Part shown: positions 1 through 64,000 of the stretch, in pieces | Position numbering within the stretch: position 1 is the stretch's first letter | Layout of the letters: every line of letters starts with the position of its first letter | NCBI RefSeq assembly: GCF_003050865.1 | Contig: NZ_QAOK01000005.1 | Span: forward strand, 1-64,000 | Direction of reading: 5' to 3' | DNA from: Nitrosospira multiformis | Lineage (GTDB): Bacteria; Pseudomonadota; Gammaproteobacteria; Burkholderiales; Nitrosomonadaceae | Length of the DNA stretch: 64,000 nucleotides | The notes under the pieces: model-generated | Told to the model about the DNA's origin: nothing | The model's database searches: none | What the model saw: only the letters and a program-made list of their open reading frames with translations | Program-made: the position numbers and the translations under genes

Positions 1-97
1 GAATTACCGCATGAGGGTCTTGGCTCAATGCGGTTGGAACGGTGTGATCAACCGTGTCTGATGAATGACCCATCCCCCGTTAATGGGAAAGAGCCGA

Positions 98-185
98 TGG
101 CGGAAGAGGTGGGATTCGAACCCACGAATGGTTGCCCATTGCCGGTTTTCAAGACCGGTGCCTTCAACCGCTCGGCCACTCTTCC
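98..185 (-). tRNA. tRNA-Ser (anticodon UGA)
   Basis: On the minus strand an 88-base sequence folds as a class II tRNA: a GGAAGAG/CTCTTCC acceptor stem, a TGA anticodon within CTTGAAA, a long variable arm as expected for serine, a GGTTCGAATCC T-arm and an encoded CCA at its 3' end (positions 100-98). It decodes UCN serine codons. It stands alone in the window, transcribed away from the neighbouring orphan gene. Confidence 0.95.
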
Positions 186-630
186 GAAACCCTGCGAATC
201 ATACTCGTTTGGGAAATGATTTGCCAGCAGCGCCCGTTACAACAACGTCGTACATGATAGGTGCTTGCTTGCCATAACAAGTGGTTACAAAGGAGACTTG
301 CGCAAGTAGTACGACTTTTCCTCAAATAGAGTACCGGCACGCCTTGTGCCGTGTGAAGATCGACGGACGAGGTTGGACAGCATGCCCGGATCGCTTATGT
401 GCAGACCAGCTAAACGTTATAGGACGATAAGCACATAGAGACAAGTCCATCCCTGATGTGCCTGTACTGATGAATTAGGCGGTTTTTTTGCCTCTGTTCT
501 CCATTTTGAGAGCCATGCCAGATTGTTATGTTCTGTTGTTCAGCTAAGAAAAAGATGCAATCTAAATAGATGCACACCTCTACTGAATCGGCAGTTCCGG
601 CAACTCAATCAATCAGAACGGGAGGATAAA
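186..630. other. intergenic region without a recognisable gene
   Basis: About 445 bases between the tRNA-Ser 5' end and the next gene. I see no supported coding region. A weak inverted repeat (TATGTGC near 396, GCACATA near 431) is present but has no terminator-like T-run next to it. Promoters for the tRNA and for the following gene presumably lie here; none stands out. Confidence 0.4.
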
Positions 631-1167
631 ATGTCGACTTCTCATGACAATTATATATTCTTTGATGTAGCAGGGATGAAAGCGTTCAGCTTTACCGAAA
701 CAAGTCATTCGATAACATCTGGACAGCCATATCACGGCGTTTCATCTGGCATAAAAAAGGAGGATGGTCACGACCAGGCCTACATCATGGTTAATGCCGG
801 GAGGAAAAATTCGGCATCGGTTGCAAACTGGTTTAGAACGGCAGCGGGCAATGGTCAGACCGTAGTTTGTGACAGCGCCGGAACTTATCCAAACGAACTG
901 AACTTTGCGGTACAAGGAACAATGAAGATTACCAACGAATCCAATCAAGTAATAGTTTGCGAAAACTTGATCGTAGCTCAAGGTCATTTTGTCACAAGCA
1001 ATAACTGGTGGATTTCCAGCCCAACCATGCAGGGCGCTCATGTTTCCATCTCGGGTGCAGCCATGCAACGATGTACCGTAGAAGGCAGCTTCCTTCCGGT
1101 AATGGCTATTTTCAGTCCAAAGACACCTTGCGTGAATCATTTTAGTATCGGCATTATGAGTATCTAG
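631..1167 (+). CDS. orphan hypothetical protein, 178 aa
   Basis: I do not recognise this protein. The start at 631 is chosen because GGGAGG lies just before it; an upstream in-frame TTG at 523 has no such site. The product is soluble-looking, without signal peptide or membrane segment, rich in Ser, Asn, Thr and Val in alternating patterns that suggest a beta-sandwich, and contains four scattered cysteines. Codon use is clearly more AT-rich than in the flanking genes, which hints at horizontal acquisition. The last 25 or so residues look less regular than the rest, so a late frameshift is possible. It stands alone between the tRNA-Ser and the Bax-inhibitor gene. Confidence 0.6.
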   Translation: MSTSHDNYIFFDVAGMKAFSFTETSHSITSGQPYHGVSSGIKKEDGHDQAYIMVNAGRKNSASVANWFRTAAGNGQTVVCDSAGTYPNELNFAVQGTMKITNESNQVIVCENLIVAQGHFVTSNNWWISSPTMQGAHVSISGAAMQRCTVEGSFLPVMAIFSPKTPCVNHFSIGIMSI

Positions 1168-1360
1168 CGAGACTGATCTTCGCGCCCAGGCATCGTCCGC
1201 AAATGTGCCAATGGTCACCGATCCGCGACTGTTTGCATTGATCCTCGTTCCCGATTGTTGATGCATTGTATTTTCGGAGAGACTGGATCTTTGAGATTGC
1301 AACTTTCCATAAAGATGAGTAGTCTTATGCGTGTAAAGTTTCGTCAACCAAGGAGACGTC

Positions 1361-2056
1361 ATGCAACCTGAACTTCGATATTCCAGCCCGACTGTGCAAA
1401 CCGGACTTGCAGTCGATCGCAACAAGGTACTGCGCAATACCTATTGGATGCTTGGTCTGACCATGATTCCAACGGTAATCGGTGCGATGATCGGAATGAG
1501 CACCAACTTCGCGTTCCTCGCGCAAGCGCCTATCATGGGACCGCTGGTGATGCTGGCCATCATGATGGGATTGCTGTTTGGAGTGAGCGCCACCCGTAAC
1601 AGCGTCGTGGGAATCGGATTGCTGTTTCTGTTTACTTTTGTGGCCGGATGGTGGTTAGGCCCGATGCTCCAATATGCGCTTCATTTCAAGAATGGCGCGC
1701 AAATCATCACAACCGCCGCCGCGGGAACAGGAGCAATCTTCTTCACGCTGGCGACCATCGCCACGGTGACGAAGAAGGATTTCGGCTTCATGCAGAACTT
1801 CCTGTTCGTGGGACTGATACTCCTGATGATCGCGTCGATCGCCAATCTGTTCTTTGCCATACCGGCAGCCTCGCTCGCCATTTCGGCAGTTGCGGTACTG
1901 CTGTTCTCCGGCTTCATTCTGTTTGATGTAAGCCGCATCGTGAACGGCGGGGAAACCAACTACGTGATGGCAACCATGGGCATCTACCTCAGCCTGTACA
2001 ACCTCTTCACCAGCCTGCTGCACCTGCTGCTGGCTTTGTCGGGCGAGAAAGACTGA
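1361..2056 (+). CDS. Bax inhibitor-1/YccA family membrane protein
   Basis: A 231-residue integral membrane protein with about seven hydrophobic segments from residue 30 to the C-terminus, starting with a short hydrophilic tail (QPELRYSSPTVQTGLAVDRNK). The pattern, length and the late segment with FDVSRIVNGGETNY followed by YLSLYNLFTSLL are typical of the bacterial BI-1/YccA (UPF0005) family. Family members sit in the inner membrane; YccA of E. coli interacts with the FtsH protease, and others act as pH-sensitive calcium leak channels. The specific role here is not shown. AAGGAG lies just upstream of the ATG. The gene is monocistronic and followed by a strong terminator. Confidence 0.9.
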   Translation: MQPELRYSSPTVQTGLAVDRNKVLRNTYWMLGLTMIPTVIGAMIGMSTNFAFLAQAPIMGPLVMLAIMMGLLFGVSATRNSVVGIGLLFLFTFVAGWWLGPMLQYALHFKNGAQIITTAAAGTGAIFFTLATIATVTKKDFGFMQNFLFVGLILLMIASIANLFFAIPAASLAISAVAVLLFSGFILFDVSRIVNGGETNYVMATMGIYLSLYNLFTSLLHLLLALSGEKD

Positions 2057-2129
2057 CGCGAGAGCGCCATAGGATAAAACTACAGGGTAAACCCGGCGAG
2101 CAAGCCAGGGGAATCGGGGAATACCTCCG

Positions 2130-2156
2130 GGGCGGCTGGAAGCAGTCGCCCTTTTT
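2130..2156 (+). terminator. rho-independent terminator after the BI-1 family gene
   Basis: A 9-bp stem GGGCGGCTG/CAGTCGCCC (one G-U pair) with a GAAG tetraloop is followed directly by TTTTT. It ends at the stop codon of the convergent rlmD gene. Confidence 0.85.
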
Positions 2157-3475
2157 CATATCTGCTCGCTGGCTTTCTCGAACAGCGCGATGGACTCGAC
2201 ATGTGCCGTATGCGGAAACATGTTGATGACACCCGCCGCCTTCAACACATACCCATTCCTGTGCACCAGCACGCCCGCGTCGCGCGCGAGTGTGGCGGGA
2301 TTGCAGGAGATGTAAACAATGCGCCACGGCTTGAGCTGTTTCTCTTCGAGAGCGGTCACCACGGCAATAGCGCCCTCCCGTGGAGGGTCGATCAGCATCT
2401 TGTCGAAATCCCCCTGCTCATGCATCCACCTTTCATCGATTTCAAACAGGTTGGCCTCCATGAATCGCGTACTACCCGCCAGCCCATTGCGTTGTGAATT
2501 TTGACGGGCCCGGGAAACGAGCGCCGCGCTGCCCTCATAGCCCACTACCTGCGCGCCGCCCCGCGCAATGGGAAGGGTGAAATTACCCAAGCCACAAAAC
2601 AGATCCGCGACGCGTTCTCCCGCCTGAGGATCAAGCAGGTTTAGCGCCCGCCGCACCAGCATGCGATTAACCGCCGGATTCACCTGAGTGAACTCAGTCG
2701 GATGAAACGGAATGGTTACATCGAATTCCGGCAGCGTATAACTCAGTTCCGGCGCGTCTTTGGGATAGAAAGGATAGGCTGTTTGAGGACCGCCGGTTTG
2801 CAGAAAAAGCTGAACGTGATGCTGATCGGCAAAAGCCTTGAGCAAGGTTTCATCCTGCACGGTCAAGGGTTCAAGAATGCGCAGGACCAGTACATCCACG
2901 TTCTCGCCCAGTGAAACTTCAATCTGCGGCAGACGCTCGCGGATGGACAAATTTTCCACCAGCTTTCGTAATGGCATGATGAGCGCGGAAATACGCGATG
3001 GCATGATCCTGCAGATCTGCATGTCGGCAATGAAGCTGCTGCGCTTTTCATGAAAACCCACCAGCACTCCGCCTTTTTTTGCCACATAGCGGACCGACAG
3101 CCGCGCCCGGTAGCGGTAACCCCAGGGTGATCCATAAACTGCCGGCAATATCAGTTCGGGTGCGACCTTGCCGATGTGCTTGAGATTATCTTCGAGCACG
3201 CGCTGTTTTGCTGCCACTTGGGTACGAGCGTCCATGTGCTGCATGCTGCAACCGCCGCAGATGCCAAAATGATGGCATTCCGGCGTTACCCGCGAAAACG
3301 CGGGCTTGAGAATCTGATTGACCTGGGCAAGCTCGAAGCTCGGTTTTTTGCGATAGGCGTTATAGGTGACAACCTCTCCCGGCAGGGCGCCTTCGATGAA
3401 AATGACTTTGCCTTCAGCGTGCGCAACGCCCCGGCCTTCCTGATCCAGGGATTCGATAAGAACGGGGGCAGTCAT
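2156..3475 (-). CDS. rlmD: 23S rRNA (uracil-1939-C5)-methyltransferase RlmD
   Basis: A 439-residue SAM-dependent enzyme that makes m5U1939 in 23S rRNA. An N-terminal TRAM domain (about residues 1-60) is followed by the iron-sulfur cysteines in [10 protein letters not shown] (about 67-76), which matches the RumA cluster motif. The Rossmann methyltransferase domain contains the SAM motif DLFCGLGNF, a DPPREG motif and the catalytic Cys in YISCNPATL near the C-terminus. Length agrees with E. coli RlmD (433 aa). It is convergent with the BI-1 gene and reads in the same direction as the exonuclease gene upstream, about 130 bases away. Assignment as RlmD rather than RlmC rests on the Fe-S motif, TRAM domain and length. 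Confidence 0.93.
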
Positions 3476-3609
3476 CTCACATTGGCAGGTCCGAAATCGA
3501 GAACGGGTTCAGAAGGATTTGATATTCTACCCTCGGTTCTACCCACGGATGCCTTCCGGAATCTGACGCACCCCCATGCAGGAGAATGAGCAGCCTGAGC
3601 AGCTGTCGA

Positions 3610-4413
3610 TCAATCCAGAAATGAAGAAGCTTCGCTCAAACAGAACCACTGTTCGAGAAATTCCTGCCAATGCGGCTCGGAAGACTTGCTCTGGGTGAGG
3701 CGAACCAGCCCGCATTCACGTTGATACTGTTCGTTATTGAAGGTTCCACGCATAAGCTGAAAGCGCAGGAACACAAGGTAGGTATTCACCACGTCCGTTT
3801 CGCAATAGTTGCGAATGGCGGCAATCTCGCCTTTCTGGAATGCGCTCCAGACCTGGGAGCCATCCATCCCCGACTTCCCCGGAAAACCCATCAGCTTCGC
3901 CAGCTCATCCAGCGGAACATTGGCGCGCGGCTGATACAACGCCAGGATATCCATCAAATCGAGATGCCGGGTATGGTAGCGGCTAAGATAGTTGTTCCAT
4001 TTGAAATCGCGGTCATCATCGCCCATGTCCCAGTAGCGCCGGGCCTTCAGACCGTGGATGAGGCCGCGGTAGTGGAGCACGGGCAAGTCGAACCCGCCCC
4101 CGTTCCAGGAGACCAGTTGGGGACTGTATTTCTCTATGCCGTCGAAGAAGCGCTGTATGAGTTCAGCCTCGGAATCCGCCGGGCTTCCCAGAGACCATAC
4201 ACGGAATTCATCCTTGTCGCGCAGCGCACAGGAAATCGCCACCACCTTCTGCAGGTGCAGAGGAAGAAAATCGCTTCCGACAGTCTGGCGGCGCGACTGA
4301 AACGCCATCTCGGCGATATCCGCGGCCGGAAGCTCATGGGGAAGATTGTAGAGCCTGCGCAATCCCTCTGTATCGGGAACAGTCTCGATGTCGAAAACCA
4401 GTACGGGAGTCAC
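3610..4413 (-). CDS. predicted 3'-5' exonuclease, PolB-like DEDD family
   Basis: A 267-residue protein of the family of stand-alone exonucleases related to the proofreading domain of DNA polymerase B. The first acidic pair lies in VFDIETVPD (Asp8, Glu10), Exo II is seen in SWNGGGFDLPVLHYR, and Exo III in YCETDVVNTY close to the C-terminus. These are the metal-binding residues of DEDD nucleases. The physiological substrate is unknown. The gene stands between rlmD and the ydbHL cluster, all on the minus strand, with no sign of tight coupling. Confidence 0.85.
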   Translation of the reverse strand: MTPVLVFDIETVPDTEGLRRLYNLPHELPAADIAEMAFQSRRQTVGSDFLPLHLQKVVAISCALRDKDEFRVWSLGSPADSEAELIQRFFDGIEKYSPQLVSWNGGGFDLPVLHYRGLIHGLKARRYWDMGDDDRDFKWNNYLSRYHTRHLDLMDILALYQPRANVPLDELAKLMGFPGKSGMDGSQVWSAFQKGEIAAIRNYCETDVVNTYLVFLRFQLMRGTFNNEQYQRECGLVRLTQSKSSEPHWQEFLEQWFCLSEASSFLD

Positions 4414-4470
4414 GCTAGACGTTCAAATAAATCCTGCACATCTGTTTTTGAGGGTACCCGCCGCCCGCCT

Positions 4471-4893
4471 TTACTTCTTGACCCATCCGCCGTCCGCACC
4501 CTGATACCACCAGCCGCCCCGTGCCAGTTCGATCCACCGTTGGCCAAACGTGGAGCGAATATCGGCTTCCCATTCCGGGTGACTATTGGCGCGAGCGATC
4601 TCGCGATAAAGCGCGTTCCTGTCCTGATTTTCCGCTGCGATCAATCCATTCACCGACTGCCGCGCTGCCAGTGGCACTGCGTTGGCGTCCCGCATGACAA
4701 TGAGGCCGTCACGCGTGAAGCCTATTGCTCCACCTGAATAATACGGCTCCAGTTGGCTATGGCGTTGCTGCATGCTCCGCTTGATGCTTGCTATCGCGGG
4801 GGTATCGATTTCGATATTGGCCTGGGTATGCCCGGCAAGCGGGGTCAATGATAATAGCATCAGCAGCGCTGCCCGGAAAATCGAACTGACCAT
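4471..4893 (-). CDS. ydbL: YdbL family periplasmic protein (DUF1318)
   Basis: A 140-residue exported protein with a signal peptide in its first 25 residues (hydrophobic LLMLLSLTPLAGHTQA). The mature part has the DUF1318 pattern: IKRSMQQRHSQLEPYYSGGAIG, RQSVNGLIAAENQDRNALYREIA and a C-terminal GWWYQGADGGWVKK. In E. coli YdbL works in the periplasm with YnbE and YdbH, where it is thought to prevent excessive YnbE multimer formation. Here it is the last gene of a ydbH-ynbE-ydbL operon, 17 bases after ynbE, which supports the assignment. Confidence 0.9.
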   Translation of the reverse strand: MVSSIFRAALLMLLSLTPLAGHTQANIEIDTPAIASIKRSMQQRHSQLEPYYSGGAIGFTRDGLIVMRDANAVPLAARQSVNGLIAAENQDRNALYREIARANSHPEWEADIRSTFGQRWIELARGGWWYQGADGGWVKK

Positions 4894-4910
4894 GATATTT
4901 GCCTTTACTG

Positions 4911-5141
4911 TTATGGCTGCTGCTGCGGCTCTACCGCAGGTTGGGAAGAAGATGGGGGTGAAACGGGCTGCTCCGTCTTTTCACCCGCTTCAGGTTTCTT
5001 GAGTTGCCACACTTCTTCTATTATCTTGTCTGCTGCTTTTTCGGCTGCTGCGGCAGGGAAATAAATATTGATGGTGACGCAGGCGGCTGGCATCGTGCTG
5101 ACCAGGGTCAGCAAAGCTGCCTGGAACAAAAGGTTCTTCAT
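4911..5141 (-). CDS. ynbE: YnbE-like outer membrane lipoprotein
   Basis: A 76-residue lipoprotein precursor. A hydrophobic signal ends in MPAAC, with Cys21 as the lipid-bearing residue, followed by VTINIYFPAAAAEKAADKII, a conserved YnbE segment. The C-terminus is a Pro/Gln/Ser-rich tail, longer than in E. coli YnbE (61 aa). YnbE oligomers in the outer membrane meet the C-terminus of YdbH to form a bridge for phospholipid transport between membranes. Its start overlaps the ydbH stop by four bases (ATGA), so the two are translationally coupled. Confidence 0.88.
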   Translation of the reverse strand: MKNLLFQAALLTLVSTMPAACVTINIYFPAAAAEKAADKIIEEVWQLKKPEAGEKTEQPVSPPSSSQPAVEPQQQP

Positions 5142-7228
5142 TGTTTATCCTGTTGAAGGACAGGCCTGGCATTGGCGTCCGTAATCCGTTGAAGACGACT
5201 TACCAATTCCCGCCAGTCCACCCTGCGATTATAACCTATCACTGTGATCGCCGGGATTCCGCCACCTTTGACGATCAGATACCCGTGGGGCATAGGTTCC
5301 GATTCTATCCCGCCCATACCGCAGACACCATTGCGCAATGTACAGCTCCACCCGATCTGCGAATAGCCGAACTCATCGAAGACACGCAGGAAACTGCGCT
5401 GGATTGCAGCGGCAGCGCCGACTCCACCCAGTGATGAAATGCTTTGCACTGCCCGCTGGCTGATGCGGCGGCTGTAATCGCCCGGGCTGCTCATGAGGCG
5501 GGCATCGAATTTCACCGGTTTCCAGTCAAAAAGCTCGAGATCATGCACAGCCACATCTATGCGGCCTTCCATATTGCCAAATGAGAATGCGCCGGTGAGC
5601 AGGTCAAGATCGAGATTGCGCATGTCCACATCCGCCATGAGGGAGGGCGCGGAGCCGAATGGCTCCAGCGCTTTCAGATTCCACACCAGCACCGTGCCAT
5701 CAAACACGTTGAGAAGCAGGGCGCCCTGCACTTCAATAGCGGAGCCGTCGAATGTTACCTTGGGGATTTTTCCCGAGAGAGTGCCGCGCATCGGCTGAAT
5801 CCCGAGCGCGCGGGTGAGTTGCTCCATGGATATGGGCGAGAGGTCGCCGCTGAACTGCCAGCGCCAGCCGGGGAGCGATCCCTGCGCCTGCCTGATGGCG
5901 CTGAAGTTCTCCAGGGTCAGCTTGCCGTCCAGCAAGGGTGCTTCCATTCGGGGTATGCGAAAATCAGGTTCATTTAATCCGGTTATCTCCAGAGGGATAT
6001 GGACCGGCCCCACCGGTAGCCGGCTTACGTGCCCACCCCCTATCGTAATGGCGGCGTGCGTCAGCTCAGCTGCACGCAGGGGTATGCGCGTATTGATATC
6101 GCGCAGTACAAAGCGCCCGCCCTCGTCCTCCAGCGATACGTCACGCAGATCGACATCGAGCATTTCGTTCACACCATTCCGGAATCGCCACTTTACTCCC
6201 GCCTGCCCGGCGGTCTTCAATGCGGAAAAAGATGTGTTGATCAGAAAAGGTTTTACGATCTGACTGTATAACCCTGCCATTTGGAGATCAGGCGCATCGA
6301 GGTCGAAATCGTGCAGCGTGTTGGCCCTCCAGTCCATCCTGCCGGACAGATCGATCTCACCAATCTCCGCCAGAGAGAGTCTTCCCGTGCGGAGACGGAG
6401 GGTACTACCATCGACTTCGCCACGCGCGCTGAAACGGTCACCATGGGCAGCGAAATACAGCGGTTGCCAGAACACTTCCCCTTGCGGCCAGTGCGCATCT
6501 GCCTGCCACTCCCATAAATGAGTCTTCTGCCCGGGAATCTGTCGAGGCATGCGCCTGGCTCTTGCGTCAACGGTGACACTGATATTCTCGCCCGCATGCA
6601 AACCGCTGACATCGCTGAAGGCTACGTCCTCCACCGCCAGATGGGCATCGATGACAGCAGCTCCGTCGAGATCGGCCCGGAGTTTCGCTACGCCATTGAT
6701 TTTCCCTTTCGTGGATGAAGGCAGGATGGCATTCTCGCTGACCGGCAGCAATTGCACGACCTGTGCAATCTCTCCGTTAGCCGCGGTAAGCGTACCTTCC
6801 CAACCTGCTCTTCCCGTGCGAAGCGACAGCTTCCACCCCTCGCCTGTCTTGCCTGCGCTGTTTCTGATTCTCACATCGAGGATTTTTACGTCGGAAGTTC
6901 TGCCTGGAACAGATAGCCGAAATGACACAGGCAGTGGCGCGGACTCCGATAACCTCAGGGCACCGCTATCACAGTTGATCTCTTCCCTGCGGGTGCGAAA
7001 TCGATCACATGAAAAATGCAGGTTATGCCAGGTCTTTCCCTGTATCCCCACCTCGGCCAGCTTCATTCTCAGCGAGGACGATGGAGGAGCGCCAGCGAGG
7101 GTGATCTGGATTCCCTTGATATTGGAAAGCGGACCGCGGATATCCTCTGCGGAAAGGGTAAGAGACGCAGCCTGCACGGATACCACTGCGGGGAAGAACG
7201 CTGCCAGTATCCTGATGAGGAATTTCAT
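5138..7228 (-). CDS. ydbH: YdbH-like intermembrane phospholipid transport protein (AsmA-like)
   Basis: A 696-residue protein anchored by one N-terminal hydrophobic segment (FLIRILAAFFPAVVSVQAA), with a long beta-rich body of repeated short strands. The C-terminal third has AsmA-like YdbH features (GTLSGKIPKVTFDG, IDVAVHDLELFDW, SGDLSPISMEQL). I chose the ATG at 7228 rather than the upstream in-frame TTG at 7237. YdbH is one of three partly redundant AsmA-like bridges (TamB, YhdP, YdbH) that move glycerophospholipids to the outer membrane. It is somewhat shorter than E. coli YdbH (879 aa). It heads the ydbH-ynbE-ydbL operon, which is what makes the call secure. Confidence 0.85.
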   Translation of the reverse strand: MKFLIRILAAFFPAVVSVQAASLTLSAEDIRGPLSNIKGIQITLAGAPPSSSLRMKLAEVGIQGKTWHNLHFSCDRFRTRREEINCDSGALRLSESAPLPVSFRLSVPGRTSDVKILDVRIRNSAGKTGEGWKLSLRTGRAGWEGTLTAANGEIAQVVQLLPVSENAILPSSTKGKINGVAKLRADLDGAAVIDAHLAVEDVAFSDVSGLHAGENISVTVDARARRMPRQIPGQKTHLWEWQADAHWPQGEVFWQPLYFAAHGDRFSARGEVDGSTLRLRTGRLSLAEIGEIDLSGRMDWRANTLHDFDLDAPDLQMAGLYSQIVKPFLINTSFSALKTAGQAGVKWRFRNGVNEMLDVDLRDVSLEDEGGRFVLRDINTRIPLRAAELTHAAITIGGGHVSRLPVGPVHIPLEITGLNEPDFRIPRMEAPLLDGKLTLENFSAIRQAQGSLPGWRWQFSGDLSPISMEQLTRALGIQPMRGTLSGKIPKVTFDGSAIEVQGALLLNVFDGTVLVWNLKALEPFGSAPSLMADVDMRNLDLDLLTGAFSFGNMEGRIDVAVHDLELFDWKPVKFDARLMSSPGDYSRRISQRAVQSISSLGGVGAAAAIQRSFLRVFDEFGYSQIGWSCTLRNGVCGMGGIESEPMPHGYLIVKGGGIPAITVIGYNRRVDWRELVSRLQRITDANARPVLQQDKQ

Positions 7229-7318
7229 CACGAGCAAGCCATTTTTCGTTCGTTCTGGGCCCTATTGCCGGTACCTTGCTACGGCTATCAGACCCCGCCT
7301 ACCCCCTGAAACCGGTAA

Positions 7319-8206
7319 TCACGCAGGGAAAACACCCGTGGAAAGATAACGGTCGCCTCGGTCGCAAACAATCGAGACGATCGTTGCATTTTCTGCTTCT
7401 GCAGAAACCTTGAGCGCCGCAGCGAGCGCACCGCCGGAAGAAATCCCTGCAAAAATCCCCTCCTCGGACGCAAGCCGCCGCGTCATTTCTTCGGCTTCAT
7501 CCTGGGAAACCAGCATGATGCGGTCTACCCGGCTCGGATCATAGATTTTTGGCAGATAGGCTTCAGGCCATTTTCGGATACCGGGAATCTGGGCGCCTTC
7601 TTCCGGCTGCACGCCGATGATCCGGACCTCGGGTTTCTTCTCCTTGAAATAGCGGGAGCAACCCATGATGGTTCCGGTCGTGCCCATGCTGCTCACGAGA
7701 TGAGTAATCTTTCCTTCGGTATCCCGCCAGATTTCGGGAGCGGTGCCTTCGTAATGGGCGCGCGGGTTATCGGGGCTGGAAAACTGGTCGAGGATGATTC
7801 CCCGCCCCTCGTCGTGCATTCGCTCGGCCACGTCGCGCGCTTCTTCCATGCTGCCCTCTCTGGAAGTCAGTATGATTTCCGCTCCGTACGCCTTCATCGA
7901 TTGCCGACGCTCCACGCTGAGATGCTCGGGCATCACCAGCACCATGCGATATCCCATGATTGCCGCCGCCATGGCGAGCGCAATGCCGGTGTTGCCGCTG
8001 GTAGCCTCTATCAACGTATCGCCGGGCTTGATTTCCCCGCGCTCCTGCGCGCGCGTAATCATCGACAAAGCGGGACGGTCTTTTACCGAACCCGCCGGAT
8101 TGTTCCCTTCCAGCTTCAGGAGAATGGCATTGTTAGTGTTTCCGGACAGGCGTTTGAGCTTGACCAGAGGTGTATTGCCGACAAAATCTTCTATGGTTTT
8201 GAACAT
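7319..8206 (-). CDS. cysM: cysteine synthase B
   Basis: A 295-residue PLP enzyme that makes cysteine from O-acetylserine and sulfide or thiosulfate. The PLP lysine lies in NPAGSVKDRPALSM (about residues 36-49), the substrate loop in EATSGNTGIALAM and the phosphate loop in SSMGTTGTIMG. The shape NNAILLKLEGNNPAGSVKDR and the length near 295 point to CysM rather than CysK, which is usually longer and has PTGRSK-type features. The final residues RYLSTGVFPA are typical. It is monocistronic, about 90 bases upstream of ydbH on the same strand. Confidence 0.93.
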   Translation of the reverse strand: MFKTIEDFVGNTPLVKLKRLSGNTNNAILLKLEGNNPAGSVKDRPALSMITRAQERGEIKPGDTLIEATSGNTGIALAMAAAIMGYRMVLVMPEHLSVERRQSMKAYGAEIILTSREGSMEEARDVAERMHDEGRGIILDQFSSPDNPRAHYEGTAPEIWRDTEGKITHLVSSMGTTGTIMGCSRYFKEKKPEVRIIGVQPEEGAQIPGIRKWPEAYLPKIYDPSRVDRIMLVSQDEAEEMTRRLASEEGIFAGISSGGALAAALKVSAEAENATIVSIVCDRGDRYLSTGVFPA

Positions 8207-8363
8207 GACCTGCCCGACTTGTGAAACGTCACAACGAATTCCCGCAGTAGTGCCGGAGTGACGCGTAGTGACCGTGGGAGATGAGGATAAAGCGTAATCT
8301 ATGGATAGTGGATAGGTTGGCCAAGCCTTTATCCATTCCGCAACCTGCGACTATGCGCGAGGA

Positions 8364-8669
8364 TTATTCTCTGGCAGCGGCTTTGTGCTCCTTCCTGCCT
8401 GCCGCGCCGCCACTACTGCCACCGACAGTTATATCCTTGCGGAGCTTCTGAACCGTGGCGGGACCAATGCCGCTTACGTTCTGCAAATCGTCCACGGATT
8501 TGAAAGACCCCTTCTTCTTGCGATATTCGATGATCGCCTTGGCTTTGGCCGGGCCGATTCCCTGAAGACTTTCCAGTTCGGCCTGGCTAGCGGTATTGAT
8601 ATTGACAGCCGCGAATGCCGCTCCGCTAAATACGAACAGCGTAATAAGGAGAAGAAACAGTTTGGTCAT
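8364..8669 (-). CDS. ComEA-like helix-hairpin-helix DNA-binding protein
   Basis: A 101-residue exported protein. The start at 8669 gives a clean signal peptide (KLFLLLITLFVFSGAAFA) cut before AVNINTAS; longer in-frame starts overlap ssb and lack such a signal. The mature domain has two helix-hairpin-helix motifs, LESLQGIGPAKAKAIIEYR and LQNVSGIGPATVQKLR, followed by a Gly/Ser/Ala and Lys-rich tail. Proteins of this type bind double-stranded DNA in the periplasm; in competent bacteria ComEA pulls incoming DNA through the outer membrane. Many proteobacteria carry this short form without known competence. It lies 52 bases downstream of ssb. Confidence 0.85.
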   Translation of the reverse strand: MTKLFLLLITLFVFSGAAFAAVNINTASQAELESLQGIGPAKAKAIIEYRKKKGSFKSVDDLQNVSGIGPATVQKLRKDITVGGSSGGAAGRKEHKAAARE

Positions 8670-8721
8670 ATTTTTAGCGGATTCGGTCATCAAATATCGT
8701 GCAGCGCTGTCGGAAATGGCA

Positions 8722-9180
8722 TCAGAACGGAATATCATCATCCATATCATCAAACCCGGTGCTACTTCTGGCAGGCGCCTTACTGCTGGATGTGCTCGGT
8801 GCAAAACCACCTTCATCTCTATCGGGCGCTTCATAACTGACGCCCCCAGGCTTACTCCCTAACATTTTCATATCGTTGGCGATGATATCGGTGGTGTAGC
8901 GTTCGACACCCGACTTGTCGGTCCATTTGCGCGTCTCCAGCCGTCCTTCGACATAGACCGGGCGTCCTTTCTTGAGATACTCGCCTGCGATCTCAGCCAG
9001 CTTGCGGTAGAAAGTGACGCGATGCCACTCGGTTTTTTCCTGCTTTTCGCCGTTCTTGTCTTTCCAGGTCTCGGTTGTTGCCACGGTGATATTCGTTACC
9101 GCGTCACCATTCGGCATATAGCGGGTCTCAGGGTCCTTGCCGAGGTTGCCGATGAGTATGACTTTGTTGACTGATGCCAT
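8722..9180 (-). CDS. ssb: single-stranded DNA-binding protein
   Basis: A 152-residue SSB. The N-terminal OB fold (residues 1-110) begins with [20 protein letters not shown] and contains [20 protein letters not shown] and [16 protein letters not shown] short disordered Gly/Ser/Ala linker leads to the acidic tip DDMDDDIPF, which recruits repair and replication partners. It protects single-stranded DNA in replication, repair and recombination. Its ATG follows the TAA of the MFS transporter gene without any gap, so translation is probably coupled. Confidence 0.96.
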
Positions 9181-10566
9181 TTATGCTTCCCCTCCAAGTA
9201 ATTGAGCAACCCCTTGCTCATCAAAACCGCGCATATCTACTTTCAGGTAAGCCACCCCTTCGCTCGCAAGCACAAGCGCTTCATGCACACCGGGCAGCGC
9301 TGCAAGTTGCTGCGAAAGCCCGTGGGCGGCGCCGGTATCCATTACCTGTACGTGATACATCCTGGTGCGGACAGCTGCGGGCGCCTTCATGGTAACGGCA
9401 AATATCAGCCAGAACATGAGGAGCGCGGCACAAAATGCAAACAGTGCAGTACTTCCGTAATGCTGATAGAGATAGCCACCGGCACTGGCACCAATAAACG
9501 TGCCCAGGAACTGGACACTGCTATAGACACCGATGGCGGTGCCTTTTGCCCCCACCGGGGCGATCTTGGAAATGAGCGAAGGCAGGGTTGCTTCCAGCAG
9601 ATTGAAGGCGGTAAAGAATACCAACAGGGCCCCTGCGGTGCCCCATATCGAATCGAATGTATAGGCCAGCAGGATCTGGCTTACCAGCAGCACAGCGACG
9701 GATATGACAAACACTTGCTTAAGCTTTGCCTTCTTTTCGCTATAGATGATCACTGGAATGATCAGCAGCATGGAAATGACCAGCGCGGGAAAATAGATTT
9801 GCCAGTGATGATCCGCTGCGAGCCCTGCCTGCCGCAGCGATAGCGGTACCACCAACCATAGTGCCATCAATACAGCGTGCAGTGCAAAGACACCAAAATC
9901 GAGCCGCAACAGTTCGGGATTTCGCAAAACATTGGAAAATCGCCCAGCGGATGCTTCCGTATCCGAATGAAACCGACTCTCTGTCGGGTTGGGAACCACT
10001 CGCGAAACTACGACCATCGCCAGCAGCACCAGCACGCCTGTCATCAAAAAAATTCCGGGCACGCCAATCATGAGGTTGAGCGACGGCGCAATAACCAGCG
10101 ACAGCGCGAAAGTAGTTCCTATCGTCATGCCGATCGCTGCCATTGCCTTGGTGCGATGCTCTTCGCGTGTAAGGTCCGCGGCAAGCGCCATCACAGCCGC
10201 CGAAATCGCACCTGCGCCCTGGATAACACGGCCAATGATTACCCAGTAAATATCCGTTGCCCCGGCTGCGACAAAACTGCCCAGGGCGAACAAGAGCAGG
10301 CCGCCATAAATCACCGGTTTGCGGCCGAAGCGATCAGACAGCCAGCCAAACGGAACCTGCAATATCGCCTGCGTCAACCCGTACGCCCCCAGTGCAATCC
10401 CGACCAGCGTGTAATTGTCGCCTCCCGGTAGATGTTCGGCGTAAAACGCGAATACCGGAAGAATGATGAACATTCCCAGCATGCGCAGGCCGTAAATACT
10501 CGCCAGGCCCGCGATCGCGCGTACCTCTGTGGGTGACAGTTTCTCGGAAGACGATGAGGGGGACAT
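9181..10566 (-). CDS. MFS transporter (drug:H+ antiporter type)
   Basis: A 461-residue inner-membrane carrier with 12 predicted transmembrane segments. Motif A of the major facilitator superfamily is visible as [16 protein letters not shown] between segments 2 and 3, and the segment-4 region carries [23 protein letters not shown], typical of the DHA1 efflux group. A C-terminal soluble extension of about 70 residues (after [14 protein letters not shown]) is unusual and looks like a small alpha/beta domain. The substrate is unknown. Gene order MFS-ssb-helix-hairpin-helix reads outward from uvrA, with which it shares a 112-base divergent intergenic region; this uvrA/MFS/ssb arrangement is common in Betaproteobacteria. 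Confidence 0.88.
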
Positions 10567-10592
10567 GAATCAGATTGGGAAAACGCGGAAAC

Positions 10593-10608
10593 TTGAGTAT
10601 ATTAACAG
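10593..10608 (+). promoter_or_regulatory. possible degenerate LexA (SOS) box upstream of uvrA
   Basis: The 16-base sequence TTGAGTATATTAACAG matches about 11 of 16 positions of the classical CTGT-N8-ACAG operator, with a perfect ACAG half and a poor left half. It lies 70 bases before the uvrA start, in the region shared with the MFS/ssb operon. Position and partner gene fit SOS control, but the match is weak. Confidence 0.3.
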
Positions 10609-10678
10609 GTTTGGCCGGTTCTCAGGTAGTCTTGCCCCGGTGGATGAGCAGGCGCCGGACCGTCAGCGAAAGGAGTCA

Positions 10679-13513
10679 ATGGAACTCATCAAGATCCGCG
10701 GTGCGCGCACGCACAACCTAAAAAATATCAACATCGATCTGCCGCGCAACAAACTTGTCGTCATTACGGGTCTGTCGGGATCGGGCAAGTCTTCGCTGGC
10801 ATTCGACACGCTCTATGCGGAAGGCCAGCGGCGTTATGTGGAGTCGCTTTCCGCGTACGCCCGCCAGTTCCTGCAATTGATGGAAAAGCCGGATGTCGAT
10901 CTGATTGAAGGATTATCGCCCGCCATCGCCATAGAGCAGAAGGCGACTTCGCATAACCCGCGCTCGACTGTCGGCACTGTCACTGAAATACATGATTACC
11001 TGCGCCTGCTTTTCGCACGGGTAGGAGATCCGCAGTGTCCCGATCATGGCATCACGCTGACCGTGCAGAGCGTGTCCCAGATGGTCGATCATGTGCTGCG
11101 ACTGCCGCCGGATACCCGGCTGATGATACTTGCGCCACTGGTGGTGGGGCGCAAGGGCGAGCAAGTGGACTTGATCGATGAACTGCGCGCGCAGGGCTTC
11201 ATCAGGCTGCGGGTCGACGGGAACGTATACGAAATCGATGCCCTGCCCAGGCTGCAAAAAAACCAGAAGCATACGATCGAGGTGGTAATCGACAGGCTCA
11301 AGGTTTCGCCGGATTCGAAGCAGCGGCTGGCGGAATCGTTCGAAACAGCGCTGCGCCATGCCGAGGGACGCGCACTGGCGGTAGAGATGGATTCCGGTGC
11401 CGAGCATCTTTTTTCAGCCAGGTTCAGTTGCCCGATATGCAGCTATTCGCTGCCCGAACTCGAACCGCGTCTGTTTTCGTTCAACAACCCGATGGGTGCC
11501 TGCCCCAAATGCGATGGACTGGGCAGAATCACCTTCTTCGATCCCAAACGGATCGTCGCGTTTCCGCATCTGTCGTTGGCTTCCGGCGCCATCAAGGGAT
11601 GGGACAGGCGCAACCAGTTTTATCATCAGTTGCTGGTGAGCCTGGCGAGCCATTACGATTTTGATCTGGAAGTGCCTTTCGAGCAACTGAACAGCCATAT
11701 TCAGGACATCATCCTGAATGGATCGGGCAATGAAAAAATCATGTTTTCGTATCCGAACGAAAACGGATCGAGAAATTATCGCAAGCATACGTTCGAGGGA
11801 ATCATTCCCAACCTGGAACGGCGCTACAAGGAAACCGATTCAGTTACCGTACGCGAGGAACTGGCGAAATACCTGAATTCCCAGGTCTGTACTGAATGCG
11901 CTGGAACGCGCTTGCGGCGGGAAGCACGCCATGTGCATGTAGGCGGCATGGCAATATATGAAATCAATGCCTTGCCGCTGAAAGAAGCAAAGGTTTTTTT
12001 CGAGCAGGTGACGCTGACCGGTCATAAGCTTGCCATTGCAGAGAAGATCATCAAGGAAATCTCAAGCCGTATATCATTTCTCAACAATGTCGGGCTGGAC
12101 TACCTGTCGCTGGATCGGTCCGCCGATACCTTGTCCGGGGGGGAATCCCAGCGCATCCGGCTTGCCAGTCAGATCGGATCCGGTCTCACCGGTGTGATGT
12201 ATGTGCTCGATGAGCCTTCCATCGGCCTGCACCAGCGGGACAACAGCCGCCTGCTGAAAACCCTCAAGAATCTGCGCGATCTCGGCAACAGCGTGATCGT
12301 GGTGGAACACGATCAGGATGCAATACTGACCGCGGATCACGTGATAGACATGGGTCCGGGGGCCGGTGAGCATGGGGGCGCCATTATCGCTCAGGGTACG
12401 CCGGAAGCTATCCAGCGCGACCCCGGCTCACTTACCGGAAAATATCTCTCGGGCGAATTGACCATAAGCACACCCGAAAAACGCACCGAACCGAAAAATG
12501 ATCGCTGGCTGCGGATTGAAGGCGCCTCGGGAAACAACCTGAAAAACGTCACCCTGAACCTGCCGGTGGGATTGTTCGTTTGCATTACCGGTGTATCCGG
12601 CTCGGGTAAATCCACGCTCATCAACGAAACCCTCTATCAGGCTGCTGCCCGGCATCTCTATGGCAGCGCAACTGAACCCGCTCCCTATCAGAACCTGGAA
12701 GGGCTGGCGTTTTTTGACAAAGTGATCAGCGTGGATCAAAGCCCCATCGGACGCACGCCGCGCTCGAATCCCGCAACTTATACCGGGTTGTTCACTCCGA
12801 TTCGGGAGTTATTCGCCGGTGTGCCGCAGGCGCGGGAACGCGGCTATGGGCCGGGGCGGTTCTCGTTCAATGTGAAGGGGGGCCGTTGCGAAGCCTGCCA
12901 GGGTGATGGCATGATCAAAGTGGAAATGCACTTTCTTCCCGACATCTACGTATCATGCGATGTCTGCCACGGCAAGCGCTATAACCGCGAAACCCTGGAG
13001 ATTCAATACAAGGGAAAAAACATTCATGAAATCCTGCAGATGACGGTAGAGCAGGCGCATGAATTCTTCAGTGCCGTACCCGTGGTGGCGCGCAAGCTCC
13101 AGACCTTGCTGGATGTCGGCCTGGGTTACATCAGCCTGGGCCAGTCCGCAACAACGCTTTCGGGCGGCGAAGCGCAACGGGTGAAGCTGTCGCTGGAACT
13201 CTCCAAGCGAGATACCGGGCGTACGCTCTATATTCTGGATGAACCCACCACCGGGCTTCATTTCCAGGATATCGACCTCCTGCTCAAAGTGCTGCATCGA
13301 TTGCGCGACCACGGCAACACCGTGGTCGTGATCGAACACAACCTGGATGTGATCAAGACTGCGGACTGGATTATCGATCTCGGCCCCGAGGGCGGCGAAG
13401 GCGGTGGTGAAATCATCGCACAGGGGCCGCCCGAGGAAATAGCAGCGAATGAAAGGAGCTTTACCGGGCATCACCTCAAGGACATGCTGGAGAATTTTCA
13501 CGTGGCCACCTGA
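10679..13513 (+). CDS. uvrA: excinuclease ABC subunit A
   Basis: A 944-residue damage-recognition ATPase of nucleotide excision repair. I use the ATG at 10679 (AAGGAG in front, [16 protein letters not shown] conserved start) and not the upstream in-frame start. Two ABC cassettes are present: Walker [13 protein letters not shown] and [10 protein letters not shown], signature motifs [10 protein letters not shown] and [10 protein letters not shown], and Walker B motifs followed by DEPSIGLH and DEPTTGLH. Zinc modules are visible as [19 protein letters not shown] and [17 protein letters not shown] with [10 protein letters not shown]. It dimerises, loads UvrB at lesions and acts in the cytoplasm. 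Length matches E. coli UvrA (940 aa). Confidence 0.97.
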
Positions 13514-13545
13514 ATACTGGCGTGAGGCTGGAAGGTGAACGTACG

Positions 13546-14898
13546 ATGAATCCCCGGGCACTCCTGCTCAATAGTTTCAACGCTGCGCTCACCGCAGCCG
13601 ATCCGCTGCGCGTTGTACCGCCGCATCTTGCTTCCGTGTCATCTCGCGCCCCTGCAGTCAAACAGCATGAGGGCTGCATTAGAGGCCATATCAGGGACCG
13701 TGAAGGACGGACCTTGGTGGTAGGTGCGGGCAAGGCCGCGGCGGCAATGGCGCAGGCTGTGGAAACCCATTGGCCGCAAGAGGTGCCTTTGAGCGGAATC
13801 GTACTCACCCGCTATGGTCACGGCCTGCCCCTCGAACGAATCCGGTTGATAGAAGCAGGCCATCCGCTGCCTGACGAAAGCGGGGAGCAAGGGGCCCGTG
13901 CCATTCTGGCGGAAATAGAAAAACTGGGAGCCGGCGATTTCCTGCTGTGCCTGCTGAGTGGAGGCGGTTCCAGTCTTCTGTCGGTACCTGTAACCGGCAT
14001 ATCGCTCGATGATCTCCGCGATGTCACTACCCAACTGCTGCATAGTGGTGCGCCCATCCAGGAAATCAATACCGTACGAAAGCATCTCTCCGCGACAGCG
14101 GGCGGGCGACTGGCGGCTTCGAGCCGTGCTCCGGGGCTGGCACTGATCATTTCCGATGTAACGGGAGACGATCCGACCCATATTGCTTCCGGCCCCTGCG
14201 CACCTGATCCTACGACGTTCTCCGATGCGCTCGCCATACTCGAACACTATAAAATCGAGGCGTCGGCAGCCGTGACGGAAACGTTGCGTGCAGGAGTGGA
14301 AGGCAGACTCAGGGAGACGCCCAAACCCGGAGATGCCGTTTTCGACCGGGTGGAAAACCGGGTGATTGCAACGGCGCATGCTTCACTCGTGGCAGCGGCG
14401 GAATATTTTTGTGCCCAAGGAATTCCAGCTGTAGTGCTGGGGGATTCCGTTACCGGGGAAGCGCGCGAGGTGGCGAAGGTCTTCGCCGCAATGGCGAAGG
14501 AGGTGCGGCAACATGGGCAGCCGTGGAAGCTGCCGGTAGCCCTGATCTCAGGAGGCGAAACGACAGTCACATTACGGGAAAATGAACAAGGATATGAGAA
14601 GGGCGGACGGGGTGGTCGCAATACCGAGTTCCTGCTGTCTCTTGCCATCGAACTGAACGGTGCGCCAAACATCTACGCGCTCGCCTGCGATACCGACGGC
14701 ATAGACGGCACTGAAAACAATGCGGGCGCACTCATCACCCCGGACTCCCTCAGGCGCGCCGCCGAGCGGCGCATGAACCCTTCGTCCTTGCTAACCTGTA
14801 ATAATGCCTATGCCTTTTTTGAAGCGCTGGGCGATCTGATCACGACGGGTCCGACCCGAACCAACGTCAACGACTACCGCGTCATACTGATTCTGTGA
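13546..14898 (+). CDS. glycerate 2-kinase, MOFRL family
   Basis: A 450-residue protein of the GckA/TtuD type. The N-terminal DUF4147 domain contains VVGAGKAAAAMAQAVE and LLCLLSGGGSSLL, and the C-terminal MOFRL domain has the ALISGGETTVTL, GGRNTEFLLSLAIEL and CDTDGIDGTENNAGAL motifs. These enzymes phosphorylate D-glycerate to 2-phosphoglycerate. In an organism fixing carbon by the Calvin cycle this step would finish photorespiratory-type glycolate salvage, which is my inference. The start at 13546 has GAAGG upstream; a GTG at 13522 is possible. It follows uvrA by 32 bases, so it may be co-transcribed. Confidence 0.9.
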   Translation: MNPRALLLNSFNAALTAADPLRVVPPHLASVSSRAPAVKQHEGCIRGHIRDREGRTLVVGAGKAAAAMAQAVETHWPQEVPLSGIVLTRYGHGLPLERIRLIEAGHPLPDESGEQGARAILAEIEKLGAGDFLLCLLSGGGSSLLSVPVTGISLDDLRDVTTQLLHSGAPIQEINTVRKHLSATAGGRLAASSRAPGLALIISDVTGDDPTHIASGPCAPDPTTFSDALAILEHYKIEASAAVTETLRAGVEGRLRETPKPGDAVFDRVENRVIATAHASLVAAAEYFCAQGIPAVVLGDSVTGEAREVAKVFAAMAKEVRQHGQPWKLPVALISGGETTVTLRENEQGYEKGGRGGRNTEFLLSLAIELNGAPNIYALACDTDGIDGTENNAGALITPDSLRRAAERRMNPSSLLTCNNAYAFFEALGDLITTGPTRTNVNDYRVILIL

Positions 14899-14988
14899 AT
14901 CTGCGACAGGAGGTTCGAATCCCTCGATGCGGCCGGAAGCCTCTCTCGGCTTGACGATACCTGCTGCGGAATCTCTCGCTGCTTGCAA

Positions 14989-15006
14989 ATGTCACAAAAC
15001 CGCAAT
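14989..15006 (+). promoter_or_regulatory. candidate Pho box upstream of phoB
   Basis: ATGTCACAAAACCGCAAT matches about 13 of 18 positions of the E. coli PhoB box (two CTGTCAT-type units 11 bases apart). A further related half-site (CTGTTTAC) starts at about 15008, keeping a rough 11-base period. It lies about 75 bases before the phoB start, where autoregulation by phosphorylated PhoB would be expected. Confidence 0.45.
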
Positions 15007-15080
15007 ACTGTTTACATATCATCGAAATATAAGAAAAAATCAAAAACGGAGAAGATTCTGACGATAGAAGGAACGATCTA

Positions 15081-15785
15081 ATGGCAGCAACAATACTGGT
15101 GGTGGAAGATGAACCGGCGATCCAGGAACTGATCTCATATAGTCTCCGGCAAGCCAAGCATACGGTTTCCTCGACGAAAAACGCAGAGGAAGCCATGAAA
15201 ATCATCAATGATACGCTGCCCGATCTGGTGCTCCTGGATTGGATGCTACCTGGGATGAGCGGCGCGGATTTTGCCCGCATGCTGCGGAGAGCCGCCCGTA
15301 CAAAGGATATTCCCATTATCATGCTCACCGCTCGCGCAGACGAAAGCGACAAGGTGACCGGACTGGAAAGCGGCGCCGACGATTACATTACCAAGCCTTT
15401 TTCACCCCGGGAGCTGCTGGCGAGAATCAAGGCGGTACTGCGGCGGCGCGCTCCCGAAGCCGCCGACGATATGGTGGAGATCGGTGGACTGCGACTGGAT
15501 TCGGCAACCCATCGCGTCACTGCGAATGAGACTGAAGTCGTGCTCGGGCCCACCGAATTCCGCTTGCTGCACTATCTCATGACTCATTCCGAACGGGTAC
15601 ATAGCCGTTCCCAATTGCTCGATCAGGTATGGGGCGATCATGTATTTGTCGAGGACCGTACTGTCGATGTGCATATCCGCCGCCTGCGCAAGGCCCTCGA
15701 AAACGTCGACAAGGATGGATTGGTGCAGACAGTACGGGGCTCCGGCTATCGCCTCTCGGCAGGGCAAGCGGTGAACGCGGGATAA
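15081..15785 (+). CDS. phoB: phosphate regulon response regulator PhoB
   Basis: A 234-residue OmpR-family response regulator. The receiver domain (1-120) has the acidic pair EDE near residue 10, the phospho-acceptor Asp in LVLLDWMLPG, the switch Thr in MLTARADE and the Lys in YITKPFSPREL. The C-terminal winged helix (about 135-230) ends with VDVHIRRLRKALE and VRGSGYRLS. PhoB activates phosphate scavenging genes when phosphate is scarce. It is followed by phoR 40 bases downstream and preceded by a candidate Pho box. No pst genes are in the window, so the assignment rests on sequence and on the kinase partner. Confidence 0.92.
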   Translation: MAATILVVEDEPAIQELISYSLRQAKHTVSSTKNAEEAMKIINDTLPDLVLLDWMLPGMSGADFARMLRRAARTKDIPIIMLTARADESDKVTGLESGADDYITKPFSPRELLARIKAVLRRRAPEAADDMVEIGGLRLDSATHRVTANETEVVLGPTEFRLLHYLMTHSERVHSRSQLLDQVWGDHVFVEDRTVDVHIRRLRKALENVDKDGLVQTVRGSGYRLSAGQAVNAG

Positions 15786-15825
15786 AAGCTGGAATGATCT
15801 GTTGTAATCGTTCCAGCTGACGCTT

Positions 15826-17127
15826 GTGTCCGGTTTCTGGGGGCATTTTGCCACTCTCGTACTGATTGCCGTTGTAAGCGGAGTACTGATGGCTGTGTTC
15901 AGCGCAGCTGCGGCGCTGACCTTTTATGTCATCGTTCTGTTCCTGCTGGTCCTGCGCCACTCGCGCAATCTGAAGCGGCTGGACCGATGGCTCCGCAGTG
16001 AAGAAGCTGCGCTACCCGACAGCTCCGGCAGATGGGGAGATGTATTCGCGCGCCTGGCCCGGCTCATGCGCGATCAAAAACAAACCCACCAAAACCTCAG
16101 CTCCGCTTTGGAGCGTCTGCGGCGCGCCACCTCAGCCATGCCCGAGGGAGTTGTCATCCTCGATGAAATGGACCGCATCGAATGGTGCAATCCAGTGGCC
16201 GAAAAGCATCTGCGCATCAATGCCGGTCTCGATACCGGACAGCATATTACGCATCTTATGCGTCAGACCCAGTTCGCGGAATATCTCGCCTCGCGGAATT
16301 ACAAAGAACCCCTGGTGATTAAACAGCCGCGGCAGCACGAGTTGATGCTCTCGCTGCAGTTCGTTCCTTATGGCGACAAGCAGAAACTGCTCCTCAGCCG
16401 TGATATAACCAAGCTTGAAAGAATCCAGACCATGCGCCGCGATTTTGTCGCCAACGTCTCGCATGAACTGCGCACGCCTTTGACGGTCATCGGTGGATTT
16501 CTCGAAATGCTGTCGGACGATAATCAACCAGATCCTGATACACGCCGATGGGCGCTGGAATTGATGAGCGAGCAGACACGACGCATGCAGAGCCTGGTGG
16601 AAGATCTGTTGACCCTGTCGCGACTCGAAGATACGGAAAACCAGGTGCGCGAGGAGCACGTCAATATACCGGAAATGTTGCGAATGCTGTATGAGGAAGC
16701 GAAATCCCTGAGTGCAGGACACCATCGCATCACGCTCAAGCTCGATACAACCGCAAGACTCCTCGGCAACCTGTTTGACCTGCGCAGCGCCTTTATCAAC
16801 CTGATCAGCAATGCCATACGCTATACTCCGGATGGGGGGAATATAACGCTGCGCTGGGCTGTTCAGGACGGGCAGGGTGTATTTTCGGTGCAGGACACCG
16901 GGATAGGGATCGAACCGGAACATATCTCGCGCCTGACGGAGCGTTTTTATCGCGTGGATCGGGGCCGCTCGCGTGAGACCGGAGGCACGGGCCTCGGTCT
17001 TGCCATTGTCAAGCACGTGCTCAGTGGTCATCAGGCGAAGCTGGAAATTACCAGCGAACCAGGCAAAGGCAGTCGCTTCAGCGCAGTGTTTCCGACTACC
17101 CGGCTTCTGATACAGCAAGATGAGTGA
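15826..17127 (+). CDS. phoR: phosphate regulon sensor histidine kinase PhoR
   Basis: A 433-residue membrane kinase. Two hydrophobic segments near residues 5-50 with almost no periplasmic loop, then a short PhoR linker, a PAS domain (about 95-190, ATSAMPEGVVILDEMDRI) and the dimerisation/phospho-acceptor domain with the H-box FVANVSHELRTPLTVIGGF. The ATPase domain has the N box LISNAIRYTPDGG, G1 DTGIGIEPEH and G2 GGTGLGLAIVKH. The start is a GTG at 15826; an in-frame TAA lies 19 bases upstream, so no longer version is possible except from non-ATG codons in between. The lack of a periplasmic sensor agrees with PhoR sensing through the Pst-PhoU complex. Confidence 0.92.
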   Translation: MSGFWGHFATLVLIAVVSGVLMAVFSAAAALTFYVIVLFLLVLRHSRNLKRLDRWLRSEEAALPDSSGRWGDVFARLARLMRDQKQTHQNLSSALERLRRATSAMPEGVVILDEMDRIEWCNPVAEKHLRINAGLDTGQHITHLMRQTQFAEYLASRNYKEPLVIKQPRQHELMLSLQFVPYGDKQKLLLSRDITKLERIQTMRRDFVANVSHELRTPLTVIGGFLEMLSDDNQPDPDTRRWALELMSEQTRRMQSLVEDLLTLSRLEDTENQVREEHVNIPEMLRMLYEEAKSLSAGHHRITLKLDTTARLLGNLFDLRSAFINLISNAIRYTPDGGNITLRWAVQDGQGVFSVQDTGIGIEPEHISRLTERFYRVDRGRSRETGGTGLGLAIVKHVLSGHQAKLEITSEPGKGSRFSAVFPTTRLLIQQDE

Positions 17128-17248
17128 ATAGCGGCCTGCTGCGCGCGGTATAATCGGCTGCATACCACTTCCCCGGAAAGCGGATATCGGACGCAACGAA
17201 CAGTGGAATAAACAGATCCACTGCGGACAAGATATCGCTATCCATTGC

Positions 17249-17845
17249 ATGAAGAGACGTACCGTTCCTATGTCCAGAACCCGGCCTGAACATCCCGATC
17301 TTACCGAAACTACTGTCAGCAGCCAGAAGGTTTTTGAAGGCGACCTGCTGCATGTCTACCAGGACCATGCACGCCTCCCCGACGGCAAAGTGAAAATACG
17401 CGAGTACATCGCGCACCCTGGCGCGGTGGTCATTATCCCATTGCTCGACAATGGTGAACTGGTGCTGGAACGTCAGTTCCGTTACCCGCTGCACCGGGAT
17501 TTTTACGAATTGCCCGCTGGAAAAATCGACTCCGGGGAGGAGCCGCTTGTATGCGCGCAACGGGAACTGCTGGAAGAAACCGGTTATACAGCGAAAAGCT
17601 GGCGTTATCTCACCACCTTGCATCCCTGCATTGGTTACTCAAACGAAAAACTGATCTATTACCTCGCGCAGGAACTCACTTTTGAGGGGGCAAACCTCGA
17701 TGATGGAGAATACCTGGAGATATTTACCCTGCCTCCGGCAGAAGCACTTGAATGGGTAAAAGAAGGAAAAATTACCGACAACAAATCGGTTTCAGGTTTG
17801 TTCTGGGCGGAGAAGATATTGAGAGGCGAATGGGCAGTAAAGTAA
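17249..17845 (+). CDS. NUDIX hydrolase, ADP-ribose pyrophosphatase type
   Basis: A 198-residue NUDIX enzyme. The NUDIX box is complete: GKIDSGEEPLVCAQRELLEETGY (Gly, REL, EE and G at the required spacing). The surrounding HPGAVVIIPLLDNGELVLERQFRYP and the long N-terminal strand region match the NudF/YffH ADP-sugar group, which hydrolyses ADP-ribose to AMP and ribose 5-phosphate in the cytosol. Two starts are possible (17249 and 17270); neither has a good ribosome-binding site. A TATAAT hexamer at about 17149 may be part of its promoter. Confidence 0.87.
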   Translation: MKRRTVPMSRTRPEHPDLTETTVSSQKVFEGDLLHVYQDHARLPDGKVKIREYIAHPGAVVIIPLLDNGELVLERQFRYPLHRDFYELPAGKIDSGEEPLVCAQRELLEETGYTAKSWRYLTTLHPCIGYSNEKLIYYLAQELTFEGANLDDGEYLEIFTLPPAEALEWVKEGKITDNKSVSGLFWAEKILRGEWAVK

Positions 17846-17932
17846 CAGAGGAGAAAAGCAGCAGAGATTGTACAGATCAGGTGGGTTCGGACCTGCCCAA
17901 AACTTTTAGCTCAAAAAACTTCGGCTGCCCTA

Positions 17933-18562
17933 TTAATCTCTGCCTGCTCGCAGTCGCTGGGGCGTACACAGTTTATTGAGCAGGGTAACGGCAGAGAACT
18001 TGTTGCTTCCACCGCGGCCTTTTCCTGCCTGATCATGGACTCTGCTTATTTCCAGAGTATCTCCCTGTACCTGCGCACTTACAGTGTAGGCATCGAAACC
18101 GAAATCTTTACCGAAGTCGATCCACTCGAGAGGGAGTGTAAATTCCACTCCCCTGGCGACACGTTCTACCTTCAAATGGCGGGGCATATCATTTTCACGG
18201 GACTGCTCCAACACTTGGGGCAATAGAGGGTAATCAGGCTGAAGGGCCGTTTCATACATCAGAACCTTATTTCCATTTTCTTTATTTATCGGAATGAGGA
18301 AAACATAGACTTTTCCATGTAGTATACGCAGCAGTAAGTGATCGGCAACTTCCCCCTGCGCTCTTTCTCCCCTGGTCTTAACTTGAAATACCAAGTGATC
18401 CTCTGGAGAAATATCGGTAGTCACAGATAGAATATCGAGCTCCGGAGACAACCCTTTGTCCATGAAAGAGACGATCGTACGAGGATCGGCATCGATCTGC
18501 ATGGCGGATACAGTGAGAGAGAAGACCATCAGCAGTGGGAGCAGCGCACCAGGGGGAATCAT
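17933..18562 (-). CDS. exported protein of unknown function in a SCO/beta-propeller cassette
   Basis: A 209-residue protein I do not recognise. It begins with a signal peptide (PPGALLPLLMVFSLTVSA) and continues as a mixed, beta-rich domain with RTIVSFMDKGLSPELDI, HLVFQVKTRGERAQG and LEWIDFGKDFGFDAYTVS. Only one cysteine is present, near the C-terminus, so it is unlikely to carry a thiol redox centre of its own. Its ATG overlaps the stop codon of the SCO gene by four bases, so the two are made together. The likely location is the periplasm. Confidence 0.8.
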   Translation of the reverse strand: MIPPGALLPLLMVFSLTVSAMQIDADPRTIVSFMDKGLSPELDILSVTTDISPEDHLVFQVKTRGERAQGEVADHLLLRILHGKVYVFLIPINKENGNKVLMYETALQPDYPLLPQVLEQSRENDMPRHLKVERVARGVEFTLPLEWIDFGKDFGFDAYTVSAQVQGDTLEISRVHDQAGKGRGGSNKFSAVTLLNKLCTPQRLRAGRD

Positions 18563-19179
18563 GATTCAAACAATGTCCTGTTCTTGCGAAATAAATCTTC
18601 TATATCTGTGGCGTCCGTCAATGCATCGAATATCACTCTGATATTTCCTGCAGGATCGATCAGAAACGCGGTAGTGCTGTGATCCACCTGATAATTCAGC
18701 ATGTTTCCAGCATTTTTCGTATAGAAGGCGGTTTCCACACTGAAAGCAGCCTTGAACCGCTCCAGTTCCCCACCCTCGAGCCGCAAATAGCCAAGGTCGG
18801 TTCCGAAGGCCCTGATGTACTGTGACAGGATCGCATCCGTGTCCCGGTCCGGGTCTATTGTTACAAAGATTCCACCCAGACTGATCCGCTCGGCAACGCC
18901 GGCTTTGACCAGCATGGATAGATTGGCAAGCGACGCCGGACAGACATCCTTGCAGTGGGCAAACCCGAAAACGACCAATTGCCACATCCGGAGATCCCTG
19001 TCCGCATGTACCTGATTCAATCGGGCAGCAGCCTCGGGAAGCAAGGGTATCGGGCGGCGCAGGAGAACGGTAGCCGCCTCACTTCCGGCGCTCGCCGCCA
19101 GAAACAAGATTGCCAGCATAGGGTTGACGTATTTCCGGTATGTCCCTGAGCGGATTGCGCTGATGTATTTCATAGTCAA
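18559..19179 (-). CDS. SCO1/SenC family copper chaperone
   Basis: A 206-residue membrane-anchored or exported thioredoxin-fold protein. A hydrophobic N-terminal segment (NPMLAILFLAASAGSEA) precedes the domain. The copper-binding CxxxC is in FGFAHCKDVCPASL and the distal His in YQVDHSTTAFLIDPAG; both are needed for Cu binding in SCO proteins. SCO proteins deliver copper to CuA of cytochrome oxidases and to other periplasmic copper enzymes. No oxidase gene is near; instead it is flanked by a secreted beta-propeller upstream and an exported protein that overlaps its stop, so these may be its clients. Confidence 0.9.
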   Translation of the reverse strand: MTMKYISAIRSGTYRKYVNPMLAILFLAASAGSEAATVLLRRPIPLLPEAAARLNQVHADRDLRMWQLVVFGFAHCKDVCPASLANLSMLVKAGVAERISLGGIFVTIDPDRDTDAILSQYIRAFGTDLGYLRLEGGELERFKAAFSVETAFYTKNAGNMLNYQVDHSTTAFLIDPAGNIRVIFDALTDATDIEDLFRKNRTLFES

Positions 19180-19300
19180 GTCAATGAATTCTTCTGGTTG
19201 GCTTCCGGAAGCGGTCCACCCTGTTCAATCTCCGGGAAGAATCCCGGAGGAGAGAATGGGCCGGAATACGAAGGTATAAAGGAAAGGCGGGATGCCGGGA

Positions 19301-20812
19301 TCAGCGCAGACCGCCTGCGGCAAATATGCCATGCGGCTTGACAAGACCATCACGCGGCCCCCATACCTTGGCTACCGTGTCGGTTTCAGTATCGATCTTC
19401 AGCACATATCCGGAAACCCAGCTGGCCACCAGTAAATAACGGTGATCCGGTGTCGGGCTGATCGTGTGAGCGACGGCGTATCCTTTCGGAAGTTCGAAAC
19501 CGGGCCGCAGTCTCTTGATGAACTTCGGCTTTTCACGGTTGGTCAAGTCGAATACCGAGATGTAGCCATCATTGCCGAATGTAAAATCAAGCGTATCCTC
19601 TTCTGCGATGTAGAGCTTACCATTCACCACGGCGATATCCGATGCGGAGCGGAATACACCCGGGCTATTGGCGTGATGCGCAGTCTTGACTATTTCCTTT
19701 GCCGTTCCCAAGTGAGTGTCGATCAGCCACACGCCTGGCGGAATGATCTGCTGGGTGCTGGAGGGTGTCAGGGAAGTTTTGTCGAATTGCATCGAGGCGG
19801 TGACCGCATACCGCTCATCCAGCCAGTATACGAAATGGGTAAAAGCTGCATGCCTCTTTTCGTCGCCCAGCATGATCTGGCCTACCGTCTGCAATTCACC
19901 CGTTTCCCTGTTCGGCTTGTATACATCGATCACGCTGTTATCGAAAAAATAACCTGTCCCAAGACCAATGGTGCCCGATTTGTTGAAGTTAACCCCATGG
20001 GTTTGCTCCGTGTAGCCAGGTATGACGATTGGATCAAAACTCAGGAACTGATTCGTTTTGTGGTTGATGACACGTATCCTGTCCGATGTAAATTCCGTAA
20101 AGTAGAGAAAATCGGAGTACGGCAACAGGGTTGGGCCGTGAATTTGCGTTCCCCTGCCTATGAGCCAATTGGGAACGGCCTGTACGGGATTGACCGGCGT
20201 GACAAATGGTAATTCCGAGGGATTATTGGGTGAATCAGTCGCCAGCACGGCATCCACCCTCAGAGAAGCGTAGCGGGTATCCCAATTGATTTCGTTCACA
20301 CCCAGGGCGATGATATAGGAAGGGTGATCCGACGTATTGTCGGAAGTGAGATAAATCCTGTTTCCTTCGGGCATCACTACAGTATGCTGCAGGGGAACAT
20401 TTCCGGGCCAACCGGGAAGTGTGGCGGGATCCAGGATGATCAGCCCGTCGTTTTCATAATTGAAGAGATAAACCATCCCGTTGTGGTAGTCGATCGCGGT
20501 TGCGATAGGCTGAACATAACCGTTATAGACGTTCGGATACTGCTCGAACGGCAACGGCTCGCGATCCCCTCTTCCACGCCCCTTATCCGCATAATCGTCA
20601 TCGTCGGTGAACGCCTTGTCGTCTTTTCCACGCAAGCTGTCGATTCTGGTGCGCATTTTGCCGGCGTTTGCCGTCGAAACAGCGATGCTTGATGAAGTGC
20701 TCTCTTTTAAGAAGGAGGGATTATCTGCGGCATAAATTGCGCTCACAGAGAGCGTCAGCATGCACAAGCCCGCCTGTAAAAACAGGCGAGAATTCTTCTT
20801 GATTAAAGTCAT
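19301..20812 (-). CDS. secreted beta-propeller (YncE/SMP-30-like) protein
   Basis: A 503-residue protein with a signal peptide (about residues 1-28, cut after YA-A). Most of the rest shows repeated blades of about 50 residues with patterns such as NGMVYLFNYENDGLIILD, SDFLYFTEFTSDRIRVIN, NGKLYIAEEDTLDF and DHRYLLVASWVSGYVLKID, which indicate a seven-bladed propeller. An Asp/Lys/Arg-rich stretch (GKDDKAFTDDDDYADKGRGRGD, about 62-83) precedes it. His residues recur at blade ends (TIHG, QTHG, KPHG), which would suit a metal centre at the axis. I see no SBP56/MtoX cysteine signature. It lies 121 bases upstream of the SCO gene on the same strand, suggesting an operon. Confidence 0.8.
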   Translation of the reverse strand: MTLIKKNSRLFLQAGLCMLTLSVSAIYAADNPSFLKESTSSSIAVSTANAGKMRTRIDSLRGKDDKAFTDDDDYADKGRGRGDREPLPFEQYPNVYNGYVQPIATAIDYHNGMVYLFNYENDGLIILDPATLPGWPGNVPLQHTVVMPEGNRIYLTSDNTSDHPSYIIALGVNEINWDTRYASLRVDAVLATDSPNNPSELPFVTPVNPVQAVPNWLIGRGTQIHGPTLLPYSDFLYFTEFTSDRIRVINHKTNQFLSFDPIVIPGYTEQTHGVNFNKSGTIGLGTGYFFDNSVIDVYKPNRETGELQTVGQIMLGDEKRHAAFTHFVYWLDERYAVTASMQFDKTSLTPSSTQQIIPPGVWLIDTHLGTAKEIVKTAHHANSPGVFRSASDIAVVNGKLYIAEEDTLDFTFGNDGYISVFDLTNREKPKFIKRLRPGFELPKGYAVAHTISPTPDHRYLLVASWVSGYVLKIDTETDTVAKVWGPRDGLVKPHGIFAAGGLR

Positions 20813-21204
20813 TTGAGATTCCCCTTATATGAATGAATAAATTCAACGCACTGGAAGAAATTTCCATCCATCAAGGAACCGGGATGCCAAAAGCAGCTTC
20901 TTCGGTTTGATACCGATCACTGACAGAATGAGGTATTTCCAGCACGCTTCTTTTTCTCGGATTATGAAAGCGCAGTGCCCGAGTCTCTCGCCCCAAGGAA
21001 GCGACATCGATACAACTGCGTTCCGAAAGGTTAGCACCGCCGGGCTGGATTCAAATCGGGGAATAAGAAGGGGAAGACTCCGCTAATTGCTGGGTATGAG
21101 CTTGATGAAGCGATGAGGATGCGTACTACTGTCCGGAACAAAATGAGTGGCAATCTGGAGAACTGCATGGACAAAAGACAGCCGCCTTGTAAGGACAGAA
21201 TCTT
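20813..21204. other. intergenic region upstream of the beta-propeller gene
   Basis: About 390 bases with no supported coding region on either strand; short open frames here have neither ribosome-binding sites nor recognisable sequence. The promoter of the beta-propeller/SCO operon should lie in the part next to 20812, where the plus strand is AT-rich (20821-20840). Confidence 0.35.
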
Positions 21205-21453
21205 TTGGGAAAAACCTTGATCGTCCGCAAAAGCGGAAATCCGTTGGTTTGTTATTACGTTAAAAAAGATCTGGAGATCTGCTTTTGCGGGCATGACGAT
21301 ACCTTGATGAATCCGGCGCAGAATTCATCACTCCGGTGTTCCCGCAAATGCAAATGGTTTTATGAGAACTGCTCGATTTGCGAAACCGGACAGGCACGCT
21401 CTCTAATGCAGCAAAGGGGAAAGGATATCAGTCAACGCGGGAAGTCCCACTGA
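21205..21453 (+). CDS. possible small cysteine-rich protein
   Basis: An 82-residue frame starting at TTG with AAGGA nine bases ahead. The product contains eight cysteines, most in the stretch VCYYVKKDLEICFCGH ... LRCSRKCKWFYENCSIC, with pairs C-x-C-x-H, C-x3-C and C-x2-C. That pattern could bind a metal such as zinc. No ATG is available upstream, and the frame could be chance. It ends 31 bases before the convergent dnaJ stop. I cannot assign a family. Confidence 0.3.
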   Translation: MGKTLIVRKSGNPLVCYYVKKDLEICFCGHDDTLMNPAQNSSLRCSRKCKWFYENCSICETGQARSLMQQRGKDISQRGKSH

Positions 21454-21484
21454 CTCTATGTCTTATATGGCCTCGAATATGCAC

Positions 21485-22591
21485 TCACTCCGCAAAAAAC
21501 TCCCGGACCTTGTCCATCCAGGATTTTGCGCGCGGGCTGTGGCGAGAGCCATCTTCCTGGTTGATCGCTTCCAGTTCTTGCAACAGCTCTCTCTGGCGAG
21601 AGGTAAGCTTGACCGGCGTCTCCACCACCACATGGCACAACAGGTCGCCCGGATTATTGCTGCGCACGCCCTTGATCCCTTTGCCGCGCAGTCGGAAGAT
21701 TTTTCCGCTTTGTGTTTCCGCCGGTATCCGGATTTTGGCATGCCCTTCAAGCGTAGGAATTTCGATCTCGCCCCCCAGCGCTGCGGTCGTGAAACTGATG
21801 GGCATTTCACAGTGCAGATCGTTGTGATCGCGCTGAAAGACTGAATGAGGCGTCAGGTGAATGACGACATACAAGTCCCCTGGAGGACCGCTGTTGATCC
21901 CTGATTCGCCTTCTCCCGATAAGCGGATGCGATCGCCTTCATCCACACCCGCCGGAATTTTTACGGATAACGTCTTATGGTGTTTGACGCGGCCGGAACC
22001 GCCGCATGTATTGCATGGGCTGGAAATGAATTTACCGCTGCCATGGCACTTGGGACACGTCTGCTGGATCGAGAAGAATCCCTGCTGCATCCTCACTTGC
22101 CCGTGGCCATTGCAGGTAGGACAGGTGGTGGGGGAGGTGCCAGGCTTTGCGCCGTTGCCATGACAGGTGCCGCAGGCATCCATGGTGGGAATACGAATCT
22201 TCGTTTCGGTTCCGCGCGCTGCCTGTTCCAGTGAAATTTCCAGGTTATAGCGCAGATCCGCCCCGCGATAGACATTGGTTTGCGCGCCGCGCCCCCCGAA
22301 AAGATCACCGAATATATCGCCGAATGCGTCAGCAAATCCCTGTGCTCCGCCGCCGCCCATGCTGGCATCCACTCCGGCATGGCCATGCTGGTCGTACGCT
22401 GCCCGCTTTCTCGGATCTGAAAGTATTTCGTAGGCTTCTTTTGCTTCCTTGAAGTGTTCCTCTGCTTTCGGGCTATCCGGATTGCGATCCGGATGATATT
22501 TCATCGCCAGCCTGCGATATGCTTTTTTTATTTCATCCTCGCTGCTGTCTCGATTAATGCCCAGCACTTCGTAGTAGTCGCGTTTGCTCAT
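21485..22591 (-). CDS. dnaJ: chaperone protein DnaJ
   Basis: A 368-residue type I Hsp40. The J domain begins [20 protein letters not shown] and contains the HPD tripeptide (YHPDRNPDS). A Gly/Phe-rich linker ([23 protein letters not shown]) leads to four CxxCxGxG repeats ([32 protein letters not shown]) and the substrate-binding C-terminal domains. It delivers clients to DnaK and stimulates its ATPase. The ATG at 22591 is preferred over the in-frame codon nine codons earlier because it gives the universal N-terminus. It is third in grpE-dnaK-dnaJ, 170 bases behind dnaK. Confidence 0.97.
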
Positions 22592-22761
22592 ATAGTCTTC
22601 TTGAAAATTTGGCAGCACGAGAGTAGCAGAGTAACTTAAACCAGCTTCCTCTCCGGCACGCCAAAACGCAGGATGCGGAAAGGAATGCTGTGCCTTCCCG
22701 CACCGCTGCGCTTAGAAATGTCTTGATGCTTTTTTGGCTGCTGCTTTTGCTGCTTGCGGAT

Positions 22762-24696
22762 TTACTTCTTGTTTTTTACTTCCTCGAACTCCGCATCGAC
22801 AACTTCTCCTTCGACAGGTTTTTCGGTCCCGCCGCTCTGGCCGGAAGGTTCCTCACCGGGTGCGGCCTGCGGGCCCTGCCCCTGTGAATACATCTTTTCC
22901 GCCAATTTATGCGAAGCCTCGGCCAATGCCTGGGTTTTGGCTTCGATGGTTTCCTTGTCGCCAGACTTCAACGCATCTTCCGCATCTTTCAGTGCCGCCT
23001 CTATCCTGGATTTTTCCTCATCGGCCAGTTTATCCCCATGCTCCTTCATGGTTTTCTGCACAGAGTGGATCATCGCATCGCACTGGTTGCGCGCCGTGAC
23101 CAGTTCCATCGCCTTATGGTCTTCCTCGGCATGGGCTTCGGCATCCTTGACCATGCGCTGCACTTCCTCTTCCGACAGTCCGGAACTCGCCTGAATCTTG
23201 ATCTTGCTTTCCTTGCCTGTCGCCTTGTCCTTCGCCGACACATGCAGTATGCCATTCGAGTCGATATCGAACGCCACCTCGATTTGCGGCATGCCGCGTG
23301 GAGCCGGTGGGATATCGGCCAGGTTGAATTGGCCCAGGCTCTTGTTGCCGGATGCCATCTCGCGTTCGCCTTGCAGCACGTGAATGGTTACGGCAGTCTG
23401 ATTGTCATCCGCGGTGGAAAATACCTGTTGCGCCTTTGTCGGAATAGTCGTGTTCTTCTGGATTAGCTTGGTCATCACGCCGCCCAGCGTTTCGATACCC
23501 AGCGACAACGGCGTCACATCCAGCAGCAGCACATCCTTCACCGCGCCCTGCAGCACGCCCCCCTGGATCGCTGCACCCACCGCCACCGCCTCGTCAGGGT
23601 TCACATCCTTGCGGGGCTCTTTGGCGAAAATTTCCTTGACCTTTTCCTGTACCTTGGGCATGCGGGTCTGACCCCCCACCAGGATAACGTCGTCGATATC
23701 GGAAACCTTTATACCTGCATCCTTGATGGCGGTACGGCAGGGCTCCACTGTGCGCGTGATCAAATCTTCCACCAGGCTTTCCAGCTTGGCGCGTGTGATT
23801 CTTACCGCGAGATGCTTCGGCCCGCTGGCATCCGCCGTGATGTACGGGAGGTTGACGTCGGTTTGCTGGCTGGAAGAAAGTTCGATCTTGGCTTTTTCCG
23901 CGGAGTCCTTTAACCGCTGCAAAGCAAGCATATCCTTCTTGAGATCGATACCGTTTTCCTTTTTGAACTCATCCACCAGATACTCGATGATGCGGGCGTC
24001 GAAATCCTCACCGCCCAGGAAGGTGTCGCCATTGGTCGCCAGCACTTCAAACTGATGCTCGCCTTCGACTTCTGCGATTTCGATAATGGAAATATCGAAT
24101 GTTCCGCCGCCCAGATCGTACACGGCAAGCTTGCGATCTCCTTCCTTTTTATCCATTCCGAAAGCAAGCGCAGCCGCGGTCGGCTCGTTGATGATGCGCT
24201 TGACCTCGAGTCCTGCGATGCGGCCTGCGTCTTTTGTGGCCTGCCGCTGGGAATCGTTGAAATAAGCCGGAACGGTAATGACGGCTTCGGTCACGGGTTC
24301 CCCCAGATAATCCTCCGCCGTCTTTTTCATCTTCATGAGCACTTGTGCCGACACCTCGGGCGGCGCGACTTTCTTGCCGCGCACCTCAATCCATGCATCG
24401 TTGTTGTCGGCTTTGATGATGGTGTAAGGCACCATTTTGATGTCCTTTTGCACCATCTCCTCGTTAAAGCGTCGACCGATCAGGCGTTTCACCGCGAACA
24501 AGGTATTTTTCGGATTGGTAACCGCTTGGCGTTTGGCAGACGCGCCCACTAGAACTTCGCCCTCTTCCGTGTAGGCCACGATGGAAGGCGTGGTGCGCGT
24601 CCCCTCGGAGTTTTCTATTACCTTGGGCTTGCCGCTCTCCATGACGGCCACGCATGAGTTAGTGGTTCCCAGGTCGATACCGATAATTTTTCCCAT
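22762..24696 (-). CDS. dnaK: chaperone protein DnaK (Hsp70)
   Basis: A 644-residue Hsp70. Signatures seen are [13 protein letters not shown] at the N-terminus, [15 protein letters not shown] near 200 and [14 protein letters not shown] near 340; the interdomain linker is [16 protein letters not shown]. The substrate-binding domain and lid end in a Pro/Gly-rich tail with [13 protein letters not shown], the usual EEVD-like bacterial ending. It folds and refolds proteins in the cytosol with DnaJ and GrpE. It lies about 100 bases after grpE and is expected to be transcribed from the heat-shock promoter before grpE. Confidence 0.98.
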
Positions 24697-24793
24697 AATT
24701 GATCCTTGTATTAGTCAGTTCTTGATATCCGTTGTTATAAATCCGTCGAGTAATTCGCTTGTTACCGCTGAAATGGGGGTAAAGATCGTGATT

Positions 24794-25375
24794 TCAAGAC
24801 TCTTTTCCCTTCGAAACCGAAACCAGCGCCGGCCGGATAACGCGATCATTCAGCACGTAGCCTTTCTGCATGACCTGCACTACGGTGTTGTGCGGAAGCT
24901 CGGACTCCACCATGCACATGGCCTGGTGCAAATGCGGATCGAATTTTTCACCCTGGGGATTGAGCTGCTTGATATTGAACTTGGCGAAAGCCGCAGTGAG
25001 CTGCTTGAGCGTCAACTCCATGCCGCTTTTGAAATTCTCGACGGTTGCATTTTCCACCGCCAATGCAGCGTCCAGGCTATCCATGACCGAAAGCAGTTCA
25101 GTCGAAAAATTTTCAATGGCGTATTTGTGCGCGTTGGTGACATCGAGCTGGGCACGCTTTCTTATGTTCTCACCCTCAGCCTTGGCGCGAAGCCATGCAT
25201 CATAATGTTCCGCTGCATCGAGTTCCGCTTTTTTCAGTAACTGCTCCAGGCTGGGCATGGCTTCGCCCTCCTGCCCGGGCATCTTGGCTTTGTTTTCCCC
25301 GGTTTCCTGTACACCGCTTCCGCTTGTAACGGTCAGTTCGGGCTGGTCTGGTTGAGGCCGGTTTTCTTCTGTCAT
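24794..25375 (-). CDS. grpE: nucleotide exchange factor GrpE
   Basis: A 193-residue protein: a disordered acidic/Gln-rich N-terminus (about 1-40), a long coiled-coil helix ([35 protein letters not shown] region) and the C-terminal beta domain with [12 protein letters not shown] and [21 protein letters not shown]. The latter is the GrpE signature. It releases ADP from DnaK. First gene of the heat-shock operon, with a sigma-32-type promoter 30 to 57 bases before its ATG. No hrcA gene lies next to it. Confidence 0.96.
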
Positions 25376-25404
25376 GGCTTTCTCCTGATTTTCTATCCAT
25401 AAAC

Positions 25405-25432
25405 ATATCGGGATGGTTTCTCGAATTTCAAG
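25405..25432 (-). promoter_or_regulatory. sigma-32 (RpoH) heat-shock promoter of grpE-dnaK-dnaJ
   Basis: On the minus strand CTTGAAA (25432-25426) is a perfect -35 element for sigma-32, followed after 13 bases by CCCGATAT (25412-25405), one base from the -10 consensus CCCCATNT. The ATG of grpE is 30 bases beyond the -10 element. I see no CIRCE inverted repeat, in agreement with RpoH rather than HrcA control. Confidence 0.85.
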
Positions 25433-25497
25433 CCCAAAAATTTCCAGGCTCGATAATGTGTGCAGGGGGCAGCTTGATAGAAAAAAGGACGTGAAAA

Positions 25498-26901
<1,404 letters not shown>

Positions 26902-26988
26902 TTAACACAGGTAGGCTTCGGTCCCGTTATGCCATGCAGTGCGGAAAGCCGATATAATGCGCGTTGACCACTCTCTTCAAGATTCGCC

Positions 26989-27597
26989 ATGAAGCTTATT
27001 GGATCGCTTACCAGCCCCTACGTACGCAAGGCACGTATTGTCCTCGCCGAAAAGCACGTTGGCTATAGCTTCGAACTGGATGTTCCCTGGAACGATGATA
27101 GCCAAGTACCCCACTACAACCCGCTAGGCAAGGTGCCGGTGCTGATCATGGATGATGGGGCGAGCGTGTTTGATTCACGTGTGATCGTCGAGTATCTCGA
27201 CAGTGTCAATCCCGTATCGCGTCTGATTCCGGACGGCAATCGGCGGCGCATCGCGGTAAAACGCTGGGAAGCGCTGGCGGACGGTATCTGCGATGCCGCT
27301 GCCGCCATTTTCCTGGAACGCAAGCGTAGCAAGACACAGCAAAGCGGACAGTGGATCTCCCGCCAGCAGAAAAAGGTTGAGGGAGGCCTGGAAGCGGCGG
27401 CAAGGGAACTCGGTGACAGAAAATGGTGCGATGGAAATGCCTATTCCCTGGCTGACATCGCGTTGGGCTGCGCGCTGGGCTATCTTGCTTTCCGGTTTCC
27501 GGAGATCAAGTGGCGGGAGAATTTTCCCAATCTCGCGGATCTTTCCGACCGTCTGGAAAAACGGTCTGCGTTCATGGAAACCGCCCCGCGGGACTGA
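26989..27597 (+). CDS. glutathione S-transferase family protein (YibF-like)
   Basis: A 202-residue GST. The thioredoxin-like N-domain (1-80) has SLTSPYVRKARIVLAEK with the candidate catalytic Ser near residue 8, the cis-Pro in GKVPVLIM and the glutathione-binding VFDSRVIVEYLD. The all-helical C-domain has the N-capping box SLADIALGCALGYLAFRFP. The substrate is unknown; the short beta-proteobacterial YibF group is the best fit. A TATAAT hexamer at 26953-26958 lies upstream, and a strong terminator follows. Confidence 0.9.
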   Translation: MKLIGSLTSPYVRKARIVLAEKHVGYSFELDVPWNDDSQVPHYNPLGKVPVLIMDDGASVFDSRVIVEYLDSVNPVSRLIPDGNRRRIAVKRWEALADGICDAAAAIFLERKRSKTQQSGQWISRQQKKVEGGLEAAARELGDRKWCDGNAYSLADIALGCALGYLAFRFPEIKWRENFPNLADLSDRLEKRSAFMETAPRD

Positions 27598-27614
27598 CAG
27601 CGACATTGTCAGAT

Positions 27615-27657
27615 AAAATGGATCATCCCTGCGGGAGGCAGGTATCCATTTTTTTAC
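27615..27657 (+). terminator. rho-independent terminator after the GST gene
   Basis: A bipartite hairpin: outer stem AAAATGGAT/ATCCATTTT and inner stem CCTGC/GCAGG with loop GGGAG, followed by a T-run of seven. It begins 18 bases after the GST stop codon. Confidence 0.8.
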
Positions 27658-27718
27658 CTGGAGATAAACTTGGATTTCAACTTCCGTGAAAATGAGGATC
27701 GTTACTTCCCGCAGCCCG

Positions 27719-27799
27719 CAGGATGGGGAGTGAAGCGTAGCCCATCGAATTCTGGTGACGGGTGATGGATTGCGGCTTTCAGCCTCCACCCATCCTATC
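27719..27799. repeat. palindromic REP/MITE-like intergenic element
   Basis: An approximately 80-base unit with imperfect terminal inverted repeats: AGGATGGGGAG at the left end and CTCCACCCATCCT at the right, enclosing GAAGCGTAGCCCATCG and GATGGATTGCGGCTTTCAGCC. Similar AGGATGGGTG...GAAGCGTAG...CACCCATCCT elements are known as dispersed repeats in betaproteobacteria. Only one copy is visible in this window. Confidence 0.45.
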
Positions 27800-27838
27800 C
27801 CTACCACCTCTGCTGTCCGTTTTATCTGCTTTCCCTTC

Positions 27839-28930
27839 TCAATCATCTTGCCTAGCGGTAATTATACCTCCCCCCAGGCACACTTTGCTTTCGTATACCA
27901 CCACTGACTGCCCTGGCGCCACCGCCCACTGCGGTTGGGCGAACTCGATTTCGCACTTGTTGCGGTCGAGGTAAGCAATCGAACAGGGAGCATCCGGTTG
28001 GCGATAACGGATTTTGGCCGCGTATACCCAGTTACAGTGGGGTATCTGGCCGCTCACCCATGTCAGATCGGTTGCGATAAGCGCGGGCCTGAGCAGGTCG
28101 GGATGATCATGACCCTGAACCACCGTCAGGATGTTCCGCTTCACGTTCTTGTTCGAAACAAACCAGGGCTCGCCATCTCCTCCCCTTGTTCCGCCTATGC
28201 CTAATCCCTGCCGTTGTCCGATGGTGTAATACATAAGGCCGGCATGCCTGCCCATGACGTCCCCGGAAGGCGTCCGGATTTCGCCTGGATCGTTCGGCAA
28301 GTAGCGGTTGAGAAATTCCCGAAAAGGCCGTTCGCCGATAAAACAGATACCGGTGCTGTCCTTCTTGGAGAAATTGGGCAACCCGTGATCTTTCGCGATG
28401 CTTCGCACATCGCGCTTATAAAGATGCCCGATGGGAAACAGTGTCCTGGACAACTGCGCCTGGTTGAGCCGGTAGAGAAAATAACTCTGATCCTTTGTTC
28501 CATCCTCACCCTTGAGCAACTGGAATACGCCATCCGTATTGCGCACCTGGGCATAATGGCCTGTCGCAATATAATCCGCGCCCAGCCCCGCCGCATGATC
28601 CAGAAACGCCTTGAACTTTATCTCGGCATTGCACAGCACGTCCGGATTGGGTGTCCGGCCTGCCTTGTATTCGGCAAGAAAATGGCTGAATACCCGCTCC
28701 TTATATTCGGTGGAGAAATTTACCGCTTCAAGGGGAATTCCAATAACATCCGCCACTGATGCCGCATCTATCAAATCCTGTCGGGATGAGCAGTATTCAT
28801 CCGTGTCGTCATCTTCCCAGTTTTTCATGAAGAGACCGATTACCTCATACCCCTGCTGCTTCAACAACAAGGCGGCGACAGAAGAATCCACGCCGCCGGA
28901 CATTCCGACAACTACCCGTGCTTTGCTCAT
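27839..28930 (-). CDS. mnmA: tRNA-specific 2-thiouridylase MnmA
   Basis: A 363-residue enzyme that puts sulfur on U34 of tRNA-Lys, -Glu and -Gln. The ATP pyrophosphatase P-loop is [17 protein letters not shown] near the N-terminus. The two catalytic cysteines lie in [14 protein letters not shown] (about residue 98) and [12 protein letters not shown] (about 195). The C-terminal beta-barrel follows. The gene comes one base after the stop of the NUDIX gene, an arrangement shared with E. coli (nudJ-mnmA). Confidence 0.96.
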
Positions 28931-28931
28931 T

Positions 28932-29378
28932 TCAAGCCAAATGAGTAAGAATGTCGAGCGGACAGCCCTTCCCCGTCAGGTGGTCTTCGATGCATTTCAT
29001 GACGAGTGGGCTACGGTGGCAATAGGTCATGCTGCGGATTTCATCGATGCCGAACCAGTCCGCTCGTACGATGCCCAAATCCAAGTTACGGCCGGGATCG
29101 TGGTCGCTCACTGCACCGGAAAAAGCAAAGCGTATGAATGTCGTATCTTCCGCCGGGGAATGCCAGTGGTAAATGCCGAGTACGGATCGGGGGACAAACG
29201 TGTAGCCCGTCTCTTCCAGAGTTTCCCGTATCGCGCCATGGATGATTGACTCGCCCGGCTCCAGGTGACCCGCCGGTTGATTAAACAACAAGCCGCTACT
29301 GGTTTGCTCTTCCACCAGAAGATATTGCCCGTCTTTCTCCACCACTGCTGCAACCGTCACATTGGGTTTCCAGATCAT
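28932..29378 (-). CDS. nudJ: NUDIX hydrolase, NudJ-like phosphatase
   Basis: A 148-residue NUDIX protein. The box [23 protein letters not shown] is complete. The start [22 protein letters not shown] and [16 protein letters not shown] match NudJ (YmfB), which removes phosphate from thiamine pyrophosphate and nucleoside di/triphosphates. Its immediate coupling to mnmA is the same as in enterobacteria and supports the name. Confidence 0.88.
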
Positions 29379-29642
29379 GATTTCGTTATTTCAACCGTTT
29401 TAATTATCAAATAGCGGAACGTGGATACAACCGGATACGGAGGCGAAATGTCATCCCCCTATTATAAGGGAAGCCGCCCTGCTGCTGCCGGCTGTAACGC
29501 TTTCCAGATATACCGGGGAAAACCCGCGGGCAAAAGCAAGCGCTTCTATCTGAAACGCGGTTAAAATATACGAATTTTGCCGATCCGGTTCCGGCTTGTT
29601 CTGGATTATGGAACTAAGCCCAGCTCAACAAATGGAGATAGC

Positions 29643-30896
29643 ATGTATCAGCACATCAGCATACCAGCGGAAGGCTCAAAAATCAGCGTAAATGCGGATT
29701 ATTCCCTGAATGTGCCGGACAATCCGGTCATTCCCTATATAGAAGGCGACGGAATCGGGGTGGACATTACCCCGGTAATGAGGAAGGTAGTTGATTCCGC
29801 CGTAGAAAAGGCTTATGAAGGCAAACGCAGGATTTCCTGGATGGAAATCTATGCCGGAGAGAAATCGACGCGTATTTACGGCGAAAATGTCTGGTTACCC
29901 GAGGAAACCCTGCAGGCGGCGAAAGAGTACGTGGTTTCGATCAAGGGTCCGTTGACCACACCGGTGGGAGGCGGAATCCGCTCCATCAATGTCGCTTTGC
30001 GCCAGGAACTGGACCTGTACGTATGCCTTCGTCCTGTTCGCTATTTTCAGGGAGTGCCTAGCCCCCTGAAAAATCCGGAAAAAACCGACATGGTCATTTT
30101 TCGCGAGAATTCGGAAGACATCTATGCCGGTATTGAATGGGAAGCTGGATCAGAAGGTGCAAAAAAAGTCATCGATTTTCTAATGAACGACATGGGCGTC
30201 ACCAAGATACGCTTTCCCCAAACCGCAGGGATCGGCGTAAAGCCGGTATCCCGGGAAGGGACCGAAAGGCTGGTGCGCAAAGCAATCCAGTATGCGATAG
30301 ATAACGGACGGCGCTCGGTAACACTGGTGCACAAAGGCAACATCATGAAATTTACCGAGGGTGCATTCAAGAACTGGAGCTACCAGCTTGCAGCAAAAGA
30401 GTTTGGGGCAAGCCTGCTCGACGGCGGTCCATGGATGAAGCTGCCCGAGGATAAAGGCGGTATAGTGATCAAGGATGTGATCGCCGACGCTTTTCTTCAG
30501 CAGATTCTGCTGCGGCCGGAGGAATATGATGTCATCGCCACACTGAACCTGAATGGTGATTATGTTTCCGATGCTTTGGCCGCGCAGGTGGGCGGCATCG
30601 GGATCGCTCCCGGCGCAAACATGAGCGACTCGATAGCCATTTTCGAGGCGACCCATGGAACCGCCCCCAAGTATGCCGGCAAGGATCAGGTTAATCCAGG
30701 CTCCATCATTCTGTCCGCGGAGATGATGCTGAGGCATATGGGCTGGGCGGAAGCCGCTGCTCTCATCACGCGGTCGATGGAAAAAACCATTCAAGATAAA
30801 ACCGTAACTTATGACTTCGCCCGACTGATGGCTGGCGCGCAAAAAGTCTCCTGTTCAGCATTCGGGCAGGCCCTGATCGAAAACATGGCCCGTTGA
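29643..30896 (+). CDS. icd: isocitrate dehydrogenase (NADP)
   Basis: A 417-residue TCA-cycle enzyme that converts isocitrate to 2-oxoglutarate. I use the ATG at 29643 (GGAG ahead), which gives the usual [15 protein letters not shown] start; the listed upstream frame is an extension. Substrate-binding residues are in [15 protein letters not shown] (with the regulatory Ser) and the dehydrogenase signature is in [42 protein letters not shown] is typical of the NADP-type bacterial enzyme. Length matches E. coli Icd (416 aa). Confidence 0.96.
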
Positions 30897-30988
30897 AAAC
30901 ATGGCGCATTGAAAATCTGCCGCCTTGGGGGCAGAAGAGTAAGCAAGCGTCAAGCGCATTGCTGAGCTTGCTGCTTATCCTCGACAAG

Positions 30989-31025
30989 AAAAAGCCCCTT
31001 GCTGATTTACAGCAAGGGGCTTTGT
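30989..31025 (-). terminator. terminator of the cold-shock gene, possibly bidirectional
   Basis: A perfect 12-bp stem AAAGCCCCTTGC/GCAAGGGGCTTT (30991-31002 with 31012-31023) and a nine-base loop. On the minus strand it ends in TTTTTCTT, giving a good terminator 60 bases after the csp stop. On the plus strand, behind icd, the T-run is short. Confidence 0.82.
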
Positions 31026-31084
31026 ATAATTCTGTGATGGATCACATGCTGCTCAGTGCGCTCGCACGCCCCGGCATGAAATCT

Positions 31085-31288
31085 TTAAGCAGACTGAATA
31101 TTTGATGCTTGCTTGCCCTTCGGACCCTGGGTAACCTCAAACGTTACTTTTTGACCTTCTTTGAGAGTTTTGAATCCGGACATATTGATTGCGGAGAAGT
31201 GGGCGAATAAATCCTCGCTTCCATCATCGGGTGTAATGAAGCCAAAACCCTTTGAATCATTGAACCATTTTACTGTACCAGTTGCCAT
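31085..31288 (-). CDS. cold-shock domain protein (CspA family)
   Basis: A 67-residue single-domain RNA/DNA-binding protein. RNP1 is [11 protein letters not shown] and RNP2 is [24 protein letters not shown] and [18 protein letters not shown] are almost invariant in the family. It acts as an RNA chaperone. Which paralogue this is (CspA, CspD, cold-induced or constitutive) cannot be told from sequence. A long leader of more than 100 bases may precede it, as is usual for csp genes. Confidence 0.95.
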
Positions 31289-31568
31289 TATTGCTTCCTA
31301 TAAATAAAACCGGGCCGGAAACCCGAACACTGTTTGAGTTTCAAGACCGCAAAACGGCTGTAACCGGTGCTGCAGAGAACTTGAAGCCAAACGCCAAGAG
31401 CTGTTTTACGCAAATCCATTGTTCAAGTCAAGTAGTCGGCCCCGTTATTTGGTAGAAATGCAGCAGAAAATTTTCTAAAAGGTACTTGAATATTTCAGCG
31501 CAATCATCAAATATAAAGATTGGAAGTTGTTATATTTCCGTTTTAATTGAAGGCAAGAATACAGGATC

Positions 31569-31877
31569 ATGGCTGCAGGAAATAATGGTGAGGTTGTACT
31601 TGAGGCTAAAAAGAGTAAACTCAAGCCGCCACCAATGTTCAAGGTTATTTTGCTGAATGATGACTTCACGCCGATGGATTTCGTGGTGACTGTATTACAG
31701 ACTTTTTTTTCCAAGAACCGAGAACAGGCGACACAAATCATGCTCAAAGTCCATATGGATGGAGCTGGAGTATGTGGAGTTTATCCCAATGATGTGGCTT
31801 CCACAAAAGTCGAGCAGGTAGTTGCATTTGCAAGGCAGCATCAGCATCCGCTACAGTGCGTGATGGAGGAGAACTGA
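31569..31877 (+). CDS. clpS: ATP-dependent Clp protease adaptor ClpS
   Basis: A 102-residue adaptor. The conserved core starts [21 protein letters not shown], with the NDDFTPM residues that bind N-degron side chains, and continues with [25 protein letters not shown]. It delivers proteins with bulky N-terminal residues to ClpAP. Its stop codon is one base before the clpA start. Confidence 0.96.
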
Positions 31878-31878
31878 A

Positions 31879-34137
31879 ATGATTGCTCAAGAATTAGAGG
31901 TAAGTCTGCATATGGCATTCGTGGAATCGCGTCAGAAGCGCCACGAGTTCATTACGGTCGAGCATCTGTTACTGGCCCTGCTCGATAATCCGACTGCCGC
32001 AGAGGTATTGCGCGCCTGCTCGGTTGATATGGACGATTTACGCCGGCTGCTGACTGAGCATGTCACCGAAAACACGCCGACTGTAGGAGGGAGTGGAGAG
32101 GTGGATACGCAGCCTACTCTTGGTTTTCAGCGCGTTATCCAGCGCGCAATTCTGCATGTGCAGTCCTCGGGGAAAAAAGAAGTTACGGGCGCAAACGTAC
32201 TGGTAGCGATATTTGGCGAAAAGGATTCCCACGCAGTTTATTTTCTTCATCAAAAAGGGGTAACCCGACTCGATGTCGTGAACTATATTTCTCACGGCAT
32301 CAGCAAAGTTCCGCAGGGAACCAGCGCCAAAACCGAAAGCGAAGGAGATACCGAGCAGGAAATGAATGCGGGGGGCGCACTGGAAAGTTACGCGGTCAAC
32401 CTCAACGCCCAGGCCCTGGCAGGCAAGATCGATCCGTTGATCGGGCGGGAGCGCGAACTGGAGCGCCTCATACAGACGCTGTGCCGCCGGCGCAAGAACA
32501 ACCCGCTGCTGGTAGGGGAGGCAGGGGTAGGCAAAACAGCTATCGCTGAAGGTCTGGCGCGGCGAATTATCGAGAACGACGTTCCCGAGATCCTTGCACA
32601 TCATCAGGTCTATGCCCTCGACATGGGCGCATTGCTGGCGGGTACCAAATACCGGGGTGATTTTGAGCAACGCCTGAAGGCAGTGCTGAAACAGTTGCTC
32701 GAGAGTTCGAATGCCATACTGTTCATCGATGAAATTCACACCTTGATCGGGGCTGGGGCGGCTTCCGGAGGCACCCTCGATGCCTCCAACTTGTTGAAAC
32801 CGATATTGAATACCGGGCAGCTGAAATGTATTGGCGCCACCACCTACAGCGAATATCGCGGCATCTTTGAAAAAGATCATGCGCTTTCGCGGCGCTTCCA
32901 GAAAATTGATGTGCCCGAACCAAGCGTGGATGAAACGGTTTCCATACTGCGTGGCTTGAAAGCGCGTTATGAGGCGCATCATGGTGTCAAATATACCGCT
33001 ACCGCGCTTACGACCGCCGCGGAATTGTCAGCCCGCTTTATCAACGACCGGCATCTGCCGGATAAAGCAATCGACGTAATCGACGAAGCCGGTGCAGCCC
33101 AGCGTGTTTTGCCGAAATCCAAGCAGCGCAAGGTAATCAGCAGGCACGAAATAGAAAGCATCATCGCCAAGATTGCACGCATTCCGGCGCAGAATGTTTC
33201 CAGTGATGACCGCAACACGCTCAAGACTCTGGACCGCGACCTGAAAGCGGTTGTGTTCGGGCAGGACCAGGCCATAAATGCGCTGACCGCAGCGATCAAG
33301 ATGGCGAGAAGCGGCTTGGGCAATCCGCAAAAGCCAGTCGGTTCTTTCCTCTTTTCCGGCCCGACCGGAGTCGGCAAAACCGAGGTTGCGCGGCAGCTCG
33401 CCTACGCGCTTGGCATTCACCTGCACCGTTTCGACATGTCCGAATATATGGAACGGCATGCTGTTTCGCGTCTGATCGGCGCGCCGCCAGGCTATGTGGG
33501 ATTTGACCAGGGTGGTTTGCTCACCGAGGCTATCATCAAGCAGCCATATTCCGTGCTGCTGCTGGATGAAATTGAAAAAGCGCACCCGGATATTTTCAAT
33601 ATCCTGCTGCAGGTGATGGATCACGGCACGTTGACGGACAATAACGGCCGCAAGGCGGATTTCCGCAACGTCGTCATCATTATGACCACCAATGCCGGAG
33701 CGGAAGCCTTGAGCAAGGCTACCATGGGCTTCACCAAGGCCGCGCAGACAGGTGACGAGATGGCCGATATCAAGCGGATGTTTACGCCTGAGTTCCGTAA
33801 TCGGCTGGATGCGATCATTTCCTTTGCACCGCTGGATAGAGAAGTGATTCTGCGCGTGGTGGATAAATTCCTGATGCAGCTTGAAACACAGTTACAGGAG
33901 AAGAAAGTGGATGCGATATTCACCGATGCACTGAGAGAATATCTTGCCAGGAACGGTGTGGATCCCCTCATGGGCGCACGGCCGATGGCGCGTCTCATTC
34001 AAGACACCATACGCAGCGCCCTGGCGGATGAATTACTGTTCGGACGTCTGGCCAATGGCGGCAAAGTAACTGTCGATATCGATGCCGATAGCAAAGTGAA
34101 ACTTCAGTTTGAGGAAGAAGCAGCAGCAGCGATATAA
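31879..34137 (+). CDS. clpA: ATP-dependent Clp protease ATP-binding subunit ClpA
   Basis: A 752-residue AAA+ unfoldase. A ClpN repeat domain (1-150) precedes two ATPase modules with Walker A motifs [14 protein letters not shown] (about 215) and [14 protein letters not shown] (about 495); Walker B motifs are ILFIDEIHT and [10 protein letters not shown]. There is no ClpB-type middle coiled-coil, which distinguishes it from ClpB/ClpC. It works with ClpP, and with ClpS encoded just upstream. A strong terminator follows 24 bases after the stop. Confidence 0.96.
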
Positions 34138-34160
34138 ACTTGATTCATCAGGGTAGAAAA

Positions 34161-34202
34161 AACAAAGGAGGCGCGCATTTCCGCGCCTCCTTTGTTTTTG
34201 TC
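34161..34202 (+). terminator. rho-independent terminator after clpSA
   Basis: A perfect 15-bp stem AACAAAGGAGGCGCG/CGCGCCTCCTTTGTT (34161-34175 with 34182-34196) with a six-base loop, followed by TTTGTC and a further T-run at 34204-34209. Confidence 0.9.
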
Positions 34203-34343
34203 TTTTTTACTTTGCCTCGGCTGTTGTTCCGATTATTCTTCGCACCCTGATTCAGCAAGACCAGCGGCATCCCGGTCCATCTAACTCTATGGGCCCTATG
34301 GGCCCTCTATGAACTCCTTTGCCTCATGGTGCCGGAAAGCCGG

Positions 34344-34562
34344 TTATTTACCGGTCTCGTACTTGAAAGACAGGCTTACCCTCGCACGATAAGCCACCAC
34401 CTTGCCATTTTCAACCACCAGATCCAGCTTCACTATTTCAGCGACGCGTAAGTCTCTCAATGTCTTTGATGCTGTTTCCACGGCGTTCTTGGCGGCGTCT
34501 TCCCAGGAAGTCGTGCTGGTTCCGATTATCTCCGTTATTTTGTAAACGCTATCTCCAGCCAT
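34344..34562 (-). CDS. dodecin (flavin-binding)
   Basis: A 72-residue protein with the ATG at 34562 and AAGGAG before it. The sequence AGDSVYKITEIIGTSTTSWED ... AKNAVETASKTLRDLRVAEI ... KVVAYRARVSLSFKYE is that of bacterial dodecins. These form hollow dodecamers that bind pairs of FMN or other flavins, or CoA, and buffer them in the cytosol. The listed longer frame is an upstream extension without function. It stands alone between the clpSA terminator and cphA, on the minus strand. Confidence 0.92.
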   Translation of the reverse strand: MAGDSVYKITEIIGTSTTSWEDAAKNAVETASKTLRDLRVAEIVKLDLVVENGKVVAYRARVSLSFKYETGK

Positions 34563-34945
34563 GAAATTCTCCTTCGTAGGTGAACAACATAAACTCAGCA
34601 CCGGACAAACCGGTATCTCTACTGACGTGATTTTCAGTTTAGGTTCAATTTTTGCGGATTGCAACCGGTAAGGAGCTAAAACTGCCCACTCTCCCCACCT
34701 CTCACCGGAAGAGTGCGGATTTCGGAACAATAGAGGGGAAATGAGTTACCTTTGTCGATTCAGTCTTCGATCCTTCGGCAGGCATGTCCTGAGTTCCATT
34801 CAACCTTCGATCCTTCTTCAAGCTCAGGATCGGGCGAACAGAGAAGAAGGACTCGACGTTTTTGCGTAAAACCGGAGTAAGAAACCCTTGAAACGCTCGG
34901 ATCAAGAGGTGTTCCGCGAATCTCGGGGAATGGATAACTCCCCTA
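34563..34945. other. gene-free spacer with short repeat fragments
   Basis: About 380 bases between dodecin and cphA without a supported gene. From 34764 to 34829 it holds two copies of TTCGATCCTTC, each near a CCTGAG or CTCAGGA, at 40 bases spacing. This resembles fragments of the TCGAAGGA...CAGGAC-type dispersed REP elements of betaproteobacteria. The dodecin promoter and any cphA terminator must be here, but none is convincing. Confidence 0.35.
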
Positions 34946-37516
34946 TCAGCCAGCTACCACCCGCTTGGTGATGTATCCCAGCGCCTCATCCACCTGATCG
35001 ATGAGAATAAGACACAATTCTCCCTCTTTCAGATCGTCAAATGCGGCATCAATGGCTCCAAACTCTCCGTAGATTTCCTTGATCTTCCGGGTGCGTTTCG
35101 CCTTTTCCAGGCCCTGCCGCAGCAGGCTCAATACCTCCCCATTCGCGCGACCGCGCTGGCACTGATCCTGATAAAGCACCACTTCATCGAAAGCATCTCC
35201 CAGTATTTCCGTCTGCCGCCGAATATCCTCATCGCGTCGATCGCCAGCACCGCTGATAACCACGAAGCGCCGTTTTGCCGGAATCTTGTCGATTGCATTT
35301 ACAAGTGCGCGAATCGCATCGACATTATGGCCGTAGTCGGCAATAAGTGTAGCCCCCCGATGAGTGAAGAAATTGAAGCGTCCGGGAGCGGTTTGCATGT
35401 CGCTGACAAAATTCGCGAGATCGCCGCGAATGATCTGCCAGTCGAGACCCAGCGCCCAGCCTGCTGCGACGGCCGCCATGGCGTTTTCAATCTGGAATGC
35501 GATCGCGCCATTCTGTGTCACAGGTATGCCTGCAAACGGAAGGCGATATTCGAAATTGCCTTCCGCAGCGATGATTGCGTCGCCATCGACGTAAACGACA
35601 CGTTTACGTTGGGCGCGATGCTTCGCGATCACGGGATTATCCGGATCGCGCGCAAAAAAAGTGACCTTGCCAGGGCAATGAGCGGCCATGCCTGCCACAA
35701 ACGGATCAGCGGCGTTCAGCACTGCCACACCTGTCCCGGGCTTCACATTCTGCACGATGATGCGTTTGACGGCGGTCAGATCCTCCACGGTATTGATGTA
35801 GGAAAGACCGAGGTGATCACCGACTCCGATGTTGGTAACCACCGCGACATCACAACGATCGAAAGCCAATCCTTCGCGCAGCAGACCACCTCTCGCAGTT
35901 TCAAGCACTGCCGCGTCCACATCCGGATGAAGAAGCACTTTTCTTGCACTCTTGGGACCGCTGCAATCGCCGGTGTCGATACGTTGCCCCTCAATATAGA
36001 CGCCGTCCGTGCTTGTCATGCCGACCCGCAGGCCCTGACAATCAAGAATATTGGCAATCAGCCTGACAGTAGTCGTTTTGCCGTTGGTGCCTGTTACCGC
36101 CACTACCGGAATGCGGGCATCATCACCCTTCTTGAACATGTTTGCAATGATCGCCTCTCCCACCGCCCGCCCTTTGCCGAAGGAAGGCTGCAAATGCATG
36201 CGCAAACCCGGCGCTGCATTGATTTCGATAATGGCGCCTTGTCCCTCCAGAGGTCTGGACACGCTTTCGCAGACAACATCCACTCCACAGATATCAAGGC
36301 CAATCATCTGGGCAGCTTCGCCCATACGCGCCGCAAATTCCGAATGAACTTCGTCGGTAACATCTGTCGCCGTTCCGCCGGTCGAAAGATTCGCATTATT
36401 CCTGAGAACTACTCGCGTTCCCACCGGCGGTACGGATTCCGATGTCAGACCCTGAGTTGCAAGGTGGGCAAGAGCGATTTCATCAAAATGGATTTTTGTA
36501 AGCGCGTTGGCATGTCCCTCACCGCGTCGCGGATCACTGTTGATCTGCTCCACCAATTCTCCAACCGTGTGAATCCCATCCCCTGCAACCTGGGGTGGCT
36601 CACGTCGTGCTGCGGCGACCAGCTTGTTGCCGACTACCAGCATGCGATAGTCGTGGCCGGGAATGTAGCGCTCAACCATTACTTTTCCAGTGACTTCAAC
36701 CGCAACGGCGTATGCTGCTTCCACCTGCTCTCGGCTCACGAGATTCACGCGGACCCCCCTTCCCTGATTGCCGTCCTGCGGCTTGACGACGACAGGGCTG
36801 CCGATTTCACAGGTCGCCACCCATGCATCCTCCGCACTTGTAACCGGCCTTCCGGGTGTGACAGGTACGCCGGCAGCATCCAGCAAGAAGCGGGTAAGCT
36901 CTTTGTCCTGCGCGACCGACTCGGCTACCAGGCTGGTAAGGCAGGTTTCTGCAGCCTGAATACGCCGCTGCCTGCTACCCCAGCCGAATTGCACCATGCT
37001 GCCATCAGTCAGCCGGTGGAAGGGAATACCGCGGGCAACCGCTGCCCGCACTACTGAACCGGTGCTCGGCCCCAGGCGTATGTCCTCATAGAGCTCACGC
37101 AGATGCTGCAGGGCATCCGCCAGATTGAAAGGGGTATCTTCGATAGCCGCGCTGCACAGGGCTTGTGCAAGATCAAAGGCGAGCCTGCCAACCGCCTCTT
37201 CGCTGTATTCCACGACGACCTGGTAAACGTCGGCTTCAAGCGTCGGAGCGATCTTGCTGAAAGCCACCGGGCAACCCACCTGTACTTCGAGTCCGAGTGC
37301 AGTGCGCTCGAGCGCATGCGCAAGCATTTCCGCTTCAGAGCAAGATGCGGCTCGAAGCAAATCGATTTGCGGGAATCGCGCGTACAGGCGATCCAGAAAA
37401 CCCGGCATGCCGCCCGGCAGGGATTCAGGAGTGTCGCAGGAAACGACTGCCTCTATGGCTGTCTGACGGCTCCACAAATTGGGCCCGCGCAAAGCGCGGA
37501 GACGTGATACTTGCAT
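34946..37516 (-). CDS. cphA: cyanophycin synthetase CphA
   Basis: An 856-residue enzyme that extends the (beta-Asp-Arg)n reserve polymer with ATP. Domains: N-domain (1-160), ATP-grasp for Asp addition (about 200-460, with VVVKPQDGNQGRGV and EINAAPGLRMH) and a Mur-ligase-like module for Arg addition with an intact P-loop GTNGKTT (476-482), LETARGGLLREGLAFD and a Mur C-terminal domain (about 715-856, IADYGHNVDAIRAL). The N-domain has diverged: the HxxEH segment found in the paralogue is replaced (VAFSKIAPTLEAD region). It lies 49 bases downstream of the paralogue cphA', so they probably form one transcript. Confidence 0.93.
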   Translation of the reverse strand: MQVSRLRALRGPNLWSRQTAIEAVVSCDTPESLPGGMPGFLDRLYARFPQIDLLRAASCSEAEMLAHALERTALGLEVQVGCPVAFSKIAPTLEADVYQVVVEYSEEAVGRLAFDLAQALCSAAIEDTPFNLADALQHLRELYEDIRLGPSTGSVVRAAVARGIPFHRLTDGSMVQFGWGSRQRRIQAAETCLTSLVAESVAQDKELTRFLLDAAGVPVTPGRPVTSAEDAWVATCEIGSPVVVKPQDGNQGRGVRVNLVSREQVEAAYAVAVEVTGKVMVERYIPGHDYRMLVVGNKLVAAARREPPQVAGDGIHTVGELVEQINSDPRRGEGHANALTKIHFDEIALAHLATQGLTSESVPPVGTRVVLRNNANLSTGGTATDVTDEVHSEFAARMGEAAQMIGLDICGVDVVCESVSRPLEGQGAIIEINAAPGLRMHLQPSFGKGRAVGEAIIANMFKKGDDARIPVVAVTGTNGKTTTVRLIANILDCQGLRVGMTSTDGVYIEGQRIDTGDCSGPKSARKVLLHPDVDAAVLETARGGLLREGLAFDRCDVAVVTNIGVGDHLGLSYINTVEDLTAVKRIIVQNVKPGTGVAVLNAADPFVAGMAAHCPGKVTFFARDPDNPVIAKHRAQRKRVVYVDGDAIIAAEGNFEYRLPFAGIPVTQNGAIAFQIENAMAAVAAGWALGLDWQIIRGDLANFVSDMQTAPGRFNFFTHRGATLIADYGHNVDAIRALVNAIDKIPAKRRFVVISGAGDRRDEDIRRQTEILGDAFDEVVLYQDQCQRGRANGEVLSLLRQGLEKAKRTRKIKEIYGEFGAIDAAFDDLKEGELCLILIDQVDEALGYITKRVVAG

Positions 37517-37565
37517 CGGCAGTTCTCCTAGCGTTTCTTATTCAGCGGAGGTTTACTGATTCTTT

Positions 37566-39806
37566 TTACGCCTTGTTAAACGCGTGAAAGTTTCCAATCC
37601 CCGCGCGTATGACGGCCAGGTCGATGCCGAGTGACCATGCGGCGCCTACTGCCGCGAGTACATTTTCGACCTCCAAAACATCCTGCCCGTTACATGTAAC
37701 CGGAACATCGTTCAATTTACTCAGTAGCAGTTCACCGGACCCGTCAACAAGGAAAATTTCTCCGTCTCGAACCGTTACCGCCCGTTTGCCTTGAACGCCG
37801 TTTATACCAGCGGTGCCGTGCAAGCAATGCTCTTTTATTACCGGAAGATCGGAATCCAGGCTGAAGTAAATAATTTCCCCATTGCACAGCGCAGCCATTT
37901 CCACCAGCATCGGTTCCCTGGCGTTGAGCACTGCCGCACCTGCGGGCACGACTACATCCACTTGGGTACGCAACAGGTCGAAGACCTGTTTGGGGGTTTC
38001 GAGATACTTTCCATAATGACGGGTCAACTCCACATTGGCAACGATGCCGACATGACAGCCATCGTAGGCCAATCCCTCGCGCAGCATGCTGTCACTGCCG
38101 TTTTCAAAAACCGCCGCCTCGATTGACCGGTTCATGAGAATGTTGCGCGCTGTCTTCCAGTTGGCCTGATCGCCTTTTTTCACTTGCCTGCGGTCAAGAT
38201 AGAAGCCGTCGCTGCATGCCAGGCCCGTCTGCTTTCCGGATAGCGCGAGCAGTTGAGCAATGAGATGAGCCAGATTGGTTGTACCATAACTGCCGGTAAT
38301 ACCTACAACCGGAATGCGGCCGTCCTCGTAGCTCGGGAAGAGATGCTCGACGATCGCTTCACCGACCGGACGCGGGGTACCAATAGCGGGCTTGATGTGC
38401 ATCAGCAAACCGGGTCCGGCATTGACTTCGACAATGGCTCCGCCCTGTTCTGCAAGCGGCCGCGCGATATCCGTGGCGACAAGATCGATGCCCGCAATAT
38501 CCAGCCCGACAACACGCGCCGCCAGCGAAGCCGCCGCCGCCGTACTGGGATGCACCTCGTCGGTAACATCGAAAGCATGGTTACCGTTACGCTGAATGAT
38601 GACTTCCTGCCCGACAAGCGGTATTGAATCCGTGGTGAAACCTTGCCGCAGGAGTTCCATTATCGTTACCCCATCCACACTGACCGGATTCAGTGGATGA
38701 TCTTCACTTTCCCCCCGACGGGGATCAGAGTTGAGCTGCTGCTGGATCAGTTCGTTTATGGTGGAAATCCCATCGCCTGTAACCGAAACGGAATCACCCC
38801 GGCTTGCGGCGACGAGACGGCCCCCGACTACCAGCAGGCGGTGTTCCGTACCGGGAACATAACCCTCGACCAGGACACCGCTGCCCTCTTCCAGAGCTAC
38901 CCTATAAGCGGACTCGATTTCTTCACGCTTGCTCAACTCGATAAAAACGCCGCGCCCATGATTTCCGTCACACGGCTTGATCACCACCGGCAGACCGATT
39001 TCCTGGGCCGCTTCCCATGCATCCTCGGCGCTGTGAACGATGCGGCCCTCAGGGATGGCGACACCGCACGATTGAAGCAGTGCTTTGGTCAGATCCTTAT
39101 CGCGCGAGATGCTTTCTGCAATTGCGGGAGTGCGGTCCGTTTCGGCTGTCCAGATGCGCTGGCTTCGGATGCCATAGCCCAACTGTACCAGATTGCCCTT
39201 GGCAAGAAGGCGAATCGCCGGAATGTTGCGGCTGGCGGCAGCTTCAACAATGCAGGCAGTGGATGGCCCGAGCCACAGCGAATCGATCATCCCGCGCAGA
39301 TGCGCAACAGCGCCTCTCACATCGTAAGGTTCGTCCCCCGGTGAATAATCCATTGCCGCAAGCAGCAATTCCCTTGCTGCTGCGAGAGCATTGCGCGTGA
39401 CATCCTCATGCCACGCGCTCACAGCCACCTTGTAGACACCGCGCAGGGATGTTTCGCGCGCCCGGCCGAAGCCACCGGGCATTCCTGCCAGATTTTGCAG
39501 TTCAAGCGTAACGTGCTCGAGAATATGGCCAGTCCAGGTACCTTCCTTTAAACGGCGCAGAAATCCGCCCCGCTCCCCATAGCTGCAGCGGTGCTCAATG
39601 AGCGAAGGAAGCCAGGAAGACAGGCATTCATAGAAACCGGGGATTGTGTCGGAGGGAAAGTCTTCGAGTTCCCCGATATCGACAATGGCTTCAAGTACGG
39701 GACGAACACTCCAGATATTGGGTCCGTTGAGGTGACGTATTTCAATAAACTTGATATCCCGATTTACCGTTATGTAGTCAGGTTTGGTATCTGCGTAAGC
39801 CAGCAT
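37566..39806 (-). CDS. second cyanophycin synthetase-like protein (CphA')
   Basis: A 746-residue paralogue of CphA. It keeps the canonical N-domain (HLNGPNIWSVRP, PGFYECL, GGFLRRLKEGT, HILEHVTLELQ with HxxEH at 94-98) and a full ATP-grasp domain (VVIKPCDGNHGRGV, VEVNAGPGLLMH). The Mur module is degenerate: the P-loop is GSYGTTN (505-511) with Thr509 where the Lys should be, ARGG is replaced by ENGS, and the protein ends at FHAFNKA with no Mur C-terminal domain. Arg ligation by this protein is therefore unlikely. Truncated CphA' / CphA2 proteins are known, for example in Ralstonia and cyanobacteria; one cyanobacterial CphA2 polymerises the dipeptide. First gene before cphA. Confidence 0.88.
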   Translation of the reverse strand: MLAYADTKPDYITVNRDIKFIEIRHLNGPNIWSVRPVLEAIVDIGELEDFPSDTIPGFYECLSSWLPSLIEHRCSYGERGGFLRRLKEGTWTGHILEHVTLELQNLAGMPGGFGRARETSLRGVYKVAVSAWHEDVTRNALAAARELLLAAMDYSPGDEPYDVRGAVAHLRGMIDSLWLGPSTACIVEAAASRNIPAIRLLAKGNLVQLGYGIRSQRIWTAETDRTPAIAESISRDKDLTKALLQSCGVAIPEGRIVHSAEDAWEAAQEIGLPVVIKPCDGNHGRGVFIELSKREEIESAYRVALEEGSGVLVEGYVPGTEHRLLVVGGRLVAASRGDSVSVTGDGISTINELIQQQLNSDPRRGESEDHPLNPVSVDGVTIMELLRQGFTTDSIPLVGQEVIIQRNGNHAFDVTDEVHPSTAAAASLAARVVGLDIAGIDLVATDIARPLAEQGGAIVEVNAGPGLLMHIKPAIGTPRPVGEAIVEHLFPSYEDGRIPVVGITGSYGTTNLAHLIAQLLALSGKQTGLACSDGFYLDRRQVKKGDQANWKTARNILMNRSIEAAVFENGSDSMLREGLAYDGCHVGIVANVELTRHYGKYLETPKQVFDLLRTQVDVVVPAGAAVLNAREPMLVEMAALCNGEIIYFSLDSDLPVIKEHCLHGTAGINGVQGKRAVTVRDGEIFLVDGSGELLLSKLNDVPVTCNGQDVLEVENVLAAVGAAWSLGIDLAVIRAGIGNFHAFNKA

Positions 39807-40190
39807 AAAGTGAGATTCTCACAAGAAATAAGTTAAGGTTGAACTAACGCGGCTGACTACAATAGGTTTACAACCAGGTAAATTAATATGAAAAGCAAAT
39901 GATTTTTCTCACGAGCGTCTGGCTTTCAGGACGGGGTCCCCATCCGCAAGAAATCAAGCATGGATTATGCCAGCTAAAATAATCTTTGAAAAACAGTTAT
40001 TTGGAGCAGGAGAGGAGGCCATTTTGTCGCCATTTCCCGACAATCGGTTTCCCGGCGAAAATATACCGTTGATATCACGCAATGTTGTATGTCTCCTGGC
40101 AGCGACAGGCTTTGCAGAGGGCGCTGTAAACACGCAACTGCGAAACAATGCTCCAACTGCAAGTGCCGGAATCGGTACCCTTGCTTTGAA
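39807..40190. other. intergenic region between the DUF1854 gene and cphA'
   Basis: About 380 bases, AT-rich near 39840-39910. It should carry the promoter for the cphA'-cphA pair, because no gene lies between. I see no clear sigma-70 hexamers or hairpin, and no supported open frame. Confidence 0.35.
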
Positions 40191-40670
40191 TCAGAGGAAG
40201 CGGTCGAGGACCTTTCGGCTGTGATGATCAAGCGCCGTACGGTCGCGTATCAGGAAATTGATGTTCTGACTGTCGGTGATCAGCAAAGCGATTGGAGTCA
40301 GACGGCGAATGTATTCTTCGCCCTTGAGAACGAATGACGTGCTTCCGCGGTCGGTTTCAACTCGCCAGGTGCTGGGGGTGGCAAAACTTGAAACTGCCTC
40401 GATGCGTTTGATTTCCGGCATGAACTCCCGGTTGGCAAGATCCGTTTCAACATGCCTGCGCGCCTCATCGGGAAGGTCGCTCAACACCTCGATCCACGCC
40501 AGCTCATGGCCATCCGTATCGACCAGCGAGATACCGCGGCTGGGAGCGGTAATGGGAAAAGCCCGTACCGGAACCACACCCTCTCGTACTTCCCCGTTCG
40601 CTCCGATAAACATCAGTCGTCCAAAGGCATTGCGGCTCAGGGAGTAGTGTAAGGGCACTTTTTCCGTCAT
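40191..40670 (-). CDS. DUF1854 protein of the cyanophycin locus
   Basis: A 159-residue soluble protein with the DUF1854 pattern: FGRLMFIGANGEVREGVVPVRAFP, GISLVDTDGHELAWIEVLSDLP, RRHVETDLANREFMPEIKRI and a C-terminal FLIRDRTALDHHSRKVLDRF. Function unknown. Its ATG overlaps the stop of the ABC gene by four bases (ATGA), so the two proteins are probably made in fixed proportion. The pairing with an ABC exporter-like protein next to cyanophycin synthetases recurs in betaproteobacteria, as I recall, and points to a role in cyanophycin metabolism. Confidence 0.85.
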   Translation of the reverse strand: MTEKVPLHYSLSRNAFGRLMFIGANGEVREGVVPVRAFPITAPSRGISLVDTDGHELAWIEVLSDLPDEARRHVETDLANREFMPEIKRIEAVSSFATPSTWRVETDRGSTSFVLKGEEYIRRLTPIALLITDSQNINFLIRDRTALDHHSRKVLDRFL

Positions 40671-43009
40671 TCCCGGCCACCTTCAGCCCTTGGCTCCGGG
40701 CTCAGCCCGCGCAGATCGTCCTCTGTGTCCACATTGCGCACTTGCGCCTGGTAAAGCCGGTAATAATGCCCTTCACGCGCCATGAGTTCATCATGATTGC
40801 CTATTTCGATAACGCTTCCGCGATCAAGAACGATAAGCCGACTGGCATCACGCAATGTGGAGAGCCGGTGGGCAATCGCGATGGTAGTCCGACCGCGCAC
40901 CAGGTTTTCGAGCGCTTTCTGGATCTCTTTCTCGGTGGTCGTATCCACGGAGGATGTCGCTTCGTCCAGGATCAGAATACGCGGATCGATTAGCAGTGCC
41001 CTTGCAATCGATATGCGTTGCCGCTCTCCACCCGAGAGCGCCTGCCCCCGTTCGCCGACCAGAGAGTCATAGCCGTGCGGCAGGCGGAGAATAAACTCAT
41101 GCGCATGCGCAGCTCGTGCAGCGGTGACAATTTCCTCCTCTGTCGCGTTCGGTCTGCCGTAGGCAATATTCTCGGCAATGGTACCGAAAAACAAAAAGGG
41201 TTCCTGAAGAACAAGCCCGATATGCTTGCGGTATTCCGCGACCGGAAGCGCGCGTATATCCACGCCATCCAGCAGGATTGCGCCTTCCGTCACGTCGTAG
41301 AAACGGCAGATCAGATTGACGAGCGTACTCTTGCCTGAGCCGCTATGTCCTACCAGACCCACCATTTCACCCGGCTCGATGGTTATATTGATGTCGTGCG
41401 TGACTGTGCGGGTACCGTAGCGGAACTCGACATTTCGCAACTCGATTCGCCCCTCTACGATGGGCAGGTGTACAGGGTGGGCCGGCTCCGGAACGCTGGA
41501 AACGTGATCGAGAATTTCGAAGATGCGCTTGGTGCCGGCAGCGGCCTTTTGCGTAAACGAGACGATACGGCTCATCGAATCCAGCCGCACATAGAAACGG
41601 CTGATGTAGGTGAGAAAAGCCGTCAGCACGCCTACCGTGATTTCATCTTTTGATACCTGCCAGATACCGAAAACCCACACCACCAGCAAACCGATCTCGG
41701 TCAGCAGCACGACTGTTGGCGTGAACATCGACCAGACTTTGTTGACCCGGTCATTGACTTCCCGATTGCGTTCATTGGCAGCGCGAAAGCGGGTTGCCTC
41801 CCGCTTCTCCTGCGCAAACGCCTTCACCACCCGCACGCCGGGAATGGTGTCGGCAAGCACGCTGGTCAACTCGGCCCAAACGCGATCGACCTTCTCGAAC
41901 CCGGTCCGCAACTTATCGCGAACCAGATGGATCAGCCACGCAATGATCGGCAACGGCGTCAGGGTGACCAGCGCAAGCCACGGCTCGATCGAAACCAGGA
42001 TAATGGTCGTCATGCCGATCATCAGCACGTCGGTCGCGAAATCGAGCAGGTGCAGCGACAGGAAAATGTTGAGGCGGTCTGTTTCCGACCCGATACGCGC
42101 CATGAGATCCCCCGTGCGCTTGCCGCCGAAATAGGCGTGCGAGAGTTTGAGAAGATGCTCGAAAGTGGCTGTACGCAAATCAGCACCAATGTGCTCGGAA
42201 ACCAGTGCGAGTACGTAAGTGCGTGCCCATCCCAATCCCCAGGCCACAATCGCGGCTCCGAGCAGTCCGGTCAGATAAAAACCAACCAGTTCAACGTCAA
42301 TCGGCTTACCGTTCTGATAGGGAATCAGTACGTTGTCCATCAGGGGCATGGTCAGGTACGGAGGCACCATCGCCGCTCCCGTGCTGCCAAGCGTCAGAAG
42401 AAAACCGGCAAAAAGTCTCCACTTGTAGGGTCTGGCGAAACGCCACAAGCGTAACAGGGTCCAGGTAGACGGTGGCGCGTGTACTTGCTTGCGGCACGCT
42501 TCGCACTCCTCCTGCCCCGGAGCCAGTGAAACATCCAGTATCCTGTGACACTTGGGGCAGAGAATCTGTACAGGTAAAGAGCGAAACTCCCCTGTCAAGT
42601 GATAATGAAGTTGCTCACGGAAATTATCGATGAGCCGGCTGGCCGCAGCATCCCTCCCCAATGTGTAGCGCCAGCGTGCAAGTAGCGCGTTCTCATCGAA
42701 AAGCTCAAGACTGCCGACGCCTGCATGATCGCTGCGCACAAGCGTCAGTCCGAGCCGGTAACTCCACTCCTGCCACGTTGTCGCCGCCCCCGCTTCCGCC
42801 TTAGCGAGCAGACGTTTATTGGTGACGACTACAAGTTCAGGATCAAAATGCAGTCGGTCATTGAGGTCAGTTTCGAGCCATGCCGCCACCTTTTCTCCCT
42901 TGGAAAGCCGCGATTCAACAGCCCCAATCCAGGCAGCTGGCAGAGCAGGCGCCACTGCGTCTGGCAGCATGTCATCGGGAGAAATCGGCGAAAGCCCGGA
43001 TTCCGGCAT
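40667..43009 (-). CDS. ABC exporter-like protein with N-terminal PH-like domain and zinc ribbon, cyanophycin locus
   Basis: A 780-residue half-transporter. Unusually it begins with about 145 soluble residues resembling a bacterial PH-like domain (LHFDPELVVVTNKRLL, VGSLELFDENALLARWRYTLG), then a zinc ribbon with C151-x2-C154 and C169-x2-C172. Next come six transmembrane segments (about 195-480) and an ATPase domain with Walker A GHSGSGKST, Q-loop VLQEPFLF, signature ALSGGERQR, Walker B ILILDEATS and an AIAHRLST switch. It should homodimerise in the inner membrane. The substrate is unknown. It is coupled to the DUF1854 gene and upstream of cphA'-cphA, so a link to cyanophycin or its precursors is inferred. 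Confidence 0.85.
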   Translation of the reverse strand: MPESGLSPISPDDMLPDAVAPALPAAWIGAVESRLSKGEKVAAWLETDLNDRLHFDPELVVVTNKRLLAKAEAGAATTWQEWSYRLGLTLVRSDHAGVGSLELFDENALLARWRYTLGRDAAASRLIDNFREQLHYHLTGEFRSLPVQILCPKCHRILDVSLAPGQEECEACRKQVHAPPSTWTLLRLWRFARPYKWRLFAGFLLTLGSTGAAMVPPYLTMPLMDNVLIPYQNGKPIDVELVGFYLTGLLGAAIVAWGLGWARTYVLALVSEHIGADLRTATFEHLLKLSHAYFGGKRTGDLMARIGSETDRLNIFLSLHLLDFATDVLMIGMTTIILVSIEPWLALVTLTPLPIIAWLIHLVRDKLRTGFEKVDRVWAELTSVLADTIPGVRVVKAFAQEKREATRFRAANERNREVNDRVNKVWSMFTPTVVLLTEIGLLVVWVFGIWQVSKDEITVGVLTAFLTYISRFYVRLDSMSRIVSFTQKAAAGTKRIFEILDHVSSVPEPAHPVHLPIVEGRIELRNVEFRYGTRTVTHDINITIEPGEMVGLVGHSGSGKSTLVNLICRFYDVTEGAILLDGVDIRALPVAEYRKHIGLVLQEPFLFFGTIAENIAYGRPNATEEEIVTAARAAHAHEFILRLPHGYDSLVGERGQALSGGERQRISIARALLIDPRILILDEATSSVDTTTEKEIQKALENLVRGRTTIAIAHRLSTLRDASRLIVLDRGSVIEIGNHDELMAREGHYYRLYQAQVRNVDTEDDLRGLSPEPRAEGGRE

Positions 43010-43285
43010 TACTCTATATAGGGGAAATCAGTATCAGATATTCAAAAATAGCGAACAGGAGCAGTTCTGTCTCTTCGTCCGTTCCAGTTCGCAGCAGGCA
43101 TCTCCGCCTCGCTTTGAAGCGTCATCGTTCAAGAACAATTCGCAGAGCGAGATTCACATATAAACGAGCACAATGACGCAGTTCCTCCACTCCGAAACCC
43201 GAGTATGGTCGGCTGGAGTATCAGATAGTGCTCATTATGCCCTTATCGGGATACTATGTCTGAGCATTTACTCCCCGTCCAATAT

Positions 43286-44161
43286 TTATGCCTGGCGCGC
43301 TCCTAGGATAGCGCCTATGGTAACCGCCCCCAATCCTGCCAGAGTGAGCAGAGACAAGGGTTCTCCCAGGACAGGCACAGCCGCCAATGCGGATACGACG
43401 GGCACGAATGCCATCAGCAGGGCGACCGTTTGCGACCCGAGGCGACGCACGGCGAACGTATAGAGCAGCATCGCGATAAAGACGACCAGCACACCCTGAT
43501 ATGCTGCCTGAATGGTGATTTCGCGAACAGAGGCCTGTGCGAGATTGCTGGGCAGAAATAACAGCCAAACGGGCAGGTAAATTGCGGCGCTGCCCAGGGT
43601 GGTCGTTACAGTGGCAGCAAGCGGCGGCATCGGATAGCGCGCAAGCAGCAGCGTGAATATCGCCCATAATAAGGACCCGCAAAGAAATAGCACGTCCCCG
43701 AGAATCTGCGTGGGAGATACATGTGTTCCGAGTGAGAGCGAGTCAGCGGCGGTCAGCAGGATGCCGACAAAAACAATAAGCAGCGCTATCTGGCGCACGC
43801 CTGTAAATCTTTCGCCGAACCACAGCCACGCAATAATCGCAGTCAGAAAAGGCAGTGTGCCGGGCAACAGAACGGAAGCATGAGCTGCCGGCGCCCAGCG
43901 AAAGGCAGCGTATACCACCGCAGCGTAACCGATGCCGCCGAACAGCGAGAACAGGGCTATCACCTTGAGGGGGGGCAACAGGATTCGCGGCAAAAAAAAG
44001 ACGGCGATCGAAGCGCCTACTCCGAATCGCAGCAGGGCAATATCCCAGCTTGTCAACGTGCCCATCCCCCCGTATCGGCTGACGAGAATGAAGCCGGTCC
44101 AGATGCATATGGAAAAGAAGACCGCTATCCAGCCACTCCAGGATTTGAGTGCTTCGCTCAT
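43286..44161 (-). CDS. DMT superfamily (EamA) transporter
   Basis: A 291-residue inner-membrane protein with about ten hydrophobic segments in two EamA repeats of five. Typical EamA pieces are seen: FRWAPAAHASVLLPGTLPFLTAIIAW at the end of the first repeat and VALLMAFVPVVSALAAVPVLGEPLS at the end of the second. Most such proteins export amino acids or metabolites. It lies 111 bases after ovoB on the same strand, so export of ovothiol or a thiol intermediate is a possible, unproven job. Confidence 0.85.
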   Translation of the reverse strand: MSEALKSWSGWIAVFFSICIWTGFILVSRYGGMGTLTSWDIALLRFGVGASIAVFFLPRILLPPLKVIALFSLFGGIGYAAVVYAAFRWAPAAHASVLLPGTLPFLTAIIAWLWFGERFTGVRQIALLIVFVGILLTAADSLSLGTHVSPTQILGDVLFLCGSLLWAIFTLLLARYPMPPLAATVTTTLGSAAIYLPVWLLFLPSNLAQASVREITIQAAYQGVLVVFIAMLLYTFAVRRLGSQTVALLMAFVPVVSALAAVPVLGEPLSLLTLAGLGAVTIGAILGARQA

Positions 44162-44272
44162 GTATTGAAACAGCGCTTGTTATTGTCTGGTTGTTCTTTG
44201 TTGCGGCTGTTTCATGAGTACGAGCGGAGCTTCCCTTCCTGGGAAAACAGAACTGTCGGAACCTCCATACGC

Positions 44273-45499
44273 TCAGGTGCTCCCCTGCTTCGCTTTGTGC
44301 ACAGCTTTTCTGATACTTTCAAGTGCTGCTTCAATGATGCTACGGGGCGCACCGATATTCATGCGCATGAAACCGCTGCCTTCTTCGCCAAACAAAGTGC
44401 CCGGACTCATACCGATACCCGCTTCATGCACAAAAAAATGCCTGAGCTGGATATCAGTCATCCCCAATGCGTTCATCAGCTCGTGGCAATCAAACCAGAG
44501 CAGATACGTGCCTTCGGGGTCGATGAGGTGGATTTCAGGGAGGTGGGTCGCCAGATACTCTGAGACAAAATCACGGGTTTTCTGTAGATAAACCAGCAAT
44601 TCATCCAGCCAGACTTCACCTTCCCGATAGGCTGCCTCGAAAGCAGCAATGCTGAAAGGATTGGATGCGCTGGCATGCAGGATATCGAACGTCCGCGCAA
44701 GCTCTTCCCGATGCCTGGAATCCGGCACGACGAGAGCGGAAAGATTCAATCCGGGAATGTTGAATGCCTTGCTGGGGGCGACAGCTGTTATGACATCTGC
44801 CTTGCTTCCGGCCCATGCTTTCGCCAGCCGTGAGAGCATATGATGCCTGGCTTCGGGATAAATCAGATCAGCATGGATTTCGTCGGAAAATACCACGAGG
44901 TTGTGTTTATCCGCTATCCGCAGGATGCGTTCGAGTTCCCCCCTGCTCCACACTCTGCCGACGGGATTATGCGGTGAGCATAACAGCAGGAGACGTGCGC
45001 CTTGCGCGCATTGCTCGAGATGATCGTAATCGATCTCATAATGGCCATTCCGCAACCGCAGCGGATTCTGTACGAGTTGCCTGCCGGTACTGGTGACGGC
45101 AGAAAAAAAGGGGAAATATACCGGCGGCTGCACGATAACCGGTTCTCCGGGTTGCGCAAAGGTCATGATAGCGGCATGCAACGACGGAACCACGCCGGGG
45201 CACATCATGATCCAGTCTCGCTCGATCTCCCAGCCATGACGACGCCTCAGCCAATCAATCAGCGACTCATACAAACTGTCGGGAAAGACGGTGTACCCAT
45301 ACACCGGATGGGCGGCGCGTCGAGAAAGCGCCCGCGTGACCGCGGCTGGAGCGGCAAAATCCATGTCCGCGACCCATAGGGGAATTACTCCCGCTGCGCC
45401 AAACATGCTTTGGCGCTTGTCGTATTTCAGGCTGGCTGTCCCGGTCCGGTCAATTTCCTTATCAAAATCCTGGTTCCCGATGGAAGAGCTTCTGTTCAA
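44273..45499 (-). CDS. ovoB: PLP-dependent beta-lyase OvoB (PatB/MalY type), ovothiol synthesis
   Basis: A 408-residue fold-type I PLP enzyme of the MalY/PatB group: ASLKYDKRQSMFG, PLWVADMDFAAP, the NPVGRVWSR motif, DEIHADLIYPEARH and the PLP lysine in AVAPSKAFNIPGLN. In ovothiol synthesis OvoB splits the histidylcysteine sulfoxide made by OvoA into 5-mercaptohistidine. The assignment rests on direct coupling to ovoA: the start is TTG at 45499 overlapping the ovoA stop (TTGA), with GGGAG seven bases before. No ATG is available before the conserved N-terminal motifs, so the TTG is well supported. Alone, the sequence would be called cystathionine beta-lyase-like. Confidence 0.82.
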   Translation of the reverse strand: MNRSSSIGNQDFDKEIDRTGTASLKYDKRQSMFGAAGVIPLWVADMDFAAPAAVTRALSRRAAHPVYGYTVFPDSLYESLIDWLRRRHGWEIERDWIMMCPGVVPSLHAAIMTFAQPGEPVIVQPPVYFPFFSAVTSTGRQLVQNPLRLRNGHYEIDYDHLEQCAQGARLLLLCSPHNPVGRVWSRGELERILRIADKHNLVVFSDEIHADLIYPEARHHMLSRLAKAWAGSKADVITAVAPSKAFNIPGLNLSALVVPDSRHREELARTFDILHASASNPFSIAAFEAAYREGEVWLDELLVYLQKTRDFVSEYLATHLPEIHLIDPEGTYLLWFDCHELMNALGMTDIQLRHFFVHEAGIGMSPGTLFGEEGSGFMRMNIGAPRSIIEAALESIRKAVHKAKQGST

Positions 45500-47682
45500 A
45501 CAACTTTCTCCCAGATTGTTACTTCCGAGAGTGTGTGCTGGAATTTACGGCGTGTTTCGCGAATAACAAATGGAACTTCCGTGGGCCCCTGAATCAGCTT
45601 GAAGTGGGTACTCAGAATTTCTTTCAGCCCATCGAGCGTTCCGAAACTTTCACCATCCCGCTTGAATCCACCGATCCAGGCTTCCCGCTTGGTATGTTCC
45701 TCCAGCCATGTATAAGGAGAGGCAATCAGCAGAATACCGCCGGGATTGAGGCGAGTGTGTATGGATGTGAGCAGTTTGGCCGGATCATAAAGGCGGTCTA
45801 TGAGATTCGCCGCGAGAATCAGGTCATAACCTGTATAGAGCGGCTTGAGATTACAGGCATCGCCCTGATAAAACGCCACTTTGTGCCTGACGTTATCGAG
45901 GCCCAGTCCAGTCAGCGTCCGCTCCCGGTAAAAGACCAGATCACCTTCATCGGCGAGGGTATAGCGCAGCACGCCTTGCGACGCCAACTGAACTCCCTGC
46001 CCAATGAAGCGGGCGGAGAAATCGACTCCTGTCACCTCATCGAAATGTCGCGCCAGTTCAAAGACGGCCCTCCCCGATGCGCAGCCCAGATCGAACGCCT
46101 TGCGCGCCGGCTTGTCCCCCATGGCGGCAATAGCGAGCTCGGCCAGCGCTTTCGGAAAATTTGGCACACCGAAATAGGTGTCTCCGTAATGGAATTCTGC
46201 ATATTCGGAGAGCAGCTTATCGGTTTCGTAGTGGGAGCCATGCTGAATCGCCGGGGCAGCGCCGACCACATAGCGAAAACCCGCGTGCTGAAAGAAATGG
46301 CGCCGAAACGCGTAACGCGAGTTCTTCAAGGATTCGTTACCGCAGGAAATCCAGGAGCCTCCCTTGATGAGATTGTGCCTGCCATCGAAAGTCGGTGTTG
46401 TGAAATCATCATAGTGGGAATGAACATCAAAGCCGTCGAAAGGATAAATAGGCGTTTCGGTCCACTGCCACACATTCCCGACCACATCGTAAAAATCGCC
46501 CTGGACAAATTCGTTGACAGGGTGGCTGGATGCACCATGATCGAGATGAATGTTGGCTTCGGCTGGTGCGGCAGCCAGAACCTCGGATAATCCCGCCACC
46601 TCATAGAGACGGTACCATTCATCCTCTGTCGGGAGGCGATAAGGCTGGTCGCTCACAGACGCTTTCCAGTTACAGAAGGCCTTGGCTTCGTGATAATTCA
46701 CCTCCACCGGCCAATCCCAGGGCATGGGAACTTCCTTGGTCATCAGGCGCAACTCCCATTCGACGCCTCGCCGGAGCCAGAAAGTAGGATGCTTCGCGCC
46801 AGCATGCTTCAGCCAGGCGCGCCCTTCCTCTTCCCAGTAACTTTCGGTTCCATAGCCTTCCGCCTGAACAAATTCCAGGAATTCCTGATTACTCACCAGG
46901 TATTTGCCAGCTTCGAAGGCTGCAACGTCCGCAATGTGGGTACCGTATTCGTTATCCCATCCGTAGAAAGGATCGTCTTTTTTCTTGCCAAGCTGCACGG
47001 TGCCTTCCGGTACCTTCACCAGCTGATTGTCGGGCGCAACCCCAGATTTACGGTAGGGCTCCCACGCAGGATGGGGAGCGACATGTTCCAGCGCATGCTG
47101 CCGGATAAGGACGGACGAAGTCTCTAGATGAATGCGCTCGTGTTCGATACCCATCACGATCGTCCACCAGGGGCTGTCCCATTCAATGGGCAGGGTCAGA
47201 GGCGTTTCACGAATGAGTCGATCGACGGTTTCCCGCATCCTTCTACGATAGGCTCGCACCTCTTCGACAGAAGGCCAATCGTAATGCGTCGTATCCAGAT
47301 CGTCCCAACTCATTTCATCGACACCCACTGCGAACATCGATTCCATTTTTGGGTTGATACGTTCAGTGATCAGACCCGCGAGCAGCAGTTTATTGGTAAA
47401 GAAGGTGGCCGTATGGCCGAGATAGAATATGAGCGGATGACGCAAAGAAATGGGTTTTTTGAAGTAGGCTGCATCTCCCCGCAGCGTTTCGAAGAGCTGC
47501 TCGTAACGATCCAGTGTGGAATGAAAGTATTCGCGTATTTCCTCGCGCTTTGCCGCAGCATTATCACCTGTAAGAACAGGAGTTCGGGAAAAGAGCTGTT
47601 TGGGCATTACACGCAACTTGGGGTTTTCGGAAGCAGATTGAACAGCTGTGGTTGTTTTCTTTGCATTCAAATTCATGTTCAC
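45496..47682 (-). CDS. ovoA: 5-histidylcysteine sulfoxide synthase / 5-mercaptohistidine methyltransferase OvoA
   Basis: A 728-residue bifunctional enzyme. An N-terminal DinB-like domain carries the iron ligands: His90 (FYLGH) and the HX3HXE motif at 181-187 (HERIHLE). A formylglycine-generating-enzyme-like domain follows (about 215-460: TEDEWYRLYEVAG, VGNVWQWTETP, LIKGGSWISCGNESL, YAFRRHFFQ). The C-terminal part (about 490-728) is a SAM methyltransferase (KAFDLGCASGRAVFELA). This architecture is that of OvoA, which joins cysteine to histidine C5 with O2 and later N-methylates the product. EgtB lacks the methyltransferase domain, which rules out ergothioneine synthesis. It is followed by ovoB with overlap. 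Confidence 0.9.
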   Translation of the reverse strand: MNMNLNAKKTTTAVQSASENPKLRVMPKQLFSRTPVLTGDNAAAKREEIREYFHSTLDRYEQLFETLRGDAAYFKKPISLRHPLIFYLGHTATFFTNKLLLAGLITERINPKMESMFAVGVDEMSWDDLDTTHYDWPSVEEVRAYRRRMRETVDRLIRETPLTLPIEWDSPWWTIVMGIEHERIHLETSSVLIRQHALEHVAPHPAWEPYRKSGVAPDNQLVKVPEGTVQLGKKKDDPFYGWDNEYGTHIADVAAFEAGKYLVSNQEFLEFVQAEGYGTESYWEEEGRAWLKHAGAKHPTFWLRRGVEWELRLMTKEVPMPWDWPVEVNYHEAKAFCNWKASVSDQPYRLPTEDEWYRLYEVAGLSEVLAAAPAEANIHLDHGASSHPVNEFVQGDFYDVVGNVWQWTETPIYPFDGFDVHSHYDDFTTPTFDGRHNLIKGGSWISCGNESLKNSRYAFRRHFFQHAGFRYVVGAAPAIQHGSHYETDKLLSEYAEFHYGDTYFGVPNFPKALAELAIAAMGDKPARKAFDLGCASGRAVFELARHFDEVTGVDFSARFIGQGVQLASQGVLRYTLADEGDLVFYRERTLTGLGLDNVRHKVAFYQGDACNLKPLYTGYDLILAANLIDRLYDPAKLLTSIHTRLNPGGILLIASPYTWLEEHTKREAWIGGFKRDGESFGTLDGLKEILSTHFKLIQGPTEVPFVIRETRRKFQHTLSEVTIWEKVV

Positions 47683-47989
47683 CCTCGGTTATGGATATAG
47701 CCTCTCAATATAAAATAAACGAAGTGTACACCCGGATACATTGCCTCACTATTGCCAGGAATCATGGAGCAGAGAACTCAGCACTGAAAAACATGACAGC
47801 ACAGTGAGAGGAGCTTTTCTCGAATTGCTGACGCCCGTCCGCCTGTGCTTCATACCGTGGTGCTGCGTAAAAAGACCTGAGGTTACTTCCTTCACCCTTC
47901 GCACCTTCGGGCGCTTGATTATTTTGGTTTATGCTGGTGCTTTCGATTGCTCTGGCAAGCCCGAGTTCCATATTTATTTCAGGGAGGGA
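47683..47989. other. intergenic region upstream of ovoA
   Basis: About 305 bases between ovoA and the GNAT-like gene. No convincing gene. The sequence next to the ovoA start is AT-rich (ATATAAAATAAAC at 47708-47720) and may hold its promoter. Short hairpins around 47905 (CCTTCGCACCTTCGGGCG) have no T-run. Confidence 0.35.
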
Positions 47990-48688
47990 TTATTGGATCA
48001 GCAGAGCATCGGGACGTAATTTTAGCTGAACATGTCCGGACTTCCCAAACGACAAGTGAAGGAAGGGAGAAATAGTGGCAGCCATGAACTGCAACTGCCC
48101 AGCCTGCAAGAATAGTGTGCGTCCCACACATTTCCACCCCAGGTGGCTGTGCGCCCGGCGGGAGGCGATGTTCGTCCGGGTAACACGGCTGAAGGTATAT
48201 TTTATCCCTCGCTCGTTAAGATATTGATTGGCTCCGTTCCACACACCGATAAATCCGCGGCCCATGCGATATTCGGGAAAAAGGTAGAAGTCGAAATCGA
48301 AGACCGCTTCGCCGATCGGCGATACCAGGAAGATGCAGCGAACCTCGTCTTCTTTGTAAGCATAGGGACAGAACCACATATATCCGATAAATTTCCCTTT
48401 CTGAAAAGCGCCAAGGCAAACCGCATTCTGTTCAAAACGGGCTTCCTTTATGTCTGGCCGCGCCGGCATGAGATCCACTTCCGGATCACCTCGTTTGATC
48501 TCGCGAATTTCAAGATTCCTGCTTAACCGCTCGGGGATAAGTGGCTCTTTGTGAATCGGCTGGACCATAATATCGTAGAAATACAGTCGCAGGGCGGGAG
48601 AAATACTGGCAAGAAAACGATCTGACACATACAACAGGCCAGCAAAAAATCCAAATTCCTTAAAAAGCGCAGCAAGTTTTTGAAGCAT
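47990..48688 (-). CDS. GNAT-like N-acyltransferase
   Basis: A 232-residue protein. The central part resembles a GNAT domain: NAVCLGAFQKGKFIGYMWFCPYAYKEDEVRCIFLVSP (strands 1-4), the acetyl-CoA-binding region FPEYRMGRGFIGVWNGANQYLNERGI and the terminal SRVTRTNIASRRAHSHLGWK. The first 30 residues are amphipathic. The substrate is unknown; such proteins occur near exopolysaccharide genes. It is divergent from the thiopurine methyltransferase gene. Confidence 0.72.
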   Translation of the reverse strand: MLQKLAALFKEFGFFAGLLYVSDRFLASISPALRLYFYDIMVQPIHKEPLIPERLSRNLEIREIKRGDPEVDLMPARPDIKEARFEQNAVCLGAFQKGKFIGYMWFCPYAYKEDEVRCIFLVSPIGEAVFDFDFYLFPEYRMGRGFIGVWNGANQYLNERGIKYTFSRVTRTNIASRRAHSHLGWKCVGRTLFLQAGQLQFMAATISPFLHLSFGKSGHVQLKLRPDALLIQ

Positions 48689-48821
48689 TTCGTAGTTATG
48701 GGCAGGATAATTTTGGCGAATTTTTATATCGGCGAAATATTGCCGGCTTAATCTTTTATGAGTTCAAGTGGATGGCGACAGGATAAATTTATCTTAAATA
48801 ATGCCGGGAGAACACAGAAAA

Positions 48822-49484
48822 ATGAAAAAAGAATACTGGCTGGAACGCTGGAGGCAGGAAGAAATCGGTTTTCACCAGAGCGAAGTCAATCCGTATTTAC
48901 GCCAGTATTGGCGTGAATTAAAGGTTGAGCCGGAGAAACAGGTTCTCGTTCCCCTCTGCGGGAAAAGCCGAGACATGATGTGGCTCCGCGAGCAGGACCT
49001 TTCCGTGTTGGGTGTGGAATTAAGCGCTCGGGCAGTCCAGGCGTTCTTCAAGGAAAACGCATATTCTCCTCGCCACACAACCTTGGGGAAATTCGATCGC
49101 TGGGATGTGGAGGGCATCCGCATCCTGTGCGGAGATTTTTTTGACCTGGAAAAAGACGACCTGGCAGAGGTGGGCGCAGTGTATGACCGCGCCTCCCTGG
49201 TCGCGCTGCCCCCGAAAACCCGCTATGCATACGCAGACCACTTGCTGCGCATCTTGCCGCCCGCAATCCCGATACTGCTCGTTACTTTCGATTATCCCCA
49301 AGCTGAAATGTCGGGTCCGCCTTTTGCGGTTTCCACAGCCGAGGTAGAGGCGCTTTACGGAAAACGCACGGATATTCGTCTGCTCGCAAAATTCGACGTG
49401 CTGACGGAGAATCCGCGCTTTCAGCAACGAGGCATAAGCCGACTTCAGGAAAGCATCTTCCTCCTCACGACACGGACGGCATAA
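48822..49484 (+). CDS. thiopurine S-methyltransferase family protein
   Basis: A 220-residue SAM-dependent methyltransferase. I choose the ATG at 48822 (GGGAG before it), which gives the usual KKEYWLERWRQEEIGFHQSEVNPYL start. LVPLCGKSRDMMWLREQ is the SAM-binding loop and VGAVYDRASLVALPP the active-site region of bacterial TPMT. Bacterial members methylate selenium and tellurium species as well as thiols. The location within 4 kb of the ovothiol genes may be chance. Confidence 0.9.
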   Translation: MKKEYWLERWRQEEIGFHQSEVNPYLRQYWRELKVEPEKQVLVPLCGKSRDMMWLREQDLSVLGVELSARAVQAFFKENAYSPRHTTLGKFDRWDVEGIRILCGDFFDLEKDDLAEVGAVYDRASLVALPPKTRYAYADHLLRILPPAIPILLVTFDYPQAEMSGPPFAVSTAEVEALYGKRTDIRLLAKFDVLTENPRFQQRGISRLQESIFLLTTRTA

Positions 49485-49670
49485 CACTCGAAGAAATCCC
49501 CTGACAGCTTGCCCAGTCGTGAGAGAGATTCAAAGGCGCCCTATTAATAACGTCGTGTTTTTACTCCAGATTAAACTATGCTTGTAGTGGCTCTATTAAG
49601 AAATTCCAATTCTAGGCGAAGATGGCAAATAAACAACCCCTGGGCCATGTTTTCATGAAAGGAAAAAAAG

Positions 49671-50213
49671 ATGAGACCATACTTGTTATTCGTCTGTATT
49701 TTCTTGAGCGCATGCGTCGGACTGCCGGCAGCAGTGCGAGACGTACCGGTGGCAAAAGTCGGTTATGGCGAAGTGAGCCAGAACCCGAACAGCTATAAGG
49801 ATACGTCCGTCCGCTGGGGAGGCGTGGTGATTGATGTTGAAAATGAAGAAAACTTCACCCTGGTGCAGGTGCTGTCCTATCCCCTCAATTATTCCGGACG
49901 GCCGCAACTGAACAAACAGAGCGAGGGACGTTTCGTGATCAAGAGTTCCGAATTTCTGGATCCCGCTGTTTATGCAAAGGATAGAGAAATCACAGTTGCG
50001 GGAACAATCGAAGGTGATATCGAGCGTACGATAGGAAAAAAACACGTACGTCTGCCTCTGCTTTCTTCCAAAGGCATTTATTTATGGCCGGTGTACCAAT
50101 ATCAGCCTTACACTTATGGCGGGCCCGGCTACGGCTTCAGTCCATACTTCGGATATGGGTATTATGGCGGACCATATTGGGGAGGATTCTACCGCCCCTA
50201 CTGGTGGTATTAG
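49671..50213 (+). CDS. Slp family outer membrane lipoprotein
   Basis: A 180-residue lipoprotein. A signal peptide ends in LSAC (Cys15). The body has the Slp pattern: NPNSYKDTSVRWGGVVIDVENEENFTLVQVLSYPLNYSGRP, GRFVIKSSEFLDPAVYAKDREITVAGTIEG. E. coli Slp is a starvation-induced outer membrane lipoprotein. The tail from about residue 140 is extremely rich in Gly, Tyr, Pro and Trp, which is not part of E. coli Slp. AAGGA precedes the ATG. Confidence 0.9.
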   Translation: MRPYLLFVCIFLSACVGLPAAVRDVPVAKVGYGEVSQNPNSYKDTSVRWGGVVIDVENEENFTLVQVLSYPLNYSGRPQLNKQSEGRFVIKSSEFLDPAVYAKDREITVAGTIEGDIERTIGKKHVRLPLLSSKGIYLWPVYQYQPYTYGGPGYGFSPYFGYGYYGGPYWGGFYRPYWWY

Positions 50214-50504
50214 AAACCCTTTGATAAGTCCTCCTTGAGCATTCTCAGTAAAGTCGGGATAATCATCGCCCGGGTACAGCATGCGCCGCCCTGCCGGGCA
50301 CGTTGCATGCCATATGGAACCGTTGTGGTCTGTTCCGCCTTTTTTGAGAAAGCGATTTGAGCATTAGTCGAAACCGCGGCGTTTTTCTTTATCCTTTCGC
50401 GGCAAACCCACAGGACCGGTAAATCCACAAGGGCGCAGCTGCCATGGTCCGGAATACTGGCATCGTGCGCCCTTTGTCCTGAGCGGACACTTCAATAAAA
50501 TTTC

Positions 50505-51767
50505 ATGCGCAAACTTCTGATTGTCTCGGCTGGATTGCTATTGATTTTTTCCCTGATCCTAGTCGTCGTAATCTCGCTCGCTATTGAAGATCGCCCACGC
50601 ATCAACCGTCAGGTCGTCCTGACATCGGATCACATAGAACGCGCAAAGCGCATTGTGGATAAGCACCGTTACTGGGTACGTCCGGGAATGTTCGCTGCTG
50701 CAAGGATAATGCCGGCGGATGCGGATCTGGCCGCAAATTACCTGGCGCGCAGGCTCCTGAAAGGCAGCGCTCACCTCACCCTTGCCCATCGAAGCGCAGT
50801 GATCCGCCTCAGCATTCCCCTTTCCGAGACTCCACTCAAGCGCTACCCGGATAGATATCTCAATATTCAGGCATCTTTAGTCGAGACCGATCGCCTGCCA
50901 CAGCTCAGATCGATCCAGATCGGCAAACTTTCGTTACCTGACGCGCTTGTGGACATGTTCATGCCCCGGATACTGGAATGGTTAAGAGAGAGCCCGGAAT
51001 ATAAGGCTAGTTTGGATTCGCTTCGGGTGGTAAAGGTTTCTCCGGATGAATTGACCATTGTTTATCGTTGGCGCGGCGGCCTCTCCCACGGCATGAAGGC
51101 CTCGATCATAGGCGAAGAGGAGCGCGAACGTTTGCTTCGTTATCAACGCCTGCTGGTGGAAAGCAGCAGAACTGGCGAGAAAGAATTATCGCTGTCGGAC
51201 GTGCTTTCACCGCTCATACGCGCAGCAGTTGGGCAATCGACGGAGACTGACCCGCGTGCTGAAAACCGTGCCCTTATTCTGGTTGCCACAGCACATGTGC
51301 TGGGTATTTCACTGAAGCGGATTCTTCCAGGAAAAACAACCTGGCCCCGAGCCCAGCCTCAGGTTGTAACACTGGATGGCCGTGATGATTTTGCCAAGCA
51401 CTTCATGGTTTCCGCCGCTATCGCTGCCTATGCCGATACCGCACTCGCGGATGCAATCGGGTTGTACAAGGAATTCGAGGACTCCCGCCATGGCAGCGGC
51501 TTCTCCTTTAACGATCTTGCTGCAGATCACGCAGGCACAAAATTTGGAGAAAAGGCGGTAGCAAGCGAGATATCAGCCCAGCAACTTCAGTATCGTGTCC
51601 TTTCCAGCATTGGGGACACAGATTTGATGCCCCCCTGGTCCGACCTGCCGGAATTCATGACGGAGGCCGAGTTCAAAAAACGCTTTGGGGGAATCGGAGC
51701 GCCCGCCTATGAGGAAATGATGCGGACTATCGAACAACGGGTGGCGGATCTGGGCGTGTTTCAATAA
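50505..51767 (+). CDS. membrane-anchored protein of unknown function, 420 aa
   Basis: I do not recognise this family with certainty. It has one N-terminal membrane anchor (LLIVSAGLLLIFSLILVVVISLAI) and a large periplasmic part. A first region (about 60-190) is mixed alpha/beta with repeated basic residues; the C-terminal half has DGRDDFAKHFMVSAAIAAYAD, ADAIGLYKEFEDSRHGSGFSFNDLAADHAGTKFGE and a helical end. The conserved-looking His/Asp residues there (KHF, SRHGSGF, DLAADHAG) suggest an active or metal site. It is monocistronic. Confidence 0.75.
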   Translation: MRKLLIVSAGLLLIFSLILVVVISLAIEDRPRINRQVVLTSDHIERAKRIVDKHRYWVRPGMFAAARIMPADADLAANYLARRLLKGSAHLTLAHRSAVIRLSIPLSETPLKRYPDRYLNIQASLVETDRLPQLRSIQIGKLSLPDALVDMFMPRILEWLRESPEYKASLDSLRVVKVSPDELTIVYRWRGGLSHGMKASIIGEEERERLLRYQRLLVESSRTGEKELSLSDVLSPLIRAAVGQSTETDPRAENRALILVATAHVLGISLKRILPGKTTWPRAQPQVVTLDGRDDFAKHFMVSAAIAAYADTALADAIGLYKEFEDSRHGSGFSFNDLAADHAGTKFGEKAVASEISAQQLQYRVLSSIGDTDLMPPWSDLPEFMTEAEFKKRFGGIGAPAYEEMMRTIEQRVADLGVFQ

Positions 51768-51997
51768 GCGTTTTCTCGACTCACCGAACGGCTCCATCGG
51801 AGCATCGATACCCTACAGCGATACCCTTTAACGGCCGGGCTTTCACTTCCGTCGAAGGCAGCGGTCGAACTTGGCTCAAGCTGCGAGCGCCTTCTGACAG
51901 GTTTCCCCGGGTTATGGAAAGTGGTGTATGAAAAACTGACATGCTCCGGTCGGCAATTTCCGGTTTCTTGCCGCCCGGAGTGCTCAGGAAAAAATGC

Positions 51998-52387
51998 TTA
52001 TAGTCTGTCGAGAAACGATGAGATTGCTGGCCAGTTCCACGCATCGATCTCGCGGTCTCCAACGGGTTCAGGCAGTTTGGAGGGGAGCCTGTCGGAATCT
52101 CCGTGAATAAGCAATACAGGTATTCTCGCATCGTAAGCGCAGCGCAGTTCCCATTGCTGCCCGTCGGCTCTGACATAGTTTTTGGTAATCAGGCCAATCA
52201 CGCCATCACATCCCTTCACCGTCTCCCGGCATTCGTCTTTCCAGGAAGGCTCCCAGGACTGTTTGACAGGCATCTCCACAAAGGAAAATTTTGTTTGCTC
52301 CTTCAATTGCTCCAGAAGCTGATCGTGAGCACTCCTGTCCTTGAGTGCAAAACTGATAAAGATCTTGTTTGTTTTTTCAGCCATCAA
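51998..52387 (-). CDS. solitary TIR-like domain protein (ThsB/DUF1863-like)
   Basis: A 129-residue protein that is essentially one TIR-like domain. Visible are the first strand and loop KIFISFALKDRSAHDQLLEQL, FVEMPVKQSWEPSWKDECRETVKGCDGVIGLITKNYV and QQWELRCAYDARIPVLLIHGD, where the Glu of WELR is the likely catalytic-type residue. Such domains occur in bacterial immunity (Thoeris ThsB) where they make signal nucleotides from NAD+, and in other signalling proteins. No ThsA-like NADase, CBASS or other defence gene is adjacent. Codon use is more AT-rich than in its neighbours. The start may be the first or second of two ATGs (52387/52384). Confidence 0.78.
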   Translation of the reverse strand: MMAEKTNKIFISFALKDRSAHDQLLEQLKEQTKFSFVEMPVKQSWEPSWKDECRETVKGCDGVIGLITKNYVRADGQQWELRCAYDARIPVLLIHGDSDRLPSKLPEPVGDREIDAWNWPAISSFLDRL

Positions 52388-52481
52388 TTACCCCCTTCAT
52401 TTGTTATTAGCGTGGAATCCCAAGTCCCAACCATCCTCTCTGCCAGCAGCGGCAGACCTCTCCCTTGATCGTTCAAATATC

Positions 52482-52871
52482 TCACGCTCCTGAGCCGCGC
52501 CTTGCGGTTACCTGTATCTCGATACGCATACGCGGATCCGAGAGGCCGGCAGCCAACATCATTGCCGCTGGCCTTACATCCCCGAGATATTTCCGGAATA
52601 TGGGCCAGCACTTGGGGAAGTCGGCAGCATCAGGCAATATATAGGTGACGCGCACAATATCTCTCATGCTTGCCCCGGCCTCATCCAGAGCAGCGTCGAT
52701 ATTTCTGAAACATTGCTCAGCCTGCTCAAGAAGATCGTCTGAAATTGTCATTTTGCTGTAGTCAAAACCTGTCGTGCCTGAGACGAAGACCCAGTCACCC
52801 TCAACCACAGCCCTGGAGTAACCGATCTCCTGTTCGAACGTGGATCCTGAACTGATCAATCTGCGTGTCAT
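52482..52871 (-). CDS. RidA family protein (YjgH-like)
   Basis: A 129-residue Rid/YER057c/UK114 protein. The ATG at 52871 has AGGAAG before it and gives TRRLISSGSTFEQEIGYSRAVVEGDWVFVSGTTG. EQCFRNIDAALDEAGASMRDIVRVTYIL and the final MLAAGLSDPRMRIEIQVTA match the family. RidA proper hydrolyses reactive enamines and imines; here the canonical RNPxD-type active-site segment is partly changed, so this is likely a RidA subgroup of unknown substrate. It reads toward the TIR gene, 94 bases away. Confidence 0.88.
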   Translation of the reverse strand: MTRRLISSGSTFEQEIGYSRAVVEGDWVFVSGTTGFDYSKMTISDDLLEQAEQCFRNIDAALDEAGASMRDIVRVTYILPDAADFPKCWPIFRKYLGDVRPAAMMLAAGLSDPRMRIEIQVTARRGSGA

Positions 52872-52947
52872 CTGAGCTTCCTGTTCTTTATGGTTAGCGC
52901 GGACAAACCTCCACCGCTTTTCCAGATGATGTACCCGATCGTGTCCC

Positions 52948-53415
52948 TCAGTGAGAGAAACACTGATTCTTGTCGGATACGACCGTGCATGCATATTTCA
53001 TTTGCTGCACCTGGCCGGCACGATTGAATATGTATTCGGCCCGCAGCGCTTTGAATTGAGCATCTGTAAACGAAATCGAGTCAGCTACGTAACGTTCTTC
53101 ATTCCAGAATCTGACTCTGCAGAAATCGGATTCCGATCTGCATATCTTGCTGAGTGCAGCGCCGTAAACCGCCTTATCCATATCCCGCTTGCTATCGATC
53201 AGGACCATATGGATATAGTTTTTTGAGTTGCCAAGCTGAATCGAGCGCACAAGGCGCCAACCGTCTCCATGAGGCAGTTCCGGGGATGAAGCCGATTGTG
53301 ATTGCGATTGCGACTGTGATTCCGGCTGCTGCAATGAGAAGGCAGAGACGGGCCATGACAGAATAATAAAGAATGCCATCGCTATTACTCTCTTGTCGTT
53401 TACTCTTTTGTTCAT
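52948..53415 (-). CDS. exported protein of unknown function with a Ser-Gln repeat
   Basis: A 155-residue protein with a signal peptide (VIAMAFFIILSWPVSAFS), an (SQ)n repeat just after it encoded at about 53294-53321, and a globular C-terminal part with four cysteines (ICRS, DFCRV, KYACT, QCFSH) that may form two disulfides. GDGWRLVRSIQLGNSKNYIHMVLIDSKRDMDKAVYGAALS is the best ordered segment. I cannot name a family. It lies 76 bases before ridA on the same strand. Confidence 0.7.
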   Translation of the reverse strand: MNKRVNDKRVIAMAFFIILSWPVSAFSLQQPESQSQSQSQSASSPELPHGDGWRLVRSIQLGNSKNYIHMVLIDSKRDMDKAVYGAALSKICRSESDFCRVRFWNEERYVADSISFTDAQFKALRAEYIFNRAGQVQQMKYACTVVSDKNQCFSH

Positions 53416-53855
53416 GATACTCCTTTACGGAATTTCTCCGCACTGGTCAAAATCGGCAATAAAAAAGAACGTGCCTCTCCTCCTGGCAGTAAGGAATCGT
53501 GGCTCGCCCTGTTCTCAACCTGCCCTGTTCCTCCGGTTCTGGAACAAATAGCTCTGGTTCAGGAACTCTCAAGAGCTAAATCCAATTTATTTTATCAACA
53601 AAGAAAGTGGTCAACAAGAAAATACCAATTGCGGAAAAGCCGTATTCCGGCGCCGCGGTGGGTAGAAATAATCCAGAAGCTTCGGTGCTGCAAGTTTAAA
53701 TAGGCCTGATCGCCTGTCAGAAATCTTTACATTCTTCCCATATTTCTTCCATCAACGTCTGTTCAACCTTTGAAATCCGCGAGTTAGCTCTTGGTATGAA
53801 GATTGCTTGCATATAGTGTGAATGGGTCTCCCGTAACCCGGATTGAATATTCCAG
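53416..53855. other. divergent intergenic region before the EpsA-like regulator
   Basis: About 440 bases with no supported gene. The section around 53580-53640 is strongly AT-rich and probably carries promoters for the exported-protein gene (minus) and the regulator gene (plus). No hairpin terminator or operator is clear. Confidence 0.35.
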
Positions 53856-54638
53856 ATGAACTTGCCGGCCTTTTTTTCTGTGGAACACGTGGAGCGGTAC
53901 CACCATATCATCCAGGAATGGCTGGAAGTAAGCTGTCACTATGATCTATTGCTGTGGCTGCAAGGCGAGATGCAAGACTATCTGCCTCACGAGATCATGC
54001 TTGCTGCATGGGGAGATTTCGATACAGATACCGTGTGTCATGACATTGTCTCTGCCTTGCTCGAAGTGAGGAGCGAAAACTCCGATGCAAGGGCGCTGCT
54101 ACCCTTACTCCAGGGTCTGTTCCGCCGCTGGGTTCAACTTGGGAAGGCCCCTTACGCTCTTGGTAGCGGCGAATATGGTTTCCTGATGGAAGAACGCGTC
54201 CTGCAATGTCCTCTGGGAGGGGCGCTGCAAGGTATGCATTCCATGTTGGTACATGGCATCAGCGACAAACGCGGGCAGCATGATTGTCTGTACGTGATGT
54301 TCAGTTCGAGCAGGAATATCTCCCCTTCCTCGATGAACGTCATCGGAATACTGCTTCCATACATCGACGCGGCATTCGGCCGCATTGATCCACCCCCCGG
54401 GAACAATCGACGCACCCTGGTTCCGTTAAATCCAGAGAAGTATGGATTCAGCCCTCGCGAAATCGCGATAATGGAGTGGACCCGGATGGGTAAAACGGTT
54501 TCTGAAACGGCTGCGATACTGGAGGTCAGCACTTCTACGGTAAAAAACTGCCTGCTGGATCTATTCCAGAAACTGCATGCTGCCGATCGTTCTCAAATGA
54601 TGCCAGCAGCAGAGAAAACATCGCCGAACAACAGATAG
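53856..54638 (+). CDS. LuxR-type transcriptional regulator, EpsA-like (exosortase-associated)
   Basis: A 260-residue regulator. The N-terminal part (1-190) is a sensor-like domain starting FFSVEHVERYHHIIQEWLEVSCHYDLLLWLQGEMQDYLPHE, and the C-terminal LuxR helix-turn-helix is in FSPREIAIMEWTRMGKTVSETAAILEVSTSTVKNCLLDLFQKL. The layout matches EpsA regulators linked to PEP-CTERM/exosortase-B exopolysaccharide loci in Betaproteobacteria. No exosortase or eps gene is in the window. It is convergent with the sucrose operon, so control of that operon would be indirect. Confidence 0.82.
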   Translation: MNLPAFFSVEHVERYHHIIQEWLEVSCHYDLLLWLQGEMQDYLPHEIMLAAWGDFDTDTVCHDIVSALLEVRSENSDARALLPLLQGLFRRWVQLGKAPYALGSGEYGFLMEERVLQCPLGGALQGMHSMLVHGISDKRGQHDCLYVMFSSSRNISPSSMNVIGILLPYIDAAFGRIDPPPGNNRRTLVPLNPEKYGFSPREIAIMEWTRMGKTVSETAAILEVSTSTVKNCLLDLFQKLHAADRSQMMPAAEKTSPNNR

Positions 54639-54711
54639 GCTTTCACAATTGACGACACGGCGCGCATTGAAACTGGTCTTTATTCTTTAAAAACGACAGC
54701 ATGACCGCCTT

Positions 54712-57096
54712 TTATTGGAGAAGCGCCTTTGCCATGGGCCGAAACTGCAAGTGATAGAACATGTTGAGGTAACGCACGGTTTCTTCGTGCTCCAGCTTAC
54801 TGACGAACTTCCAGAAGCCGTAAATACGCGATAGCGTCATCATTCTCTCGGCATAGAGACGCCAGGTATAGCGCGCTTCGACCCTCTGCAAGGCCCTCTG
54901 GGAAACCTTGTCCCAAAAACCCGGATCGGCTGCCGCTCGCGCAAAAAAATCCGTCATGGCGGAAGCGGCCGCCAATCCATTGTTGGGATCGAAATGGTAG
55001 CCCGAAACCCCATGTTGAATGATTTCGCGCGGCCCCCCATAGCAGGTGGCGAATACAGGCAGGCCGGAGGCCATGGCCTCGATAATGGTCAGCCCGAATG
55101 CTTCGAATCGCGCCGGCTGAACAAAAATGCCGCGACGATCCGCCACGTGCCGGTACAACTCGCCGGCAAGATTCTTTTCCAGCCGAGTGCCAAGCCAGCG
55201 CATGCGTCCCTCCAGCTTGTACTCGTTCATGAGGGCATGCATGTGCTCGATCTCGGCACGCTCCTCGCTATCACTGGAGGCTGCTGGATCGATATGCCCG
55301 CCGATCACCAGAAGGTTGGCTGCGTCCGATAAGGATTGACACTGCCCGAACCATGCGGCAAGGCCGGTAAGATTCTTCACCATGTCCAGGCGAGCCATTG
55401 TAAAAATCAAAGGTTTCGCAGGATCAGCGAAGTAGCCGCGGCAGGGCACGCCCGGATCATCCCCGTACAAAAGACGCTCGATGTCCGGAACCAGGGCATC
55501 CAGGCGCCGCTCGCGATCGAGATAAGAGAAATAGACTTCCGCATCCGCACCCGGCGAAACGATGTTGAACTTGGGATCGAAAAGGTCAATACCGTTCACT
55601 ACCCGGTATAAACCCGGCATCGTATAGTCCTGGTACGTTTCATATTGGCCTACCGTCTGCTCGGTACCGGCAATTTCCTGAAAGGTGCTGGTGATGATGA
55701 AATCGGCGCTGTTCATTGCGATGAGATCGGCGGTATATTGGCAGTTGAAGTGATACTGAGCTTCGTTCTCCCGCCAATACAACGCCGAGTGCAGGTACTT
55801 GCTCTGCTCCAGCGCATGCGCAATATTGCATTGGGTTACGCCGATCCGTTTGGAAATCAGCGACGCGACAAGATTTCCGTCGGAATAGTTGCCTATGATC
55901 AGGTCGGGACTACCGCTGAGTTGGGCCAGTGCTTCGCGTTCAATGTCGTGCGCAAAATTTTCCAGGTATGGCCATATTTCGAACCGGGAAATCCAATGGC
56001 GAACGATTTCACCGCTCGCTTTTCGAAATGGCACCCGCACGATCCATGAATTCTGGGTGCCGTGGATTTTTTCCAGAGGCTGGTGGCAGAGTGTATCGCC
56101 CGCGTCAGGGATGAGGCGCGTGCCGATCAGGATTTTTGGCGGCGCATCTATTCCCTGCAATATCAGGCGCTCACTCATTTCCCGTTCCAGGGCCCGCACC
56201 TGATCGAGGATGTATACCACTTGCCCGCCTGTATCCGGCAATCCCAACACGTTATCCTGACCGAAGTAGCCATGGGGAGACAGAATCAGCAGTTTCGAGA
56301 TCATTGGAATGCGTGCGAGGAAGTTCTCCAGGATCTGTGGAGAGGGAGCCTCCAGAATATCCACCAGCAAACTCATCGTCTCGCTCACACGGCCCACGCA
56401 ATTTCCCCAGCCGGGTGCAAATCCGATACCCCCCAGCGGCTCGGCAACATCCTTCCACTCGGTATCATCGGGATACTTCTCAAGCATACTCAGAGCCCGG
56501 CGCAGTCCGGAACGCAGCGCCGGTACATCGGTGAAGTTGCCGCCCAGCATCAACTGCTTCCCGTCCATGGAATGTACTGTCAGGAAATGCAGCAGCTTGT
56601 CCGACCCCAACCCCAGTTGCCCAAACAGACCCCCGGCAAGCTGCTTGTTGAGGAAAATCACACCCTGTCCTATAGACCGGATTTCCTTGAGCTTTGGAGA
56701 ACCGCGATTAAAAGGCGCAAAATCAATTTCCAGCACGGGCTCATTCGCCCCCTCCGGATTTACCAGCAGTTCCTTGAAAGCGAGATATTCCGACACGGTG
56801 ACAGGCTCGGGGACCAGCCGATCCAGATGCAGGCGCGCGTACCACCAGCACCCCGCATCCTCGCGGCCCGCCATATAGACCATTGGCGGCCGGCACACCG
56901 CTTCCTGCAAAATGTCTACGATCTCTTGTACCTGCGGGTCAGAAAGCAGATGGGCGTGGTCCGCACTCAACGCATCAAAAACCGCTCCCAGATCGGAGCG
57001 AAGCAAAAGCGGCCTTTCCAGTTCGAACCACCTGCGTAGAAGCGTATACATATCACCGCGATGATCGGCAGCCCAGGCTTCAAATTTGTGCAGCAT
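54712..57096 (-). CDS. sucrose synthase
   Basis: A 794-residue GT-B glycosyltransferase that reversibly turns sucrose and a nucleoside diphosphate into NDP-glucose and fructose. I start at 57096 ([23 protein letters not shown]); this ATG lies 17 bases inside the end of the sps gene, so translation is coupled. The N-terminal regulatory region reaches about 240; the catalytic part has GHPD-like [29 protein letters not shown], the nucleotide-binding [14 protein letters not shown]-type [16 protein letters not shown] and the E-x7-E in [18 protein letters not shown]. Length agrees with bacterial sucrose synthases of Nitrosomonas (about 790). In an autotroph it probably breaks down stored sucrose. 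Confidence 0.93.
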
Positions 57097-59245
57097 TTGC
57101 AGTCTCCATGATGGAAGTACCAAATTCATAATGCGCCATACCCTCTGCAATGCCGTCGGCATATGCGGACCGGGCAAAATAGATTTGCTCATTCCCTTTC
57201 AGGCTTGCGAGTTCGGAACTATGGTTGGCAACTATAACGCCGAGGGTGTCACCGATCAGCATTTCATGATCATTGCCGGAATCCCCCGCGACCAGAAACG
57301 CGCGTAGCGGCAGTCCCCACTTGTAGGCAAGATAACGTATTGCCCGCCCTTTGGACGCCCTCAGCGGCAACACGTCGAGATAAGTCTGTCGCGAGTAGAT
57401 CAGGTGTGCTGACAGATTCTGCTCGCGCAACAAAGCACGGATTTTGGCTACTGGCGGCATTTTTTCCGGATCCACGTTGTAGCTGAGCTTGAATTCGCGC
57501 TGGTTTTCGCCCGCCTGCAGCTTGAGTCCCGGCACTTTCCGCAATACGTTTTCAATGGCATCGCGGCGCCATAGATACTTGATCAGGTTTTGCCACCCGA
57601 GATCCGGACGAAGTTCGGGACCATAATAGATTTCGCTGCCCACCGCGGTGATCAGCACATCGGGCAAGGGTACGCTCCATTCCTTCAATATTTTCACAGC
57701 GCTTTCCAGCGTGCGGCCAGTGGCGACACCAAAGCCCAGGTTGGGTGGCGTCGCCCGCAGGATAGCAAGAAGGCGACGCAGGGCAGCACGGTCGCCGAGC
57801 AGCGTATTGTCTATATCCGTTATGAGCATATGCGATATCAAGGGCAGCGGGCGCGGTTGCCTTTGATATATCGCCAGGTTCCGGCGGATGCGCTTGCGCT
57901 CCTGATGCAGCAGACGCGACAGAACGTGCAGATATCTCCTGACATGCGCCTCCCACGTGTAATGGTTTTTTACCCCTGAAACGCCGTCCCGCGCCCAGCG
58001 CCGCCAGCGCATAGGGTCAGCAAGCGCATACTCGATCGCTTCGGCAATCGCGCCAGTGTCCGATGGATTTACCAGTATCCCATTTTTGCAGTTCGCCACG
58101 ATATCCCGCGGTCCTCCATCTTCTGTCGCGATAATGGGAAGTCCACTGGCGGCGGCTTCGATCAGTGTAAGACCGAAGGGTTCGGTAAGCGCCGGATTGA
58201 TGAACACGCCGCGCCGCTGGGCTGCGAGACGGTAGAAACCGGCGATGTCGGAAGGCTTGTGGTGTTTGGGCAGCGCCACCTTGCCCCATAAATCGTAGCG
58301 GTCGATATCCAGCAGCAGATCGGTCATCACTTCGTTCTGGGCAGCATCCAGTTGACGGATGTCATCCCGGTTGCCCGCCACGATGGCGAGATTGGCCTGT
58401 TCATGCAGTTTGGGCGAACTGCCGAAGGCCGCAACCAGCGCCCCCAGATTTTTTCGAATTTCAGGACGGCAAATGGTCAATACCAGGGGCTTGCGCGGAT
58501 GCGCGAGAAAGCGATCGATGAGATCCGCGGTCTCCACTTCCACTGGTTTTTGACGGCTGGGGGGAGAAAAACGCGATATATCAGTTCCCGGCGGAATGAC
58601 AACCGCGCGTTCCGGGCGATAGTTGGTGTACAGCCCGTATTGCTCGACGCTTTCCTGAGGCGTGCTGGTTATGACCAGGCTAGCATGTTGCAGTACGGCT
58701 TCCTCTGTGGCTATTCGCCGGTAGAAGCTGAATTGGCGCTCCAGTGCCTGCGGCTTCCGGCCTTGTGCCAGCAGGCGTTGTTGCTTGCTGCGTCCCAGGG
58801 AGTGCCCGGTATGAATCTGAGGGATGCCCAATAGCTGGGAAAGCTGCATGCCGACATAACCGGCGTCGGCATAATGACTGTGAATGACATCCGGCAAGCG
58901 CTTCTGCCCGCGGAGAAAAAGCAGCGCGCGATCCACCAGTTGATCCAGATAGGGCCAAAGGCTTTCCTTGCGCAGATAGCGGCGGGGGCCGCACTGAAGG
59001 CGGATAATGCGCGCGTTGTTGCCCAGCGTTTCCTCAAGGCGGGCATAATCCGCGGAAACCGAAGGATCTTCTATCCTTCGCGTGAGCAGATCCACCTTGC
59101 CGACCTGGGGCTGACGCGCGAGTGCTCGCGCCAACTCCACTACATACAGCACCTGGCCGCCGGTATCCGCATCGCACCCCAACTCCATGTCGTTTCCCCG
59201 AATCAGCCCGTGCAGGCTCAGCATCAGTATGTATAACTCTTTCAT
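57080..59245 (-). CDS. sucrose-phosphate synthase fused to sucrose-phosphate phosphatase
   Basis: A 721-residue two-domain protein. I start at 59245 ([22 protein letters not shown]), where the GT domain begins with the sugar-binding [34 protein letters not shown] and E-x7-E in [18 protein letters not shown] follow. From about residue 465 a HAD-type phosphatase domain starts with [11 protein letters not shown], the DxDxT nucleophile motif, and contains DSGNDHEML. It makes sucrose 6-phosphate from UDP-glucose and fructose 6-phosphate and then removes the phosphate. It follows the fructokinase gene by seven bases. Confidence 0.93.
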
Positions 59246-59252
59246 CCGTCTC

Positions 59253-60167
59253 CTAACCGTCCACTGACCACTGTCTGATGAACGGTTCGTAAAAATCATC
59301 GTGTTCGGGAATGGCCCCCCGTATTCCGCAAATTGCGCCGGCAAATTGCTGTGCCTGCTTCAAGATGATGGGCATACCCCATCCCTGCAACAGGCCGAAT
59401 ATGAAGACCGCAGAGAACGCATCACCCGCTCCCACCGTGTCGACAACATCCACTGCCTTGTCCGGCGCGATCGATATTTTTTCTCCCGCTCGCTCCAGCC
59501 ACCAGGCACCGGTTGCGCCGCAAGTAACGAGCATCCCGCGCAACTGATATCGCTCAATCAGCGCTTTGGCCTGAGCCTCGGCAACAGGCTCATCCATATT
59601 CAACAGTTGAGCGATGCGATCCAGTTCATCGTCGTTCGCCTTAACAATATCAGCATGCCGCAACGACCAGTGCAGTCGTTCGCCATAAATCCAGGGATCG
59701 CGCAGATTGACATCAAAAAAACGTTGGCCGCTGGTTGCGCGCAGCATATGGCGCAGCGCGCGATGCGAATCGGCGCGCTGCGCCAGTGTTCCGAAATAGA
59801 CCATTTCCGGGTTTGCCGCAAGCGCAGCCACCCGTGCCAGACGTGGATGAATATGATCGTAGGCCTGGTTAGGGACAATAGTGAACCGATGCCCTTCCGC
59901 CCCCAGATGAACCGCTACCACGCCTGTAGGATAAACCGAGTCAAGCTGTACACCCTGCGTGCTCAATCCGGCCCTCTCCATCGTCTGCAACAGACGCGCA
60001 CCCTCCGCATCCTGGCCTATCCGACTCACGAGAACAGGTGCACAGCCAAAAGCGCGCAAATGGCGGGCAACATTGAGAGGTGCGCCACCGACCACATCCC
60101 CGCCGGGGAACCGGTCTATCAGTGTTTCGCCAAAAAGGAGCACCGAGTGGTGGACGTCGATCATCAT
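59253..60167 (-). CDS. PfkB family fructokinase
   Basis: A 304-residue ribokinase-family sugar kinase; start at 60167 or 60164 (two ATGs in tandem, MMIDVHHSVLLFGETLIDRF). FGETLIDRFPGGDVVGGAPLNVARHL is the substrate-binding region and VDTVGAGDAFSAVFIFGLL the C-terminal PfkB signature with catalytic Asp. Fructose is the logical substrate because sucrose synthase, encoded in the same operon, releases it. First gene of the fk-sps/spp-sus operon on the minus strand. The ribosome-binding site is weak. Confidence 0.9.
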   Translation of the reverse strand: MMIDVHHSVLLFGETLIDRFPGGDVVGGAPLNVARHLRAFGCAPVLVSRIGQDAEGARLLQTMERAGLSTQGVQLDSVYPTGVVAVHLGAEGHRFTIVPNQAYDHIHPRLARVAALAANPEMVYFGTLAQRADSHRALRHMLRATSGQRFFDVNLRDPWIYGERLHWSLRHADIVKANDDELDRIAQLLNMDEPVAEAQAKALIERYQLRGMLVTCGATGAWWLERAGEKISIAPDKAVDVVDTVGAGDAFSAVFIFGLLQGWGMPIILKQAQQFAGAICGIRGAIPEHDDFYEPFIRQWSVDG

Positions 60168-60623
60168 GATAACTTGAAAAAATCGGTCGCGAATCTGCTC
60201 CGGGTTCGCCGACGCACATGAACGGGCCTTCCTTGTACTTCCGCGTGAAGCCATGGGAAAAGAGGGATATTGCCTGCTATACAAGCATCTCCCGCAATAC
60301 CTGCACAAAGCTTTTTTAAAGCGGGTGCATATGGCATCGATTCAGAAGCTTATTGCCTGTCGCGCTGCCGCTCCCGAAGCGCCTCCCCGCGGATAAAGGA
60401 AGAAGGAAGCATCAGAAGAAAATTCAGGGAAAAATGAAGAACACTCCGCTCTTATCTGTCATAATTACCGCTCCTTTTGCCTCTTTTCCATCTGCCTGCG
60501 AAAGCAGGAATAACAACAGGAAAAACTAACAATATTATCAGCTACGGAAAGGGTTTCTGTACGGTAGCAGACATACGGCGAGAAGAAAGCCTGCCAGCTT
60601 CCGGGCTAGTTTTCGAAAGATTT
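60168..60623. other. intergenic region upstream of the sucrose operon
   Basis: About 455 bases with no supported gene on either strand. It must contain the promoter of the fructokinase/sps/sus operon and the end of ubiE transcription. I see no clear terminator hairpin with T-run and no operator I can name. Confidence 0.35.
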
Positions 60624-61358
60624 CTAGAACTTGTACCCGCGATGCAGTGCTACCGCGTTTGCGGCAAGATTGAAATATTCCACGCGCTCGAATCCGGCTT
60701 TCTGCATCAGTTGCTTCAACTCCTCCTGCCCGGGATGCACGCGGATGGATTCGGCAAGATATCGGTAGCTGTCCGGGTCCTTTGCGATGAAACCACCCAT
60801 CGCGGGAAGTACTTTGAACGAGTAGAGGTCGTAGAGCCGTTGCAGAGGTTTCCATATCCTGGAAAATTCAAGCACGATAACGCAGCCACCGGGGCGCAAT
60901 ACCCGCAGCATTTCTTTCAGCGCAGCATCCTTGTGCGTCATGTTCCTCAGACCAAAAGCAACGCTTACGCAATCGAAGTAATTGGTAGGGAATGGCAGCT
61001 TTTCCGCATCGCACTGTGCAACCGGCACGGCAGTACCTTCATCCAGCAAACGATCGCGGCCAATGGTCAGCATGGAATTGTTGATATCGGTCAGCCAGAC
61101 CTCTCCCCTGCTCCCCACCTGCTCAAGGAAGAGCGAGCTCAGATCCGCAGTTCCTCCGGCAATATCCAGCACACGGTTACCTGACCGGACTCCGCTCACC
61201 TCAACTGCAAATCGCTTCCACAGTCGATGCATGCCCCCAGACATCAGGTCATTCATCAGGTTGTAACGTTCCGCAACAGAATCAAACACACCTGCTACCT
61301 CGCGTGCTTTCTCCGTTTCCGACACGGTCTTAAAGCCGAAATGGGTAGTTCTCGTCAT
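60624..61358 (-). CDS. ubiE: demethylmenaquinone/ubiquinone C-methyltransferase UbiE
   Basis: A 244-residue SAM methyltransferase. [30 protein letters not shown] at the start, [18 protein letters not shown] (SAM motif I) and [24 protein letters not shown] are diagnostic for UbiE/COQ5. It carries out the C-methylation step of ubiquinone synthesis. The 55-base gap after the DUF971 gene matches the usual betaproteobacterial DUF971-ubiE arrangement. Confidence 0.96.
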
Positions 61359-61413
61359 CGATGTTCAAACTTAAATAAAGGGTAGAGGGAAAGAAGCCTT
61401 GTTCCGAATAGTC

Positions 61414-61833
61414 TCAGCTTTTTGCCGCTGATTCCCGGTTCGAACCCGGTAAATGCCCGGCCGGTTCCCGGCTGGCTCCCGCTTCTTCCATTCGGCGCAG
61501 GTAACGCTGCCACATTTCATCCTGGTGCAGGCCATACTCGTAGAGCAGATCCCAGGAATAAAGCCCGGTATTATGGCCATCAGAAAAAGTCAGCTGGATC
61601 GCATAGTTGCCCACCGGATCGATACGATTGATATTCACCTCTTTCTTACCGGTCTGCAGCACTTCCTGGCCGGGGCTATGACCCCGCACTTCTGCCGAGG
61701 GCGAATACACCCGCAGGAACTCGCTGGTGGACCGGAACGTCTTTCCATCACTGAAAGTGATTTCCAGCAACCGTGATTTTCGATGCAACTTGATTTCGAC
61801 GGGAACAGGCGTGTTTTTACTCAAGCCAGCCAT
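61414..61833 (-). CDS. DUF971 (gamma-butyrobetaine hydroxylase-like N-domain) protein
   Basis: A 139-residue small protein with the DUF971 fold: PVEIKLHRKSRLLEITFSDGKTF, FLRVYSPSAEVRGH and INRIDPVGNYAIQLTFSDGHNTGLYSWDLLYEYG. Such domains are the N-terminal part of gamma-butyrobetaine hydroxylases but occur alone in proteobacteria, often linked to iron-sulfur or quinone genes. It precedes ubiE in an apparent operon. No classical zinc-binding Cys set is present. Confidence 0.88.
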   Translation of the reverse strand: MAGLSKNTPVPVEIKLHRKSRLLEITFSDGKTFRSTSEFLRVYSPSAEVRGHSPGQEVLQTGKKEVNINRIDPVGNYAIQLTFSDGHNTGLYSWDLLYEYGLHQDEMWQRYLRRMEEAGASREPAGHLPGSNRESAAKS

Positions 61834-62256
61834 TGCCTTTCTCCAGTTTGATTCCGGTTGGGAATGGCGAATGATAAACCAGTAGGGGCAAAACTAAAAC
61901 CTTGACGGCAACTGGATGTGATTTCCGACAAAATCGGGTACCGCAAAGATTGCGATACGAAAATGCAGATCCCGCCGAGAAGAACCAGGGACAGAAGAGA
62001 GGTATCCGGAAATAGGTCAACAGAATTCCGCCGGCTCCCGTGCCTTTACGAGAACCAGCCTATCCGCGCCCACCTTTGCCCCTCACCGCTGAGGATCAAT
62101 GCAGATTATCTGCTGATAAAATCATATATAGCATACGCAATTCTCACTGCTCCTCGTCGCTGTGCGATGCTACCTTTCCCGCCCACCTTGCAATTGAACA
62201 GAGTGCGACATTATTCCATTGCGCAATTCAAAGCGCGGGTGGCGCAGACTGCCCGA
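61834..62256. other. intergenic region between the DUF971 gene and the glycine-zipper gene
   Basis: About 420 bases. Open frames here have no ribosome-binding site and no recognisable sequence. The promoter of the DUF971-ubiE operon lies in this section. No repeat or hairpin of note was seen. Confidence 0.35.
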
Positions 62257-62766
62257 TCACGGAAAAGCAGGCTGTTTCGGTTCGGTTCCTTCAATCTCTA
62301 CAGTCGGTAAATGATTTTTTATGCGCGCCTCGATCTCCTCGACACGAGCTTTTGGCACATCAGCCAGTACGAGCAATTGACCTGCTTCGATCGCCTGTTC
62401 AAACTGCTTTATTCTCGAGCTTGCCGCACTCACACCAATCAGGCTTCCCGCCCAGGCGCCGACACCTGCTCCTGCAAGCGCGCTTCCCAGCACAATACCG
62501 CCCGCAATTACCGTGGATGCTGGCGGCAGAACGACCGCAACCAGTCCGGCCAGAGCACCGGCGGTACCGCCTACCGCCAGTCCCCGTTCCACCGCGGGAA
62601 TGAAGTCAGTCTTCTGCAACAGGCTGGCCTCGGGCAGATCCTCAAGCTCGGTACCGCGCTTGGCCACCACATGAATGTGTTTTTCCCCTATTCGGGATAG
62701 AAGCAGCTCATCGACAATGCGTTTGGTCGTCGAAATGTCGGGAACCAGAAAGTATATTCTTCGCAT
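62257..62766 (-). CDS. DUF1269-like protein with glycine-zipper membrane segment
   Basis: A 169-residue protein. Of two adjacent ATGs, the one at 62766 has the better spacing to AGGAG. The N-terminus RRIYFLVPDISTTKRIVDELLLSRI and the segment HIHVVAKRGTELEDLPEASLLQ are a soluble alpha/beta domain; residues about 75-130 are two Gly/Ala-rich membrane segments (GLAVGGTAGALAGLVAVVLPP, IVLGSALAGAGVGAWAGSLIG), and the C-terminus is a helix. This resembles the DUF1269/ORP-like stress family. Function unknown. Confidence 0.8.
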   Translation of the reverse strand: MRRIYFLVPDISTTKRIVDELLLSRIGEKHIHVVAKRGTELEDLPEASLLQKTDFIPAVERGLAVGGTAGALAGLVAVVLPPASTVIAGGIVLGSALAGAGVGAWAGSLIGVSAASSRIKQFEQAIEAGQLLVLADVPKARVEEIEARIKNHLPTVEIEGTEPKQPAFP

Positions 62767-62938
62767 CATGATCTCCTGATAGTGGTTAACAAGGCAAATC
62801 ACCAGCGTGCAGAATATTCAAAATATTCAAAACCGGCTGATTTCAGCATAGGACAGGTCAACCGAAAAAGCAAACTAACGCTCCGAGTAGGGGAATCAGA
62901 AAATGATGGATACTGATTTACTCATACCACATTTGTAA

Positions 62939-64000
<1,062 letters not shown>

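Follow-up and report, generated by a model that had tools for sequence, protein, structure and literature searches.

Reciprocal loss of active sites in a tandem pair of cyanophycin synthetases from Nitrosospira multiformis and its relatives

The tandem cphA locus

The window, a stretch of 64,000 nucleotides from Nitrosospira multiformis (contig NZ_QAOK01000005.1), encodes two adjacent proteins of the cyanophycin synthetase type, CphA' and CphA. Both open reading frames lie on the minus strand and, by their coordinates in the window, are separated by 49 bases. The features of the locus are as follows.

37566..39806, minus strand: cphA', 746 aa; N site kept, aspartate and M sites gone, without a Mur C domain
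34946..37516, minus strand: cphA, 856 aa; aspartate and M sites kept, N site gone
39273..39752, minus strand: CphA' N domain, approximately residues 19-178; Pfam PF18921 at residues 42-149, 114.9 bits
39501..39593, minus strand: CphA' zinc-site segment; H72, C74, F82, R85, H94, E97, H98 and E102 correspond to SuCphA1 57, 59, 67, 70, 79, 82, 83 and 87
38562..38600, minus strand: CphA' G-domain aspartate-binding loop, shortened, without the ANLSTGG of CphA1
38277..38300, minus strand: CphA' Mur P-loop, degraded, Thr509 replacing Lys
37304..37318, minus strand: CphA HxxEH remnant, HALER
36374..36394, minus strand: CphA aspartate-binding loop ANLSTGG, intact
36068..36091, minus strand: CphA Mur P-loop GTNGKTTT, intact, with Lys480
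35009..35386, minus strand: CphA Mur C-terminal (lid) domain, PF02875, residues 711-836
40191..40670, minus strand: DUF1854 protein, cyanophycin metabolism-associated (NF052234), upstream of the pair
40667..43009, minus strand: ABC transporter, cyanophycin metabolism-associated (NF052233), upstream of the pair
34344-34730: dodecin, next after CphA

An ammonia monooxygenase gene is also present in the window's genome, which, with the pair carried by many genomes of the order, would fit an ammonia-oxidising beta-proteobacterium. A pseudogene reading of CphA' was rejected for the window, as the gene is a single open frame, lies 49 bases from the next gene and has a low dN/dS (see below).

Active sites of the two proteins

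Both proteins were mapped residue by residue onto SuCphA1, and SuCphA1/TeCphA1 numbering is used for site residues. Published structural studies give H57, C59, F67, R70, H79, E82, H83 and E87 as N-site residues and describe H267A as G-inactive and D585A H586A as M-inactive (PMC9262961); they also give K220, K261, H267, R309, D431 and E450 as residues for ATP and acyl phosphate, and R323, N394, S396 and R458 as holding aspartate in TeCphA1 (PMC9427784). The N domain is described as making primers, cleaving cyanophycin and working in trans (PMC9262961), in agreement with the primer-making peptidase named in the initial annotation of this DNA.

All eight N-site residues are kept in CphA' of the window, with the HxxEH motif (HILEH) at residues 94-98 where it had first been read. 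They comprise the residue set of an endo-cyanophycinase, namely C-H-H metal ligands, a catalytic Glu and the supporting H57, F67, R70 and E87. Among the aspartate residues, Arg323 is replaced by Gly, Ser396 is deleted and Arg458 is replaced by Leu. The M site has a P-loop of GSYGTT, with Thr509 for Lys, and D585 has become R; ENGS at 568-571 occupies the position of ETAR (the ARGG motif) in CphA. A Pfam search of CphA' matched PF18921, ATP-grasp type models and Mur_ligase_M, and found neither a Mur C-terminal domain nor an S51 domain with a catalytic Ser. The changed P-loop and ARGG motif and the missing Mur C domain had all been noticed initially and are borne out by the mapping and the Pfam search.

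CphA' passes one full-length CphA1 model (NF010623, 1047.3 bits, cut-off 877) and falls below another (TIGR02068, 726.2 bits, cut-off 850). Its sequence is nearer to CphA1 (369-518 bits) than to CphA2 (187-201 bits), and structure prediction (pLDDT 86.9) gives it the CphA1 fold, with a TM-score, normalised by query length, of 0.86 to 7wae and 7txv. The M site of CphA2 is not known to be used. The M lid often missing in CphA' is a likeness to CphA2 (7ta5, 8fxh); unlike CphA2, in which the N motif is described as absent (PMC9262961), CphA' keeps this motif (169/169 in the survey below) and lies nearer CphA1. Given the N motif and the sequence scores, the identification of CphA' as a CphA2 was rejected.

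CphA has the opposite defect. It exceeds both full-length cut-offs (NF010623 1218.2 bits, cut-off 877; TIGR02068 963 bits, cut-off 850) and, as initially stated, still has a Mur C domain as well as the Mur P-loop GTNGKTT, whose lysine is Lys480. Two of the listed ATP, aspartate and M residues differ in the window, His267 being Gln and Glu215 being Ser; the others are kept. In the N domain, deletion or replacement has removed the stretch with His57, Cys59, Phe67 and Arg70, and HALER at residues 67-71 keeps the equivalents of His79 and Glu82 with Arg in place of His83. The initial annotation had the HxxEH segment as lost; judged by its residues the zinc site of CphA is indeed lost, but this remnant persists. 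Alignment with CphA1 structures confirmed the residues and gave no sign of a zinc site at another position in CphA.

Two features had been missed initially, the aspartate-binding losses in the G domain of CphA' and the Gln at His267 in CphA. Gln267 is found in 157 of 164 paired CphA, the other seven having His267. As H267A inactivates the G domain in published work, the Asp ligase of CphA is a predicted activity only. We do not take Gln267 to prove that the G domain of CphA is dead, since a protein that looks undivided (L239, below) likewise has Gln, and it stays a caveat. A composite G site formed across both proteins was set aside by reasoning, His267 sitting in the ATP-grasp fold of the same protomer.

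Both proteins resemble CphA1 (SuCphA1, TeCphA1; 7lg5, 7txv, 7wac) in their N-G-M order and fold, and score above 498 bits against the three chains. The N site of CphA1 is present in CphA' and, apart from Gln267 and Ser215, its G and M sites in CphA; unlike CphA1, the three sites are spread here over two tandem proteins, neither of which has all three.

Occurrence of the pair in relatives

The survey drew on 59 loci of relatives, 80 named loci and others obtained by sampling the class, the phylum and the order; the named loci are the best 80 of at least 588 stretches that encode a relative by a CphA' profile search. Only non-identical open frames of 450 aa or more were taken as CphA', and any broken copies would be outside the count. 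Stretches with short flanks (L001-L032, L093-L102, L183-L209) were excluded from residue counts and longer stretches used, and a homologue in G134 (380 bits) lies below the score threshold and enters no count. Both genes are visible in 164 of 171 pair loci, on the same strand with CphA' next upstream and no more than 400 bases between the frames, and in 78 of the 80 named loci (themselves the best 80 of at least 588). The seven loci with one gene only (L065, L116, L038, L048, L050, L174, L272) have a contig end at or near the expected second gene.

The opposite loss of sites seen in the window recurs in every pair examined, which upholds the core observation of the initial annotation. The N site is present in 169/169 non-identical CphA', the aspartate site and the ARGG motif in 0/169. 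Arg323 is Gly in 167, and all 169 lack Arg458 and show a gap at Ser396. The M domain of CphA' is at varied stages of loss, with the P-loop Lys in 79/169 and a lid of at least 100 aa in 30/169 (absent in 139). The ATP set (K220, K261, H267, R309, D431, E450) is complete in 164/169; of the five with altered residues two are changed at several places, and L211 and L212 have lost two and four G-domain ATP residues, respectively, with all eight N-site residues kept. Paired CphA (163 of 165 rows cover N and G; the partner in L037 is in two overlapping frames, entered as two rows) have the N site in 0, the aspartate site in 163 and the ATP set apart from position 267 in 163, and ARGG is present in 164/164. 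The initial annotation had assigned Asp ligation to CphA'. With the aspartate residue set complete in 0/169 CphA' and 163/163 CphA, that assignment is rejected as written, the Asp-binding residues of CphA' being gone and its ATP site kept.

The eight N-site residues are invariant in the 169 CphA', in which 21 of 153 occupied N-domain columns are invariant (hypergeometric 3e-8, with kinship ignored), and their conservation is beyond chance. The Cx19HxxEH N site is found in 0/163 paired CphA; PMC9262961 gives it for 83% of CphA1 at 70% non-redundancy, and it is thus not obligatory for CphA1. CphA from outside the pairs make up 27 rows, taken from 26 loci. Both N and G are covered in 26 of these rows, and 24 have all four core N residues; of the two exceptions, L221 belongs to a distant type and L238 is a further copy carried by the pair genome G174.

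Searching the order sample gave matches in 148 of 399 genomes, nine with one and 139 with two or more; two-match genomes of this sample count as pairs only where checked, and G848 is not a pair. The phylum sample gave a match in 29 of 398 genomes, 20 from the same order with two each and nine others with one each. Two pairs lie outside the window's order (G289, G410).

Scarcity of cyanophycinase in pair genomes

The absence of a recognisable cyanophycinase was not raised in the initial annotation, though the CphA' pattern bears on it. A TIGR02069 search covered 80 genomes, a selection from those found; a cyanophycinase scored above the cut-off in 4 of 54 pair genomes versus 24 of 26 single-copy genomes (Fisher test 5e-17, inflated by kinship, so that the weight rests on the contrast). 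The four are G174, which matches strongly and near its second locus, and G139, G185 and G858 at 136-163 bits. The single-copy genomes without a cyanophycinase are G427 and G639, and a cyanophycinase was found in all eight single-copy genomes of the window's order that were examined. Within the fetched stretches a cyanophycinase is found at 0/171 pair loci versus 20/26 other loci. Two S51 peptidases are encoded in the window's genome, one scoring 70 bits to TIGR02069 (cut-off 126.6) and the other recognised only by Pfam; judged by eye, both have a GGTSAG motif and apparent signal peptides, and they would act outside the cytoplasm. IaaA, of the Asparaginase_2 family, frees Asp and Arg from beta-Asp-Arg. 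Of the genomes examined for an Asparaginase_2 protein, 12 of 25 with the pair and 4/4 with a single copy have one.

This scarcity agrees with published counts. A cyanophycinase is reported in 2.8% of 903 beta-proteobacterial CphA1 genomes versus 70-100% in other groups, a low rate termed unanticipated (PMC10206079); two synthetases and no cyanophycinase are described for the beta-proteobacteria of PMC5178258 and PMC5670224, the former basing the absence on Krehenbrink 2002 and its own repeat search; and an enzyme or pathway not yet known has been proposed for these bacteria (PMC5178258, PMC10206079). Tandem beta-proteobacterial cphA genes have been reported before (PMC10687191, PMC5178258; two copies, PMC5670224), and by description these resemble the present pair in their adjacent cphA genes and lack of a cyanophycinase gene, with an ABC transporter in PMC10687191. 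They differ in being described, in the parts available, as two copies or as CphA1 plus CphA2, without reciprocal loss. In Accumulibacter both copies are reported as evenly transcribed (PMC10687191). The literature searched, which covered few subscription papers and some sources in part, yielded no statement of reciprocal site loss or of CphA' as the missing cyanophycinase. A tandem cphA pair was reportedly also described in R. eutropha H16 by Adames in 2013, and the abstract of the original R. eutropha paper is said to give the CphA' of the strain as lacking much of the J-loop. The split pair may account for the scarcity of cyanophycinase in these bacteria.

Adjoining transporter genes

Upstream sequence of 3300 bases or more was present for 140 pair loci; the ABC transporter gene adjoins 131 of these and the DUF1854 gene 130. 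Nine of the 140 have no adjoining ABC gene, and in the eight genomes tested among these NF052233 is over its cut-off elsewhere (8/8). The same model is over the cut-off in the single-copy genome G639, and in 0/25 other single-copy genomes and 0/14 genomes without a CphA match. There are two kinds of cyanophycin locus in the sample, one with a cyanophycinase and a single complete CphA1, the other with the ABC and DUF1854 genes and the split pair.

This association would suit a system in which no reserve is built, CphA' cutting the chain to short pieces, the transporter exporting them and a cytoplasmic cyanophycinase being unneeded. The two S51 peptidases with apparent signal peptides also fit export, as does R. 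eutropha, which has two homologues and no detectable cyanophycin in the wild type according to a 2024 review (PMC11362209). We nevertheless hold export to be quite unlikely, as cyanophycin pieces are a putative substrate of the transporter and an Asparaginase_2 protein (IaaA family) is kept in about half of the pair genomes examined (12/25).

Origin and selection

A quick tree of the G domain and M core (78 rows, SH-aLRT support without bootstrap) placed CphA' in one clade (SH-aLRT 100), paired CphA in another (99), and both together with the single-copy L239 in a third (100). L239, from genome G639, has the N, aspartate and M residues all present, shares Gln267, and has the ABC and DUF1854 genes adjoining on the opposite strand; it looks like the undivided state. 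G639 is 93% complete with 8% contamination, and the L239 frame is cut by a contig end. A topology holding all paired rows together without L239 was not rejected (p-AU 0.54), so that L239 may be sister to both copies or to one. The split goes back essentially to one duplication, and the pairs, many as they are, are thus not independent cases.

Selection was compared by the Nei-Gojobori method in 45 comparisons among ten genomes from the genus of the window, with dS near saturation so that only the contrast is meaningful: dN/dS was 0.048 in CphA' versus 0.168 in CphA for the N domain, 0.098 versus 0.056 for the M core, and 0.063 and 0.069 for the G domain. The CphA' N domain, together with the CphA lid, has the lowest value among the domains of the pair; the M lid is absent from CphA' in this genus and no CphA' lid value was used. 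Each copy guards the sites that it has kept. Such constraint on the N domain, and the invariance of its eight site residues in 169/169 CphA', make it very improbable that CphA' is a decaying or purely structural pseudo-enzyme scaffold completing a tetramer, a reading suited to the staged loss of its M domain (lid of at least 100 aa in 30/169, P-loop Lys in 79/169, ARGG in 0).

Constraint on the G domain of both copies suggests that CphA' uses this domain for something and, being equal to that of CphA and accompanied by complete ATP residues in 164/169, CphA' is probably not merely an N domain on a dead carrier. One use would be ligation of a new substrate, with the G domain activating a carboxylate by ATP and joining, for example, beta-Asp-Arg units or oligomers in the manner of CphA2, the N domain supplying ends. 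The complete ATP/acyl-phosphate residues, the low G-domain dN/dS and the M lid missing in 139/169, reminiscent of CphA2, are in keeping with this. So is the Gly at Arg323, a residue that contacts the Asp beta-carboxylate in TeCphA1 (PMC9427784), as it would suit a nucleophile without that carboxylate. We consider such a ligase unlikely, because all 169 CphA' lack Arg458, which contacts incoming aspartate at its alpha-carboxylate, and have a gap at Ser396, the ATP residues are altered in five, and whole-sequence scores place CphA' nearer to CphA1 than to CphA2.

Proposed division of labour

The enzyme activities, the hetero-oligomer and the breakdown role discussed here are predictions drawn from the observed retention and loss of sites, linkage, clades, selection pattern and scarcity of cyanophycinase. 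We think it probable that a three-site synthetase underwent tandem duplication, leaving CphA' as a predicted dedicated endo-cyanophycinase and CphA as a predicted polymerase. An ancestral synthetase with N (endo-cyanophycinase), G (Asp ligase) and M (Arg ligase) sites would have been duplicated and the work divided. CphA, having lost its N site, would be a G and M polymerase, expected to depend on primers. CphA', with its N metallopeptidase under strong constraint and its G-domain Asp recognition and M catalytic motif lost, would cut cyanophycin to short chains, and these would serve CphA as primers. Since most pair genomes have no recognisable cyanophycinase, the cutting by CphA' may also be a first step in mobilising the store. 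CphA' is perhaps part of a mixed oligomer with CphA, its ATP-binding G domain acting as scaffold or ATP-sensing part. The split of labour put forward in the initial annotation thus survives for an N-peptidase copy (CphA') versus an Arg-ligating M copy (CphA), across 164 loci and two clades, and fails for Asp ligation by CphA'.

An engineered SuCphA1 heterodimer, of an N-minus G-plus M-plus and an N-plus G-minus M-minus protomer, has the site distribution that we infer for CphA and CphA', and is reported to polymerise, somewhat less so without primer (PMC9262961). It is a laboratory construct, whereas the present pair is natural and conserved, its heteromer being a prediction. Observations that weigh against the preferred reading, a dedicated endo-cyanophycinase beside a polymerase, include R. 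eutropha without polymer, the constraint on the G domain of CphA', Gln267 in CphA, the slow N domain of SuCphA1 (below), the four pair genomes over the cyanophycinase cut-off, the two S51 peptidases in the window's genome and the origin of the pairs in essentially one duplication.

More tentatively, CphA' could itself be the missing beta-proteobacterial depolymerase, a zinc endopeptidase replacing the serine-type cyanophycinase and ATP-gated via its G domain within an assembly of CphA' and CphA together; a single complex would then build or unbuild the polymer, or would cut it to oligomers for the ABC transporter. The proposed task of cutting cyanophycin would be that of CphB, an S51 serine peptidase; CphB belongs to an unrelated family, and CphA' has a zinc-type HxxEH site instead. 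The SuCphA1 N domain is described as slow, yielding mainly (beta-Asp-Arg)4 (PMC9262961). By analogy, a CphA1-type N domain would be a weak breaker of the store, which counts against a breakdown role.

Implications

As a nitrogen reserve, cyanophycin is of interest to biotechnology. CphA' has kept the cutting site and lost the substrate sites for building polymer, which makes it a direct candidate for the missing beta-proteobacterial cyanophycinase. The pair also mirrors, in nature, the laboratory heterodimers in which the sites were separated. A beta-proteobacterial cphA expressed alone probably needs its partner or a primer, and this is a possible reason for failed production.

Genes flanking the pair and S51 peptidases

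A dodecin gene (window 34344-34730) lies immediately 3' of cphA and shares its strand. The translation of the cyanophycin-associated ABC transporter (window 40667-43009) carries two CxxC pairs in an N-terminal extension, ahead of the membrane domain. Further along, window 44273-47682 encodes an OvoA-type 5-histidylcysteine sulfoxide synthase with a methyltransferase domain, adjoined by a PatB-like C-S lyase, and is apparently an ovothiol locus. Elsewhere in the window's own genome, two stretches (L281 and L282) each encode an S51 peptidase, both only distantly related to known cyanophycinases:

L281, 997-2049, minus strand: S51 peptidase with GGTSAG motif and apparent signal peptide
L282, 2-682, minus strand: S51 peptidase with GGTSAG motif and apparent signal peptide

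Variant cyanophycin synthetase loci

In two of the compared loci (L212 and L211, from genomes G289 and G410) the G domain of CphA' (the Asp ligase domain in CphA1) has also lost ATP residues, and despite this loss all eight residues of the N-domain metallopeptidase (N) site are kept (8/8). At eight loci with a single-copy cphA1 (L213, L214, L215, L217, L218, L242, L243 and L244), a Mur-ligase-like protein of 560-620 aa is encoded immediately 3' of that gene; the motifs of the Mur-type Arg ligase (M) domain are intact in it, and it has no recognisable N or G site.

Genome G174, which has the tandem pair, contains an additional cyanophycin locus (L238) with two CphA ORFs, one having a broken N site, and a strong cyanophycinase match close by. 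In genome G427, where no cyanophycinase match was found, a CphA without the N site occurs with a 642 aa CphA-like protein without the M site (L221/L222), and these sequences possibly represent a second two-protein solution that arose independently.
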